Source: Paramacrobiotus metropolitanus | Lineage: Eukaryota > Tardigrada > Eutardigrada > Parachela > Macrobiotidae | Direction of reading: 5' to 3' | DNA length: 64,000 nt | Assembly: GCF_019649055.1 (NCBI RefSeq) | Contig: NW_026570276.1 | Coordinates: 434,001-498,000 of the forward strand | Shown here: one piece after another, positions 1-64,000 of the stretch | How positions within the stretch are numbered: position 1 is the stretch's first letter | Layout of the letters: each line of letters begins with the position of its first letter | The notes under the pieces: model-generated | Database searches by the model: none | Told to the model about the DNA's origin: nothing | The model's input: the letters and a program-made list of their open reading frames with translations, nothing else | Made by a program: the position numbers and the translations under genes

Positions 1-789
1 TGGAGTACGGTAGAAAGCACAGCAGATACCATACCGAAGCAAATAACAGAGTGTACGAAACCTGCAGTCGACGGCGGTAACGCGTGGCTTCCCTTGGCAG
101 CGTTACCCTCGTACTGGTCTGTCGTATCCGGCGAAAATGTCGTATTAGCATAACAGTGTACAGCAGCAGAGTACCGGCTAACGGATTGACACCACAGCGC
201 GGAGCGTGGGGAGGACGGACCGCGTCTCGGGATGAACCATGCAGATCTGCCATGACATTATTAAGCCCGTGGAAGGAAGAAATTGCAACTGCAGAATGGA
301 ATGAGCCAGGATAATGCTTCAATAATTATCATAACTGCATACGATTCAAATGCAGTGCATATAAATGTGGGAGGGACAATGCAATGAGACGATTGATAGC
401 CAAAAGCAACGATGTCCACTGACTCACAGCGGAAAATATTAAAGCTGCTTGCTCAACGATACCACATTCATTCAACGATAGGTGAAATAGTCCGAACTCG
501 GGTAGGATAAACAGCGGATGAATGACGGATGTCATTACGAGCTCCGTACACAGGAGTTGCAGAATCAATACTTGACAGCCATTTCGATAACGACCTTTTT
601 TGATAATACTAATAATGAGGCCGATTGTCAATATTGTGCCGATAATGAAGACGATAACTGTTACTGCAAACCAGGGAATCAACCAGCGCATTTTGCATTG
701 TAATCAATGGCGTAAGTCCAGGTTTTGGTGGCATTTTTATGCCCTTTAAAGAGATTGTCATTTGTTATGTTCACACAGTACGCGTTCAT
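1..789 (-). pseudogene. Family A seven-TM receptor, broken and cut by window edge
   Basis: Remains of a rhodopsin-like receptor of the same family as the intact gene at 2021-3222. From an ATG at 789 the N-terminus reads through an FKGHKN-like motif. The frame then breaks near 694-700, just before MRWLIPWF, the start of TM1. TM1-TM3 lie in one frame (691-332), with LTIGLIISIIKKGRYR and QWTSLLLAINRLIALS, the TM3/DRY region with NR in place of DR. A second break near 330-340, after HLNR, moves the frame. TM4 (SWLIP) and TM6 (ASVWYLLCFLPY) can be followed in other frames down to base 1. The 3' part lies outside the window. At least two frameshifts make a functional product unlikely. Confidence 0.75.
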
Positions 790-2020
790 TTTCGATAACT
801 AGGAAATTCTGTTGCAAAATGGTGCTGATACAATGCGAGTCGGCGTGACATGTTCCTGAATTCTCCACAAAGCGTTTCTTTCCTAAACAACTCTTTCAGT
901 ATTTACCATTAATTTGGCAGAGTACCGTTATTTATGGATGAACGGATGCCACCAGCTTCTTCCACTTGATCACGCATTCCAAGGGCAATGAGCGAACTCA
1001 CGCATTCCAAGGGCAATGAGCGAACTACCCTTTAGAGATCTACATCGCAGTACTGATATACTATGTTTGTCAGATCCGTGTATTGTGTCGTGTGTCTGCA
1101 AGTTTCTTTGAAATGTAGGAATCGACTGGGTGCAGTCAAACTAATTATTCTCTGAGCAATCAGTATTGCATAACGGCGCTTGTGTTCCATATAGAACAAT
1201 GAAAATTGCCCCGACATTGCAGCTTTCTGCAGCAAGCGCAACAAATACAGTCATACAGAGCATCACACCAAACCGGCCAGCAGGTGCGGCTCACTTCACT
1301 TCTGCCACTCCCTATCGTGTTTGCAGTATTACACTTTTATTTCTGCTATCACTCGAAGACGACAACAACTCAACTGATGACAAATAACATTGCTATGTCA
1401 ATAAGAGAAACACTATTGCTGCTAAGCGGACATTGCACAGAAAACCTTCAACATAATTATAATCGCGCGACATAAAACTTGTATCAACTCGTCATACAAC
1501 ATGTACTGTTGTACGTTCGTAACACTCCCAAACCATACTCTAGTCTTTTACGGGGCATTCGAATCAGAAAAAATTTCTGTTATTTTGGAACCCTCGCGGC
1601 TCTGATCATACGGGGAAACACATGCAAAGCAAATTTTCTAATGTAGCGTTGTAATATAGAAATTCAACGTGGAAATGCCGCCAGTATTCTTGACATGGTT
1701 GAATGTGGTGGTACTTCCAATGAGCTGTTCTTGATTTTTAAGAAATGTTACCCCTTCACAATATTTAACGGAACCACTTCAAATTTACCCTGTAACAATT
1801 CCTGCAGAACAAGCCCAGTAATATAAGGGTGGGTCTTCAATTCGAAGCAAACCTAAATTTTGAAAATCGTATTTAGCTCCTTTCACGCTGCTCGACGCCT
1901 ATAACTCAAGGGAAACCAGTGAACAAATACTCCTCATAAGACGATTGCAGTCTACCGAAGAAGTACTGTATGTGTACACATTAATGTTTTAAAACGTCAG
2001 GAATCACACACAAGGCGTAA
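790..2020. other. Intergenic, no gene seen
   Basis: No convincing coding exon. The stretch holds the 28-bp tandem repeat at 971-1026, within a block that resembles sequence upstream of other family A receptor loci (see findings). ORFs here are short and match nothing recognisable. Confidence 0.5.
971..1026. repeat. 28-bp tandem duplication
   Basis: Two identical 28-base units, 971-998 and 999-1026, each containing ATTCCAAGGGCAATGAGCG. Related single-copy sequence sits upstream of other family A receptor loci near 3425, 5590 and 32630. Confidence 0.9.
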
Positions 2021-3222
2021 TTACGGTAGTTCTGGCTGCCGACACTTCGTCCGATTCGCAAGAGCACTGAAGTGGTTTGCGACACAATTCCTTAATTCCC
2101 GTAAGCTGTCACGATAATCGTTTCCCACCATAAAGAAGATCACCTACAGCAGATTCAAGTGGGTTAGCCAGATTAACAAGTTTTGCGAACACGGACATCA
2201 CCGTTGCATAAAGAATTTTACAAGTGTTACCCTTTGTGAGTTCTATATTCGAAAGCCAACACATATTATTAAGGCGCCGGCATATGCTGTGAAATATATT
2301 TTTTCGAACTTACCGGAGTGCCCGAATAACCCAGGAAATAAAAGGTTCGCATCCAATAAAATAACCGATGAGTGGATGCATAAAATGTGGGAATAACCGC
2401 GGAAAAGCTCCAGTGCGGCAAAAAGCACAGCAGATACCACACTGAGGCTGCTAAAAGGGTATACGAAATCTGCAGACGACGGCGGTACCGCGCGGAACCC
2501 ATGAACACCGTTGCATTTGTGCCGACACATCGCGTTCGACGAAAATGTCGTTCGAACAAAACAATATACACCAGCAGACTGCCGCCTAAGGGAATGTAGA
2601 GCGAGATCGTCACAACTGCTCGGAGTGTATTGAGAGCGGAATGAGTGACTGGATGAATCATACAGGTCTGCCATGAATCCATGTTGCTAGCGGAAGGAAG
2701 AAGCTGAGGAACGCAACTGGCGATGGGAATTATCCAGGACAATCCGAAAACCATAATTACAACCGGCGTACGGTTAAAGTTCACTGCATAGTATCGCGGA
2801 AAGGATAACGCGATGAGTCGATTAACAGCCAGAAAGAAGGAGGTCCATTGGCCCACAGCGGCAAATATTAAGCCGATTTGATCAACAACAGCGCATCCGT
2901 TGTACCATAAAATACGCAGGAGATAAAAGTCATTTACGGCAACCAGCGGATTAATCACAGAGGTCATCAGGAGCTCGGTACCCAGGAGCTGCAGAATCAG
3001 TATCTGACAGCCAGTTCGGTAGTGACCTTTTCGGAGAATAGTGGTGATCAGTCCGATTGTCAACACTGTGCCAAAAACGAAGATGCCCATTGCTACTGCA
3101 AACCAGGAAAGTAGCCAGCTCATATAAGCATCAAAGTCAACAGTGTAAGTCCATGGTTTGCTAAAATTTCGATGACCTTTGAAAACGGTAATGTTTGATA
3201 GCTTCATGTAAGATGCAATCAT
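2021..3222 (-). CDS. Family A seven-TM receptor, intact two-exon gene
   Basis: Predicted 343-aa divergent class A (rhodopsin-like) GPCR, presumably a plasma-membrane sensory or peptide receptor; the ligand is unknown. Exon 1 is 3222-2314 (303 codons) and exon 2 is 2143-2021 (40 codons plus stop). They join in phase 0 with donor CCG|GTAAGT and acceptor CTGTAG|GTG. Visible features: N-glycosylation sites (NIT, NFS) before TM1; ICL1 KGHYRTGC; TM2 with N in place of the usual Asp (SVINPL); TM3 ending VNRLIALSFPRYY, so NR replaces DRY; TM6 CFLPH; TM7 FLGYSGTP|VIFF in place of NPxxY. Exon 2 supplies the end of TM7 and a basic tail. Exon lengths and intron phase match the loci at 29138 and 38955. 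I chose the ATG at 3222; a second in-frame ATG lies five codons on. Confidence 0.85.
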
Positions 3223-4239
3223 TTTGCAATATTCAAATCAGTTACGCAAATATTACAATCGCAGTACCATTCAGTCTGACCGAATCCGAAAGATTTTCAG
3301 ACCTTCGCTGTAGTGTTTCGTTTCTGGATTTCTCCTGGAATAGCTTAATTACTTTCACTGAGTGAGCCTAACATTACGGGAAGAGAACGGACAGCGCAAG
3401 CGTCTTTCATTTATTAAAGATTGCAGGGCAATGAGCGAACGATATTTGAGATCTTTGCTTCGCACCAGTAGCTTACAATGCCTGATCGGTGTTGTGGCTC
3501 ATCGGCCTACACGCTTCTTTATATTTAGAAATTTACTGGAAGCAATCTGCTTTAAGGAATCGCTTGGCAATGGAGCCCTATCCGTTAACTGTAAAGATTT
3601 GATTGGTGCGGTTCGCCGGATACATATGATTGTGTACAAGAACGACGACATAGTTTTTGCTGTGAATTGAGTAAGCCTTTTTGAATGGCTGATCATTCGG
3701 CACTGACAAAGCAAACGCGGCATTGTAGTGAGGCGTGCGGTGTTGTGCGTGGATCGGCAAGTTTTTGGGCCAGATACTATACCCCTACGGTAGTACTCGG
3801 TGGCTGGGCCACATGGCGGTCTGGTTACTACACTGCGCCGAGTCCCTTACACTTGTTATCATTATGCTACTTTCAATCAAAGCAACATAAAACTTATGTT
3901 AAACCACTAGTACTGTAAACAAAAGTTTGCCTTTTTTATGAAAACATTTTTCTAAACAAATGCTTGTTAACATCGGTGAGCCGCGAGTTATCGCGCTAAA
4001 CCAGTCCGCTGAAAAATGTCTTAATTCGCATTTAAAATTGCGCCCTTAGTGAGGGTAAGGATGTTGACCGCTAAAAAAATATTCCTGAGCTACGCAACCG
4101 TTGTCGCTTTTACCATGATACAATTAATACAGGTTAGCAGGAAAAGGCTGTTGCATAACAATGAGAAAAAGTTCGGTGGACAGTACATAACAGTTTAGTG
4201 CTGATTCAAGACAGTAACTGAGATTCGCGGATGGCATGG
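3223..4239. other. 5' flank of family A receptor, no gene seen
   Basis: Upstream region of the minus-strand receptor. It includes the GCAATGAGCGAACG...GAGATCTTTGC block near 3429-3470, shared with other family A loci. ORFs at 3362-3918 recur unchanged at 8486-8973 only because the region is duplicated; they match no known family. Confidence 0.45.
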
Positions 4240-5340
4240 GAAAATCAGGCTGCCGACCACTGCTTCCTCCTGATAACTGGAGCAAAGATACCGCTTGCAC
4301 ATAGACTTCACAATTCGCACGCTATTTCGATAGTCTTTTCCGACCATGAAGAAAATAATCTGAAACAGTCTGCAATCGTCAATTGCATAATAAGATTCAG
4401 TAGGCGAGGTTTGTTATGTAACAAAGCCCGTGCCCAGTTGTCAACTAGATCGCCCATATTATTCAATCAGTACGCAGTTCGCAGGATGTGCGCTGAAAGT
4501 ACGCATTGCCGTTGTCCGGAATGGAGTCCTTACCGGTGTCCCCGTGTAACCCAAGAAGTAGACGGTGTGACAGCATATGTTTTTGTTACTATAATGGAAA
4601 ATTTGCCGACAGTATATCGTGCGGCAGAAAGCACAACAGATACCACACCGAACTCACCAGAAGGGCATAAGCAGTCTGCAGGCGACTGTGGTATGCATGG
4701 ATGCACTGGGTAGCATTGTCCTTATTCGATTATTTCGCATGCAACGAAAATGCCTGATGAGAAAAATGGTATACTATAGCAAGGTGGCGGTTAAAGGAAA
4801 GTACCAACAGATCGCCATAACCGCTGTGAGTGTTGCCGACGTCATCTGATACTGGATTAAGCGTACATATCTGCCACAAAGCTATTCCTTCGTTGAGGGA
4901 AGGAAGAAGAATAGGAATACAACTGGCGACGCCGCGACGGGAATCAGCCAAGACAAGCGCCAACGATAACTACAACCGGTGTGCAGTTTTAATTTACGGA
5001 ATTGTAGCGTGGAAGGGATAGCGCGATGAGACGGTTAATGGCCAATAAAAAAAGGATGTCCATTGACTGAATGCGGTTAATATCAATCCAGTTTGTGCAA
5101 TAACGACGCTGCATTCGTAGTATGATAGACGAATCAGCAGAAAATCGTTGACAGTCAGCGGATCGACAGCGGATGTCATCAGTAAATCAGTGCAAAGCAA
5201 CTGAAGGATCAGTACTTGGGAGCCATTGCGGTAATGGTTTTAACAATGATTATAATCAGGCCGATTGTCAACACTGCCAACACGGACGGCGATACTTGTT
5301 ACTGCAAACTAGTATTCTGTATATGCGCTACCATAATCAT
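4240..5340 (-). pseudogene. Family A receptor pseudogene (duplication copy 1)
   Basis: A decayed two-exon family A receptor. The exon 2 relic starts at 4359 (IIFFMVGKDYRNS...) after a CAG acceptor. Exon 1 ends at 4534 at the family-typical ACACCG|GTAAGG donor, preceded by FLGYTGT-like sequence. Further 5' come ALWQICTLNPVSDD, TM3 (SQWTSFF) and TM2 (LLMTSAVDPL), and TM1 (VLTIGLII) near 5230-5330. These pieces lie in different frames with stop codons between them, so several frameshifts have built up. The same breaks occur in the second copy (9290-10390), so decay predates the duplication. Confidence 0.75.
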
Positions 5341-6764
5341 ATTTTAGCACGAAGGAAATATGTTTGAAGGCATTTGTATTCCTTCTAACGACGGTGGTGT
5401 TCGTGACGCTCATATGGGAATAATTCATGTGTTTTTAGAAATATGCTATCCGTATTGCTGCTGAACAGAACAGCAATCAGATCAAATCGCAATGCAGCCA
5501 TTCATTAGCCTACCTATTTATTAATATCGGAACTAAAATAGGAACCTTTAATACTCAGCAACTAACATCAACGAATTCTTTCGCTTGATTACGAATTCCG
5601 AGAACAATGAGCTAGCAAAACCTGTCATCAATGCGTCGCACCAGTGATTATGAGAACTCCGTGTGCCGGTGTCGGTGGGTAAACCATTGATTATTTTGTT
5701 ATCTAGAGAATTCCTCATAACCGCTGCATTGGCGCAATAGCTTTGGTCATGGACTCATGGGTAAGCAGGGATAATTGGCCGGTACCCTTACCAGATGGGA
5801 TCAGGCCTTCCTACTGTAGTTTTGCCAACCCATCTTTCAACAGCGACATCACTTTTGACGGTACCTTTTGCACCCAAGTTTACAACGATACTTGTCGTTA
5901 AGCACTTATTAAGCCAAAGTACGCACCTGTCTATGTTTGAATTATTGATAGCTACCGGGAAACGTTATCCTACAAGTGCGAAGTTGAGAACTTTAGATCC
6001 GCATGCGCGCTGCTAACCTGCAATAGCAAATTTGTGATGCCGAAATGCGACGGAGTTATTATTTATGACGCAGCTGCGTTTTCGCTCGTGCTAAGCACGC
6101 ATCCCATTGTCAAAAGAAACGACCAGTCTGGGAGAAATTACAGTTAATTAAATCCTGCACGACGTCGCAGTATTGCAAACCGGTAACCATACCACAGTGG
6201 TCTCAGCGGCTGGCACCAACGTGCGGATATCTTCATAACTTGGCGGGGGTTTCAGGTCAGCGCACATTATTGATTATTTGTTTTCAGTCTATCAGATCCA
6301 TTCGCCGTCCCGTAACAACTATTAACTCCATGGTTGCCTCAAGTGTTTTCATCCGCATCTTTGCCGGCCATGTTACACCAGTCCTTACTGATGACAGACG
6401 CCTTGCGGTCGCTGCACTAATAAAACTGTCGCACTTACTTGTTAGGCGCCACATGTAAATTATGTGCCAGCTGCAACGTTTACATGATGAAAAACGATGG
6501 CTGTATTTCAATATAACCGCTTCCACGGAATACTGTGAAATTATTCATCCCGCGACATCCGGCATCTGTTCTTGTAGAGCCCGTTAAAGCGCCCCATGTT
6601 ATACTTAGTACCTAGATGAAATCATCAGGAGCAACGGCTGAAACGTAAGCAGACTGCCATGTACCTCCGCACAATAGTATGTCATTAAAGTATGCTGCAA
6701 AATACACTGCTGCACAGTATGCTCAACATTATAACATAATCGTCTCTTATGAGCGATTATCGCG
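5341..6764. other. Intergenic, no gene seen
   Basis: No recognisable coding exon. The stretch holds the family A upstream-type block near 5577-5660 (TTGATTACGAATTCCGAGAAC, then TCGCACCAGTGATTATG) and probably the promoter of the family B receptor. It is repeated at about 10391-11813. Confidence 0.45.
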
Positions 6765-7949
6765 ATGAGAACCGAGCTGAGCCATACCATGCGACCTACG
6801 ACGCCCACAGAAAGCAGTTGGAAAGCCCCCGCTTCCGAAATCAGTCGCACAACCGTTGTGGGCTTTCGTCAGAACTCCAGTTATTTACATGATGGTCTGT
6901 ACAGTCTGGCCGAAATTGACGATGTCCATTACATCGTTGCTTGGATGTATGTTGGTCTGTTGGTTCTGTGCACTGTTGGCAATGGGCTGAATTTGACTGT
7001 GCTACTACGGAGTATGAAAACATGGAGAATGTCCGCTTGCCATTACATGATCGCCACCGCCGTGGCTGATCTGGGTTCTTTGTACGTACATCATCATTCA
7101 AGTTAAAAATTTCAAAGAGCTAGTTTCTATGAAGGCAGTTAATATCCAGCCCAGTCTAGACATGCGCCTGCAGTTGTGCCGTATGCACTGTATTACTGAG
7201 GTCTCTACATATAATTATATGTTCTGTATAAGTACGTATTGGAATATTCAGATTATTCGGTAATCCTTTTCCACGTTTTAGAGTTCATTCAGCTTGGTTT
7301 TACGCCGTGTTTGCTCACGGCCGTACTTAACAGTAAAATTATTGATATTGATTATGTATGTCACAGTTTGTACTCTGTATTTCTGAATTGGTTTTGCACA
7401 GCAGATGGTTCGCGCTCCCGTTTTTCTTACACCTGCTAAGCCGGGGACAGACGGAGTACACACCGTCGGTTGCTTTCGGTATTGTTCCATGGCTGGATGA
7501 CGCAAGCATGTGGCTATCCGATTGGTTGGTATCTGACAATCCAATTTTGCTCCTGTAATTTGCAGTTCAGCGTCGAATGTAACTTGTTGACTCTTGCCTA
7601 CTGAGTATTTAGCATAGTCGCTAGTAATAACATCTGTAATAATCCAAATATTTCCCACTCTGCGGCTTGCAGGGTACTTGTAATGTTCTCGTGGGAGCGT
7701 TTGCTGGTTATTCTCTGTCCATTGCGCCTGCGCTGTCTGCAGCGTGTAACAGTGGCCCGCATCGCCATTCTCATCCTGCTGATGCTGTCGCTATCTTTCA
7801 ATATGGTCGATTTTGTGGTGAACTACGAAGATCCGCATAATCACATGATCGGCGCACGTTATGGCTTCGATTCTTTGTTCGGGATCCAACGGTCCGGCGG
7901 TTTTTTGTTCTGGGTCCGGCAGTGGCTTTTAGTCCACGCAAAAGCCAAG
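6765..7949 (+). pseudogene. Family B seven-TM receptor, 3'-truncated copy
   Basis: First copy of a rhodopsin-like receptor unrelated to family A. Exons: 6765-7081 (N-terminus, TM1 with TVGNGLNL, TM2 with VADL), 7405-7528 (WFALPFFLHLL... to LSDWL), a tentative 7566-7603 (SVECNLLTLAY) and 7673-7949 (VLVMFSWERLLVILCPLR, TM3 end, to AKAK). The first two junctions and the 7949 donor (AAG|GTACGC) keep phase. The 7604 boundary has no clean GT donor (TACTG|AGTATT), so it is uncertain. The reading frame from ATG 6765 is intact. The last exon (TM5-TM7) is absent because the duplication breakpoint at 8184 lies in the last intron. It cannot encode a full receptor. Confidence 0.7.
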
Positions 7950-8184
7950 GTACGCAGTTGTCTGTATTATCGCACTTGAAAAATTAATAACTATACGAGT
8001 ATTGGCGGAAGGGTCGAAATGCTATTATGCTAGATTGTTAGAGTTTATTAAATTTAAGTTATTTACTGACTTAACACAATGTTAAGTTATGTGTAACAAA
8101 CCAGCTGCAACTGGTTGGCTATATTTTAGGCTTTATTCTGCTTATCTGTTTATCTTTGTTGCTGTTACGTGTTGTGGTTTTTGT

Positions 8185-9289
8185 CAAAGTCAACAGTGTA
8201 AGTCCATGGTTTGCTAAAATTTCGATGACCTTTGAAAACGGTAATGTTTGATAGCTTCATGTAAGATGCAATCATTTTGCAATATTCAAATCAGTTACGC
8301 AAATATTACAATCGCAGTACCATTCAGTCTGACCGAATCCGAAAGATTTTCAGACCTTCGCTGTAGTGTTTCGTTTCTGGATTTCTCCTGGAATAGCTTA
8401 ATTACTTTCACTGAGTGAGCCTAACATTACGGGAAGAGAACGGACAGCGCAAGCGTCTTTCATTTTATTAAAGATTGCAGGGGCAATGAGCGAACGATAT
8501 TTGAGATCTTTGCTTCGCACCAGTAGCTTACAATGCCTGATCGGTGTTGTGGCTCATCGGCCTACACGCTTCTTTATATTTAGAAATTTACTGGAAGCAA
8601 TCTGCTTTAAGGAATCGCTTGGCAATGGAGCCCTATCCGTTAACTGTAAAGATTTGATTGGTGCGGTTCGCCGGATACATATGATTGTGTACAAGAACGA
8701 CGACATAGTTTTTGCTGTGAATTGAGTAAGCCTTTTTGAATGGCTGATCATTCGGCACTGACAAAGCAAACGCGGCATTGTAGTGAGGCGTGCGGTGTTG
8801 TGCGTGGATCGGCAAGTTTTTGGGCCAGATACTATACCCCTACGGTAGTACTCGGTGGCTGGGCCACATGGCGGTCTGGTTACTACACTGCGCCGAGTCC
8901 CTTACACTTGTTATCATTATGCTACTTTCAATCAAAGCAACATAAAACTTATGTTAAACCACTAGTACTGTAAACAAAAGTTTGCCTTTTTATGAAAACA
9001 TTTTTCTAAACAAATGCTTGTTAACATCGGTGAGCCGCGAGTTATCGCGCTAAACCAGTCCGCTGAAAAATGTCTTAATTCGCATTTAAAATTGCGCCCT
9101 TAGTGAGGGTAAGGATGTTGACCGCTAAAAAATATTCCTGAGCTACGCAACCGTTGTCGCTTTTACCATGATACAATTAATACAGGTTAGCAGGAAAAGG
9201 CTGTTGCATAACAATGAGAAAAAGTTCGGTGGACAGTACATAACAGTTTAGTGCTGATTCAAGACAGTAACTGAGATTCGCGGATGGCA
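8185..9289. other. Duplicated receptor 5' flank, no gene seen
   Basis: Copy of 3132-4239. It carries the first codons and upstream block of the family A receptor, antisense to the window, but the receptor body is missing. The promoter-type sequence here is therefore orphaned. Confidence 0.5.
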
Positions 9290-10390
9290 TGGGAAAATCA
9301 GGCTGCCGACCACTGCTTCCTCCTGATAACTGGAGCAAAGATACCGCTTGCACATAGACTTCACAATTCGCACGCTATTTCGATAGTCTTTTCCGACCAT
9401 GAAGAAAATAATCTGAAACAGTCTGCAATCGTCAATTGCATAATAAGATTCAGTAGGCGAGGTTTGTTATGTAACAAAGCCCGTGCCCAGTTGTCAACTA
9501 GATCGCCCATATTATTCAATCAGTACGCAGTTCGCAGGATGTGCGCTGAAAGTACGCATTGCCGTTGTCCGGAATGGAGTCCTTACCGGTGTCCCTGTAA
9601 CCCAAGAAGTAGACGGTGTGACAGCATATGTTTTGTTACTATAATGGAAAATTTGCCGACAGTATATCGTGCGGCAGAAAGCACAACAGATACCACACCG
9701 AACTCACCAGAAGGGCATAAGCAGTCTGCAGGCGACTGTGGTATGCATGGATGCACTGGGTAGCATTGTCCTTATTCGATTATTTCGCATGCAACGAAAA
9801 TGCCTGATGAGAAAAATGGTATACTATAGCAAGGTGGCGGTTAAAGGAAAGTACCAACAGATCGCCATAACCGCTGTGAGTGTTGCCGACGTCATCTGAT
9901 ACTGGATTAAGCGTACATATCTGCCACAAAGCTATTCCTTCGTTGAGGAAGGAAGAAGAATAGGAATACAACTGGCGACGCCGCGACGGGAATCAGCCAA
10001 GACAAGCGCCAACGATAACTACAACCGGTGTGCAGTTTTAATTTACGGAATTGTAGCGTGGAAGGATAGCGCGATGAGACGGTTAATGGCCAATAAAAAA
10101 GGATGTCCATTGACTGAATGCGGTTAATATCAATCCAGTTTGTGCAATAACGACGCTGCATTCGTAGTATGATAGACGAATCAGCAGAAAATCGTTGACA
10201 GTCAGCGGATCGACAGCGGATGTCATCAGTAAATCAGTGCAAAGCAACTGAAGGATCAGTACTTGGGAGCCATTGCGGTAATGGTTTTAACAATGATTAT
10301 AATCAGGCCGATTGTCAACACTGCCAACACGGACGGCGATACTTGTTACTGCAAACTAGTATTCTGTATATGCGCTACCATAATCATATT
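9290..10390 (-). pseudogene. Family A receptor pseudogene (duplication copy 2)
   Basis: Duplicate of the relic at 4240-5340, with the same arrangement: an exon 2 relic near 9410, the exon 1 donor near 9585 (ACCGGTAAGG on the minus strand), ALWQICTLNPVSDD, FFYWPLTV (TM3 region) and the TM1 piece. A few extra single-base differences from copy 1 (for example CCGTGTAACCC versus CCTGTAACCC) change frames locally. Not functional. Confidence 0.75.
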
Positions 10391-11813
10391 TTAGCACGAA
10401 GGAAATATGTTTGAAGGCATTTGTATTCCTTCTAACGACGGTGGTGTTCGTGACGCTCATATGGGAATAATTCATGTGTTTTTAGAAATATGCTATCCGT
10501 ATTGCTGCTGAACAGAACAGCAATCAGATCAAATCGCAATGCAGCCATTCATTAGCCTACCTATTTATTAATATCGGAACTAAAATAGAACCTTTAATAC
10601 TCAGCAACTAACATCAACGAATTCTTTCGCTTGATTACGAATTCCGAGAACAATGAGCTAGCAAAACCTGTCATCAATGCGTCGCACCAGTGATTATGAG
10701 AACTCCGTGTGCCGGTGTCGGTGGGTAAACCATTGATTATTTTGTTATCTAGAGAATTCCTCATAACCGCTGCATTGGCGCAATAGCTTTGGTCATGGAC
10801 TCATGGGTAAGCAGGGATAATTGGCCGGTACCCTTACCAGATGGGATCAGGCCTTCCTACTGTAGTTTTGCCAACCCATCTTTCAACAGCGACATCACTT
10901 TTGACGGTACCTTTTGCACCCAAGTTTACAACGATACTTGTCGTTAAGCACTTATTAAGCCAAAGTACGCACCTGTCTATGTTTGAATTATTGATAGCTA
11001 CCGGGAAACGTTATCCTACAAGTGCGAAGTTGAGAACTTTAGATCCGCATGCGCGCTGCTAACCTGCAATAGCAAATTTGTGATGCCGAAATGCGACGGA
11101 GTTATTATTTATGACGCAGCTGCGTTTTCGCTCGTGCTAAGCACGCATCCCATTGTCAAAGAAACGACCAGTCTGGGAGAAATTACAGTTAATTAAATCC
11201 TGCACGACGGCGCAGTATGGCAAACTGGTAACGATACCACAGTGGTCTCAGCGGCTGGCACCAACGTGCGGATATCTTCATAACTTGGCGGGGTTTCAGG
11301 TCAGCGCACATTATTGATTATTTGTTTTCAGTCTATCAGATCCATTCGCCCGTCCCGTAACAACTATTAACTCCATGGTTGCCTCAAGTGTTTTCATCCG
11401 CATCTTTGCCGGCCATGTTACACCAGTCCTTACTGATGACAGACGCCTTGCGGTCGCTGCACTAATAAAACTGTCGCACTTACTTGTTAGGCGCCACATG
11501 TAAATTATGTGCCAGCTGCAACGTTTACATGATGAAAAACGATGGCTGTATTTCAATATAACCGCTTCCACGGAATACTGTGAAATTATTCATCCCGCGA
11601 CATCCGGCATCTGTTCTTGTAGAGCCCGTTAAAGCGCCCCATGTTATACTTAGTACCTAGATGAAATCATCAGGAGCAACGGCTGAAACGTAAGCAGACT
11701 GCCATGTACCTCCGCACAATAGTATGTCATTAAAGTATGCTGCAAAATACACTGCTGCACAGTATGCTCAACATTATAACATAATCGTCTCTTATGAGCG
11801 ATTATCGCGATGA
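10391..11813. other. Duplicated intergenic stretch, no gene seen
   Basis: Copy of 5341-6764. No coding exon recognised; it probably includes the promoter of the family B receptor copy at 11814-13750. Confidence 0.45.
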
Positions 11814-13750
11814 GAACCGAGCTGAGCCATACCATGCGACCTACGACGCCCACAGAAAGCAGTTGGAAAGCCCCCCGCTTCCGAAATCAGTCGCACAACC
11901 GTTGTGGGCTTTCGTCAGAACTCCAGTTATTTACATGATGGTCTGTACAGTCTGGCCGAAATTGACGATGTCCATTACATCGTTGCTTGGATGTATGTTG
12001 GTCTGTTGGTTCTGTGCACTGTTGGCAATGGGCTGAATTTGACTGTGCTACTACGGAGTATGAAAACATGGAGAATGTCCGCTTGCCATTACATGATCGC
12101 CACCGCCGTGGCTGATCTGGGTTCATTGTACGTACATCTTCGTTCAAGTTAAAAATTTTAAAGAGCTAGTTTCTATGAAGGCAGTTGATATCCAACCCAG
12201 CCTAGACGCGCGCCTGTAATTGTGCCGTATGCACTGTATTACTGTGGTCTCTACATATAATTATATGTTCTGTATAAGTACATATTAAAAATGTTCAAAT
12301 TATTCGGTAATCCTTTCCACGTTTACAATTCATTCAGCTTGGTTTACACCGTACTTGCTCACGTCCGTACTAATACTTAACAGTAAAATTATTGATATAT
12401 TATGTATGTCACAGTATGTATTTTGTATTTTCGGAATTGGTTTTGCACAGCAGATGGTTCGCGCTTCCGTTTTTCTTACACCTGCTAAGCCGGGGACAGA
12501 CGGAGTACACACCGTCCGTTGCTTTCGGTATTGTTCCATGGCTGGATGACGCAAGCATGTGGCTATCCGATTGGTTGGTATCTGACAATCCAATTTTGCT
12601 CCTGTAATTTGCAGTTCAGCGTCGAATGTAACTTGTTGACTCTTGCCTACTGAGTATTTAGCATAGTCGCTAGTAATAACATCTGTAATAATCCAAATAT
12701 TTCCCACTCTGCGGCTTGCAGGGTACTTGTAATGTTCTCGTGGGAGCGTTTGCTGGTTATTCTCTGTCCATTGCGCCTGCGCTGTCTGCAGCGTGTAACA
12801 GTGGCCCGCATCGCCATTCTCATCCTGCTGATGCTGTCGCTATCTTTCAATATGGTCGATTTTGTGGTGAACTACGAAGATCCGCATAATCACATGATCG
12901 GCGCACGTTATGGCTTCGATTCTTTGTTCGGGATCCAACGGTCCGGCGGTTTTTTGTTCTGGGTCCGGCAGTGGCTTTTAGTCCACGCAAAAGCCAAGGT
13001 ACGCAGTTGTCTGTATTATCGCACTTGAAAAATTAATAACTATACGAGTATTGGCGGAAGGGTCGAAATGCTATTATGCTAGATTGTTAGAGTTTATTAA
13101 ATTTAAGTTATTTACTGACTTAACACAATGTTAAGTTATGTGTAACAAACCAGCTGCAACTGGTTGGCTATATTTTAGGCTTTATTCTGCTTATCTGTTT
13201 ATCTTTGTTGCTGTTACGTGTTGTGGTTTTTGTTCCTGTTATACTAATACCGGTAACTTATTTTCAGATTATTGTGCGTCTTCTGACCTTTTTGTTAATT
13301 CTCGTTCCAAACTGCGTTCTCATCGGTTTCCTGGTTTACTATCGCCAGTCTAAGGTCAGCAAAATGCGAGCTACACCAAACGTCCGCAAAGAATTAGGCG
13401 AATCGCCGGTGAGAACCGCCAGTAAGAGCACCAACGTCATATTGCTCAGCAGTGCCATGTTGTTTCTGATAACGCGTGCGCCGCAGACTTTCCAGATGTG
13501 CGCTGTGGCGGCTAACAGCAAAATCGGGCTGTATAATGCGGATGACTCAGTTACGCTTATCACGGACGATTTCATCAATCTCGCTGTGCTCATCGGTTAT
13601 ACCATGAACTTCTACGTTTACCTTCTCACCGAACGGCAATATCGAGAGCGTTTCATGGCGGTCGTTCTTCGACCACTGCTGTCTTTCTGTACTACAAGAC
13701 CTGGTCTTGTTTCTGTACTGTACCGAGAGCCGAAACAGTGCCGTAGCTAG
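11814..13750 (+). CDS. Family B seven-TM receptor, complete 3' end
   Basis: Rhodopsin-like GPCR, probably a peptide-type receptor in the plasma membrane. Proposed exons: up to 12127 (TM1, TM2), 12454-12577, tentative 12615-12652, 12722-12998 (TM3 end with WERLLVILCPLR, TM4) and 13268-13750 (TM5, ICL3, TM6, TM7 ending TMNFYVYLLTERQYRERF, an NPxxY/helix 8 equivalent). Junctions 12127/12454, 12577/12615 and 12998/13268 keep phase. Two problems: a run of six C in the N-terminus (five in the other copy, just after codons for SSWKAP) shifts the frame from the ATG at 11814, and the boundary after 12652 lacks a GT donor. The six-C run may be a sequencing error or a real null. Without the ATG at 11814 the first in-frame ATG lies inside TM1. 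Confidence 0.65.
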
Positions 13751-14215
13751 ATTCGCTGCAGTACAGAAATGGGGCACTCAATTAAGCGCCGCCAAGATGT
13801 TATTGTATAATTATGCGAGTCAAAACCCGGTTTCTGTGAAGTATCTGGTTTAAATGTTATAATTGTCATATTGTAACAGCATGGGATGCAAACATTTTTT
13901 GTCGTAAATTCAGCCTGATTAATTTTTAATGAAATTACAAAATGGCGCTGGAATAAATAAATACTGCTGGATATAGTTATTGAGATTTTAGTTCCTGGTT
14001 TTATTTGATCGTAGTATTAACTCAAAAACCAAAGTTGTAGCAATAATTTCCATAAATAGTAGGTCGCCACCTGTGTGTCCGTATTGTTCGGAAGCACAGG
14101 CATCTCGTTAATAATATTATTGTTGTATTTCCGTATTTACGATTTTGCTAAATTATTGACAGCGTTTGTTGGGCAAAGCGTTACTGCGTACGTCAACTGA
14201 TCCCAACGGATTTGA
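13751..14215. other. 3' flank and intergenic spacer
   Basis: No gene. AATAAATA at about 13953 could serve as a poly(A) signal for the receptor. From about 13990 on, the sequence resembles the region upstream of the second HTH-finger gene (18600-18740), with ACCAAAGTTGTAGCAA and GTTAATAATATTATTG. Confidence 0.45.
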
Positions 14216-16206
14216 TCAACACAACTTGGTGAAAAAACCTCGGAATGGACGAGAAAAAGACAGCTGATTTACGAACTACGCAATGCTGGCTACACACAGC
14301 CGCAAATCGCGGATCACGTAGGCATCGGTTTGAATGCATTGAAAAATTTTCTCTGGATGGCAACATTATCTCAACCACGAACGGCGCGGAGTGATGAGGA
14401 GAAAAAAGAGATTATACGGCTAGTACATCAAGGAAAGTGTAGTGTAGCAGAAATTGCGACGCAGTTCAACATGAGCTGGTCGAACGTGTATCAAATGGGG
14501 CGAATGGCTGGCGTTAAAGAAGACCAGAGTTTTCTCACACGGGATAAGATTTGTGTCAGTCAGAAGCGGAAAGCAGAGATACTTAAATGTTTCGACGAAG
14601 GTCATAGCGCACCGTACATCCAGGAAAAATTTAACCTATCTAGAGCTATTCTTACGCTGCTGTTGCGACAGAATGGGAAGAGCTTTGGTGGACGCTCCCT
14701 GCAAAATCGTCAGCGCAAACAAGCTTCTGCTCTGCAACTTTATGCACAGGGAGTGTCAATAAATGTCATAGTCAAACGGCTTAAAATAGCCCCGAGTACG
14801 ATGAGCCGTTTACTAAAAGATGTCGGCCATGAAGCAGTCACACTGGATGAGTGTTCGCAGAACACTGCGTGTCCCGAGCTAGAATTGGAAACAGATGACG
14901 CAGAACCGGCCTTTGAGACACCCCGGGGTAATGAGGACAGCGTTCACGACACGGAGACCACATGCCTGATGCAATGTGATAATCCAGACTCTAAGCACCA
15001 CCATTCCTGCTGTGCCGATTGTGATCATATTGCAACGCCTGACCACGACAAAAGAACCGCATCGATCGTTCATTGTACTGCCTGCAGCGTCAAATTCGGA
15101 ACAGTCGAGAATGTTTCAAAGGATAACTTACAAGTTCTTATTTACTCCCACGCAGGTACGTGGCACCACGTGCTTTATTGAACCGTTTTTAAATTAACGA
15201 GTAATTGCACAGTGAACTCGGTTGTTGTGCGTAAACGGTTGACCAGGTAAGGTAAGTTAAACTTTGAATGCACAACGTCTATTCGTGAAAGACCTGCTCA
15301 ACCGCCCGGTTATTCTAAGAAATGCATTAAAAGTAATTATTTTATGATAATACCAATAATAATATTATTGGTATTATCATAGTCTAAGGCTAATATTATT
15401 AGCCTTAGACTAAGCGGTAGAGGTAAACCTGTGACTAAATATTTCAACCCAAAAAGACGGAGAAGTTCAGTGCAGACTAGCTAAGCATGTACAGCCACCC
15501 GGTAATTATTTTGAAATACGCCAAATAAAAACGATAATGCGCTTGCACACCAGATTATCTTATGTATTTTGTACGGATGTCACCCAGATTTTCGCAAACG
15601 TAAGGTGCTAGTTTTGACTAGCAACCGTAATTGCGCAAATACCCTATTGTACTGACAATATATCCGTAAATGACGCCAATTGTGATGTTAATTTTATGTT
15701 ATAAACTTATAGGTATATAAACTGGCCTGCAAATCCAATTACTCGCAACAAAAAATTTGGGTTATTTAGGACCGGAATTTTATCAGAAAGCGGATATTCC
15801 AGCCGGCGTTGATAGAGATATAGCACCTGCACAATTTCCCCCCGGCCAGAGAACGCTGCTGGATGAGACCGCAGAATGTTTCCCTCTCTCGGCAGATCAA
15901 TTCGGGATGAGAACTGTTTCCGAAATAATACCGCTGCAGCCGGATAGTTTAACCACCATCGGCCTTAACGGAAGATATCAGTGCCAACTGTGTCGTTTCG
16001 CTTGCAATGAAGAGGAAGCATTCCTGTTGCATTTGGCTGATAAAAATCATGCAGAGCGTCGTGCCACCAGGACTTTCTTATGTTGTATGGGGTGTAAATT
16101 TAGAACCCGAAAAACGGCAACGATGGGCAGCCACATTATTAAGTACCAATCGTCGCAAAATACGCTGCAGAACCATAACGTGCATTCTGTTAAAACGACC
16201 CAGTGA
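14216..16206 (+). CDS. HTH-repeat/zinc-finger protein, paralogue A (damaged start)
   Basis: Predicted nuclear DNA-binding protein. Exon 1 runs from the open frame at 14216 (first ATG in that frame 14330) to 15155; exon 2 is 15770-16206. The junction CGCAG|GTACGT ... ATTTAG|GACC is phase 1. It encodes tandem helix-turn-helix units of about 45 aa (VAEIATQFNMSWSNVYQMGR; YIQEKFNLSRAILTLLLRQ; INVIVKRLKIAPSTMSRLL), then an acidic Cys/His-rich linker. Exon 2 has a C2H2-like finger (CQLCRFAC...HLADKNH) and a partial CxxC...H unit (CCMGCKFRTRK..GSH). Compared with paralogue B, the natural ATG (14245) is out of frame by two missing bases near 14259, so the first HTH unit (QLIYELRNAGYTQPQIADHVG) has no start codon. 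Translation could begin at 14330. The DNA target is unknown, and domestication from a transposase is possible. Confidence 0.65.
15344..15380. repeat. Perfect 37-nt palindrome
   Basis: ATGATAATACCAATAATA, then one central base, then its exact reverse complement: 18-bp arms with no mismatch. It lies in the intron of HTH-finger gene A and touches a second perfect palindrome. Confidence 0.95.
15380..15412. repeat. Perfect 33-nt palindrome
   Basis: TAGTCTAAGGCTAATA, one central base, then its exact reverse complement: 16-bp arms with no mismatch. It shares base 15380 with the preceding palindrome. Confidence 0.95.
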
Positions 16207-16267
16207 GGTACATAATTATTATAATTAAAACTATTAAATCCTATGATTGTTTTGGTTATCACGAGTG

Positions 16268-16640
16268 CTCGTAAAGTTTTGGCCGTGAATGCCTTCTGCA
16301 GTCTGCTTATGTTTTGGTTTATTACTTTGTTTCTACATTTTTCGCAGCGAATGCATACAATTTTTCGCTCAGCAAGCACATAGTAGCTGTGACGGAAAGC
16401 TGAATAAGTACATCGATAAACTTCTGTAAAGTGGCAGCTAATGGAAAATGTAGACAAATCGTCACAACCCACTTTGAGAGGTTTATCGGCGGAATCTGAA
16501 GCTGGGTAAATCATGTACAGTACATCTGCACAACCGTCTGATGGCTACGGCAAGAAAAAGATTAGGACCGACACTGGCGATCGGAACCAGCCAGGTTAAG
16601 CCAGCGATCGACTCGTCGGGCACTGTAACAGGTTATGCGT
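16268..16640 (-). pseudogene. Family A receptor relic
   Basis: A short minus-strand remnant. MIYPASDSADKPLKVG lines up with MIHPVTHSALNTLRAV of the intact receptor (region before TM5), followed by a degraded TM5 and HFTEVYRCTYSAF. Upstream, WLVPIASVGPNLFLP resembles the TM4 motif SWIIPIASCVPQLLP. Frames are disrupted and the rest of the gene is not visible. Confidence 0.55.
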
Positions 16641-18980
16641 CACAATGGGAGATTCATGTGTGTTTGGTGGGCATTACGCCATTTGCAGTCTGAACTCTGA
16701 TCCTTAGAAATTTCCTGGATGCACTGCAGCCGTGCATGGTTCTGCCGGAATAGAAGGTTGCAAATCTTGTGTTCTAACGTCTTGTAAGAGTGTAGCTATC
16801 TGCGGTAACTATATGGCATTGATTTGCAATACGGATCCAGTACTGCACAATGTGGACGCCTGAAGTATAACGAAAGCCGACGAGCAGGAAACAGACCCTT
16901 ATTATGGATTAACGGTGGAGGCCTTATTATGCTCGTAGAAACATCATTACAACCAGAAACCTTTAATAGAAAAAATAGAACCACAGAAAGTACGTTTTCC
17001 TTGTACCGGTACCGGTACTACTTATGTTAAGCCCTTTAGAAAGTAGTGGCCTCAAATCCAAAACTGTGCACGTGCGCCAGTTCCTGTACCTCTCGTAAAG
17101 CGTAAACTGCATGCAAATCGAAAAAAATCAAATACAAAACTATGCAGGTGCCAGGTTCCCTATGCTTCTATTATATAGTCTACCAGCGTTGAGCAAATTC
17201 CGGGCCCGTAGCCAAATTTTGATTGATACGAAAAATTTGTGACATAATTGAAATTTCGTCAAAAAATTAAACTTGTACGAGTCGTACAGACAGATACATC
17301 GAGCTCTGCCGACCAATAAAAAAATTCTAAAAGCTGTTGGATCGAATGCAGCTATGTGACTTGTCGCCGGCTTGGGCGGTTGAGCATTTCCGGCTTGAAG
17401 CAGTTTTTGCTTGACTTTGGCGCGTTTCTTTCTTTCTATGGGTATCTAGACAGTTATCTGTTATCAGGTAGACAGACAGAAAACACATCTCACAGACATC
17501 TCACAGTTTTGTGTCATTGTCAAATGCAATGTCAGTTGCATGATCGTTAATCTCAACGGACGCCATAAAACTGACAACGTTGGCCGTGCACGTTTTGCGA
17601 CTTAAACCTTGGTATAACCACGCGAACGAAGAAGTCAACGTGCAACAAACGGAACAGCCTCAGGTGGAACCTGATTTGTCAGCAAAGTAAATACAAAATG
17701 CGTGTAACGCATAAACCACGCTACAACCCGCGTAAGCAAAAGTAATTCCAATTTTATTATTCCATCGTTCCTTCAAGATTATTCCATTATTCCATTACTC
17801 TTTCAAGAATCATATAGAGAAAGTACTCCCGTATTATATCCGTGTCATGTTTGTACATCTACATAGATTCTTGGGGTCATTTACCCAGATACCTTATCCT
17901 CTCCTACTCGTATATGAACGGTGTCACTTCTCTCATACGATATTCGTTCGAGGGTCATGTTATCATCATTCTACGCTCACCCAGCTGCTATTCATCTTTG
18001 TTCATCTCAGTTGAGTACGTTTACCATTAAAGTATCTTTAGCATCATCCGCGTATTCTCAGCGAACCCTACATTACAGAGCCACGCATGAATATGCCAGA
18101 ACAGGACGGTGCAATGCTTATATTCCAACAGTGATATTTATCTGCCGGTAAGTACAATGTGGACGCGCGCATTATAACGAGAAACTCGGGAAACCTTTAA
18201 CAGAAACGACAGAACCGGGATCTAAATTATCTCATTAATTTCAACATATACGTGCTTAATTTGCCTAAAAAGCACATAGCGGCAGAATAAAGTATTATCG
18301 CTGATCACTTATCGTGCAAAAATACGATTAACGGTGATGTATCTGGAGCAATTCTGTCCACTGCATGGCGTTCACTGATTAGACTGTTTACTAGAGTAGT
18401 ACAGTATTTACATTGCATACATACTGATATATACGTGCATACATACGAATTACATTGCAATTTCATCAAGCGTCAGCTGCTGCTCTGGTTTATTTAGTTT
18501 CTGAAGGGTTTGGACATCCTAGGCGGATAATCACTTGATCAACTCCGTGCCCTCGACAGGATCTTTACCGCTGCTTTGGGAAGTAAGCTTTCAGTTGTAG
18601 TACAGATAGTTATTCAAAAATCAAAGTCGTAGCAAGAATTTGCGCTAATAAAAACTCAGTGCTATGCGCCCGGACAATCCGTTCGCACAACCATTTTGTT
18701 AATAATATTGTTGGTGTATTTCCATTTTGATGTTTTTGTCACGCGTAAGGGGTCGTGCTCTTAAAAAAACAACTAATTACGTAACTGACAACAAAACACA
18801 CAAATAGAGCAGATATGTAATACGACATTCGAACATTGTAGTAGCACATGCTGCCATTCATTACAGATTTACTGGGAACTGCTAATAACGTTTCGTAGAC
18901 AAAACGTTACTGCATTCTGTACGTCAGATGTTCTCAGCGGTTATGATCAATACAACGTGGTAAAATAACCTATTCTAGGA
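16641..18980. other. 2.3-kb spacer, no gene seen
   Basis: No coding exon recognised. It contains low-complexity TTCCATTATTCC repeats (about 17755-17810). The last ~380 bases resemble the 5' flank of paralogue A, so the tandem HTH-finger duplication included promoter sequence. Confidence 0.45.
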
Positions 18981-21023
18981 ATGGATGAGAAAAAAAAACA
19001 GTTGATTTTTAAACTACGCGATGCTGGCTACAACCAGAAGAAAATTGCAAAACGCGTGGGTATCGGTTTGAATGCATTGAGACGTTTCCTCCGGAGGGAA
19101 ACATTATTTCGACTACGAACGGCGCGGATTGATGAGGAGAAGCTAGAGATTTTACCGCTGTTACACCAACAAACGTGCAGTTTAACAAAAATTGCGAATC
19201 AATTCAGCATGAGCTTTAAGACATTGAATCAAATGCGACGAACAGCCGGCGTTCCTGACGAGCAAAAGAAAAGCATCCTTCCGCTGTTTTATCGCGGTGA
19301 CTCAAGGGCGGACATTATGCGCGAGGTTAAAATGGAAGGTGGCGCCGGCAACCCTGTATTAGTTCATTATGCTAATCAGAGTTTCACCACACGGGATAAG
19401 ATTCGTGTCAATCAGGAACAGAAAGCAGAAATACTCAAGTGCTTTGATGAAGGGCATAGTGAACTGCAAATCAGAGAACAATTTGACCTGTCTAAAGCCA
19501 CTCTTAAGATGTTGTTGCGACAGAATGGGAAGACCTTCGGCGAACGTTACCGGCAGAATTTCCAGAAGAGACGAGCTGCTGCTCTGCAACTTCGTGCCCA
19601 AGGAATGTCAATAAATGCCATAGCGAAACAGCTTAAGGTATCCGCAAGTACGATAAGCCGTCAAAAACAACCTATCGGCCACGAAACAGTCACACTGGAT
19701 AAATGTTCTCAGTACACTGCGTCGCTGGAGTTGAAAAAAGTTGATGCAGAACCGGCCTCCGAAGCACAACGACCTGATGAGCACGGCGGTCACGACACGG
19801 AGACCACGTGCGTGATGCAAAATGATATTCCAGACACTAAATGCCAGCACGGTGCTCGTTGTGATCAAACCGCCACGCCTAACCATGGCAAAAGAACCAC
19901 AGCGCTTAGCCGATTGTCCGCTTGCATTATCGACGTTGGAACAGTCGAGAAAGCTTCTAAGGATAACTCGGAAGTATCTGTACTTTGCTCGGAGAATACT
20001 CACACAAGTAAGCGAAAATTAATAGCGAGCTCCTCTTAAATTAGCGCGAATAAATTGCGCAATGTAATTATCTCTGTATCAGTTTTTGGGAGTTTGCGCA
20101 CGATTCCCCTAAGTCACTTCTAATACGCAACGTCAGTGCAGACCATTATATGTATGTAGCAGACCTTCGTATTCAAAACTGCCCGGTTTTCCTAAAAAAC
20201 GCATTAGAAATGATATTGAAAGTAACGTTATAAGAATTAATATTGTTTCTGTATAAATATTGTTTCTGTATAAATATTGTTTCTGTACAGAGAGTGTGCA
20301 CATTTTTATTTTCATTATTAATTTGTTTATTATTTATGCCGTTGAACAGCGCTAAACAAGAGAATTACTGCACTAAAGCGTCACACATTCTTATTTTATA
20401 CGATGTCACTTAGATTCGCAAAATCCTGATCTGCTACCTATACGTTTTGACTAGGTACACTAATAGCGTATCGTTCGGACAGAGTTTACCTGTACAAACA
20501 ACACAGAATTATGAAGATAATTTTATGTTTAAAATGAACTGGCTTACAAATCCAACTACATAATCCTTAATTGTCGAATAATTTAGCGCTGGAATATTAT
20601 GCTAAAACGGATACTTCTTACGCCGGCGTCGATAGGAATATTGCACCTGCACATTTTCCCTCCGGCCAAATAAAACAGCAGAAAGGGATTACAGAAAGTT
20701 CCCGTGTTATTTCAACAGACCATTGCATTGTGGAAACTACTCCCAAAGTATCGTTTCTACAGCCAGTCAGTGTAACCTTGACCTGCCGCAACGAAAAATA
20801 CCAATGCCAAACGTGCCACTTTACTTGCGACGAAGAGGAAGCATTCCTGTTGCATCTGGCCGGCAAAGAACATTCACAGCTTTCTGCTACTGGCACTTTC
20901 TTACACTGTACGGGATGTAAATTCAGAACGCGAAAACCGGCGACAATGGGCCAACACATTATTAAGTACCAATCGTGGCAAAATGCGCTGCAGTACCATA
21001 ATCTGCATTCTGTTAAAATTTAA
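18981..21023 (+). CDS. HTH-repeat/zinc-finger protein, paralogue B (intact)
   Basis: Exons 18981-20007 and 20587-21023 join in phase 1 (CACAA|GTAAGC ... AATTTAG|CGCT), giving about 487 aa. The N-terminus carries about five tandem helix-turn-helix units: KLRDAGYNQKKIAKRVGIG; LHQQTCSLTKIANQFSMSF; a degenerate unit near FYRGDSRADIMREVK, missing from paralogue A; FDEGHSELQIREQFDLSK; and LRAQGMSINAIAKQLKVSAS. These look like homeodomain-like or transposase-type HTH. A polar linker follows. Exon 2 gives a finger C-x2-C-x12-H-x5-H (CQTCHFTC...HLAGKEH) and a second CxxC unit (CTGCKFRTRK...GQH) with no second close His. Most likely a nuclear DNA-binding protein. The ATG at 18981 aligns with the dead ATG of paralogue A. 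I do not recognise a named family. Confidence 0.75.
20239..20289. repeat. 17-bp tandem repeat, three units
   Basis: AATATTGTTTCTGTATA three times in a row, the last with two-base changes. It lies inside the intron of HTH-finger gene B and is not present in the intron of paralogue A. Confidence 0.85.
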
Positions 21024-21661
21024 AACTATCCATTGAGTATATAACTTTCAAATGTACGATTTTCTCGGTTATTTAGAGCATATTTGCTGCTGCGGTCGTC
21101 TGCGCCGCTTACATTTTCACTACTTCTGCATTTCTTCTTTCCGTCTTATTATCAATAAAGGCATGCGATTTTGGCCTACGCTAGTACTCTGTAACAGTAA
21201 GTGTCAGCTTACATTTGCTTTTTATCATCCCTCATGTGCCGCTAATGCTCATAATTACGTCCTTCAGTTTCGTTATATTTGTAATATGCTTACGTTGTCA
21301 CCGCGTAACTGACTCAAATTATCGTCCACTGGCTTTTTTGCTGCAAATAATGGACAGGTTTCTGCTTCCACAGAAGGACTACGCTAGCATATAGGCTATA
21401 GCAAATTACGGCATTGTTCGGACTTGAAAAAATGTTAATAAATTGTTAGCGCAAATTTAAAACTAGCGTGGCGACCCTCGTAAACGTCGGGACACTTGCG
21501 AAGAAAATGGACGGTTTGATTACATAAAATAACTCAAACCGCAAGAAATTTTTGTTGTAGAATTTGTTTACTGGGAAGTTTGCTTGAGTGCATGGCTGTT
21601 GGTCGGTTGGAGCGAGCTGGTCTGCGGCAGCCACCTCGCGTGCGCGCATACTTGTATTACT

Positions 21662-21715
21662 CTGGCTAGCGAATCCAAGTCGCGACAGCTGGCTAGCGAA
21701 TCCAAGTCGCAACAG
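21662..21715. repeat. 27-bp direct repeat, two units
   Basis: CTGGCTAGCGAATCCAAGTC plus seven more bases, repeated head to tail at 21662-21688 and 21689-21715 with one difference (GCGACAG versus GCAACAG). Confidence 0.85.
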
Positions 21716-21844
21716 CCACTTGATTTTCAAAACTTGCAGCATCCGTTTTTCTATGTCTCCTTAACGAAACTTCCCAGTCAATGTTTCAGAACAGAGAATA
21801 AAATTTCAGAATTTTTTTGATATCTTGAGAGTAAGTTTTTATGT

Positions 21845-21971
21845 CGAACCAAGAAAGTTAAGTTTGTTTCGGTTTCTCATAGACATAGCATGGGTCCGTG
21901 CGATGGAGGCGTTGCTTGCATCCAATGCTTTGTCTACGAGAAGCCAAAACAAGCATAACTTTCTTGGTTCG
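21845..21971. repeat. Imperfect inverted repeat, 47-bp arms
   Basis: Arms 21845-21891 and 21925-21971 are reverse complements with several mismatches (CGAACCAAGAAAGTTA at the outer end), around a 33-bp spacer. It may be a decayed foldback or miniature transposon; no target duplication was found. Confidence 0.65.
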
Positions 21972-23758
21972 CCACAAATAACCACTTATCAGAGAACAGA
22001 GATCAAAAAGCTTCTAAATTTTTTCTCTATCTTCTGAGATGTTGGTTAAGAAGTTTCATGGATGAGAGAAACGATAAGTTGGTGCTGAAACTTTGGATCA
22101 ACTGACAACGACATTCAGTGCATTCTTTCACTGCTCACATAACATGCTCCTCCTCTGCCTCTGCATCTCTGTCTGTCCTATATTACAGTTTCTGTCTCTC
22201 CTGAGTTTACAACTTACATTTCTCATATTATCAGTTAAATTTTTGTTTGTCCTCAGTTACAACCTTACAAGTTACAATATTACACGACATGGATCCATAG
22301 CCTGAAGCTATATTATTATTATTACATAATTTATATAATATAACTTCAGAAAATATGCAGCGCTATTTTCTTTGCAAAATTTATCGGCGCTATGTACGGG
22401 TATCTACAGACCGTACTGCAGACACATATGTTACTGTACTGTAGACACATACATGGTAAGTGATAACCGTTTAACCTAATGCAACTTTGTAACAATGCTC
22501 CCGGTCACATTGCTCTATCTTAATCTTTAAACGTCAGTGTGGTATTTAGCGTATGAAGTTGTAAATGGGGAACGAAAAGGTCACGATCTTAAGTCTACTA
22601 CAGGAAGAAAATAGACCCTTAGAAAGAGCGCGTGATTATTGATAGCGCTGGAGAAATACGACAATTAAATTTACCATAAAACGACCTAAATTTTTAAAAA
22701 TGATGGACGTCAACAAAATAAAGACTTTGTGATGGGATGACGGATTAGGTCATTGTCTTGGCATTCCGCTTATGCGATATGCGCTGACGCAAAACAAACC
22801 CTGCTCTAATGTTTATGTCTTAATCCTTAAAGCAGATCAAGAATAAATTGCATAACCGCAGTGCGTATAAATGTTGTTGATATGTAAAATTTAATAAGCT
22901 GTTTTACTACAAATTTGTAAAAGCTGTTATTCTGTAATGCAGCTCATAAAGTTGTTTCGCTGGAGACGACAGCCGTCACTTCTACAGATTCCATGAAAAC
23001 AAATAAATACAACGTGCCCACCGTTTCCAAAATATAACGTGGCCAGGTTGCATTTATTGGAAATTCATCCAAATTAGTGGAAATTTGTGGTGGAAATCCA
23101 TGCCTTGACCACTAAAGCGCCGGTTACGCCCTGCTGTAACGCCAGCATTTTCATCCGTACAAAAAACAGTGACGGCGCGAAAGTAATCTTCCTTTACGCC
23201 GTAATTAGATCAAGTGACGGTCTGTGTGATCAGTAAGTTTATATACGGTCAGTAAGTGTCTATGACCATTAAGTCTATCCAGAGTCTTTGTGATCAGTGA
23301 GTCTGCTATGCACTTCCCCTGTACTGCTCCAGTCATACGAATGGATTTCACGGCTGAGCAGGAATTTTAAAAGCGAAAAATTTATACTTTTTATTAAAAA
23401 TACGTGTACGCTGATGAAGTTTATCCACCGTGTATGTGTAGTTTTGCTGTGCATGAATTGTCTTTTCCTGTCCCTTACCAGTAATCACCAGACCTAACAC
23501 CTTGTAAGCTGTTTTTTTGGCACGAAGATAAGGCTACTTACAGTGCTGAATGCACTGCGTTATAGTTTTCTTTCTCAATTGTGTCACGCAGTAGCCACAA
23601 TTGTTCAAATATTTTGCAGTTAATGTTCTACGTCTCTGCGACCACACAACGCCAAGTGGGGGAACTGGAGATGCTGCTGACCGGAAGCGCGAGCAAGGTG
23701 CGTGAACGCGAATGCGTTGGCCACCTCTGTTCGCTCCAGCTGCACAGGCAACCTCAAA

Positions 23759-24694
23759 CTACCCCAAACCACTGCTCGTTCCGTAGGCGTCGAGGCCGGG
23801 TGTCGGAACTGCCGTGCGGACGTATCTTGTGAAGCAGGAAGACTTCCAGCGACCAATGGTTTTAATAGCGGAGTCCGGAGTTCCATTTGATGTTGCGGTG
23901 GAAGCCGCCCCGATACGGAAGCTATGGGTGCTATAGCGTTCCCTTCCGGGTGTGCCGTTGAGGAAGATCTGAAGCCACCGGTCAACTTGCGTTCGCGTGA
24001 CAAACTGTCCGTCCTCTTGCAAGAAAAATGGGTGGGGCTGCTGCGTGGGAATTTTGACGGCTGCATAATTCCGGATTGCTGTGACAGGGCAGACTGACCT
24101 GTTAGTGGATACCAGCGTGATCCTGTACCCGTGGCCGAATTGATCGGTTTTGGATCGCCGAATGCTGATGACCGCTGACTCACTGCCAATGGTGACGCCG
24201 CTGGTCAACAGCGTTCTTCTGTCGTCGTAATGACGGGTCGATTGTGACGTGAACTCGCTCACTCGCAGAGCAGCAAAGAACGCTGTCGTGAAGGTACTCC
24301 AGATTAGGAGTTTCGAATATGCTGACAGAGTGGAACTTCTGATGTTGTCTTTCAGTCTTCGCATGATGTCCAAAGTAATTGGCAGGCGGCCGTCGACAGC
24401 CGTGGGGCATATCCCTCTGCAACCGGCAACTGCTCTTAGGACTGCTGCGCTCGCAGTAGGACTTGGAAGGCTAGCTCCGGCGTGAACTTTAACTATGCTG
24501 GCGACGTACACTTTGATCGTGGCCGGCGAAATGTTTTGAAGAAACAGATGCGCTATGAAACGCAGCACGCTGTTTTCCGTCGTCGGGAGAGGAGAGGTGT
24601 GGTCGTTGTTGCAAAACTCTGCAAACCGTGCCCAGCCGGCATTATATGTCGTGCGTGTCGTACTGGCAAGATGGTGATACTGCAGCCGCGCCAC
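23759..24694 (-). CDS. Tyrosine recombinase of DIRS-like element
   Basis: An open 311-aa frame. The N-terminal SAM-like core-binding part (STTRTTYNAGWARFAEFC) is followed by a catalytic domain with the first Arg in ALRVSEFTS, the box II motif HSFRIGAAST, IGRWKS, and the nucleophile Tyr in TRYVR. In DIRS-type elements this enzyme integrates circular cDNA without a target duplication. It starts just after the RT frame ends and is the only undamaged frame of the element, so the insertion may be fairly young, or the frame may have survived by chance. Confidence 0.85.
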   Translation of the reverse strand: MARLQYHHLASTTRTTYNAGWARFAEFCNNDHTSPLPTTENSVLRFIAHLFLQNISPATIKVYVASIVKVHAGASLPSPTASAAVLRAVAGCRGICPTAVDGRLPITLDIMRRLKDNIRSSTLSAYSKLLIWSTFTTAFFAALRVSEFTSQSTRHYDDRRTLLTSGVTIGSESAVISIRRSKTDQFGHGYRITLVSTNRSVCPVTAIRNYAAVKIPTQQPHPFFLQEDGQFVTRTQVDRWLQIFLNGTPGRERYSTHSFRIGAASTATSNGTPDSAIKTIGRWKSSCFTRYVRTAVPTPGLDAYGTSSGLG

Positions 24695-24702
24695 AGTGGC
24701 AT

Positions 24703-26249
24703 CTAATCTGTCGGGACATCGTATGTGCGCTGGAGTCTTCCCAAATGTCCGGTATTGCTTCCGGGGAGGCTTTGGCGCGTGGTGCCATTCTCCTGAACCG
24801 GGTCGTCAGAAAACGTGATAAGTGATAACGCATCAGCGATATGGTTGTCGATGCCGCTTATATGCACTATCTTGACGGTAAAATTGTTAACGGCGGACAC
24901 TGCTAGCATGCGACGCATTAAGTCCAAGACTGCGGCGTTGCCAGAACCCAGCTTCTCCCACGCTTGGGAGGCCCCCAGGTTGTCGCAGTGCAGTAAGACC
25001 CGCATGCGTTGCAGCTTGGGTGCCCAGATGGTCAACGCGATAAGGACAGCAGCCATTTTCAAGTACTCGATGCATGGTTTCCTTTCGGTGACCCAGACGG
25101 GCCACCGAGACTGAAACCATTCGCCAGCAAGGTAGCCAACGATACCATGAGTTGCGGAAGCATCTGTGTACAGTTCAGTAACGTCAGGTCCTGACCAGTC
25201 GGGCTGGAGGAACTTGCTTGTACTGTTCCACTGCGGTAAAAATGTTGCCCACCATTTAAGATCAAAATGAACGCCGGTATCCAGCTTAATACGCGTCAGT
25301 GGGCGGCTGCCGCTGCTCTTACCTTTGCTGATAAGCAGTATCATACGGCGCAGAAACAGACGGCCAGCCGGTACGCATTTGCATGCAAACTGGAGGGTTC
25401 CGATGAGACGTTGCAGATTATGCAAGTTTCACTCAGATTTTGTTTTCCAGTTGCTAGCAGACCTACAATCTCGCTCAGTTTTGCTGCTGGTAAGGAAAGC
25501 GTTCGGGTAACGGAGTCTATGTGGATTCAGAGAAAAGTAATGGCAGTTGATGGACCATCCAATTTGTTCATCGCAAGCGGAACGCCGAGATCACTGCAGA
25601 TATCTGTAAATTTCTGTAGCAATAAGGAGCACTCGCGGTAACTTGCTGCAATGATTAGGAAATCGTCGACGTAGAATAGTATCGCACAGTGTCCGGTTTC
25701 GCACTTAAAGATACTAAGAATTGCGTCTGAAAACTTGCAGAAAATTCCAGGTGCAGATCGGCAGCCAAATGGTAATACAACGTCGTAGTAGTACTTCTTC
25801 CCGACTTTGTATCCTAGGAGATAATATTGCGACTCTTTTACCGGTATTAGCCGGAACGCTGCTTCAGTGTCCAGTTTCACCATGACAGCCTCAGCTGGAA
25901 GCTGAAGGATTAGCTTGACAGCATCGTCGACGGAGCAAAACTGAAGTGGAGAATCATCCTTTGGAATGTGCAGATTCACAGAATCGATTGCTGGACGGGA
26001 CAGGTCCATGATCATTCTGTGTCCACCGCTTTTCTTGGCCCGCATGCTTAACGCGTTGACTGTAAGCTGCTGAAACGGCCGCTTAGTAAATGGCCCTTTC
26101 GTGTGTCCCAACCGCACTTCTCTGTCAACAACAGACTGAACGGTGATATGATGAATGGCGATGGATGGACTGTTAGGAGTGAAACGAGAACGATGAGGCC
26201 CAGTGTATTTCAAATCCGCAGGCCCAGTGTATTTCAAATCCGCGCCCAT
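24703..26249 (-). pseudogene. Reverse transcriptase/RNase H of DIRS-like element, broken
   Basis: RT motifs lie in 26249-25527: MDLSRPAIDSVN, VKLDTEAAFRLIPV, PFGCRSAPGIFCKF and the catalytic LFYVDDFL. A TGA follows TAITFL at about 25527, and the same frame continues sensibly beyond it (IHIDSVTRTLSLP). A frameshift near 25427 leads into the second frame (25425-24703). That frame carries the RNase H-like region with TELYTDASATHG, HCDNLGA and HISGIDNHIADALS. One nonsense change and one frameshift suffice to explain the split. Confidence 0.8.
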
Positions 26250-26325
26250 GGTTAAACATTCGAGTTAATAAGCCACCAACGAAACATCCGGATGAGCGAC
26301 CAGACGACGCGCAAAAGCTTCTGCT

Positions 26326-27533
26326 TTAAGAGGCGTTGTCCTGCCTGGGTCGGCGGCTGTCACCTAAGGTTCCCTGACGGTGGAGGTGATCGCCGTGTGC
26401 GGTTGACCCACAAGAGCTGCAGACATGTTTCCGGTTTCCGCTACAAGAGGTCGAGCACGTTCCACGGTTAAATTTTCTGCAGATATCTCCGTCTGCGGCG
26501 GAACTGTTCCGAAAAAGCTGACCCCGATCCGGGCAGTTAGTGGCGATATGGCCCATTTCACGGCATTGGTTGCATTTTGCGAATTTGTGCTTGTTAAACT
26601 GGTGTTAGTGACAGTGGACGCTGTGATTCGGGGATTTGCAATTGACTCCGGGTAGGCTTCATCGTATCTGCGAGTCCAAATCTCCGTAGTGTCCGGGTCA
26701 CTGGTTGCGTAGTTTCGGAACTGCGCGTCCTACTCTAAGACATGTTCCAGTTTATGTCCGCGGGCGGGATCGGCGCGAAGGCAGATCAGATCCAGGTACT
26801 TCAGCATAGGGATTGTGAACTCCGGCGCTTTGAAGGTCCTGTAGGCCATGAAAACAGTAAATGCGCGGGTCCAGGAAGCCAGACTGGTAATTTGTTTTTT
26901 CTTCGTGGATGACGTAACGGTGTATTCGCCCGTAGCTTCGTCATCCGCCATCCGCGTTCCAGGGTTCGGTCGCTTAGAAGGCGCTCGATTCTGTGGCAAC
27001 AGGTCGACAAAGTCGACGAATTGCTCACTGTCAAGGAGCTGCTCCCGTAATTTCGACGAAACCGCTGGGAGGTCCTTGTATCTGGCAGGGATGCTGCTGA
27101 CAGCTGGCCCTAATCGCTCGGAAATGGGCCGGTGCGCTGGCGCAGGACCATCAAGAATGACGCTATCTGTGTCCTTACCTTGCACTGTTGTGACCCGATT
27201 TGATGACGGTGACAGAGAGCGATGTGTTTGACGCCCGCCGACATGTAATGCAGGGCAACTTGAAGATGCCTGTAGTGATACCAGCTGATTGATCTGTTGC
27301 TTCAGTGTTGCCACTTCAGCCGTCAGCGTGTCGATCTGGGATGGGGAGCTGAGAGAGGATCCCGGAGGAATGACGACTGTCGACGCAACCCGCTTACCCG
27401 CTGGGGGGTTGTTGGTATTGTCCGCTGGTCGCTTCGCGCTGCCGGTTTTCTGCTGAGCCGCCGAACGTGTCTGGGGTCTTCCAGAGCCACCGCGAGCACG
27501 ACCTGTCCTCCTGCCTCTTCCCCTTCCAATCAT
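26326..27533 (-). pseudogene. Gag-like frame of DIRS-like element, broken
   Basis: It starts with an Arg/Gly-rich MIGRGRGRRTGRARGG segment, then a coiled-coil-like stretch (LTAEVATLKQQINQLV) and a conserved capsid-like part ending FKAPEFTIPMLKYLDLICLR. A stop at about 26730 interrupts it. Another frame carries a CCHC knuckle (CNQCREMGHIATNC) and a CRKFNRGTC...HVCSSCG finger of the kind seen in tyrosine-recombinase retroelements. Stop plus frameshift show decay. Confidence 0.7.
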
Positions 27534-29137
27534 TGTGCAGTTAGAATGGCACGATACACGATATTTAGATTCCGTAGCGAATCTAGCGTTGTAACTAAAA
27601 CGCTATCAGAATTCGAACACCAGACTTGTCAGAGACAAAAACAAAATTCTCGACGTGCAGATCGAGAAGTGAACAAGTGCGAAATGAGAACTCGAGAGAC
27701 TAACCAGTGAGCGAGCAAATGAAAACTCGTGATGGCAAGCGAGCCAGCAGTGTGAACAGTGCGCGGAAAGCGGCTAAACAGAGACAACACACAAAGCGGC
27801 CGGCGCCGGTCCACATCAAAGCGCGCGAATGGTCCGGCTCGGCCGATGCGGCGTGCAGAAGAAGGGAAGCGCCGTCGACGTAACATTAACTTGAATTAAC
27901 ATTGTTAATTAGCTGTTACAGTGTTACTTACTGTCTTTCGACACCGGCCCCCAAACCTTTCCAGGTATACTGCTTTGTATTTTCTAGAACAAGGTATCAT
28001 ATTTCCTCAACGGTTGGATCAGCTGGTTTATATATTATGTAGTACGTACCTCAGTCATCAGTCTACCAATGTTGTTATGACACTGTTGCCTGTATTAGCA
28101 CTAATCGATACGAAACGGGAACCTCCCTGTTTCCCTGTTAACAGTCTGTTTCGCAGTTTTCGTTTTAACGCTAATCTGTCAACCATACTGTGCCTGGGTG
28201 GCAGCCTTTGTGTATAACCCGATCAGCTGTTACCGTGAGCATACTGAAACCGAGAATACCGGTAATGTTGGATCTGCGTTAGCAAACAATTGCCTGTACA
28301 GAAAATCCATTTAAACGGGCTATTTTGTTACGGTTCTGTTTGTTTGTCCTCGAAACTAACACGATTTCGAGCCATCCCTGCTTATCACGTCGGTCAGAGT
28401 AAGCGAACTGCATACCGGCAACGTTGAATTTAGTGCACTTTGTTTCTACGCGATCCAGTTTAAACCAATAAACAATTAGCACATTTTTTAATTTCGTGAT
28501 GCTAAAAGACTGAGCCATGTACGCGGCATTGAGGAGCCTTTTTGGGAAGGTTGAATACAACGATGAGGCTTTCGCGACGGTAAAGACGAAGCAAACTTTA
28601 AACTTGCAATACCGAAAGGTAAAAGGGCCGGCAAAAGGTCATGTATATGATATTGCCTTACTTTTTTCCTTTGTGGGCTTTTTTGATCGTATGTTTTGCG
28701 TATTTGTGAGCCTGTTATCCCAAGTCGATAATTTTGGTAGAATAAAACCAGGAAATCTGCAAATAAATCCTGAGCCAGGATTTACTGTATTTCCTGTTCA
28801 GCTTTTGAGCTTCTATCGGAGACATACCTTAGAAATTATTAAATTCTAGCGTCATGCTCCCCGCCTGCAATCAAGTAGAATAATTTGCATGCTTGACTAG
28901 CTAATAACAACGTGCACACTGCAACGTTGACTAGGTAAAAGTCGGTAAATATTATGAACGGATGCTTCCTACAGCGATATAATTTTCCTGCCTTCGGTTC
29001 AGTCAACAGAGCTTGTTACCGAACCGATCTCGCATCTACACGACATTGTGAAAAATAGGTATACTGGGTTTTCATCGCTCTCATTTGTGGGTTTACAAGA
29101 AATTTTGCTTATAAAACGCTATTCCAATACTATAAAT
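27534..29137. other. 5' side of DIRS-like element and spacer
   Basis: The first ~350 bases are probably the untranslated leader of the DIRS-like element. After that no gene is recognised. A 28517-28640 stretch (MYAALRSLFGKVEYNDEAF...) looks somewhat protein-like, but has no supported splice partner. Confidence 0.4.
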
Positions 29138-30489
29138 ATGTTACAGTATACAAATCTCTCATACCCGAAAATCCGTAACCGGACTACATATCTTCGTAGT
29201 CATCGAAATGACTCCGGGCACTGGCTTTCCTACGACCACGACGCGTACATCCGCTCATTACTTCTCTGGTTTCTGGTGACGATTATCGCTAGTATTATTG
29301 GAACGTGTCTGACTCTCGTGCTGATCGTCAGCATTATCAAGAAAGGTCACTACCGTACCGGCTGTCATGTACTCATTTTGCAGCTAATCTGTGTGGAGTT
29401 CGTCATGACTGCTGTTGTTGACCCTCTCATTGCCCTACACGACATTAATATCAGCGTCTTTTATCTGTCGTATTACGGGTGTAATGTGGTTGACCAAATA
29501 AGCTTAATCTTTCTGGGAGTGGGACAATGGACGTCGCTCCTTTTAGCCATCAACAGAGCTATCGCCTTGTCCTACCCGCGGTACTATGCTCGACACTGCA
29601 ATCGCACACCGGTCGTCAGTGCCACGTTTGTAATATCATGGTTAACTCCTGTCTTAACCTGTGTTCCTACATTATTGCCGGTTAAAATCGGTTTGAGCAG
29701 TATTACGTGGCGAACCTGTACGAGGACATTTGGGTGCTGTGAACATACCCAGCACGATTAGGCTGCGATGAACAGCTGGTTAGCCGTAGCTCGCAACGCT
29801 ACTGATAACACAGTCTGAATGCAAACAGCTATAAATTTAGCCGGCTGTTCATCGCAGCCTAATCGTGCAGGGTATGTTCACAGCACCCAAATGTCCTCGT
29901 ATTGTTGCGCCGAGATTTTCCTCCGGTTTGCCAACCATCAAAGCGATTATGACGATTTGTTTATATTTTCCCTTAGCGGCCAATCTGACGCTGTATGCGG
30001 CTTTGCTGTTGCGGCATTTCCGTCGAATGCGAAGTGTTAGCGTTAGCAGTGCGCTGCCGGTTGTATCCCTGCGCTACCGCCGTCGACTGCAGATTGCGTA
30101 CACATTGTTCTTGGCATCCGTGTGGTACTGTCTATGCTTTCTGCCACATGGCACTTTGGGGTCAGTCATTCCCATGTTTTATGAACGACATCTGCCTGCA
30201 TTTGTTTGGATACGAACGGTATATTTTTTGGGCTATACGGGTACACCGGTAAGACATTGATTTTGGTCATGTTAACGAAGAATCTAAAAAGTTTTGCACA
30301 GTATCGCCAACTGTCAAATAATCGTATCCCGTATTCAAGATAATGTCAGAAGAATTATATTTTTAGGTGATTTTCTTTCTGGTTGCCAATCAGTATAAAG
30401 ATGGTTTACAAGAACTTTGGAATCCCTTCAAATTGCGCGTTGTTACCGCAGTGGATAACTTCAGGAAAAGATTTATGCGGAAATGTTAA
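29138..30489 (+). pseudogene. Family A seven-TM receptor interrupted by a MITE
   Basis: Exon 1 is 29138-30248 and exon 2 is 30367-30489, with donor ACACCG|GTAAGA and acceptor TTTTTAG|GTG. A 179-bp insert (29721-29899) with its TA duplication adds 181 bases between codons for WRTC and IVAPRFSSG, shifting frame and adding stops. Leaving those 181 bases out of the count gives 310 codons, phase 0, then 40 codons plus stop, exactly the family structure. Motifs: KKGHYRTGCHVL; TM2 AVVDPLIAL, keeping the Asp that other copies have changed to Asn; TM3 GQWTSLLLAINRAIALSYPRYY; TM6 WYCLCFLPHG; TM7 FLGYTGTP|VIFFLVANQYKDG. I prefer the ATG at 29138, aligned with the start of the gene at 40496. Confidence 0.85.
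29721..29899. mobile_element. 179-bp MITE with 56-bp inverted repeats and TA duplication
   Basis: Terminal inverted repeats 29721-29776 and 29844-29899 begin CGAGGACATTTGGGTGCTGT and match over 56 bases with a single mismatch, around a 67-bp spacer. TA flanks both ends (29719-29720 and 29900-29901). There is no coding capacity. A TA target duplication with long inverted repeats is the signature of a Tc1/mariner-mobilised miniature element. The near-perfect arms argue for recent insertion, or possibly for a recent foldback event. Confidence 0.9.
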
Positions 30490-31192
30490 CGAACTGCAGC
30501 TTTTGTGTTCTCCAACGAATGTCATGTAGAATTTTAATGCAGCAAACTTTAATGCCGAAGAGACTCTAGTAGTTCTGCTTTTGCAAAAAAAATGCGAATT
30601 TTAGCCAAGTTTCAAAATTTTCATCGATTATGTGTGAATTTTGTATTGGCTTTCTGTGAAAGCCGCTGATTTACGCAACGTGCCCGCAGGGCTACATGTT
30701 ACAGGAAAACCAACTCAAACAAAGTAAAATACCCACAAGCACGTCCATATAAAATTACAATCCGTCATAATAATATGATTGCGGCTTATGTTATGTGTAT
30801 GGAGGTGTCGGAACCCGTCTCAATCGGCTCCGATAATCTGTTTATAAGAAGTGATACGCTCAGTATGGATGAATCCGGGCGATGCTATGGTTTACACAGG
30901 TATATGATTTAGCACCACGACGCACATTCAGTGATGCTCAACGTTCATTCGGCTCTAGGCACAACCATAACGTTCCTGTGTTACGCTGGAGAAGGTCCTG
31001 TTTGTACCTGATTGTAAAAAAAACAAAAATGTTCGAGAGCCCTGAAGACGGGGAAAATAACTCCATCGGATCGCCTAAACGGTATCCACGTAAACCGGCG
31101 AGAAAATTCAAGGCCGGCCACTTAAAGGCATGTATGAGAATCAAGAAAAAATTGAGATCTATCCATTTCATTTGCTCTGCTGAATCAGGCAA
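30490..31192. other. Intergenic, no gene seen
   Basis: Between two convergent receptor loci. The open frame at 30882-31244 overlaps the 3' end of the next pseudogene on the opposite strand and matches nothing recognisable. Confidence 0.45.
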
Positions 31193-32430
31193 TCAAAGGG
31201 GGAATTTTAGTAAAATTCCAAAGTCCCGCACATTGTTTCGATAATCGTTTGCGACTATGAAAAAAATCACCTAAAACAGTGACAAATTAATAAGAATTAT
31301 GGACATTCCATAAAGAGTTTATGGAAAATACGTCAAAGCGCATGCATGCGTCAAAGCGTAAATGGAAAAAAGAGCATCGCCGATTTTTTACCCTCACATT
31401 ATTCAGCTAATTACGGTCAACCATCAAGCGAGATTACGCTGTTAGTGCGTAAATGCGAGTGAAGTATGTATATGCGCAATAATTGCGTTTCTGTACAGAG
31501 AATCCTTACCGGCGTGCCCACGTAGCCCAGGAAGTAAACAGTGCGTATCCACTCATATGACCGCATATACGTAAACTCGATAAAACGACGGAAAATTCAC
31601 CGATAAAATACTGTGCGGCAGAAAGCATAGCAGATACCACAGTGAACCCGCTAGCAGCGTCTAACTCATGCGGAGACGGCGGCGATAGCGCAAGGATACT
31701 GTTGCCAGCGAAGTCATGGTACGGAATACGGATGCGTTGCATGTGACGGAAATGAATGTCGAACGAGTACAGATAAAACGGTTTAAGTCAACAAAGTGGC
31801 GGTTAAAGAAAAATACAGGCAAATCGCCATGACCACTTTTGGAAGGTTATCTACAGAACTTGATACCGCAGAATTCGTACATATCTGCCACAAAGCCATT
31901 TGATGGTTGACGGAAGGAACAAGAACATGAATACAACTCCTGATAGAAATCAACCAGGAAAACCCGCGGCTGATTATCACTACCGGCGTACGATTTAAGT
32001 TTACCGCATAGGAACGTGGAAATGACAGTGCAATTAGACGACTAACGGTCAAAAAAGGAAGTCCACTGGCTCACCGCAGCCAATACCAATCCGATTTTTT
32101 CAACTACGACGGTGCAGTGGTAGTGGGTTAGCGAAACGAGTGAGAAGTCTATTTACTGATGACCGACTCGATTCTACAGGTTTTTATGAGTTCGACGCAC
32201 AGGAGCTGCAGAATGCGTATCTGACAGCCGGCGCGATAATGACCTTTCTAAGTATAGTCAGAAAGCTCGTCAACACTGTGCCAATAATGATGGCGAAACT
32301 TGACACGGCGAACCCTGGAGTCAGGGAACGAAGATATGCATTGCGGTCAAAATGTAATACTATGGACAAGTGTTTAGCAGTATATCTATTCTCTTTAACA
32401 CGATAGCGTTGGTAATATTCATGTACGGTG
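31193..32430 (-). pseudogene. Family A receptor pseudogene
   Basis: The exon 2 relic is 31270-31193 (VIFFIVANDYRNN..., then an early stop) after a TTTTAG acceptor. Exon 1 ends at 31510 with the family donor CCG|GTAAGG. Recognisable pieces of exon 1: TM4 with NLNRTPVVI and GFSWLIS; ALWQICTN; TM5 VVMAICLYFSLTATLL; TM3 TVSRLIALSFPRSYAV; TM1 IIIGTVLTSFLTILRK; N-terminus LHFDRNAYLRSL. They are in different frames, with stops near 31783 and 32184. The gene is clearly decayed. Confidence 0.75.
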
Positions 32431-33507
32431 AATGCATTTTTAGGTAATATGTGGCCGGCGAAATCAGGGTAGTTTTACTGCAGCAGAAATTTCTCCGAGT
32501 GGACAAGATCTGGATGTTCCAATGACGAAACGTTTTTTCGCACTTGTTGTTATTTAAATTAAGCTTGGTACCTTAATAATTAATACTGCTGAAAAAGCAA
32601 CGCCAGCTGACTCTTCCATTTGATTACATATTACGGAAGCAACGAGCTAGCAACTCCCGTACTCAGATTTGTACCGCACCAGTGACTTCCAAAGGGTTCA
32701 GTAGGCTTCACGCATTTTGCAGTCCAAAAATTTAAAATCTACTTGGATGACCCGAAGCGCGCTTGCCGCCGGAACAGGAAGGTTATTATTCTTCTTCTCA
32801 AGGAGAATCTGCTGGTAATACTCAGAAGGCAGTACACGCACTTTGAGCCCTTAGGTCAGTTACTGCAAAAGGAACTCAATACGCTGATTTGTAATCACAT
32901 ATACCTAATCTTGGAAACTGAAGTAACTAGTGGAAATCCATAAAGATAATGATATTTATTAATATCGAAAAAAGGCGAAAAAACTATCCACATCGTGCGC
33001 TATGACCAGCATCAATGTATACTTCGACTGAATAAGCAAACTGAGTATTCCCACCCCATTCGGCTGTTGTCGGTACCTTTCGCCAGATTTGACTTTACGC
33101 ACCATATTTTTCCAAAATGCTTGGTACGCTACCACTGACTATGAACACCACCAGAGGTCGCAACTCTCATCGGCTACATATTGCCACAACCTTGTACGAC
33201 TCAAATCTTTATGTTGATACTAAAATTTTCAATTTTGTTAAAAATTAGCAGCTATATCGCTGGTCCAGCAACTAAGAATGATTTCGCACCTTGTCAGTTA
33301 CTGCCATTAAGTCGGTTACTGCAAAAGGAAATTCGCTGGTATCTCAAAGTTCACGGTAAGATTCTAGACAGAACCACACTGCCAGCCATTCAGTACAGCA
33401 ATCAAGCTGTAGCGGTAAAACAGAAAATAACTGGCTGCGAATTGCGCATTAACAATCATCGTTAACTAGCATCTTCGATTATGCAACTTGTGTAATCTTT
33501 ACATTAA

Positions 33508-33524
33508 TTATCGCATAAGCGTTA
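33508..33524 (+). promoter_or_regulatory. Shared upstream motif TTATCGCATAAGCGTTA
   Basis: About 280-300 bp upstream of the first lipocalin-like ATG. The same 17-mer with one mismatch (TTATCACATAAGCGTTA) lies at 36646-36662, about 240-260 bp upstream of the second gene. Similar distance and orientation suggest a conserved regulatory element; its function is unknown. Confidence 0.4.
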
Positions 33525-33650
33525 TTCGTTAACCAGTGCCCAGTGGTAACAAGTCTAACGTAAGGTAATCGTTATGCTGATGTAGACACCATATAACCAT
33601 CTATTAGCTTATGCTGCTGCAATCTTGAATGGCAGTTATAAATTGTTCGC

Positions 33651-33662
33651 GGTCAGCGAACA
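33651..33662 (+). promoter_or_regulatory. Shared upstream motif GGTCAGCGAACA
   Basis: It lies about 145-155 bp before the ATG of lipocalin-like gene 1. An identical 12-mer occurs at 51085-51096, about 150-160 bp before the ATG of gene 3. In both it is followed by a GCCTCC within about 25 bases and preceded by ATAAAT. Not seen before gene 2. Confidence 0.45.
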
Positions 33663-33806
33663 GCTGGCGGTGCCTCCGGGATATCAACGTTCTTTAGAAT
33701 ACAAATACGAGTACAACATGCGCCGTTTTGTCGATCGTCGTCGGTCCGCACTTCCGTCAGCATATAGAATTTAACGATACCGTGTCGCTGCTGCTCCTGT
33801 TAAACA

Positions 33807-35659
33807 ATGCCAGAACAAGATGAGTACACGATCATGGCGCTTCTCTTCTTGCTCTTCTGTAAGTTAGCAACAACCTTCATCTTGTTCATATTAAACTTCC
33901 ACGTCTGTTCGCTTGTAGCGCAGACGTTAATTTGCTGGGCGCAGCAACCGGCATTGTGCCAACCGGTCTGGCCGTGGTTTATTTTGCCGCAAGCCGGAGA
34001 CAAGAATATTCCACAACAGGTAAACACCAATTGTGTCATATTTATAACTCTGTACAATTTTAGCCCCAATTAATTCAAGAAATTAGAATCAAAATTTTGT
34101 TGCAGATTGTGGGCGATTGGTACAAATACCGCCAATTGGCCAACGGTCTGGAACCGCTAGGTACGATTAACCAGAAGGTTCGCTGGACCAGTGTCGCCCA
34201 GACCGTCGACACGCTGACCAATACACCGGCGCTGGCCATCACCTTGCAGTTTGCGCAGTACAATATTCCGGAAAACAAAACCTGCGCGAATCATTACTGG
34301 TCAGGACTGTACACGGAGGACGGACGACTGGTGGGGAATGTGGCCGTAGTGGAGGATAATTACGTCATGCGTAAGATAACGCTGCAGAGTTCCTGAATTT
34401 TAGCACTGTGTTATCAGAATATTGTTGTCCGCAGGAGAGGCAAGTTATGGAGTTCTTTACCATGACTACAACAAACTGGTGGTTGCTTATGGATGCTACG
34501 GAAGGAACCCCAACGGTACCTGCGCGAGCCCGGTGGTGTTTGCACAGACACGAGTGTCTCCACCTGATCTGACAGCCAGCGATAAAGCGGCGTTCGATGC
34601 GGTCATCGACCAAATCCTAGAACCGTATTGCGCCAAAGCCACGGATGTTCCGCTGCAGGTTTACAACGACCAACCATTCTGTCCGTTTCTCGATTTCCCA
34701 GACTGCAGCAACAAACTGGTCGAAGGACTCCAGCTCATCAACACATCATCTCAGTTAACCGGGAATCCTGGGGCAGCGGGAGCGCCACCCCCATCCGCTT
34801 GTCAACTACCAAATTCCATTCTGGCGACAACGTCATACGATCCAACACAGGCATGATTTCAGCGTAAATACAAATATGAGTATTTCTGCTGTTTTTAATT
34901 CTGGGTATCCTTGCATAATTAGATGGCCGGTTCGTGGTACGGATACCGGTTCAAGTCGGTTGAGGGCGCCGTGAGTAATTCGCATCTGAATTGGCACGTT
35001 ATCGGTAAATCGTCCTTTCCGTTGTCCAACGTGACAGCACAACTGATGTGGATGGAGTACGTTGTCGTCAGCAGCAGCAACACCTGCCTTCATGGCTACT
35101 TTTTGGGAGCACTCGGAGTCAACGGGCAGGCTGACGGTTTATTAGGCCCACAAGGCGGTGATCGAGGTACATTTTTTACTGCAACTGGGAGAATACACTG
35201 CTACTGTCACGCTAACAGATGACTATGTCTAACACCGCATTTGCGCGCTGGCAAGATGACTGTTATTCAGCTAGTAAATAAATTTTTTTGCGTTCAGTCT
35301 TTTTCCAGTTGACTACATTATATTTGGATAGCAAGTTCGCGTTGTTTTACGGATGCATCATTCCTGATGCCACCAGCGCCAATTGCCGGTCGCCGTACGT
35401 GTCGGCAGTTGCCCGGCAAGATGCCTCGCAGTTGTCGGCTGCGGACAAAAGCAGTTTTGACGCCATCATAACGCCGTTCTTCAGCAAGTATGGATGCAGT
35501 GCCAACGACATCCTTCTGGTCGGACAGACGAGTAATGGGCCGCCGTGCGCTCTGCAAGGTTTTGGTGATCAGTGCATTCAACTAAATATAAAGGGACTGG
35601 CGGGAAAAGTTGAAGCCGGATCGGACACGTCGACAACTGCTAAGCCGTACTCGTATTAA
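33807..35659 (+). CDS. Secreted two-domain lipocalin-like protein 1
   Basis: Six exons: 33807-33858, 33919-34019, 34106-34370, 34435-34850, 34923-35166 and 35298-35659, encoding 479 aa. Every junction keeps phase (1, 0, 1, 0, 1). Intron 4 uses a GC donor (CACAG|GCATGA). Exon 1 gives a hydrophobic signal sequence (MALLFLLF). Exons 3 and 5 each open with a GxW-type motif (VGDWYKYR, AGSWYGYR). Each domain later has a YGC segment (KLVVAYGCYG, KFALFYGC) and an LxAxDKxxFDAxI helix. GxW near the start, a TDY-like strand (YHDYNK) and a following Arg (FAQTR) resemble the three lipocalin conserved regions, so ligand binding in a beta-barrel is inferred. The fold assignment is moderate; gene structure is strong because three paralogues agree. 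Confidence 0.8.
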
Positions 35660-36903
35660 ATTAGGCTTTATGTTTATGCTTTCTCTTGCAATTAATTTAT
35701 TTTGCTAATGTTGCCACAGTCTTAAAGCCATGTCCTGACCTGGGAAGGCATAAATATTCGTGAATAATTGATGCACAATGCGAAATTCTATGACGTGAAC
35801 ATTCAATGTGACTGCATGAAAACGGAACGTTGGGGTAGGTCTCATTTCGAAAGAAAATCTAGGTTTGGTATGGTTGCTCAACCGCACGAGATAGCTGTAA
35901 TGTACGTCATGGTCATGCCCACAGATTCGGTTCGCGAAGCGATCATGCACGGTGAATTCGTCGGTGCTCGGTGTTTCTCGGTCCTCGAAAAGATAGCTTG
36001 CACGGTTATTGGCTTCCTTGCCACCAGATTTTCTTCGAATTTGAAGACCCTAGTTATTCATTTTCTTCGTTGTCGAAGTACGAGAAATGTACCTGAAAAA
36101 ACGTTAATTACCGAAAATTTTGTCCCAGAACCTCTGTCTATCGTGCTGAGTATCTTTTGCAGTACTTGCGTATGTGCAAGCCACCACTTTACGGAAATTG
36201 CCCAAACGTTTTGTATTATGTTTGTTGTGGTTATTGACCGACGGTAGTTCTTTGAGAAGCCAAGGAGGTAACCTCAGTTCGTCAACATTCCCAAAATCCA
36301 ACAAATACTCGTTCCCTTTTAATTCAAAGTGCAGGCAGCTGGGATGCCGGAGTATGAGTAGACTTTTTGTGCACTGTACAGATTGTTACAACCGGGAAGA
36401 AAAACTAATAAGAAAATGCAGTAACCAGGACAGTACGTTCGCCCTTTTTTGCAGGCGCTGCCAGACCAAAGCGTGGCAAAATTACTTAACAAGGAATGGC
36501 TAAAGCTTGGAAAACGGCGTTACTGCAGTGCCAACCTGCCATTCAAAAATGGGTTTCTACCGATTGTGAATTATTGATCGACTTTAATATTAGTTTTATC
36601 GTTACTTCACTTGATTGCCGTTACCGGTTTTATTGTACGTCTCGTTTATCACATAAGCGTTAACTGTGACAAAAGAACATCAAGTTTGTTTCGATGACTA
36701 TTTAGTGATGGATGATTCTGATGAAAAAACCATAAGTATATCACGTTCCGCTGGTACAATCTCAAATAGAAATCGGAATTTATTGGGGTAAACGAACAGT
36801 CCCCGGGTGACCGACACTCGTTGGATACAAATGCAGCGGTCGTAGTTTGTCTACACTCTGCATTTCCGCCTTCGAGACAACCGCGGTGCTGCTGCTGTCT
36901 AGC
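35660..36903. other. Spacer between lipocalin-like genes 1 and 2
   Basis: No gene recognised. It carries the motif TTATCACATAAGCGTTA at 36646-36662. ORFs at 35768-36247 and 36174-36503 show no family features. Confidence 0.45.
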
Positions 36904-38741
36904 ATGCCGGAACAGCTTGAGCATATGAACATGGCGGTTTTAGTTTTCTTCTTCGGTACGTCAGTGTTATCTACTTTTAGATTGCGCTGAATTATCATCG
37001 ATAGTTATGCTTGCAGTGCAAACCATGACCAGCTGGGCACAGCAGCAGACGGAATGTCAACCAACCTGGCCGTGGTTTATTCTTCCACAAGCAGGCGACA
37101 AAAACATTCCACAACAGGCAGATACACTTTGGTTTGAAATAAATTTGCAATAATTAAATATTCATTTTCTTGCAGATTGTGGGCGATTGGTACAAATACC
37201 GACAGTTTGCTAACGCCCTGGAACCGCAGGGTACGATTAATCAAAAGGTTCGCTGGACCAGTGTCGCCCAGACAGTGGATACTCTGACAAACACGCCGGC
37301 GCTTGCCATTAGCTCGCAGTATGCGCAGTACAATATTCCGGAAAATAATACCTGCCGCAACCATTATTGGTCGGGTCTGTACACAGAGGACGGGCGACTG
37401 GTGGGAAATGTGGCCGTGGTAGAGGACAATTACGTCATGCGTAAGACACAGCTTGAACAGAACATCCCCGCATTATGGTGGTACTTCGTGAGTGTTTTTT
37501 TGTTCACAGGAGAGGGAAGCTACGGAGTACTGTATCGCGATTACAACAAACTGGTTGTTGCATATGGATGCTACGGGAGGAACCCCAACGGGACCTGCGC
37601 GAACCCGGTGGTCTTTGCCCAAACGCGAGTTTCACCACTTGACCTGACAGCCAGCGATAAAGCGGCCTTTGATGCCATTATCGATCAGATCTTCGCGCCG
37701 TACTGCGCCAAGGCCATGGATATTCCATTGCAGGTGTACACCGATCAACCGTTCTGCCCATTTCTTGATTTCCCGGACTGCAGCAACAAACTGGTTGGTG
37801 GTCTGCAGCTGATGAATACATCCGTACAGCCGACCGGGAATTTCGCTGGAGCGGGAGCACCGGCGCCGTCCACTTGCCAACTGCCGAATTCTATTTTGGC
37901 CAAAATGTCATATGATCCAACACAGGTATGTTATTAGTACTAGGAACGGCTGTGCAAAGCGTATTAGGAAACAATTATGAAACATTATGAAATAATGCTG
38001 TACATAGCCGGGTTACAACGTTGAGCCTGCACTGGGAGAAACGTTAAAATATCAAAGCTGTAAGCTTCTCAATTTATAGATGGCCGGTATGTGGTACGGA
38101 TACCGCTTCAAATCCGTAGAAAGCAATGTGAGTAACGCGCAGCTGTATTGGCACGTCCTCGGCAAATCATCCTTCCCATTGACAAACGTAACGGCGCAGT
38201 TGATGTGGATGGAATATGTTGTCGTCAACGATATCTGTTTGCATGGTTTTTATCTGGGCGAAATGGGAGTAAACGGGCAGGCGGACGGTCTTTTAGGACC
38301 CGTATCTCAAGCTGGCAATCGAGGTACAGTTTTTGTTCATTGTATTTGTTCGCTCGTAATTTGTTTTCTTTGTGGTCAGTCTTTTTCCAGTTGTCCACGT
38401 TATACTTGGACAGTAAACTGGCTTTGTATTATGGCTGCATCATTCCTGACCCGGCTAGTGCCAACTGTCGAGCGCCATACGTGTATGCCGTCGTCCGACA
38501 AGATCCAACGCAGTTATCCGCTGCAGAAACAAGCAGTTTGGACGCCATCATAACGCCGTTCTTTAGCAAGTACGGCTGCAGTGCAAACGATATTCCACAA
38601 GTCGGACAAATAAGTAATGGGCCACCGTGTGCGTTGCAAGGTTCCGGTGATCAGTGCATACAACTGAATATAAAGGGGTTATCGGAGTCGATTGAGGCCG
38701 GATCGGATACGTCTGCGATTGCTAAGCCGTACTATTATTAG
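36904..38741 (+). CDS. Secreted two-domain lipocalin-like protein 2
   Basis: Six exons: 36904-36955, 37017-37117, 37176-37440, 37510-37925, 38080-38323 and 38380-38741, encoding 479 aa. Exon sizes (52, 101, 265, 416, 244, 362) equal those of gene 1. Here intron 2 has a GC donor (AACAG|GCAGAT), while intron 4 has GT. Intron 3 (69 nt) is a multiple of three with no stop, so an unspliced message would stay in frame and add 23 residues. Domain 1 starts IVGDWYKYRQFANALEP and domain 2 MAGMWYGYRFKSVESNV. The N-terminus has a short signal-like segment (MAVLVFFF). Probably secreted; the ligand is unknown. It forms a tandem pair with gene 1, same orientation, 1.24 kb apart. Confidence 0.82.
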
Positions 38742-38954
38742 GATGCCGTGATACCTGAGTTGTTTACGACTTCTTTTCTGAATAATTTATTTTTTTTAAC
38801 TTTGAATTCGATTTCGTGTAAGGCAGCAGTGCGAAATTCGAAACAAAGTAGAGACAGGATAAACCCTTCACATTTGCACATTATCGCGCTTTAAAAATCA
38901 AGCCAATTGTTTTCGACGTGTTATGTTTGTTACTTTGGAGAACCCTCCTGTTCG

Positions 38955-40496
38955 TTAACATTTGCAAAATCCCACCGATTTCCTTTTTCTTAAATTGTCG
39001 ATTATGGTAATTAAGCAATCTTTGACCGGGTTCCAGAGTTCGCGTGCGCCGTCCCTGTACTGATTAGCAACCACGAAGAAAATCACCTAAAAGCAATGAA
39101 AAATTTTTATTTTTCTTTTAAAATTTAACTATTGGTCACCCTGACACTGACGTCAACTACGGCTCCGATCTGGGTTTTTCATCAATACATCCCAGATTAT
39201 GTTCACATTCACATCCCAGATTGGGTCCCGTTATTCTGTATAAAGTATAACTGCAGTCTGCACATAGAAACGACTCGATTTGATCTGGCAGTATCATCCA
39301 AAACTGTCAGAAAAGTGTACGGAATACTAATTATGTAGACTAAATTTTTACTCTCTTGTAACCGAACAAAGCTCTTGGTGACAAAAAAGGTCAGCCTTAA
39401 ATGTTGCCCACCCGAATATTTTTGCTTTTGTTGGAGTCGTCCATGTGCAAATTGCCTCGCTACAGAATGCCACACAGCTGGTCTGGGAACGCGCGAAAGC
39501 GAAAATTCTCGTGTACGTGCGTAATCTACATGCATACCTTCCTTAATACTGCTTACGTTAGTCTCTTACCGGAGTCCCAATATAACCAAAAAAGTACAGC
39601 ATTCGTATCCATATAAACACCGACAGATGCTGTTCATAGAACATGGTAACAATCGATCCGAGAGTGCCGTGCGGCAGAAAGCACAGGCAGTACCACACTG
39701 TTGCCAACAACAACGTATACGCAACCTGCAGTCGGCGATGGTAGCGCTGGGATACTGCGGGTGGTACGATGGCTACGCTAACACTTCGTTTCCGACGGAA
39801 ACGTCGAAGGAATAATACGGTATACAACATTAAAGTGGCCGCTAAAGGAAAATACAGACATATCGCTATAACCGTTTTAATGACTGGCAGAGCGGAAGAA
39901 AATCTCCGCGCAGCACTACAGATCCGCCAGGCACCGTTTATATCACCATTTTTGCCCGGCAGTAATGTTGGAATGCAGGTTAATACGGGAACACACCAGG
40001 ATAGAACAAAAATGGCAGTTACAACCGGTGCGCGATTGAAATGCCGGGTATAGTATTGCGGAAATGACAAAGCGACAAGGCGATTGACGGCCAGAAGGAG
40101 CGGCGTCCACTGTCCTACTCCGAGAAATACAAAGCTAATGCGGTCGACAGTATTACACCCGTAAAACGATAACCGAAGGATGCTAACTTCCTGTAGCGCA
40201 ATTAGCGGATTAATAACAGCCGTCATGATGAGCTCAATGCAGATTAGCTGAAAAATTAGTATATGACAGCCGGTACGGTAGTGGCGTTTCTTGATAATGA
40301 TGACAACCAGCACGATGGTCAGACACGCTCCGACAACACAAGCGATAATATTCAGCACAAACCAGGGCATCAATGAGCGCGTGTGGGCGTTGTTGTCATA
40401 GTAGAACTGGTGTCCGGTACCGTTTCGATGGTTACGGAGATATGTAGTTCGGTTACGGAGGTTCCCGTGGGAAAAGTTTCTAATAAACTGCATCAT
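38955..40496 (-). CDS. Family A seven-TM receptor, intact
   Basis: Two exons, 40496-39570 (309 codons) and 39086-38955 (43 codons plus stop), 352 aa, phase 0 (CTCCG|GTAAGA ... CTTTTAG|GTG). Closest in the window to the MITE-interrupted gene at 29138: both start with a NRTTYLR-H-RN N-terminus. Motifs: KKRHYRTGCHILIFQL (ICL1), AVINPLIAL (TM2, Asn for Asp), GQWTPLLLAVNRLVALSFPQYY (TM3, NR for DR), WYCLCFLPHGTLG (TM6) and FFGYIGTP|VIFFVVANQYRDGARELW (TM7 and helix 8). A plasma-membrane receptor of unknown ligand. It converges with lipocalin-like gene 2, the two stop codons being about 210 bp apart. Confidence 0.87.
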
Positions 40497-41697
40497 TTTA
40501 AAACGTACTGGAATATCTTCTTTGCAGCGCGAAATTTCTTGTATGCGTACCCTAGGAATACGTCCCAGCGCAGTCCGGGCGATTTCATTTTAAGTTGCCA
40601 GTTTGCGTCCGAATATGAGATCGATTCGGTAGAAAGCTACGTTTACTAACCCGAAAACACAATAAGAATAATTATATTGCAGTCTGAAAACATCCGGTCG
40701 TTATTTCTTTCTACCAGTCTTACACAGTCATAGGTGTACTGTGACTGTGCAATTTATTATCAGCAAGCCAAGCATAAAACATTGCAAACTGAGGAGAGAA
40801 TCATAAACATCTGCAGATTTCAAGGTCAGTGTAATATCACTTATGCGAAAGTTGGACGGGTTAAGGATTTATTTTCGTATTTAGTGTAATGTACGGTACT
40901 AGTAAATCTCTTGGCTCGGTATTGTGTTTGGCGGCTGACTGAGCTCGCTTGCGCTGTTATTTGTGCCTGAAAATGCAGTGTTTTGCCCGCTGCCACCAGT
41001 TTCTCAATGTGATGTCGTGTTGTGCATACATATACAAAATAATTATGTGCTTTATTACGTACAATATGTACATGTCAGTACGTAATACCAGGGCCGTCGC
41101 GAGGGGGAGGGCCAGCGCGCCCCCCCTAGCGGGAAAAAAGTGTTGAATTTCCCATATAAAATTAACAAAATTTGGGACTGGCGTATTTGGCGCCATACTT
41201 TGCCCTCGGGGAAAACAACAGCGCGCCCCCCAACAGTAATGAATGGTAAAGTTGGGTTGATTATGCTTATAAAAGTTATAATACCAAAATTCGTCTGCAT
41301 GAGCCGCTTCAGACTCAGCAAACCCTATATCCAAAAGAAACGAGTGTGCTACATATCGCAGTTAAAGGATGTTGATTTAAAGAGAAGAAAGTAAAAGATA
41401 CTCTTAACCCATGATGATGTGAAGGCGGAGCCAAAATAGTTTTAAAGCTTTACGAGCTGATGTATAACTTATGGTTAAAGCCACTTAAAGCAGTATTCGA
41501 ACATGTAGGATTAACAGCGTTGCTGGTAATTATTAATTCGGCTTGTTTTACCTTGCTTCCACTTTTACATTTACATTTTTTTGGAGTGAATTTGCCTTTG
41601 GGCTTTGATACGCGTTAGTGTTGCATTTTGGAGTTCTCAACCTTTTATGGCCTTAATTATTTTGTTATTTCGCATTTAATTTCTTTATTGCTCTACA
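40497..41697. other. Receptor 5' flank and spacer
   Basis: No coding exon recognised. It contains the likely transposon end at 41086-41240. Confidence 0.45.
41086..41240. mobile_element. Possible DNA-transposon terminal fragment
   Basis: It begins CAGGGCCGTCGCGAGGGGGA, a sequence style typical of DNA-transposon termini in animals, and contains two GCGCGCCCCCC blocks about 120 bp apart. No transposase and no partner inverted repeat could be found, so family and extent are uncertain. Confidence 0.35.
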
Positions 41698-42105
41698 ATG
41701 CCCCGTACTAAGCAGACCGCTCGTAAGTGCACCGGTAGTATAGCTCCCCGCCAGTTTTACACCCTCGCCGCAAGGATGTCCGCTCCCGCCACCGGAGGTG
41801 TGAAGAAGCCCCATCGCTACCGTCCAGGCACCGTCGCCCCCCGTGAAATCCGTCGTTATCAGAAGTCCACGGAACTCCTCACCCGCCAGTCCGTGAATCT
41901 CTCGGAACTTCAAACTTAGTTCAAAGCCGATCTCCTATTCCACTCATCAGCTGTCACGGCTCTGCAGGAAGCCGCGGAAGCATACCTGGTCGGTCTGTTC
42001 GAAGATACCAACCTGTGTGCATCCATGCCAAACGTGTAACCATCATTCCGAAAGACAGGAAGTTAGCACGCCGACTTCGTGGAGAGCGTGAGAGATGGAT
42101 GTGAA
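41698..42105 (+). pseudogene. Histone H3 pseudogene, intronless
   Basis: Starts [10 protein letters not shown] and is clearly H3 through [19 protein letters not shown] and [13 protein letters not shown]. The frame is lost around 41890-41920 (stop TAG at 41917), resumes as [30 protein letters not shown], then needs another shift near 42017 to read [12 protein letters not shown] and RRLRGER at the C-terminus. One residue is missing in the N-terminal tail, and several tail lysines are changed (K14 to I, K27 to M). No introns and multiple shifts fit a decayed replication-type or retroposed copy. No clear poly(A) tail or stem-loop was identified. Confidence 0.9.
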
Positions 42106-43104
42106 ACTTTAGTTGGCTGAAGTTTCACACTGTACAGTAGAAGCTATGATCAGATTGTAGAGGTTGACGTTGTTATGGCAAAACTGTCAAAATCTCGGGG
42201 TTATGTTGTACTTTGTTGAAAAATAGTTTCTTACTATACTTGCTGATCTGTTGCAAATCATTTGTGCCAAATGGCAGTTGTCTAAAGAAGAGAGTAAAAG
42301 TAAAAAAATATCCTTTCCCTTGGCATGAAAGATGGTATTACAGTAGCGCCGCAACCGAAAGCGCTTAGAAACTGCTAATTGCAAAGAGCAAATATGATGC
42401 AAGGACATTGGGAGGCCAGCAGCGCTCTATCCAAGGCAAGGCATTGATATGGTTTACCAGGGAAAGCAAATTTGCAGCACATAACAACCGGGTAAGTGTC
42501 GCAATCGCGTAAGTGCCTGACGGCGTACCGCGACTGATATACTTGGACTTAAGCCAAAACTGCAAAGTAGAAACCTTCAGGAAAACGCGAACGCGGGCCC
42601 ATCCACTACATACACAGAACGTTAGACTTGTGCGAGCGCGGACATTCAAAAACACGGGCTATACCCATTTGTCAAACTATTTGAGCTTTGAAATATTTTG
42701 CACGCTACATCACCATATGTTAACGGCGCCCGCGAGAAGGGCAGATGTCACAAACAATACGGGTAGCTTTTTCTTGAATTAGGTGTTTTGCCATCAGCTA
42801 CATTGCCTACATACTTGTAAACATTACTAGTAATTTGAAATAAAAATTAATAACGGTTTAGTACAGCCTACACCACTCAAACTGAAAGTGGAGCCACTGT
42901 CATGATGTTAATTTAAGGAATAAAATCTATGATAATATTGTGCTGTATCATTTCAATCTCTTGATATGTACATAATACTACATATATGGGAAGCTGGCTG
43001 GCGGATTAATTTAGATCCGACCAGCCAGTGCTTATTAATCTTACTTTAAGCTTTCACTTTTCATATTTCTTGCTCCATTTTGGCACTAGAATACGTAAAA
43101 TTTT
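42106..43104. other. Spacer upstream of LINE, no gene seen
   Basis: No LINE ORF1 could be recognised here, so the LINE is either 5'-truncated or of a type lacking ORF1. Its left boundary is undefined. Confidence 0.4.
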
Positions 43105-44166
43105 TTGCTTGTTCTTCTGATATATGACATTAAACGCTGTGTTGAGCCTTTAACATGCCGTCGGCAAAAAACTCCTATGGAGTTTCACCATCTCAACATC
43201 CAGGGGCTGCCCTATGATAATTATCATAAGCTTGATTTACTGTCAAATTATCTTTGCATTGATGACAATGTTTCGAAGTTTTTCGCTGTCACTGAAACTC
43301 ATCTCCGTCCTTCGGATTCTGATCAGTTGTTTTCCATTCCCGGATACTGTTTATTTCGTAGCGATCGACCTGATATTCATGGTAAAACACGCGGTGGTGG
43401 GATTCTATGCTACGTACCTCAACATATAACGGCTGAGCGTGTCGAGCTGAAGTTTCGTTCTAAGGGATTTGAATGTCTGTGGTTACAACTCACTGTTTCT
43501 CATCGCAAAATTATTATTGGGACCGTGTATCGTCAGCCTGATTCGAATTCTGTCGAAACCAAAGCGTTGTTCAATCATTTGCGGGAGGTACTGTTAAAAT
43601 ATCCGGGCAGCGATCATATGATCATGGGGGATCTGAACATCGATTCCTCCCCTGGTTCCTCAAGCCCCTATGTCAAATTGTACAGTGACTTTGTAGATGA
43701 ATTTTCCTTCGAAGATAAGGTAATCGGACACACTCGGGTAGCACATCGCCTGAGACAATCTGATAATACCTTAATCACTACATCCACTAAGATTGACGTA
43801 ATATTGTGCAGTCCTAAGAATTCATACGTGTCGTGCCAACCGTCAGATGTAAGTTGTTCAGATCATATGCTGTGCAAAACGGTCTCCGCTTTTCAGTGCG
43901 CACAACCGGAGCACAGAGTGATTTATTTTCGTGATTGGAAAACGACTAATTTTCAGTCTTTCAAAAGTCAAGTTTTTGATTTTACAAAGAATTACGTTAA
44001 TTACGTTGATTATCCGGACGTCGATGATGAAGTTTCAAAATTTGTTGGTGGTTTAGCTAAAATAATTAACAGGTGCTATCCGTTACGATCGAAAAGAGCC
44101 TCGAATAGCAGTGCACCTTGGATTAACGGTCGCATTAATGCATTAAACGACCAACGGTCGCATTAA
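43105..44166 (+). pseudogene. LINE endonuclease domain, split from RT by frameshift
   Basis: A 353-aa frame of the exonuclease-endonuclease-phosphatase fold. Motifs: LNIQGL, VTETHL (metal-binding Glu), GGGILCYV, IIIGTVYRQPDSN, MGDLNIDSS, TKIDVILCSP and CSDHMLC (catalytic Asp-His). This enzyme nicks target DNA to prime reverse transcription. The frame ends where a 14-mer direct repeat puts a TAA in frame. The true N-terminus may begin near MEFHHLNIQGL. Confidence 0.82.
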
Positions 44167-44209
44167 ACGTCTGATAAAAAATAAAAATCTCGCATACAAG
44201 CGGAAGAAG

Positions 44210-46030
44210 TTGTCGAAAAGTGCCTCTAAGTATCAAGGCAATTGTCAACAATTTAAGAACTTGAAGCGAGAATTATTTACGGAGATTAAGAACGCTAAGC
44301 GAATGTATTTCGAACAAAATGTACAAAATTCAAAAATAATGTGGCGCGAAATTAACCGTTTGCGAGGAAAGAACAACGAAAATGATAATCTGGACTTCGA
44401 TTTAAATAATTTAAACAAACATTTCGCTACAATGGGGGAGCACGGTAAACGGCACCCCGTGGCTGTCATCCCGAAGGAGGCTGATAGGGCGACATTTGAA
44501 TTTGATCATGTTACTCCAGACGTGGTTGCTGAAATGTTTGGGAAAATCTTAAGTAAGAGAAAATGTGCGGGACCGAATGGTATACCACATAAACTCTTGC
44601 TGGAAATTTCCCCTATACTGGTTGAGCCCATAACCCATCTGATAAACCAGTGTTTCAAAAAAAATGTCTTCCCGTCAATTTTCAAAATGGCGGAAGTAAT
44701 CGCTTTACCAAAAACTGTTCATCCAACAACACCGGATGAATTTCGTCCTATTTCACTTTTGTGTAATTTGTCAAAATTGTTTGAGAAATGCGCCCAACTG
44801 CAGCTGAACAAATTTTTGAAAAAAGAAGGCATTCTTGCGCCTAACCAATCCGGTTTCTGTAACGGCCATTCATATGAAACGTTATTGTTAAAAGTGACGG
44901 AGACATGGAAAAAGGCTGTCGATAGCAAAAAGTGTGTTGCAGTTGTTTTTCTTGATTTGAAAAGAGCTTTTTCGTCAGTGTGCCATTTGACTCTGTTGGA
45001 GACACTCCGTGATATAGGAGTAAAGTCTTCAGCGTTAAAATGGTTTTATTCGTATCTGACCGGCCGCTCGCAACGTGTACGTCATGGCATGGCAGGCGTT
45101 CCGCAAGGGTCTATACTTGGTCCCATTTTATTTACAATATACATTAATGCCCTACTGAAACTGCGGCTACCAAACGTGCATTTAGAAAGCTTTGCTGACG
45201 ACACCATCTGCTATGCTGTTGCTAACACGAAAGCGGACGCAGCAAAAGATCTAACTGAAGCACTACCGGCAGTCTGTGAGTGGCTTAATTCCAACCGGTT
45301 GTTCGTCAACGAGAAAAAATCGAATCTGTTACTAATAAGTTCAGCGCATAATCGCGAAACCAACGTAAGCGTAATGCTGAACGGTCATAAATTACTTCCA
45401 GAAAAGTCAGTGAAACATCTTGGAGTGATACTGGATGAACATCTCAGTTGGGCTGACCATGTTAAAAAGGTCCAAAAGAATGTTCGGTACGGTATATCAC
45501 TGTTAAATCGTGTTAAAGTCGGCCTGCCAACATCCCAACGCATTGTGCTTTTCTATGCCTTTGTTCAGTCGCATCTGAACTACTGCTCTACAGTGTGGAG
45601 CGGGGCATCTGTGCGCTTGCGTGATAAATTGGCCGCGATGCATCGTAACGGTGTCCGAGCGGCTGCAAACTACGCAAAGATACCCACGGAATCGTTCATG
45701 AACCAACATGGGATCTTACCGCTCTTCACGAGATGGAAACAAAGGGAAGCGATATGGTTATACAAGATCAAACATCCGGAAAAATTCCATGTGCCGCAGT
45801 ACATCTCTGAGATGGTGGAATTTGATGACCGTATCAAGCCGTACAACCTTCGGAATAGAAACCGCATCCTGATCAAGGCGGAAGCGAAGAAGAAAGTTGG
45901 CGAGACGACCTTTGCTTGGAAACTTAATAAATTGTGGACATTTTTTGTTGATTCTAATTTTTCTGATCTGTTCGATATTCGTACAATTGGTGCCTTTAAG
46001 CAAGCTTTGAACCGTGTCAATTCTGTTTAA
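44210..46030 (+). pseudogene. LINE reverse transcriptase domain
   Basis: 606 aa. RT motifs: KRKCAGPNGIPHKLL, FRPISLLCNLSKLFEKC, NQSGFCNGHSYETLLL, VVFLDLKRAFSSV (motif A; the usual AFD is AFS), AGVPQGSILGPILFTIYIN and SFADDTIC (catalytic FADD). Thumb and C-terminal region follow. The frame is open from just after the frameshift to the stop, so damage to this copy is slight. Expression would need a start inside this frame or repair of the upstream shift. Confidence 0.85.
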
Positions 46031-46323
46031 GACGTCTTTTCTGTCTATCTGCACTCGTACTTTTCGATTTTGCTTTTTGGCCAGGTTTAAAATCCCAGCT
46101 AGAAAGTCACCCTAGCCGGAAATGGGCTACCTGCTCCACGATGAATAATAATAATAATAATAATAGTACATAGCGAGCTTCGCTCAATAATAACAATCCA
46201 ATGAGGAACTTGTCCCAGGTAAAATGAGAAGGATCTGTGCATAACACACTCATAGCATTGCCACGCATAATCTCTAAGCTAAACGTTGAAACATAAAACA
46301 AGTAGAGCGACTCTCGTCCGTCC

Positions 46324-46836
46324 TCAAAAACAATTTTTTCCCAATTCCTTTAACGAAATAATGCCTGTCTCACACCAAGAGCAAAAAGTCTCGCATGCAA
46401 ACGGGACAAAAAAGCAGCGATCAATAAGCGACTTGTACTCCTCCATCTTCTCTCTGAAAACCAGTTCGGCAGCGACGCCAGCACACGTTGAGGTCGCGTC
46501 GATGTACGAATCCGCTATAGTGTCTATGCAGGTCACGTGCCATACTAAAGGCTGTCGCCGGTACCACTTCCTGCGCGTGGCTCCATCCGGGCGCTTTCCA
46601 TTTTCGCGCAAAAAGCCGATAGGCGCCGGATATGACTCAATGCCCGCATTGCATAATGCTCGAATCATGATTTCGTTTATGCCGTTATGGCGTTCCCTTC
46701 TCTCAGTACACTTTTTACAGGCTGGCCCATGGTATCCGTTTTCCGCATCTTCTTCACCACATCTCGCAAATGAATGCCGCTCCACGATCTTTGCGTCAAG
46801 CCACAGGCCCACAGAAATACGCAAAAGTCTGGTCAT
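46324..46836 (-). pseudogene. Retroelement-associated conserved domain fragment
   Basis: A 170-aa minus-strand frame with RHNGINEIMIRALCNAGI, ENGKRPDGATRRKW, LVWHVTCIDTIADSYI and a later FFVPFACET...LKELGK. This pattern (H-N..., DGxRPDG-type, VWDxTCxDT-type, PVAxET) resembles a domain I recall from animal proteins annotated next to reverse transcriptases. The VWDxTC Asp is His here. It sits tail to tail with the LINE but on the opposite strand, so it belongs to another element. Function is not established; the fragment lacks obvious partners. Confidence 0.5.
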
Positions 46837-48055
46837 CCAGGAAGTTTCCGAATACCTTCGCGGGAAGGGCGTTAAGCCAGCGTTGTGCTGTTATCTTCCT
46901 TAATGTGTTAAAGTTGCATACCTACGTACCGTCGTACGGCAAATCACAGTTGTAGCCTTTTCGCTGGGAAAAAGGCGAGTCTTGAACCACTAACTACTGG
47001 TAAGCAGCCGCAGCTGCGATCAATCCGAGAGGTGCAAGCAAATCAACCGTTCTGTCGATATTGAACGTAAGTCTTTTCGTGCAGCAGTGCATTTCTAATA
47101 ACGTCTGTACGTTACTGCGCACTTCAACAGCATTCTTTTAATTATGTAACATGTACAAAACTTCGATCATTTTATTTAGTGTGCACTAGCGCTGGCTTAT
47201 ATTATATTCTTTGGAAAGGCCACTGCCAAATAAAAGTGCATATGTACCAATAATGGCAGTTACTGTACAGCAATAACTGTCGTTAACGGGCGATCGGAGG
47301 TTTCTCGCGTTGCTTTGCATACACTTCGATGGACGTGGCATATTTTTCTTTTGTGAACCCTGTTTTGTTCTGGTGCATAGTTTGTATTCGTACCATGATA
47401 CTTATTAAAGGTTACTAATATTTTGCTGTATTTGTGCATTTTGTTTTTGAAAATATTTATAAAGTTTTGCCGTCGAAAGCGAAACCCGCCCTCCACTCCC
47501 ATCTATGTTTATCATTCTGTTTGTCATGTATCATTAATTTTATCATGGTTTATCAATAAAGGGGTTTGGTCGCGGACGGTTCACACGCGGTAGTCCGACC
47601 AGCTTGGTTTCCGGTGCCAAGTTGGGCCTTGGGCTACACTCACCACCTCCGCTGTACCAGCCTCAATTGGCAAATTAATGGTCCAGAAATCGCTAAACGT
47701 TAATTATTACGAGTATTATTTAGTTTAATGGTTTAACACAGTATTAACGCACTAACAACTTATCTTTACGATGCAGTAGTGTATCTGTACATCCTCGTAA
47801 TGTATAGATACATGGGTCAGTGCACGTACTCGGGACCAGCAGCACTTGCGGTGCAGCGGTAGGCAGCACCAGTGGCAACTGACCAGTGGCCAATGGCAAT
47901 CCGCAATCTGCTACAACCTGTTGAATGAAATTTTTCTGTTGTAGTTTGTTTGTCTTTTCTAATAATTGTGTAGCGCATTCTGATTTGACCAATAAAGCTA
48001 TCACCTGTTGAATACTTCGTTGAATACGTCGAATACGAGATTCGAGAATACAGTA
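46837..48055. other. Spacer, no gene seen
   Basis: No recognisable exon or RNA gene. Short ORFs only. Confidence 0.4.
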
Positions 48056-48577
48056 CGTACAATGTACGACAAAAAGAGGTTGAACCGATCAGTCGGTCCG
48101 CGGTTCAAAATAACCTCGCAACGACACGCCACCACTACTTTCAGACGCTCGCGCTCCGTGAATATCAAAGTGCATATGCATATAGAAACAAATTTTAAAC
48201 TTTTGATACTAAACCTGTGGCTGTTTATGGCGAACAGCACAAATTCTAGCCATTTTGCTTTCTCGTAGGCACAACATAGGATCTGTGCGCATAACCGTTT
48301 GGCTTGCAATCAATGCTTAAGTCTATGGGAAAGCAAAATGGCTAGAATTTGTGCTGTTCGCCATAAACAGCCACAGGTTTAGTATCATAAAGTTTAAAAT
48401 TTGTTTCTACACCTTTTGATATGCAGCTAGTATAGCTGCACTTTGATATTCACGGAGCGCGAGCGTCTGAAAGTAGTGAGTAAGCGTCCAAGTTTTAGTG
48501 GTGGCGTGTCGTTGCGAGGTTATTTTGAACCGCGGACCGACTGATCGGTTCAACCTCTTTTTGTCGTACATTGTACG
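48056..48577. mobile_element. Long inverted-repeat (foldback) element
   Basis: Left arm 48056-48267 and right arm about 48329-48577 are reverse complements (for example CAATGTACGACAAAAAGAGG at the outer end and AAATTCTAGCCATTTTGC at the inner end), with about 60 bp between them. The right arm carries two extra short segments, near 48426-48442 and 48476-48500. TA borders CAATG at both outer ends. There is no coding capacity. It looks like a non-autonomous DNA element. Confidence 0.8.
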
Positions 48578-48879
48578 ATTATCGTACTGTCAAGTACGGC
48601 TTCAGTACTACGAGTACGGAGTACTTACACTGGTAATGGATGCAGTACAGCCAGTACGCACTGAAGAACAGCTTTCCCATTCAATTATTTTATTCTCAGT
48701 AATTTTGATTTCATTTCTGTACAGTTCCGTGTGCCTAAAATATTGTAGTGGGAAAAGTTTATGTACAGTGTCAGTCGAAATCAGTTTGTATTGATTGGTT
48801 ATCGTGAGCGATATTCAGTTTGCATACTGGTTATCGTGAAGATCCATTTTTAGTTTCCTGATTTCGTGGTTGCTGAAGA
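48578..48879. other. Spacer, possible promoter of next gene
   Basis: No gene. Contains GATTGGTTATCGTGA-like repeats (GGTTATCGTGA near 48797 and 48829). Confidence 0.35.
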
Positions 48880-49601
48880 ATGGCGTATTTCTGGGAGTGG
48901 ATCATACTGTACCTCGCTACGTGCAGTCTGGACGCTGCGGCCTCTTCCCTGGACTACGACGACATGCTGCAGGGGCTGCTGGACGATCAGGAATGGCCGG
49001 ATTTCACCCATACCTCCGTGGCTCCTCGCGAAACCCTCCACCGCAGTCAGACCAACCCCCTCCACAAATGATCCACAGTAAGTACGAACACAGCGTACTT
49101 ACTTCGCGAATTACATAACAGCGTTACGTCCTTATTAGGCGCACCATCCGCCACCTGGAGGAGCAACTACACACCTGCCACGCCACCCTCCACTCCCTGC
49201 AGTCCCCCCGTTCCTCCCCCGCCCCACACAGGGCACACCCCCCGCCCCCTGTTAAAACCAGCATGACCACCCGGGTGGAGCACGTCCTGGTGGAGTCCGC
49301 GGAGGAGATGGGCGACGCCATGGTGGGGTGTGTGGAGAGCGTCCTGTACCGGGTCCTGGCGGTGATCATCCACGGGTTGCGAGTTTTGGCCATCCTCGTC
49401 GGGATCCTGGCGTTGTTTATGCTGTTCGTGACGGCCGCGGAACTGGTGGATGTGGGTAGTGAGAGGACCTTCAGTACCTTCGCACTGCTGGTGACGGTGG
49501 GGCTGTGGATGGGATTGAGTGTGACGGTGTACGCGCTGCAGCGGATCGGCGGACCGCCCCGCGGGATGACGACCGGGGCGACCCATTTATCCACGATTTG
49601 A
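48880..49601 (+). CDS. Putative small two-TM membrane protein, two exons
   Basis: The ATG at 48880 gives a good signal-like sequence (MAYFWEWIILYLATCSLDAAA) and an acidic segment (SSLDYDDMLQGLLDDQEW), but reaches a TGA just before the donor CCACA|GTAAGT (49079/49080). Exon 2 from 49140 (ATTAG|GCGCACC) is open to 49601: a short coiled-coil-like start (RTIRHLEEQLHTC), a Pro-rich linker, and two hydrophobic segments (VLAVIIHGLRVLAILVGILALFMLFVTAA; FALLVTVGLWMGLSVTVYAL). The phase fits a different exon 1 frame (from 48866, no ATG). Either exon 1 has a frameshift or sequence error, or the splice model is wrong. GC-rich compared with neighbours. No family recognised. Confidence 0.4.
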
Positions 49602-51245
49602 GAAGGAGCGGTGTTGTAGCCGATTTATCTCTTCCCCGATTGTGATCCTGTTTGCTTGCATGTTCTGTGTTGAATATTTCTCTTTTAAATGTTGCATGCG
49701 TAGCCCGGAATGATTACGTAACAATTACTTGGAATTTTCTTGGTAAGCGAATGTATCACATCTGTCATATACTTCTGCTGTATTTTTGAGCAATACGAAT
49801 CTTTATCTTGAGCCTGAGTCTGAATTCAGAATGACAGGTTTCCAATTTATAAACAAAAGCCAAACTCAAAAGTATCACAAAGCGAGCTAACAAAAATGTG
49901 TGTTTAGAAATTACGAGTGATATCACGGGTAATCGCCGGCACGCTTGATACACTGTGTTACCTGTGTAATGCAGTGGTGTAATGCACCGTCAAAGGACTC
50001 CCGATAGTGAAATGTTTTCGTTTTCTAACTAGTTAACGTGTGCGCGAGTGTTTTCATTCGGGTTTTAACTTTAAAGTGCACATCGTCATTGGAAAAGCGC
50101 AACTCACATGGAAATTGTAGGTATATGAATATCGTATGTACAGCCTACAGGTATTTATACGATTATTTACTCTAAGAATAACTCAAAACCCGATTTTATT
50201 ATAAGAATAGCGTAACTCGCAGTCTCCTGTAACTCTTAACTTTACGGTAGGTGGATAACTGGATTTACAGATACCATTTGTCTGGTGGATACTCAAAACA
50301 TTTTTCCTACTGCTGTCTGCACTTATCTATACTATCAGCGCCTACGGAGTGATTACGGTACAGCTGCCGATTTACTTAGCGTTAGTCGACCGTCAGTTCT
50401 AAGTAATTTTCCGTCAGAAATTTTAAGTAGTACAATTTTTCGAAAAATGTAGTGTTACAAGCCGAACAATGTAGTGTTTTTAGCAGGCCGACCTGTGCAC
50501 CAGCGGCGAAATAATTAGAAAGCGCATAGTAAATTATATTTTAATGCAACGGCTGCAGTCGTATAGTTTCTTGCCGATGCAGTCGGGCGTAGTCGAGAAA
50601 TACCTACGTACCTCGTACACAGTCACATAATCCGCCTGCAGTTTCTCTGCCATCGACGCGGCTCTCAGTCTCGTCAGCACACTTGTCACATGCAGTTTCT
50701 CTAAAAATTCAAATGCATCGGAGAAGAACGAAAGACTGATCATTAGTTTCACAATCTAGAGTAGTAAATTATGTTGTAGTCGTAATTGCTGTGCTGGTCC
50801 GTAGTAAAAGAAGAAAAACAAACCGTAACCGATTGCGAATTCATGATTTACGGCTTTGTTACGAACTTGAGATGAGCATGAAATTTGTCGACTTGGATAA
50901 GTGTTATTAATGTTGTTCGGTGATATAAATCCACATGTACAGTGAAGAAAACTATACAACGCCTTCAACTCTAGCCGAATTTAATGTCAAGTGCAGCGAT
51001 TGTCTCATGCTTCACAATATCTTATGTCGATGATCGATCTCCTGTCGGTTACACAGGTGTCATAAATCGGTTAACCAAATTACCGGTCAGCGAACAACCG
51101 CCGATGTACTGCCTCCAGTCACGGATGATCGTTTACTACAAAATACTACACTGCGCTGTTTCTTCTTGTAGTATCTTGGTTCATTTTGTATCCATCCTCA
51201 CAACGTTCCGAGGTGTTGCTCATACACACACCGGTCAGTCAAACC
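49602..51245. other. Spacer, 5' flank of lipocalin-like gene 3
   Basis: No coding exon recognised. Contains the GGTCAGCGAACA motif at 51085-51096. Confidence 0.45.
51085..51096 (+). promoter_or_regulatory. Shared upstream motif GGTCAGCGAACA
   Basis: Identical to 33651-33662 and at nearly the same distance from the start codon of its lipocalin-like gene; probably a retained promoter element. Confidence 0.45.
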
Positions 51246-53076
51246 ATGAAGTCGGAACACGATGAGTACACCACGATGGCGCTCCTCTTCTTCCTTTTTT
51301 GTAAGTTCGCATCGGTTTTGCACGCCATCCAAGAAATGTTCAATTATACTGAATTACAGCGCAGATGTTAGTGTGCTGGGCACAGCAATCTCCATCATGT
51401 CAAGCACGTTTCCCGTCGGTTGTTCTCCCGCCAGCGGGCGATAAAAACATTCCGCCACAGGTACATCCCATTTCCGTCGTATTTCAACCATGCCTAGATA
51501 AAAGTTTGCTTTGGATTTTTGGTGATTGTAGATGGTGGGCGATTGGTACAAATACCGGCAACTGTCCGAAGTGTTGCAACAAACAGGCTCGATCAATCAG
51601 CGTATCCGTTTCGTCAGTATCGCCCAGACCGTGGACACTCTGACGAACACGCCGGCATACGCCATGACCGGGCAGTTTGTTCAGTACGACATACCGGAGA
51701 ATAAAACCTGCGTCGGCCATTACTGGTCGGGACTGTACACGGAGGACGGACGATTGGTGGGGAATGTGGCTGTAGTCGAAGACAATTTCGTCATGCGTAT
51801 GTCAAAGCTCCTTATTTACCCGAACGGTTTTCCAGCTCTTTGTTTGCGGATTTTCACAGGACAGGGGAATTATGCGGTGGTCTATCACGACTACGATAAA
51901 ATGGTCATCGGATACGGCTGTTATGGGCATAAAGCCGATGGGACCTGCGTGACACCTGTCATCTGGGCGCAGACCCGCAAGTTCCCAGGGAATTTTACAG
52001 CCGCCGAGAAAGCGGAACTGGATGCTATAATCGATAAGGCCTTTGAGCCGTACTGTATTAAGGCTACGGATGTTCCGCTACAAGTTTACAACGACATGCC
52101 GGACTGTCCGTTTCTCGATTTCCCGGACTGCAGCGCGAAGCTGGCGCGTGGTCTGCAGCTGATGAACACATCCGCAATGCCGACCGGGAATTTTGGGGCC
52201 TCGGGTGTACCACCGCCGTCCACTTGCCAACTGCCCAATTCCATTCTGGCGACAATGTCGTACGATCCCACACAGGCATGTTACACTATGAATCGTAGTC
52301 TGTCAAAGAAACGTTATCAGTGTTTATAGCCGGTGTTACAACTGGGCGCGGCAACTGTATACAGTTAAGTATTTCAGGCACCAGTTTTTTTTATAGATGG
52401 CTGGTTTGTGGAACGGATACCGATTTAAATCGGTCGAAAGTGGTGTGAGTAACTCGCAACTGAACTGGCACGTCATCGGCAATTCCTCCCTTCCGATGTC
52501 CAGTGTGAAAGCGCAGTTGATGTGGATGGAGTACGCTGTTATAAGTAACAACGTCTGTCTGAATGGCTTCTACATAGGCGAACTAGGCGTGAACGGACAG
52601 GCTGACGGTTTACTAGGGCCGGTTTCGCAAGCCGGTGATCGAGGTATTTTTTAGCATAAACGCTGTACTCATTCCCTGTTAAAACGCTCCATTTGATTCC
52701 AGTATTTTTCCAACTGACCACATTATACTTGGACAGCCATTATGCCTTGTACTACGGATGCATCATTCCCGACCCGGCGAGTGGCAACTGTCGGGCGCCA
52801 TATGTGTCCGCCGTCACTCGACAAGATCCCGCACAGCTATCAGCCGTGGACAAAACCAGTTTTGACGCCATCATAACACCGTTCTTCAGCAAGTATGGAT
52901 GCAGTGTCAACGATATACCACTGGTTGGGCAGACCAGTAATGGTCCACCTTGTGCACTGCAAGGTTCTGGCGATCGGTGCATTCAACTGAGTCTACAGGG
53001 ATTAGCGGAAGCTATCGAGCCAGCACCGGACAGAACAGCTACTACAACTGTTAAACCAAACTCATACTATTACTAG
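51246..53076 (+). CDS. Secreted two-domain lipocalin-like protein 3
   Basis: Six exons: 51246-51300, 51360-51460, 51532-51796, 51860-52275, 52397-52643 and 52703-53076, encoding 485 aa. Phases are identical to genes 1 and 2. Signal-like MALLFFLF. Domain 1 opens MVGDWYKYRQLSEVL; domain 2 opens MAGLWNGYRFKSVES, with Asn in place of Tyr after the Trp. Intron 4 has a GC donor (CACAG|GCATGT). Intron 3 (63 nt) is a stop-free multiple of three. The C-terminus is slightly longer (DRTATTTVKPNSYYY). It is separated from genes 1-2 by a receptor, the LINE and other sequence, so the cluster has been spread or interrupted. Probable secreted ligand-binding protein; the ligand is unknown. Confidence 0.82.
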
Positions 53077-54236
53077 CAGCATACCGTTAACCTTGGTTGT
53101 TTTTTTATACGCTGACTATTTATGCCATAATTTTTATACTGCAGTGCCAAATTTCCCGCTTTTGATGAGCTCCCAGACAACGGTGTGACTCTGTGACACA
53201 CAGATATACAAGTGATTAATACTTGCAAACCGTATACAGGCCCATGAGCCTGCTTATCGATTACCACCGACTGGAAACAACAAGACTTTTCGTGCTTTAA
53301 GTAGTTTTGGTGGTCCCATTTTATTATACCGTAATTTTTAGGAGCAAATTTTGAGTCGCAACTGAAATTAAAATTTTGAATTAGAATTCTCATAATTATT
53401 CCTTACCAAATAAAGTTCAAACAGAGGAACTGGGTGAAACGACCTGGCCCAGTGAGTAGCAGTAATTACCTAAACCAATACTGTAAACAACTTAGTTAAT
53501 GATTTAGCCAAAGGGCGGAAAACAATCGCGGAAAAGCTTGAAGCTAAATAATTGTTTCAATCAACACATTTAGTATTTTTATAATATCGCGACAGTCATT
53601 TTGAGTCGTAGTGCAGCCTGAGTTAAAATTATCGCTGTTATCGTAGATTTAATGCGCGGCTATTTCTATAGGGATTAGGAATAATTCTTCATGGTTTCTC
53701 CATCCACGTTATTTTTAGAATGAGCGCATCGGGTCGGCCTACTTTACCTTTGCCTCCCCTTTGCCTTTGCCGTTTCACCTTGCCTTTTGCGGCTGAAACA
53801 TTTTTCAATCTGATTATATAACCGTACAGAGTACAGTATGTATGCACTTGCACATTTGCCTTGGCCACTCTGAGCCTAGTACTGTATGTCGATCGAAGCG
53901 ATAACCAATTTTCCCATGCTACAATATATCGACTGTACAAAAAACTGTCGCACTTCGGCCATTTTGAAACCAGCGCATAGGGGGGCATAAGAGTACGCAC
54001 AGAATACGGCATCAGACTTTCAACACACTGATTTTCGTTCAAATACTTTTACTCCGTTCAGTTTGTTTACTGTAATTGAGTGACACTTTTACCACAATAA
54101 TTTTGATTAGAGCTAGTACCAATTTGCATGTTCTTTGGTAAAAGGATTTTTGTTCTTGGGTAACTTTTACTATTACTACACTTATCCGCTTTAATATCAG
54201 CATTGATTATAATATCCTACAAAAATTCTACTAAAA
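53077..54236. other. Spacer, no gene seen
   Basis: Intergenic between lipocalin-like gene 3 and the astacin gene. No exon recognised. Confidence 0.45.
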
Positions 54237-55816
54237 ATGTTAACAAAACATCTGCTGTGTGTTTTCATTACTGCATCGTTGTCCAGGGGATTCACTCTGC
54301 CCACGGGTACAGATATAGTCTGCGTTATTGCCAGCCATATTCAGGCTTCCAGCTGAAGCGTCCCGTCTCGTTGCAGACTGGAAGACCCGGATTGATAAAA
54401 GTGTGTTGGAGGAAGGACAAGCGAACAACCGATTACTGTTTAATGCAGATGACATTATATGGGATGAAGAGGTTTCAGGTTCTCAGAATACCGAAGTGCT
54501 GCGAACTGGGCATTTGGCCGAGTATAATTACTGGCCAAAGGAAAAGCCTATTCCTTACCGCATCCAACAAGAATACAGTATGATCAGATCAGAATGAGAT
54601 CAGAGTCAGAACGAAGATCAGAATGTGATAGATCAGAATTCAGATCCAAGTTAGTTTAGAATTCAACAGTGCAGGACACAATTGTTGTATCTATGCATTT
54701 CTTTACTTCCGATAGCGTAGCGGTGTTTACAATGATGACAGGTATTTGGGACCGTCGAAAGATTGAAGCAGCTATGCGTTTCATCGAAAACGAAACCAAA
54801 TGCCTACAATTTCAGAGGCAGACCAGAGAAGGGGAATACATCCACTTCCGAGTGGGACGATATTCGTAAGAATACAATATTAAACTGCAGAACAGAATGC
54901 ATCCAAGAATGTTGTACATAATTATGATGAGGTAGTTGAATTAATGATTTTACCGGCTTTGATTTCGTAAGAAGCCAATCAGAAAATTAGTTACGCTTAA
55001 TTTAATAAGAACCGGCGAAGCATCGAGTAAAAATTTGGCTCTCGCAAAATAACCACTTACTGATACTTCTGTACCAGGTCGCAGTGCGAGGCCCAAATAG
55101 GACGGCATCCGGGCAGCTTAACCACGGTGTTCATGGGGACAGGCTGTCTAGCGTCACAGGGAACAATCATACACGAGATTCTCCATGCTCTGGGAATGTT
55201 CCACGAGCAGAGCCGGCCGGATCGTGATGATTATGTGGAAATCTATGCCGAAAACATAGAACCGCGAGCGCTGCACAATTTCGCAGTGCTACGGAATATG
55301 TCGATGTACGGCACGCAATATGACGTAGAATCCATAATGCATTACCACCCTTTCGAGTTTAAAAAGAAAGGCAGCAACCAACCAACCATCCTACCGAAAT
55401 TAGGGGAAAACAAGAAGATGGGACAGCGTCAGACTTTAACGCATCTGGATGTTGCCAAACTGAAGCAAGCATATTGTTCGTGGTCGGTACCGGAGCAACC
55501 TATTCTGGATAACATGATACAGCGACCAAGCTCTGGACAAAACCAAAGCTATGCTATTCAGGCTAATTTGCCAACCCGTATATTGATTTCCACTACCCCA
55601 CTTCCGGTGACAGAAGCGACAACTGGCATTATCCAAGGAAGCTCTTCCACGAATCAGTTGCAAATGCAAGAAGAGCCTATTGCGCTGCCGTTGATGATTG
55701 CCACTGCATCCAGCTCACAAAGCAGTACGTTCCGCTCGACATCGCGATCGGTCCGGCGTAAAACTTCTCTTCGAAGTCTTCGCCAGCGATTGGGTGTGTT
55801 ATTCGGGTCAAGTTAG
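54237..55816 (+). CDS. Astacin-family zinc metalloprotease
   Basis: Four exons: 54237-54306, 54377-54577, 54742-54865 and 55078-55816, encoding 377 aa; all junctions keep phase (1, 1, 2). The signal peptide is MLTKHLLCVFITASLSRG. A propeptide with LFNADDI, probably the zinc-blocking Asp motif, precedes the catalytic domain (KPIPYRIQQEYS...WDRRKIEAAMRFIENETKC). Zinc site HEILHALGMFHEQSRPDR; Met-turn SIMHYHPF. The enzyme cleaves extracellular or secreted proteins. After the catalytic domain there is no EGF or CUB; instead a Ser/Thr-rich tail of about 100 aa ends with a basic segment (RSVRRKTSLRSLRQRLG). It lies tail to tail with the tetraspanin gene. Confidence 0.87.
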
Positions 55817-56067
55817 AGATCTATGATATTTCTCATGTGTTACATTATTGCAATTGCTTCAGCGACGAATGCCCAGTCTAGCGTTCAATGTGCGGTAGTT
55901 TGTGATGCTTTTTATTTAGTTTTTGTAAATCTTAAGCCAGTCGATGACCCTGATTTGATTAAAAATGTGAAAGTAATTTTATTTTGTGGCTAACAAAATT
56001 AAATTTACTACGAACAACGAAGCAAGCGTGAAAAAGTTGGCAAAAGGACAAAAGCAGATACATTCGC

Positions 56068-57795
56068 TCAGCGGGTTTCACTTGCAGCACCATGATGGTC
56101 TTCCCGTTGATCTATTTCGCGGATATTATCCAGCCGCCTGAATGCGAATAATGGGCCTGCTATCCGATACAACCGGCAAAACAGCCAAGCAGCGCAGATA
56201 ATTCCAGCAATCTGTAAAGAAAACTAGCAGTTATGGGCGTTTGATCGAACGGTTACGGTTACAGTTATCTGTCTCACATCGAGAAACAGTAATACAGCGG
56301 CCACAGCGCCAATTATCCCCATCATTTCCCTGAGTGTATCACGCAGCAGCGGCGCACATCCGCGTGTATAGAAATCGCAGTTGTTGTTTTGGTCACTTTG
56401 AGCACAGGCATAGACCGTTTCCACATCGAATATGCACAGAGTCTCGTCCACTAAATTGCAGCAGGATAGCGGTGGGTAACGGTGTGGAATACCGGAAACC
56501 GTTACGTTGAACGAGACGGCTACTTTCATAAATTTCCCAGTTTTAGGCAGATATCCATTGAAGGTATTTGGTTTGCGTTTTCTGGCCGATACGCTCATCG
56601 TTGCAGGCTGGCCTGAATCGAGCCAGTCTCCAAATGAGTCCACCCCGCAACAGCACAGCTACGAAAATATACAGTCACTACATATGTAATTACCGTTTCG
56701 CTTTGGTTCGTTCCGAAAATTGCAGTTCGCAAATGAGAAGCATTAAAAACAGCATGGCGCATGATACGTAGAAGTGCTTGCCCGAGTACCTCTCTTTGCA
56801 CTTTGTCAATTTTGTGATGGTTCGATTCGTTGTAGTGTGCTATATCGTGCCACAAATCGTCAGTTAATTGGGTTTCCATCTAGGGCGCAATGCAAATGCT
56901 TAATCAGAACCGTACTATCAACACTACATTTTAAGGCAAACTAAGTACAAATAAATTACTGTAAATCAAAACTACAGTAGGTAAATAACTATTTTATAAA
57001 TAAATAACTACTTACTACAAACTAGAGCTATAGTTAGTAATCTACAGTACTTACGCCTACCTGATGTTTCCCAGAAAATCCTAAGCCTAGACAGACCAGT
57101 TGAAAGACCATAAGGACGATAAGCGCCACTCCGAACTATAAACATCATTTTTACTGTTTTCGGAAAGTGATGACGGAGTCACATCGCGTGGGCCTTTCGT
57201 GAAAGCCGCTTCACTGTCGCAAGTTGCGGATGTTTACCGAACAGTCCATCCATAATTCATTAGCATCAGTGAGGTAAAACGTGACAACTCACCGATAATA
57301 TCGCGTATCGGTTTCGGCAGCTACCAGCCGGAAGTCCCAGTGCGGCGACCACCAGAGTCAGTGCACCCACGGTGATGGCTAAACCAATAACGTTATCGGT
57401 TATGCTTTGCAGATCGACGAATTCGAAGTGATCTACATTGAAGAGGCGCTCATTCCAGATTATAACGCCGCCCGCTATGAAGAGAATTCCGACTCCCTAA
57501 ATTCCAGATGGGAAATCACCGTAGTCCCACAGCTTTTATACGTACGTGCCAGCATTTGGTATACACGGTGACAGATATGTGTGAATCAGTGTGATGCATT
57601 ACCTACCAGATACAACCCACTGATCACCAATATCGCCGTCTTAAAGATTTTATGGGAAATTGGCATAACGTTGGCTTGCTGCGGATGCTGGTTGGGTGAA
57701 GGCGCTTCCACATTCTCCGCTAAATCATTAAAATTTGCAGCTGCAACAATCCTCGACCCTGTTGCTGCGTCTCTTCCGGTTCGGTAAGCATCCAT
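56068..57795 (-). CDS. Tetraspanin
   Basis: Six exons on the minus strand: 57795-57607, 57496-57293, 57135-57061, 56879-56790, 56658-56278 and 56211-56068, encoding 360 aa; every junction is phase 0. An in-frame TAA precedes the ATG. A cytoplasmic N-terminus of about 45 aa leads to TM1 (KTAILVISGLYL), the small loop and TM2 (VIGLAITVGALTLVVAALG), TM3 (FGVALIVLMVFQLVCLGLG), a large extracellular loop with the CCG signature (LCCCGVDSFGDW) and further cysteines (PPLSCCN, C...C...GC), then TM4 split between exons 5 and 6 (GAVAAVLLFLD|IAGIICAAWLF). Tetraspanins organise membrane protein complexes. The long N-terminus and long large loop are somewhat unusual. Confidence 0.87.
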
Positions 57796-59444
57796 TTAGG
57801 CGTCTTTTTTGAATAAATCAACACCGCTTCACCGTTTGCTAGAATACCTCTCCAGTATGAAACATGATAATATTACAACATCCCAACCTTAAAAATTACA
57901 CACTGCAGTGCAGCAGGGGTATGATTACAACGGAATCACAGATATTGCTGGTCTAACTTGTAAAAATGTGTTTTTGAATATCGTTATTTAAAACCGGGCG
58001 GAACTGAATTTAAATCAGACCATAATAGTTGGGTACCGAAACTAACAGACCTTGACTAGACAGACTGCAGTATTTTTAGCGTTGCTTTGCAAGGATAGAC
58101 GTTAATGCATGTTGTATCCATATTTCATGCCTTATATTGCTGAGCTATGTCGAGAAATGATATCACTGCCTTTGTGCTAAGTAATAAATGAATCGTACAC
58201 GCCGGTATTATTATCCCAAGCAAATATCATAACTCTTTCCGCATTCATAAAATTTAATGCTCGTACCGTACCGTGTTCATGTTATACCAAGGTTCAAGCA
58301 CCATTAATTCATATTCTGCATCCGCACCGGAGTGTTTTATTTTCAGCATTTTGATTCCCAGTTACTCTATAAATTTTACCGCGTACTGTACTGGAGTAAG
58401 GCATCATAAAACCTTAATACGTTGCGCCGCAATTCCCAAGTACAGATATTCTACCATAACACTGCACACCGTGCAAACTATATTTTTAGTCATCGCGTAG
58501 TCTTGACAAAATTCCCGTTTGGTGTCAATTACAACATTATTCGCTTATACACAATGTATACACATTAATATACCATAATACTGGAAAACCAGAATAATGT
58601 ATTTTTGACTATAATTTTGTTTGACATTTGCTATGAGCTGCACAAGAATTTCACAATATGTTTGCGTACCAACATCGAGTACAATCATCACCATAAACAT
58701 TCTGATGTCATGAAGCAAGTAATTGTACTGCATATCATTTTTCCCTTTTATGCCCAATAACAGCCTTGGCAAAATTAAAAAAGGACTTATGTAGGGACTG
58801 CAACAATACGAGTATTCAACTTTGTACAGAGAAATTATACACTGTACAGCCCATCGATGTAGCACCGTGCGATAATCCGCTGAGCTGGGCGCGCGCATTG
58901 CTCATGATCACTCTATGGGCGGCTTTAACATTCGTAAGCTCTCAAGATTTTCTTGATGTCCGAATCACTCAGACGAGAACTCGTTGTCAGGTTTTGGGTA
59001 GGATTCATGGGAATCATTACTGGCAGGATACAGCTGTACGCGAATTCTTTGTTACGCGTAATGGACAAAAAATAGTGAGGGAATTCCAATACGGTTAGAC
59101 CATCTCCGGGCTTGGGGTAATTGTCTTTAAAGGCTTCTATAAAATATTATTATTCGTGATCAGTCAATCGTTATACTGTAATTATTTAAAAATGTATACA
59201 TGTGACGCGCTCAGTCATAATCATCGCGATACTGTATAATTATTGTCGTACTTTGGATTCAAACATGTTTGCAACTTTTTTAAGCGCTACTGATCGAATA
59301 GAAAAAAGGTCGATGTTTCTCGTCTTTATAATGTACGTCTGCTAATGCCCCAAGTGCTTTGGACTGTACAGACTGATTGTGTACAGACATATACTTTCAT
59401 GTGTTATGCAAATGTGAAGAACATGCGAAATTCGTGATCTTACC
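57796..59444. other. Spacer, no gene seen
   Basis: AT-rich. ORFs such as 58766-59098 show no family features. No RNA gene recognised. Confidence 0.45.
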
Positions 59445-59650
59445 ACTTTAACGTCACATTCTTATTATCTGGTTTACCTGGAATATTCTCCCAGCTGACG
59501 TGCACATCGCTGTCGTGATCGGGTCGTGTATGCTCGTGAAAAAAGCCGAGGACATGAAGGAGAACATGCAGAAGGTCGGCGAATGAACACTGTGCGCTCA
59601 CAAACATTTTGTTCGTATGTCGCTGCCTGCCCACTCCTGCAGCGCACGTG
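59445..59650 (-). pseudogene. Astacin-like exon relic lacking the catalytic Glu
   Basis: A minus-strand segment reads GRQRHTNKMFVSAQCSFADLL, then HVLLHVLGFFHEHTRPDHD and VHVSWENIPG, followed by a donor CCAG|GTAAAC. It is the astacin zinc-binding region HExxHxxGxxH with all three His kept but Glu replaced by Val, so it could not hydrolyse peptides. No other exons of the domain were found nearby. Either an isolated relic or part of a decayed gene. Confidence 0.65.
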
Positions 59651-60342
59651 CTGTGTGACGCATAGTCATGTATACAGTGTTGCTCACCGGCGTAATCCGG
59701 CGTTTATGCAATTGTTGTGAACTATCTTCACGTAGCTATCTGTGTCTAAAGACGTCTGTTTTCTATGCTGATTTCTCAGCGCCATGATGAAGTTGTGATT
59801 GAGCGAATCATTATCTATCGTGTGCGGCTACAGTAAAGATCATTGAGGGGATTTGGCGGTATTCTCCGTTACGTATAGTGTAGGAGAAACGATCATATAT
59901 TATGGCGCTCCTGGGTGGATGCGTTTAGCAACCGTAATAGCCCGGTGACCTTTCTGTTCTCAGTCGATATGACGGCTCCCGTTATTGATCCATTTTATAC
60001 CCATCTTTACGACACCTGTAATGAACGTTTAAAGGCGGTGGAAGCGGCTTTGGGTATGTGATTCCGTTATTCAGCGGATAGTTCTTTTGAATGTAATATT
60101 CGTACAAGAATCGCATATCGTACAATATTTGGTTGTTGCTTTTGTTCAAAATGTGTAAAGTTTTGAACTGTATAGTAGCACCGATCAGAAAGTTGATGAG
60201 CTGTTGCTCGTGGTCAACTCAACTGTTAATTCTCTTATCTGCTGGTAGTTTGACTGCTAATGTCGTGTTGGGATACATGCTGCACCAGGCGCAATCCAAC
60301 ATTATTTGTAATGCTATTCTTGGTTAAATAATTGTCGACGTT
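59651..60342. other. Spacer or 5' end of gypsy element
   Basis: It may include the left LTR of the Ty3/gypsy element, but without a right LTR in the window it cannot be delimited. A possible short exon at 59969-60053 (MTAPVIDPFYTHLYDTC..., donor TTGG|GTATGT) has no supported partner. Confidence 0.35.
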
Positions 60343-61895
60343 AATGTCCGACAAGAGCGGTAAATCAACGCAACCGCTAACTAAGAAAGCAGATAAGTCA
60401 GTTGCAACTGCAGCAGCAGATAAGCCTGTCGCAAGTTCAATAACTGTAGCTTCAAGTTCGAAAGCTGCTACACAGACTTTTCCGTATACAGAAGCAGACA
60501 TATTAAAAAAAGCCGGAGGACGGACGTTGCGTTCAGACGGTCAAGCAGAGTTTGCAGAAGGCGAATTGCCAAAACCGAAAAGGTCAGGCGTGCCCAGGGC
60601 GAAATCAAATCTGATGAAGAATTAATATCAGATGACGATGAGCCTGTTACCGCATTAAGCTCAACACAGTCGGCTGTTATACTTGAAAGTGACGCTTCGC
60701 CACTCGTTGAGACAGGTACACAGTCACCTTTCTTGACCGATATACCAGAACGTACTGCAACGGTTCTCGTTGACATTAATAATACTGAAAGTGTCAATAT
60801 GGATGCACAAGTTAAAGCACTTACTGATGGCCTACAGAGTCTTGTAAAGGTCGCAACAGACGCTCCAGTAAGTGGTCCGCTGCAGTGCGATAAATTCAAG
60901 CCTTCAGAGCATAACGCTCGTGAATGGATGAAGGAGTTTGAAGAAGCAGCGACCATGTCGAATTGGCTGGACAAAACCAAAATGAACGGTTTGCGTTCTA
61001 CTTGACGGCTGGTGCCGCTAAGCAGTGGTATAACCTCAGAAAGCCGTTTGCGACTTGGGACGCTTTGCGTACTGCATTTCTCACAGAATTTGTCAGTGAG
61101 GATGAGAAGTGGGACTATCAGAACAAGTTGCAAAATCGCAAATTCAATCAGGATAAAGAGAGACTGGTTGAATATTACTACTCTATCATTGACCTTTGTC
61201 ATAAAGTCGATACTGCGATGTCAAACGAAATGAAAGTGCGCTACCTGTTGAACGGTCTTAGTACAAGCCTACGTAATCATATGGCGGTGCTTAATCCGAC
61301 AACACCGGAAGAGTTATTGACACGTTTCAAGGTGTTAAAAGTTGATTCGGAACGTACAAGTTCTAACACAAATGTCATTTTGACAGCTGAAGTCTCGGCA
61401 AAGCAGAAGCAAAGTGAAGACGACGAAACTGCTGCCGGTGATGTCAGTTCAGCAAACGTGTCAAACGTGCTGCAGTCCAGTGAATTTCAACAGGCTGTGG
61501 ACAGAGCTATCTCTGCCCGTTTGCAGCAAGAGTTCCAGATGGCTGCCGGCTCATCGACACCTCCCGAGACTCAGTCAGCCGCGCCTGTGTTGACGCAAAC
61601 GTTTGTACGGGGAGGCGCTGCTGGTGCCCGTGGAGGCCGTGGTCGCGGTGGCCGAGGTCGTGCTCGTGGACGTGGCCGTGGTGGTACACGCAACGGCGGC
61701 AATGGCGAATCCCGCAAACCGGCTGTGACGGTTGAACGGAACCAAGACGACAAGTCGCGGTGTGATTTCTGCGGTCGGCAAGGTCACCAAGAAAGCCGGT
61801 GTTGGGATCGCATGCGGGAACGTAAAGCGGCACACGCGAAGCATGGAAATGCTCTGCCGTCGGAAGGTGAGGGAAATTTAAACTCCAGAGAGTAG
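60343..61895 (+). pseudogene. Gypsy gag, frame-broken
   Basis: Three frames follow one another: 60343-60625 (MSDKSGKSTQPLTKK..., ending in a stop), 60733-61005, and 60963-61895. The last carries the capsid-type segment (AKQWYNLRKPFATWDALRTAF...), a Gly-Arg-rich stretch (GGRGRGGRGRARGRG) and a CCHC knuckle (CDFCGRQGHQESRC). At least two frame changes separate what was one coding sequence. Structural protein and RNA binding in the parent family. Confidence 0.75.
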
Positions 61896-63949
61896 CTAAG
61901 TACAGGGGTTTAGCTGCTCATACGTCTGATCCCCCTGATTTTGCTGGTTTTCCTTTCGATGCATTTCCGATAGAAGAACCAAATGACGATTCAACTGTTC
62001 CGGCTCCAGTTTGCACTACGGCATATGTTAATGGTATGGCCGTGCCTGCTGTGATTGACACCGGCTCCGCTGTAACGATTATGAGTGTGCACTGTGCACA
62101 GATGTTAGATCTGTGTATTCAGTCATATACCGGGCGGCCCGTTAAAGGTGTTAGTGGCAAATTGATATCGCCTGTCGGCACTATTTGTGTTGATGTGTTA
62201 TTGGCAAACTGTTCGCACCAAATTAACGTACTTGTGCTAGACACGTACGATCGTGAATTATTGGTCGGTAATGATTTTCTGATGCGAACGGATCTAGTAA
62301 TTGATTATGCCGGTCGTACTATACGGCGCTTTGATGAACGTGATGGCGAACAGTTCAGGCCATGGAAAGCGCGGAATCTTGTTGCAAGTCGCAAAGTGCA
62401 CATTCCCGCTGGTCACGTAGCTTGGGTGAAATGTCAACTAAACCGTAATCTATTTCCTGGCCGTGTGAAACCAGAAAATATGGAGTTTATAGTTTCCCCA
62501 AACGCTAACACGTTCGCTCAAAAAGGGTTACGTACATCAAACGCGCTAGTCAAAATTGTCAACAATGTGTGTTATTTGGCGTGTGCAAATTTCTCTCGCA
62601 TGACCCAAACAATCGGTAAGGGTCAGAATATTGCGTCTGCGACACCAATGTATGTTGACCGCGTTCCAGAGTGCTCGGTGGTTGAAACGTGTGAACTCCC
62701 AGAACTTCAGTGTGGTGCAAATTTAACTGCCGATCAAACTGAACAGTTGCACGCTGTGTTGCGCAAACACGTAAGCGTGTTTCCCACTGCTGAACGCCCT
62801 ATTGGCGAAGTAAAAGGAGTTTCGCATGTTATAGACACAGGCAGTGCATTGCCAGTGTCCCAACCTCCTTACCGGCGATCGTGGGCCGAGCGTATTGTCA
62901 TTCGTACAGAAGTTGATAAAATGCTCCGCCAAGGCATTGTGACCCCATCCTGTAGCCCGTGGTCGTCTCCCATTGTACTCGTACACAAGCGAGACGGCAC
63001 AACGAGGTTTTGTGTTGATTATCGCCGGGTCAATGCTGTTACCAAGAAGGACGTGTACCCAATGCCCCGCTTGGACGACGCGCTTGATCAGTTAGGTGGG
63101 TGCGCTTATTTTACTTCCTTAGATATGGCGTGGGGATACTGGTAGATCCCCGTAGCGGAGTCCAGCAAGGACCGTACCGCTTTTGTGACGCCTGACGGCT
63201 TATATGAATTCAGCCGTATGCCCTTCGGCTTGTGTAACGCCGGGGCGACCTTTCAAAGGTCAATGGACAAAATACTGAATGAATTCAGATGGCAGTTTGT
63301 TATAGTGTACATAGATGATGTACTCATCTATTCGAAGACGTTTGAAGAGCACATGGAGCACCTTGATGCCGTACTGCGCAAGCTTCGCCACGCAGGTATT
63401 GTGCTTAAACCATCAAAATGTGTTTTCGCGTCCGATTGCACCAAATACCTTGGTCATGTCGTTGACCGTAATGGTATTAGTCCCGATCCCGATAAACTGT
63501 TGGCAATCGCAGATTATCCAGTACCAGAAAATGTCACGGACATAAAGTCGTTCTTAGGACTTTGTTCGTATTTTCGTCGGTTTGTACGGGATTTTGCCGG
63601 TCTATCGGAACCGCTGGTACGGTTAACGAGAAAAACCGAACCGTTTGTGTGGTCTTCCGAACAGATGGTTGCTTTCGAAAAACTCAAACACGCACTAATT
63701 AGTTCGCCGATTTTAGCTCATTATGATCCAAATGCTGAGATCGAGCTACACTGCGATGCTAGCGGCCTTGGAATAGGCGCATGTTTAGTATCTAAACTGG
63801 GTGACTGCGAACGGGTGTTGGCGTACGTTAGCAAAGTTTCAGTCCCGCAGAACGTAATTATGCGGTCACTGAACAAGAGTGTCTGGCAATTGTTTGGTCG
63901 GTTAAAAAGTTACGACCTTATTTGTATGGTAAGATGTTTCGCATTGTGA
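61896..63949 (+). pseudogene. Gypsy pol (protease, RT, RNase H start), interrupted
   Basis: Aspartic protease active site AVIDTGSAVTIMS near 62050; RT start SPWSSPIVLVHKRDG, FCVDYRRVNAVTKKD, FTSLDMAWGYW. An in-frame TAG at 63143-63145 interrupts the RT; the same frame continues with the PFGLCNAGATFQ and YIDDVLIYS motifs to the RNase H region (IELHCDASGLGIGACL). A frame change near 63840-63870 follows. The fragment runs off the window. Confidence 0.85.
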
Positions 63950-64000
63950 CAGACCACTGTGCACTGTGTTGGCTTATGAGCCGGCGTGAATTAGCCGGTC

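Follow-up and report, generated by a model that had tools for sequence, protein, structure and literature searches.

The pogo superfamily belongs to IS630-Tc1-mariner and is described as comprising elements of 1.2-5.2 kb (PMC7386202). Most Fot and Fot-like elements are described there with arms of a 40-60 bp type. The catalytic spacing is DD35D in almost all Fot/Fot-like and Passer elements and DD29-36D in Tigger, and HTH_psq is given there for Fot/Fot-like elements only (PMC7386202).

We analyzed a 64,000-nt stretch of tardigrade DNA (C56:434001-498000, hereafter the window), in which a 179-bp element lies within a receptor gene, and searched the genome assembly it comes from (169.8 Mb, 533 contigs). 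Like described MITEs, the element is short and non-coding, with inverted ends, a TA duplication, high copy number and near-uniform length, and nothing notable sets it apart from them. Among the papers listed in our searches of the tardigrade literature, nothing on this family was seen. Because elements of ~2.5 kb with like ends encode an HTH_psq and DDE_1 transposase, the available sequences support a pogo-like placement of the family rather than one in Tc1 or mariner proper. Shared with the pogo superfamily, as far as the description goes, are the TA duplication, the combination of HTH_psq with DDE_1 and a ~2.5-kb length that falls within 1.2-5.2 kb (PMC7386202). The 59-bp perfect arms of one of these elements (L009) fall in the 40-60 bp type, as in most Fot/Fot-like elements (PMC7386202). 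The second and third catalytic D, picked by eye, are separated by 38 residues, a spacing within the ranges listed for Lemi and pogoR and outside those for Fot/Fot-like, Passer and Tigger (PMC7386202). With the catalytic residues chosen in this way, spacing and HTH_psq point to different named families within pogo. Unlike in the pogo elements described there (PMC7386202), the coding region of those found here is divided among four or more frames that appear to be exons.

The interrupted receptor and its insert

The 5' part of the receptor's first exon runs on the forward strand from the start codon to the insertion site, left TA included (29138-29720), and was recognized by its ATG, open frame, 7tm_1 match and similarity to a paralogue. 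The 3' part (29902-30248), placed by paralogue similarity and donor context, is open, ends in phase 0 and is followed by GTAAGA. A predicted intron (30249-30366, donor GTAAGA, acceptor TTTTTAG) separates it from exon 2 (30367-30489), an open frame of 40 codons plus stop; the region 30361-30470 is 72% identical at the DNA level to the paralogue region. The 5' frame (29048-29719) matched 7tm_1 above cut-off (E 1.7e-7, 31.4 bits against 30.5), identifying the interrupted gene as a rhodopsin-like 7TM receptor. The 3' frame alone (29865-30260) had no Pfam match at E 0.01.

The closest paralogue found, in tandem with the receptor, is encoded on the minus strand of the window (39570-40496), where 7tm_1 (46.7 bits, cut-off 30.5), protein and DNA similarity and frame delimit an uninterrupted first exon. 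Protein identity between the two genes is 65%. The receptor's 5' part is 62% identical to paralogue residues 3-195, and its 3' part is 69% identical to residues 195-311, with no stops. The paralogue exon has 927 nt (309 codons, phase 0), lacks an insert and, like that of the receptor, ends before GTAAGA. Apart from the insert, the two genes share the same layout, and an earlier sequence-only reading had likened the exon without the insert to that of the paralogue at 40496.

That reading had described a TA-flanked 179-bp element with 56-bp arms and one mismatch, and this geometry was recovered exactly. The MITE, delimited by sibling copies, arms and end pattern, occupies 29721-29899 between a left (29719-29720) and a right (29900-29901) TA target-site duplication. 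Its left terminal inverted repeat (29721-29776, plus strand) pairs over 56 bp with the right one (29844-29899, minus strand), the single mismatch lying at arm position 31 (29751). The window copy has A at this position; of the 41 other aligned copies, 40 carry T and one carries C. If a few mismatches are tolerated, pairing reaches 74 nt, flank included.

Insertion added 179+2 = 181 bases (1 mod 3), which had been proposed to account for the frame loss. Once they are removed, the first exon, bounded by the ATG at 29138 and the donor that follows 30248, is indeed restored to 930 nt and reads through 310 stop-free codons in phase 0, with an open exon 2 after it. Both exons being open without the MITE, the gene is otherwise intact, as had also been claimed; no other disabling change was seen in either. 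With the insert in place, the first in-frame stop falls inside the MITE (29759-29761, plus strand), closing the ORF 29048-29761, and the receptor frame now ends before TM5-TM7. A truncated receptor of this kind would be non-functional.

We consider it very probable that the rhodopsin-like receptor gene was intact until this 179-bp pogo-like MITE entered its first exon at a TA, by a cut-and-paste route driven in trans. Movement was presumably brought about by a transposase of the HTH_psq/DDE_1 kind. Such an enzyme, supplied by the ~2.5-kb elements, would bind the terminal repeats of the MITE and join its ends to a staggered cut at the TA in exon 1, and repair of the joined product would then leave the TA duplicated.

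Sibling copies across the genome

A genome-wide DNA search with the MITE gave 203 first-look candidates, the best 40 of which were scored. All 40 were full length (97-100%), so the copy count is a lower bound. Adding three copies from the end-pattern list gave a set of 43 that were read; the 183-bp unit recurred at 42 places besides the window, at 95-98% identity. TA was present at both ends in 43/43 copies, and the length with TAs was 183 bp in 42 and 184 bp in one. A 26-base end pattern allowing ≤3 mismatches occurred at 302 places genome-wide (149 + 153), whereas its reversed control occurred at none (0 + 0). These numbers bear out the earlier identification of the element as a MITE. An absence of further copies had been named as one outcome that would speak against it, and copies are clearly abundant.

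From 100 exact end matches listed, at least 38 facing end pairs within 3.5 kb were obtained. Their lengths, TAs included, were 183 bp in 24 pairs, 164 bp in four and 741 bp in two, with single pairs of 173, 184, 581, 597, 1,015, 1,531, 2,533 and 2,535 bp. Two elements of 737 bp, L013 and L014, carry 70-bp arms that are more similar to those of the MITE, and neither has a frame of ≥90 aa.

The 42 copies of equal length (all but the 184-bp copy) differ from the majority base by 0.91% on average and from one another by 1.8%, with a pairwise maximum of 6.0%; these values are biased low, since the copies were selected by similarity. Five copies equal the majority sequence. No pair among the 43 shared flanks at 24/40 bases on either side, so they represent separate insertions. 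Two pairs of variants, 95+149 in L048 and L052 and 70+114 in L045 and L055, recur in copies whose sites are unrelated, which suggests that mutated copies may have transposed in turn. Among 86 flanks, the base adjoining TA was G in 51% (21% in the sequence around the sites) and T in 7% (29% around the sites).

The window copy carries three differences (positions 33, 90 and 109 of 183), each a base absent from the other 41 aligned copies. These private bases, together with the perfect TA duplication and the frame-exact empty site, argue against the insertion being an assembly artefact, an explanation that would fit the single haplotype found in the assembly and that we regard as extremely unlikely. 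The insertion may be polymorphic, as the earlier reading had suggested; no empty allele was found among the best 40 of 185 first-look candidates, mostly MITE copies, and the host gene's next-best match in those 40 was the paralogue, at 74-75%.

Two further arrangements were observed among the sibling copies. One copy (L056, G000:C5:1862215-1862397) is a hairpin-centre insertion, sitting at the exact centre of another perfect palindrome with 90-bp arms and TA in its middle. Two others (L043 and L057, G000:C1:4253736 and 4255798) share their orientation, are separated by 2 kb and have different flanks. Both have T at position 113, seen in no other aligned copy, and their arrangement resembles what might be left after a local hop.

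Transposase-bearing relatives

Four full-length elements of ~2.5 kb were found whose ends equal those of the MITE or nearly so, each with TA flanks as judged by eye. Two of them (L009, 2,529 bp, and L010, 2,531 bp) match the MITE over the first 30 bp of their ends and at about 93-95% over arms of 54-60 bp. The other two (L025 and L026) have two bases in their tips that depart from the MITE sequence; they are 99.8% identical to each other and 88% identical to L009. The coding region comprises at least four successive frames, taken to be exons; the first (from L009) matched HTH_psq (E 6e-10, 39.1 bits, cut-off 20.4) and the third (from L025) matched DDE_1 (E 1.6e-9, 38.0 bits, cut-off 22). The second exon reached 14.7 bits for DDE_1, below the cut-off of 22, and the fourth had no Pfam match.

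All four exon frames are open in L025 and L026. Neither L009, whose frame breaks within the third coding exon, nor L010, with a stop in its fourth, is intact. Given that the elements with exact tips are broken and the open ones differ at two tip bases, the likeliest mobilizer would be an element like L025 or L026, acting on ends that differ slightly from its own, or else a lost or unsampled source. The sequence-only reading had suggested looking for a Tc1/mariner element with matching ends. Transposase-bearing elements with such ends do exist; their HTH_psq and DDE_1 domains make them pogo-like, and the pair with exact tips is broken.

An exact-ended open mobilizer was sought at 12 further loci, drawn from the 39 related transposase matches listed. 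Eleven of these were set aside as having paired inverted arms of their own (beginning TACGAGGA.. in eight and TACTTCG.. in three), with no MITE-like tip at ≤6 mismatches in 21. At the remaining locus (L078), which was rejected as well, the transposase is truncated and one end is MITE-like. The 11 loci (L067-L077) form a varied pogo-like set of 2.3-2.8 kb. Their arms are 60-79 bp long, 87-100% identical and 2.3-2.8 kb apart, with TA adjoining as judged by eye, and start with CGAGGA or CTTCG beside the TA. Arm tips differ between groups, and ends and transposase seem to diverge together in this set.

Splicing, age and the fate of the receptor

Introners mostly fit DNA transposition (PMC9860276), and the MITE resembles them as a short non-autonomous element with inverted ends in a coding exon. 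If it were likewise spliced from the transcript, the receptor would have gained an intron and would not have been knocked out, a reading we judge very improbable. Four GT-AG removals do leave exon 1 open; the best donor, GTACGA, is built partly by the duplicated TA, and 15 extra nt remain. Dinucleotide-shuffled inserts (n=400), however, offered at least one frame-keeping removal in 85% of cases, with a mean of 5.4 against the 4 seen here, and 65.5% had a donor scoring at least as well. With shuffled inserts giving as many frame-saving pairs, we rejected the introner reading. The locus differs from the introners described in that splicing of the MITE finds no support, the sequence test performing no better than chance (PMC9860276).

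Positions of the MITE copies were also compared with those of long frames. Spanning frames of ≥150, 180 and 350 aa were found at 5, 4 and 2 of the 43 sites, compared with 36.4%, 28.5% and 4.1% of window positions (n=1,143), a rough yardstick that draws on the open frames of one ORF-rich window and lets short exons escape. By this measure, MITE copies are not enriched in long frames (4/43 at ≥180 aa), which may tell against splicing. We consider it highly unlikely that the MITE could be spliced in either orientation with a 15-nt frame-neutral scar. For this, insertion at G-TA would create the GTACGA donor from target and terminal repeat, and the opposite repeat would provide what we take, by eye, to be a branch-point-like CTAAT and a CACAG acceptor. 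Were it true, the receptor would be a new intron-bearing gene and not a pseudogene.

The four sites in frames of ≥180 aa are the receptor itself, L034, L028 and L033. The L034 copy (G000:C54:701599-701781) interrupts a 386-aa frame from a family that is multi-copy and unnamed in Pfam, for which 99 matches were listed, its own two included. The frame at L028 is probably the first part of another receptor; its Srx match is weak and below cut-off, and a possible donor follows closely downstream. The L033 frame has what we take to be a resemblance to SAMHD1, with no SAMHD1 Pfam match; in this case the MITE seems to sit in an intron.

Returning to insertion into an intact receptor gene, we next considered its age. 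Synonymous divergence between receptor and paralogue is 0.79 (NG86) or 0.60 (YN00), with dN/dS of 0.27 and 0.39, respectively. Against a dS of 0.6-0.8, the three changes in 183 bases place the insertion much later than the receptor duplication, an estimate from a small count with wide error that takes the majority base as ancestral. The insertion thus appears to be recent, and the earlier suggestion of relative recency holds.

The receptor could alternatively have been dispensable or decaying already, the MITE arriving as a neutral passenger. Several receptor-like matches on C56 contain stops (141742-142296, 433900-434694, 438574-439425, 443594-444472 and 465504-466250), so receptor loss would be routine there. 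Nevertheless, the lack of a further lesion in exons 1 and 2 and of any nonsynonymous excess on the receptor branch counts against prior decay, though not against dispensability, and we find this explanation unlikely. In polarized single-change codons, synonymous/nonsynonymous counts were 21/17 on the receptor branch and 19/24 on the paralogue branch with outgroup Q, and 25/17 and 19/25 with outgroup R; polarization is rough, because synonymous sites are saturated to both outgroups (dS above 1.3). In these counts the receptor branch has no nonsynonymous excess over the paralogue branch and no sign of relaxed selection before the insertion. In window coordinates, stop-bearing receptor-like matches near the broken receptor lie at 1-694, 4574-5425, 9594-10472 and 31504-32250.

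The receptor is a case of ordinary pseudogenization by a MITE family of well-known kind, and it leaves the understanding of MITEs or receptors unchanged. It is a very clean one, combining a recent MITE expansion, related transposase genes in the same genome and a receptor in which the insertion is the sole visible lesion. The disruption illustrates one route of gene loss from receptor repertoires, and the insertion would be usable as a marker for presence/absence polymorphism and in tests of present-day transposition.

Other features were seen in the window. Two long frames (14330-15181 and 18981-20039) have many helix-turn-helix family matches at several places, as though they consisted of HTH units in repetition. 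Frames for a LINE-like endonuclease and reverse transcriptase occupy 43105-46030, and a Ty3-like element is represented by its gag and protease frames at 60963-63145.
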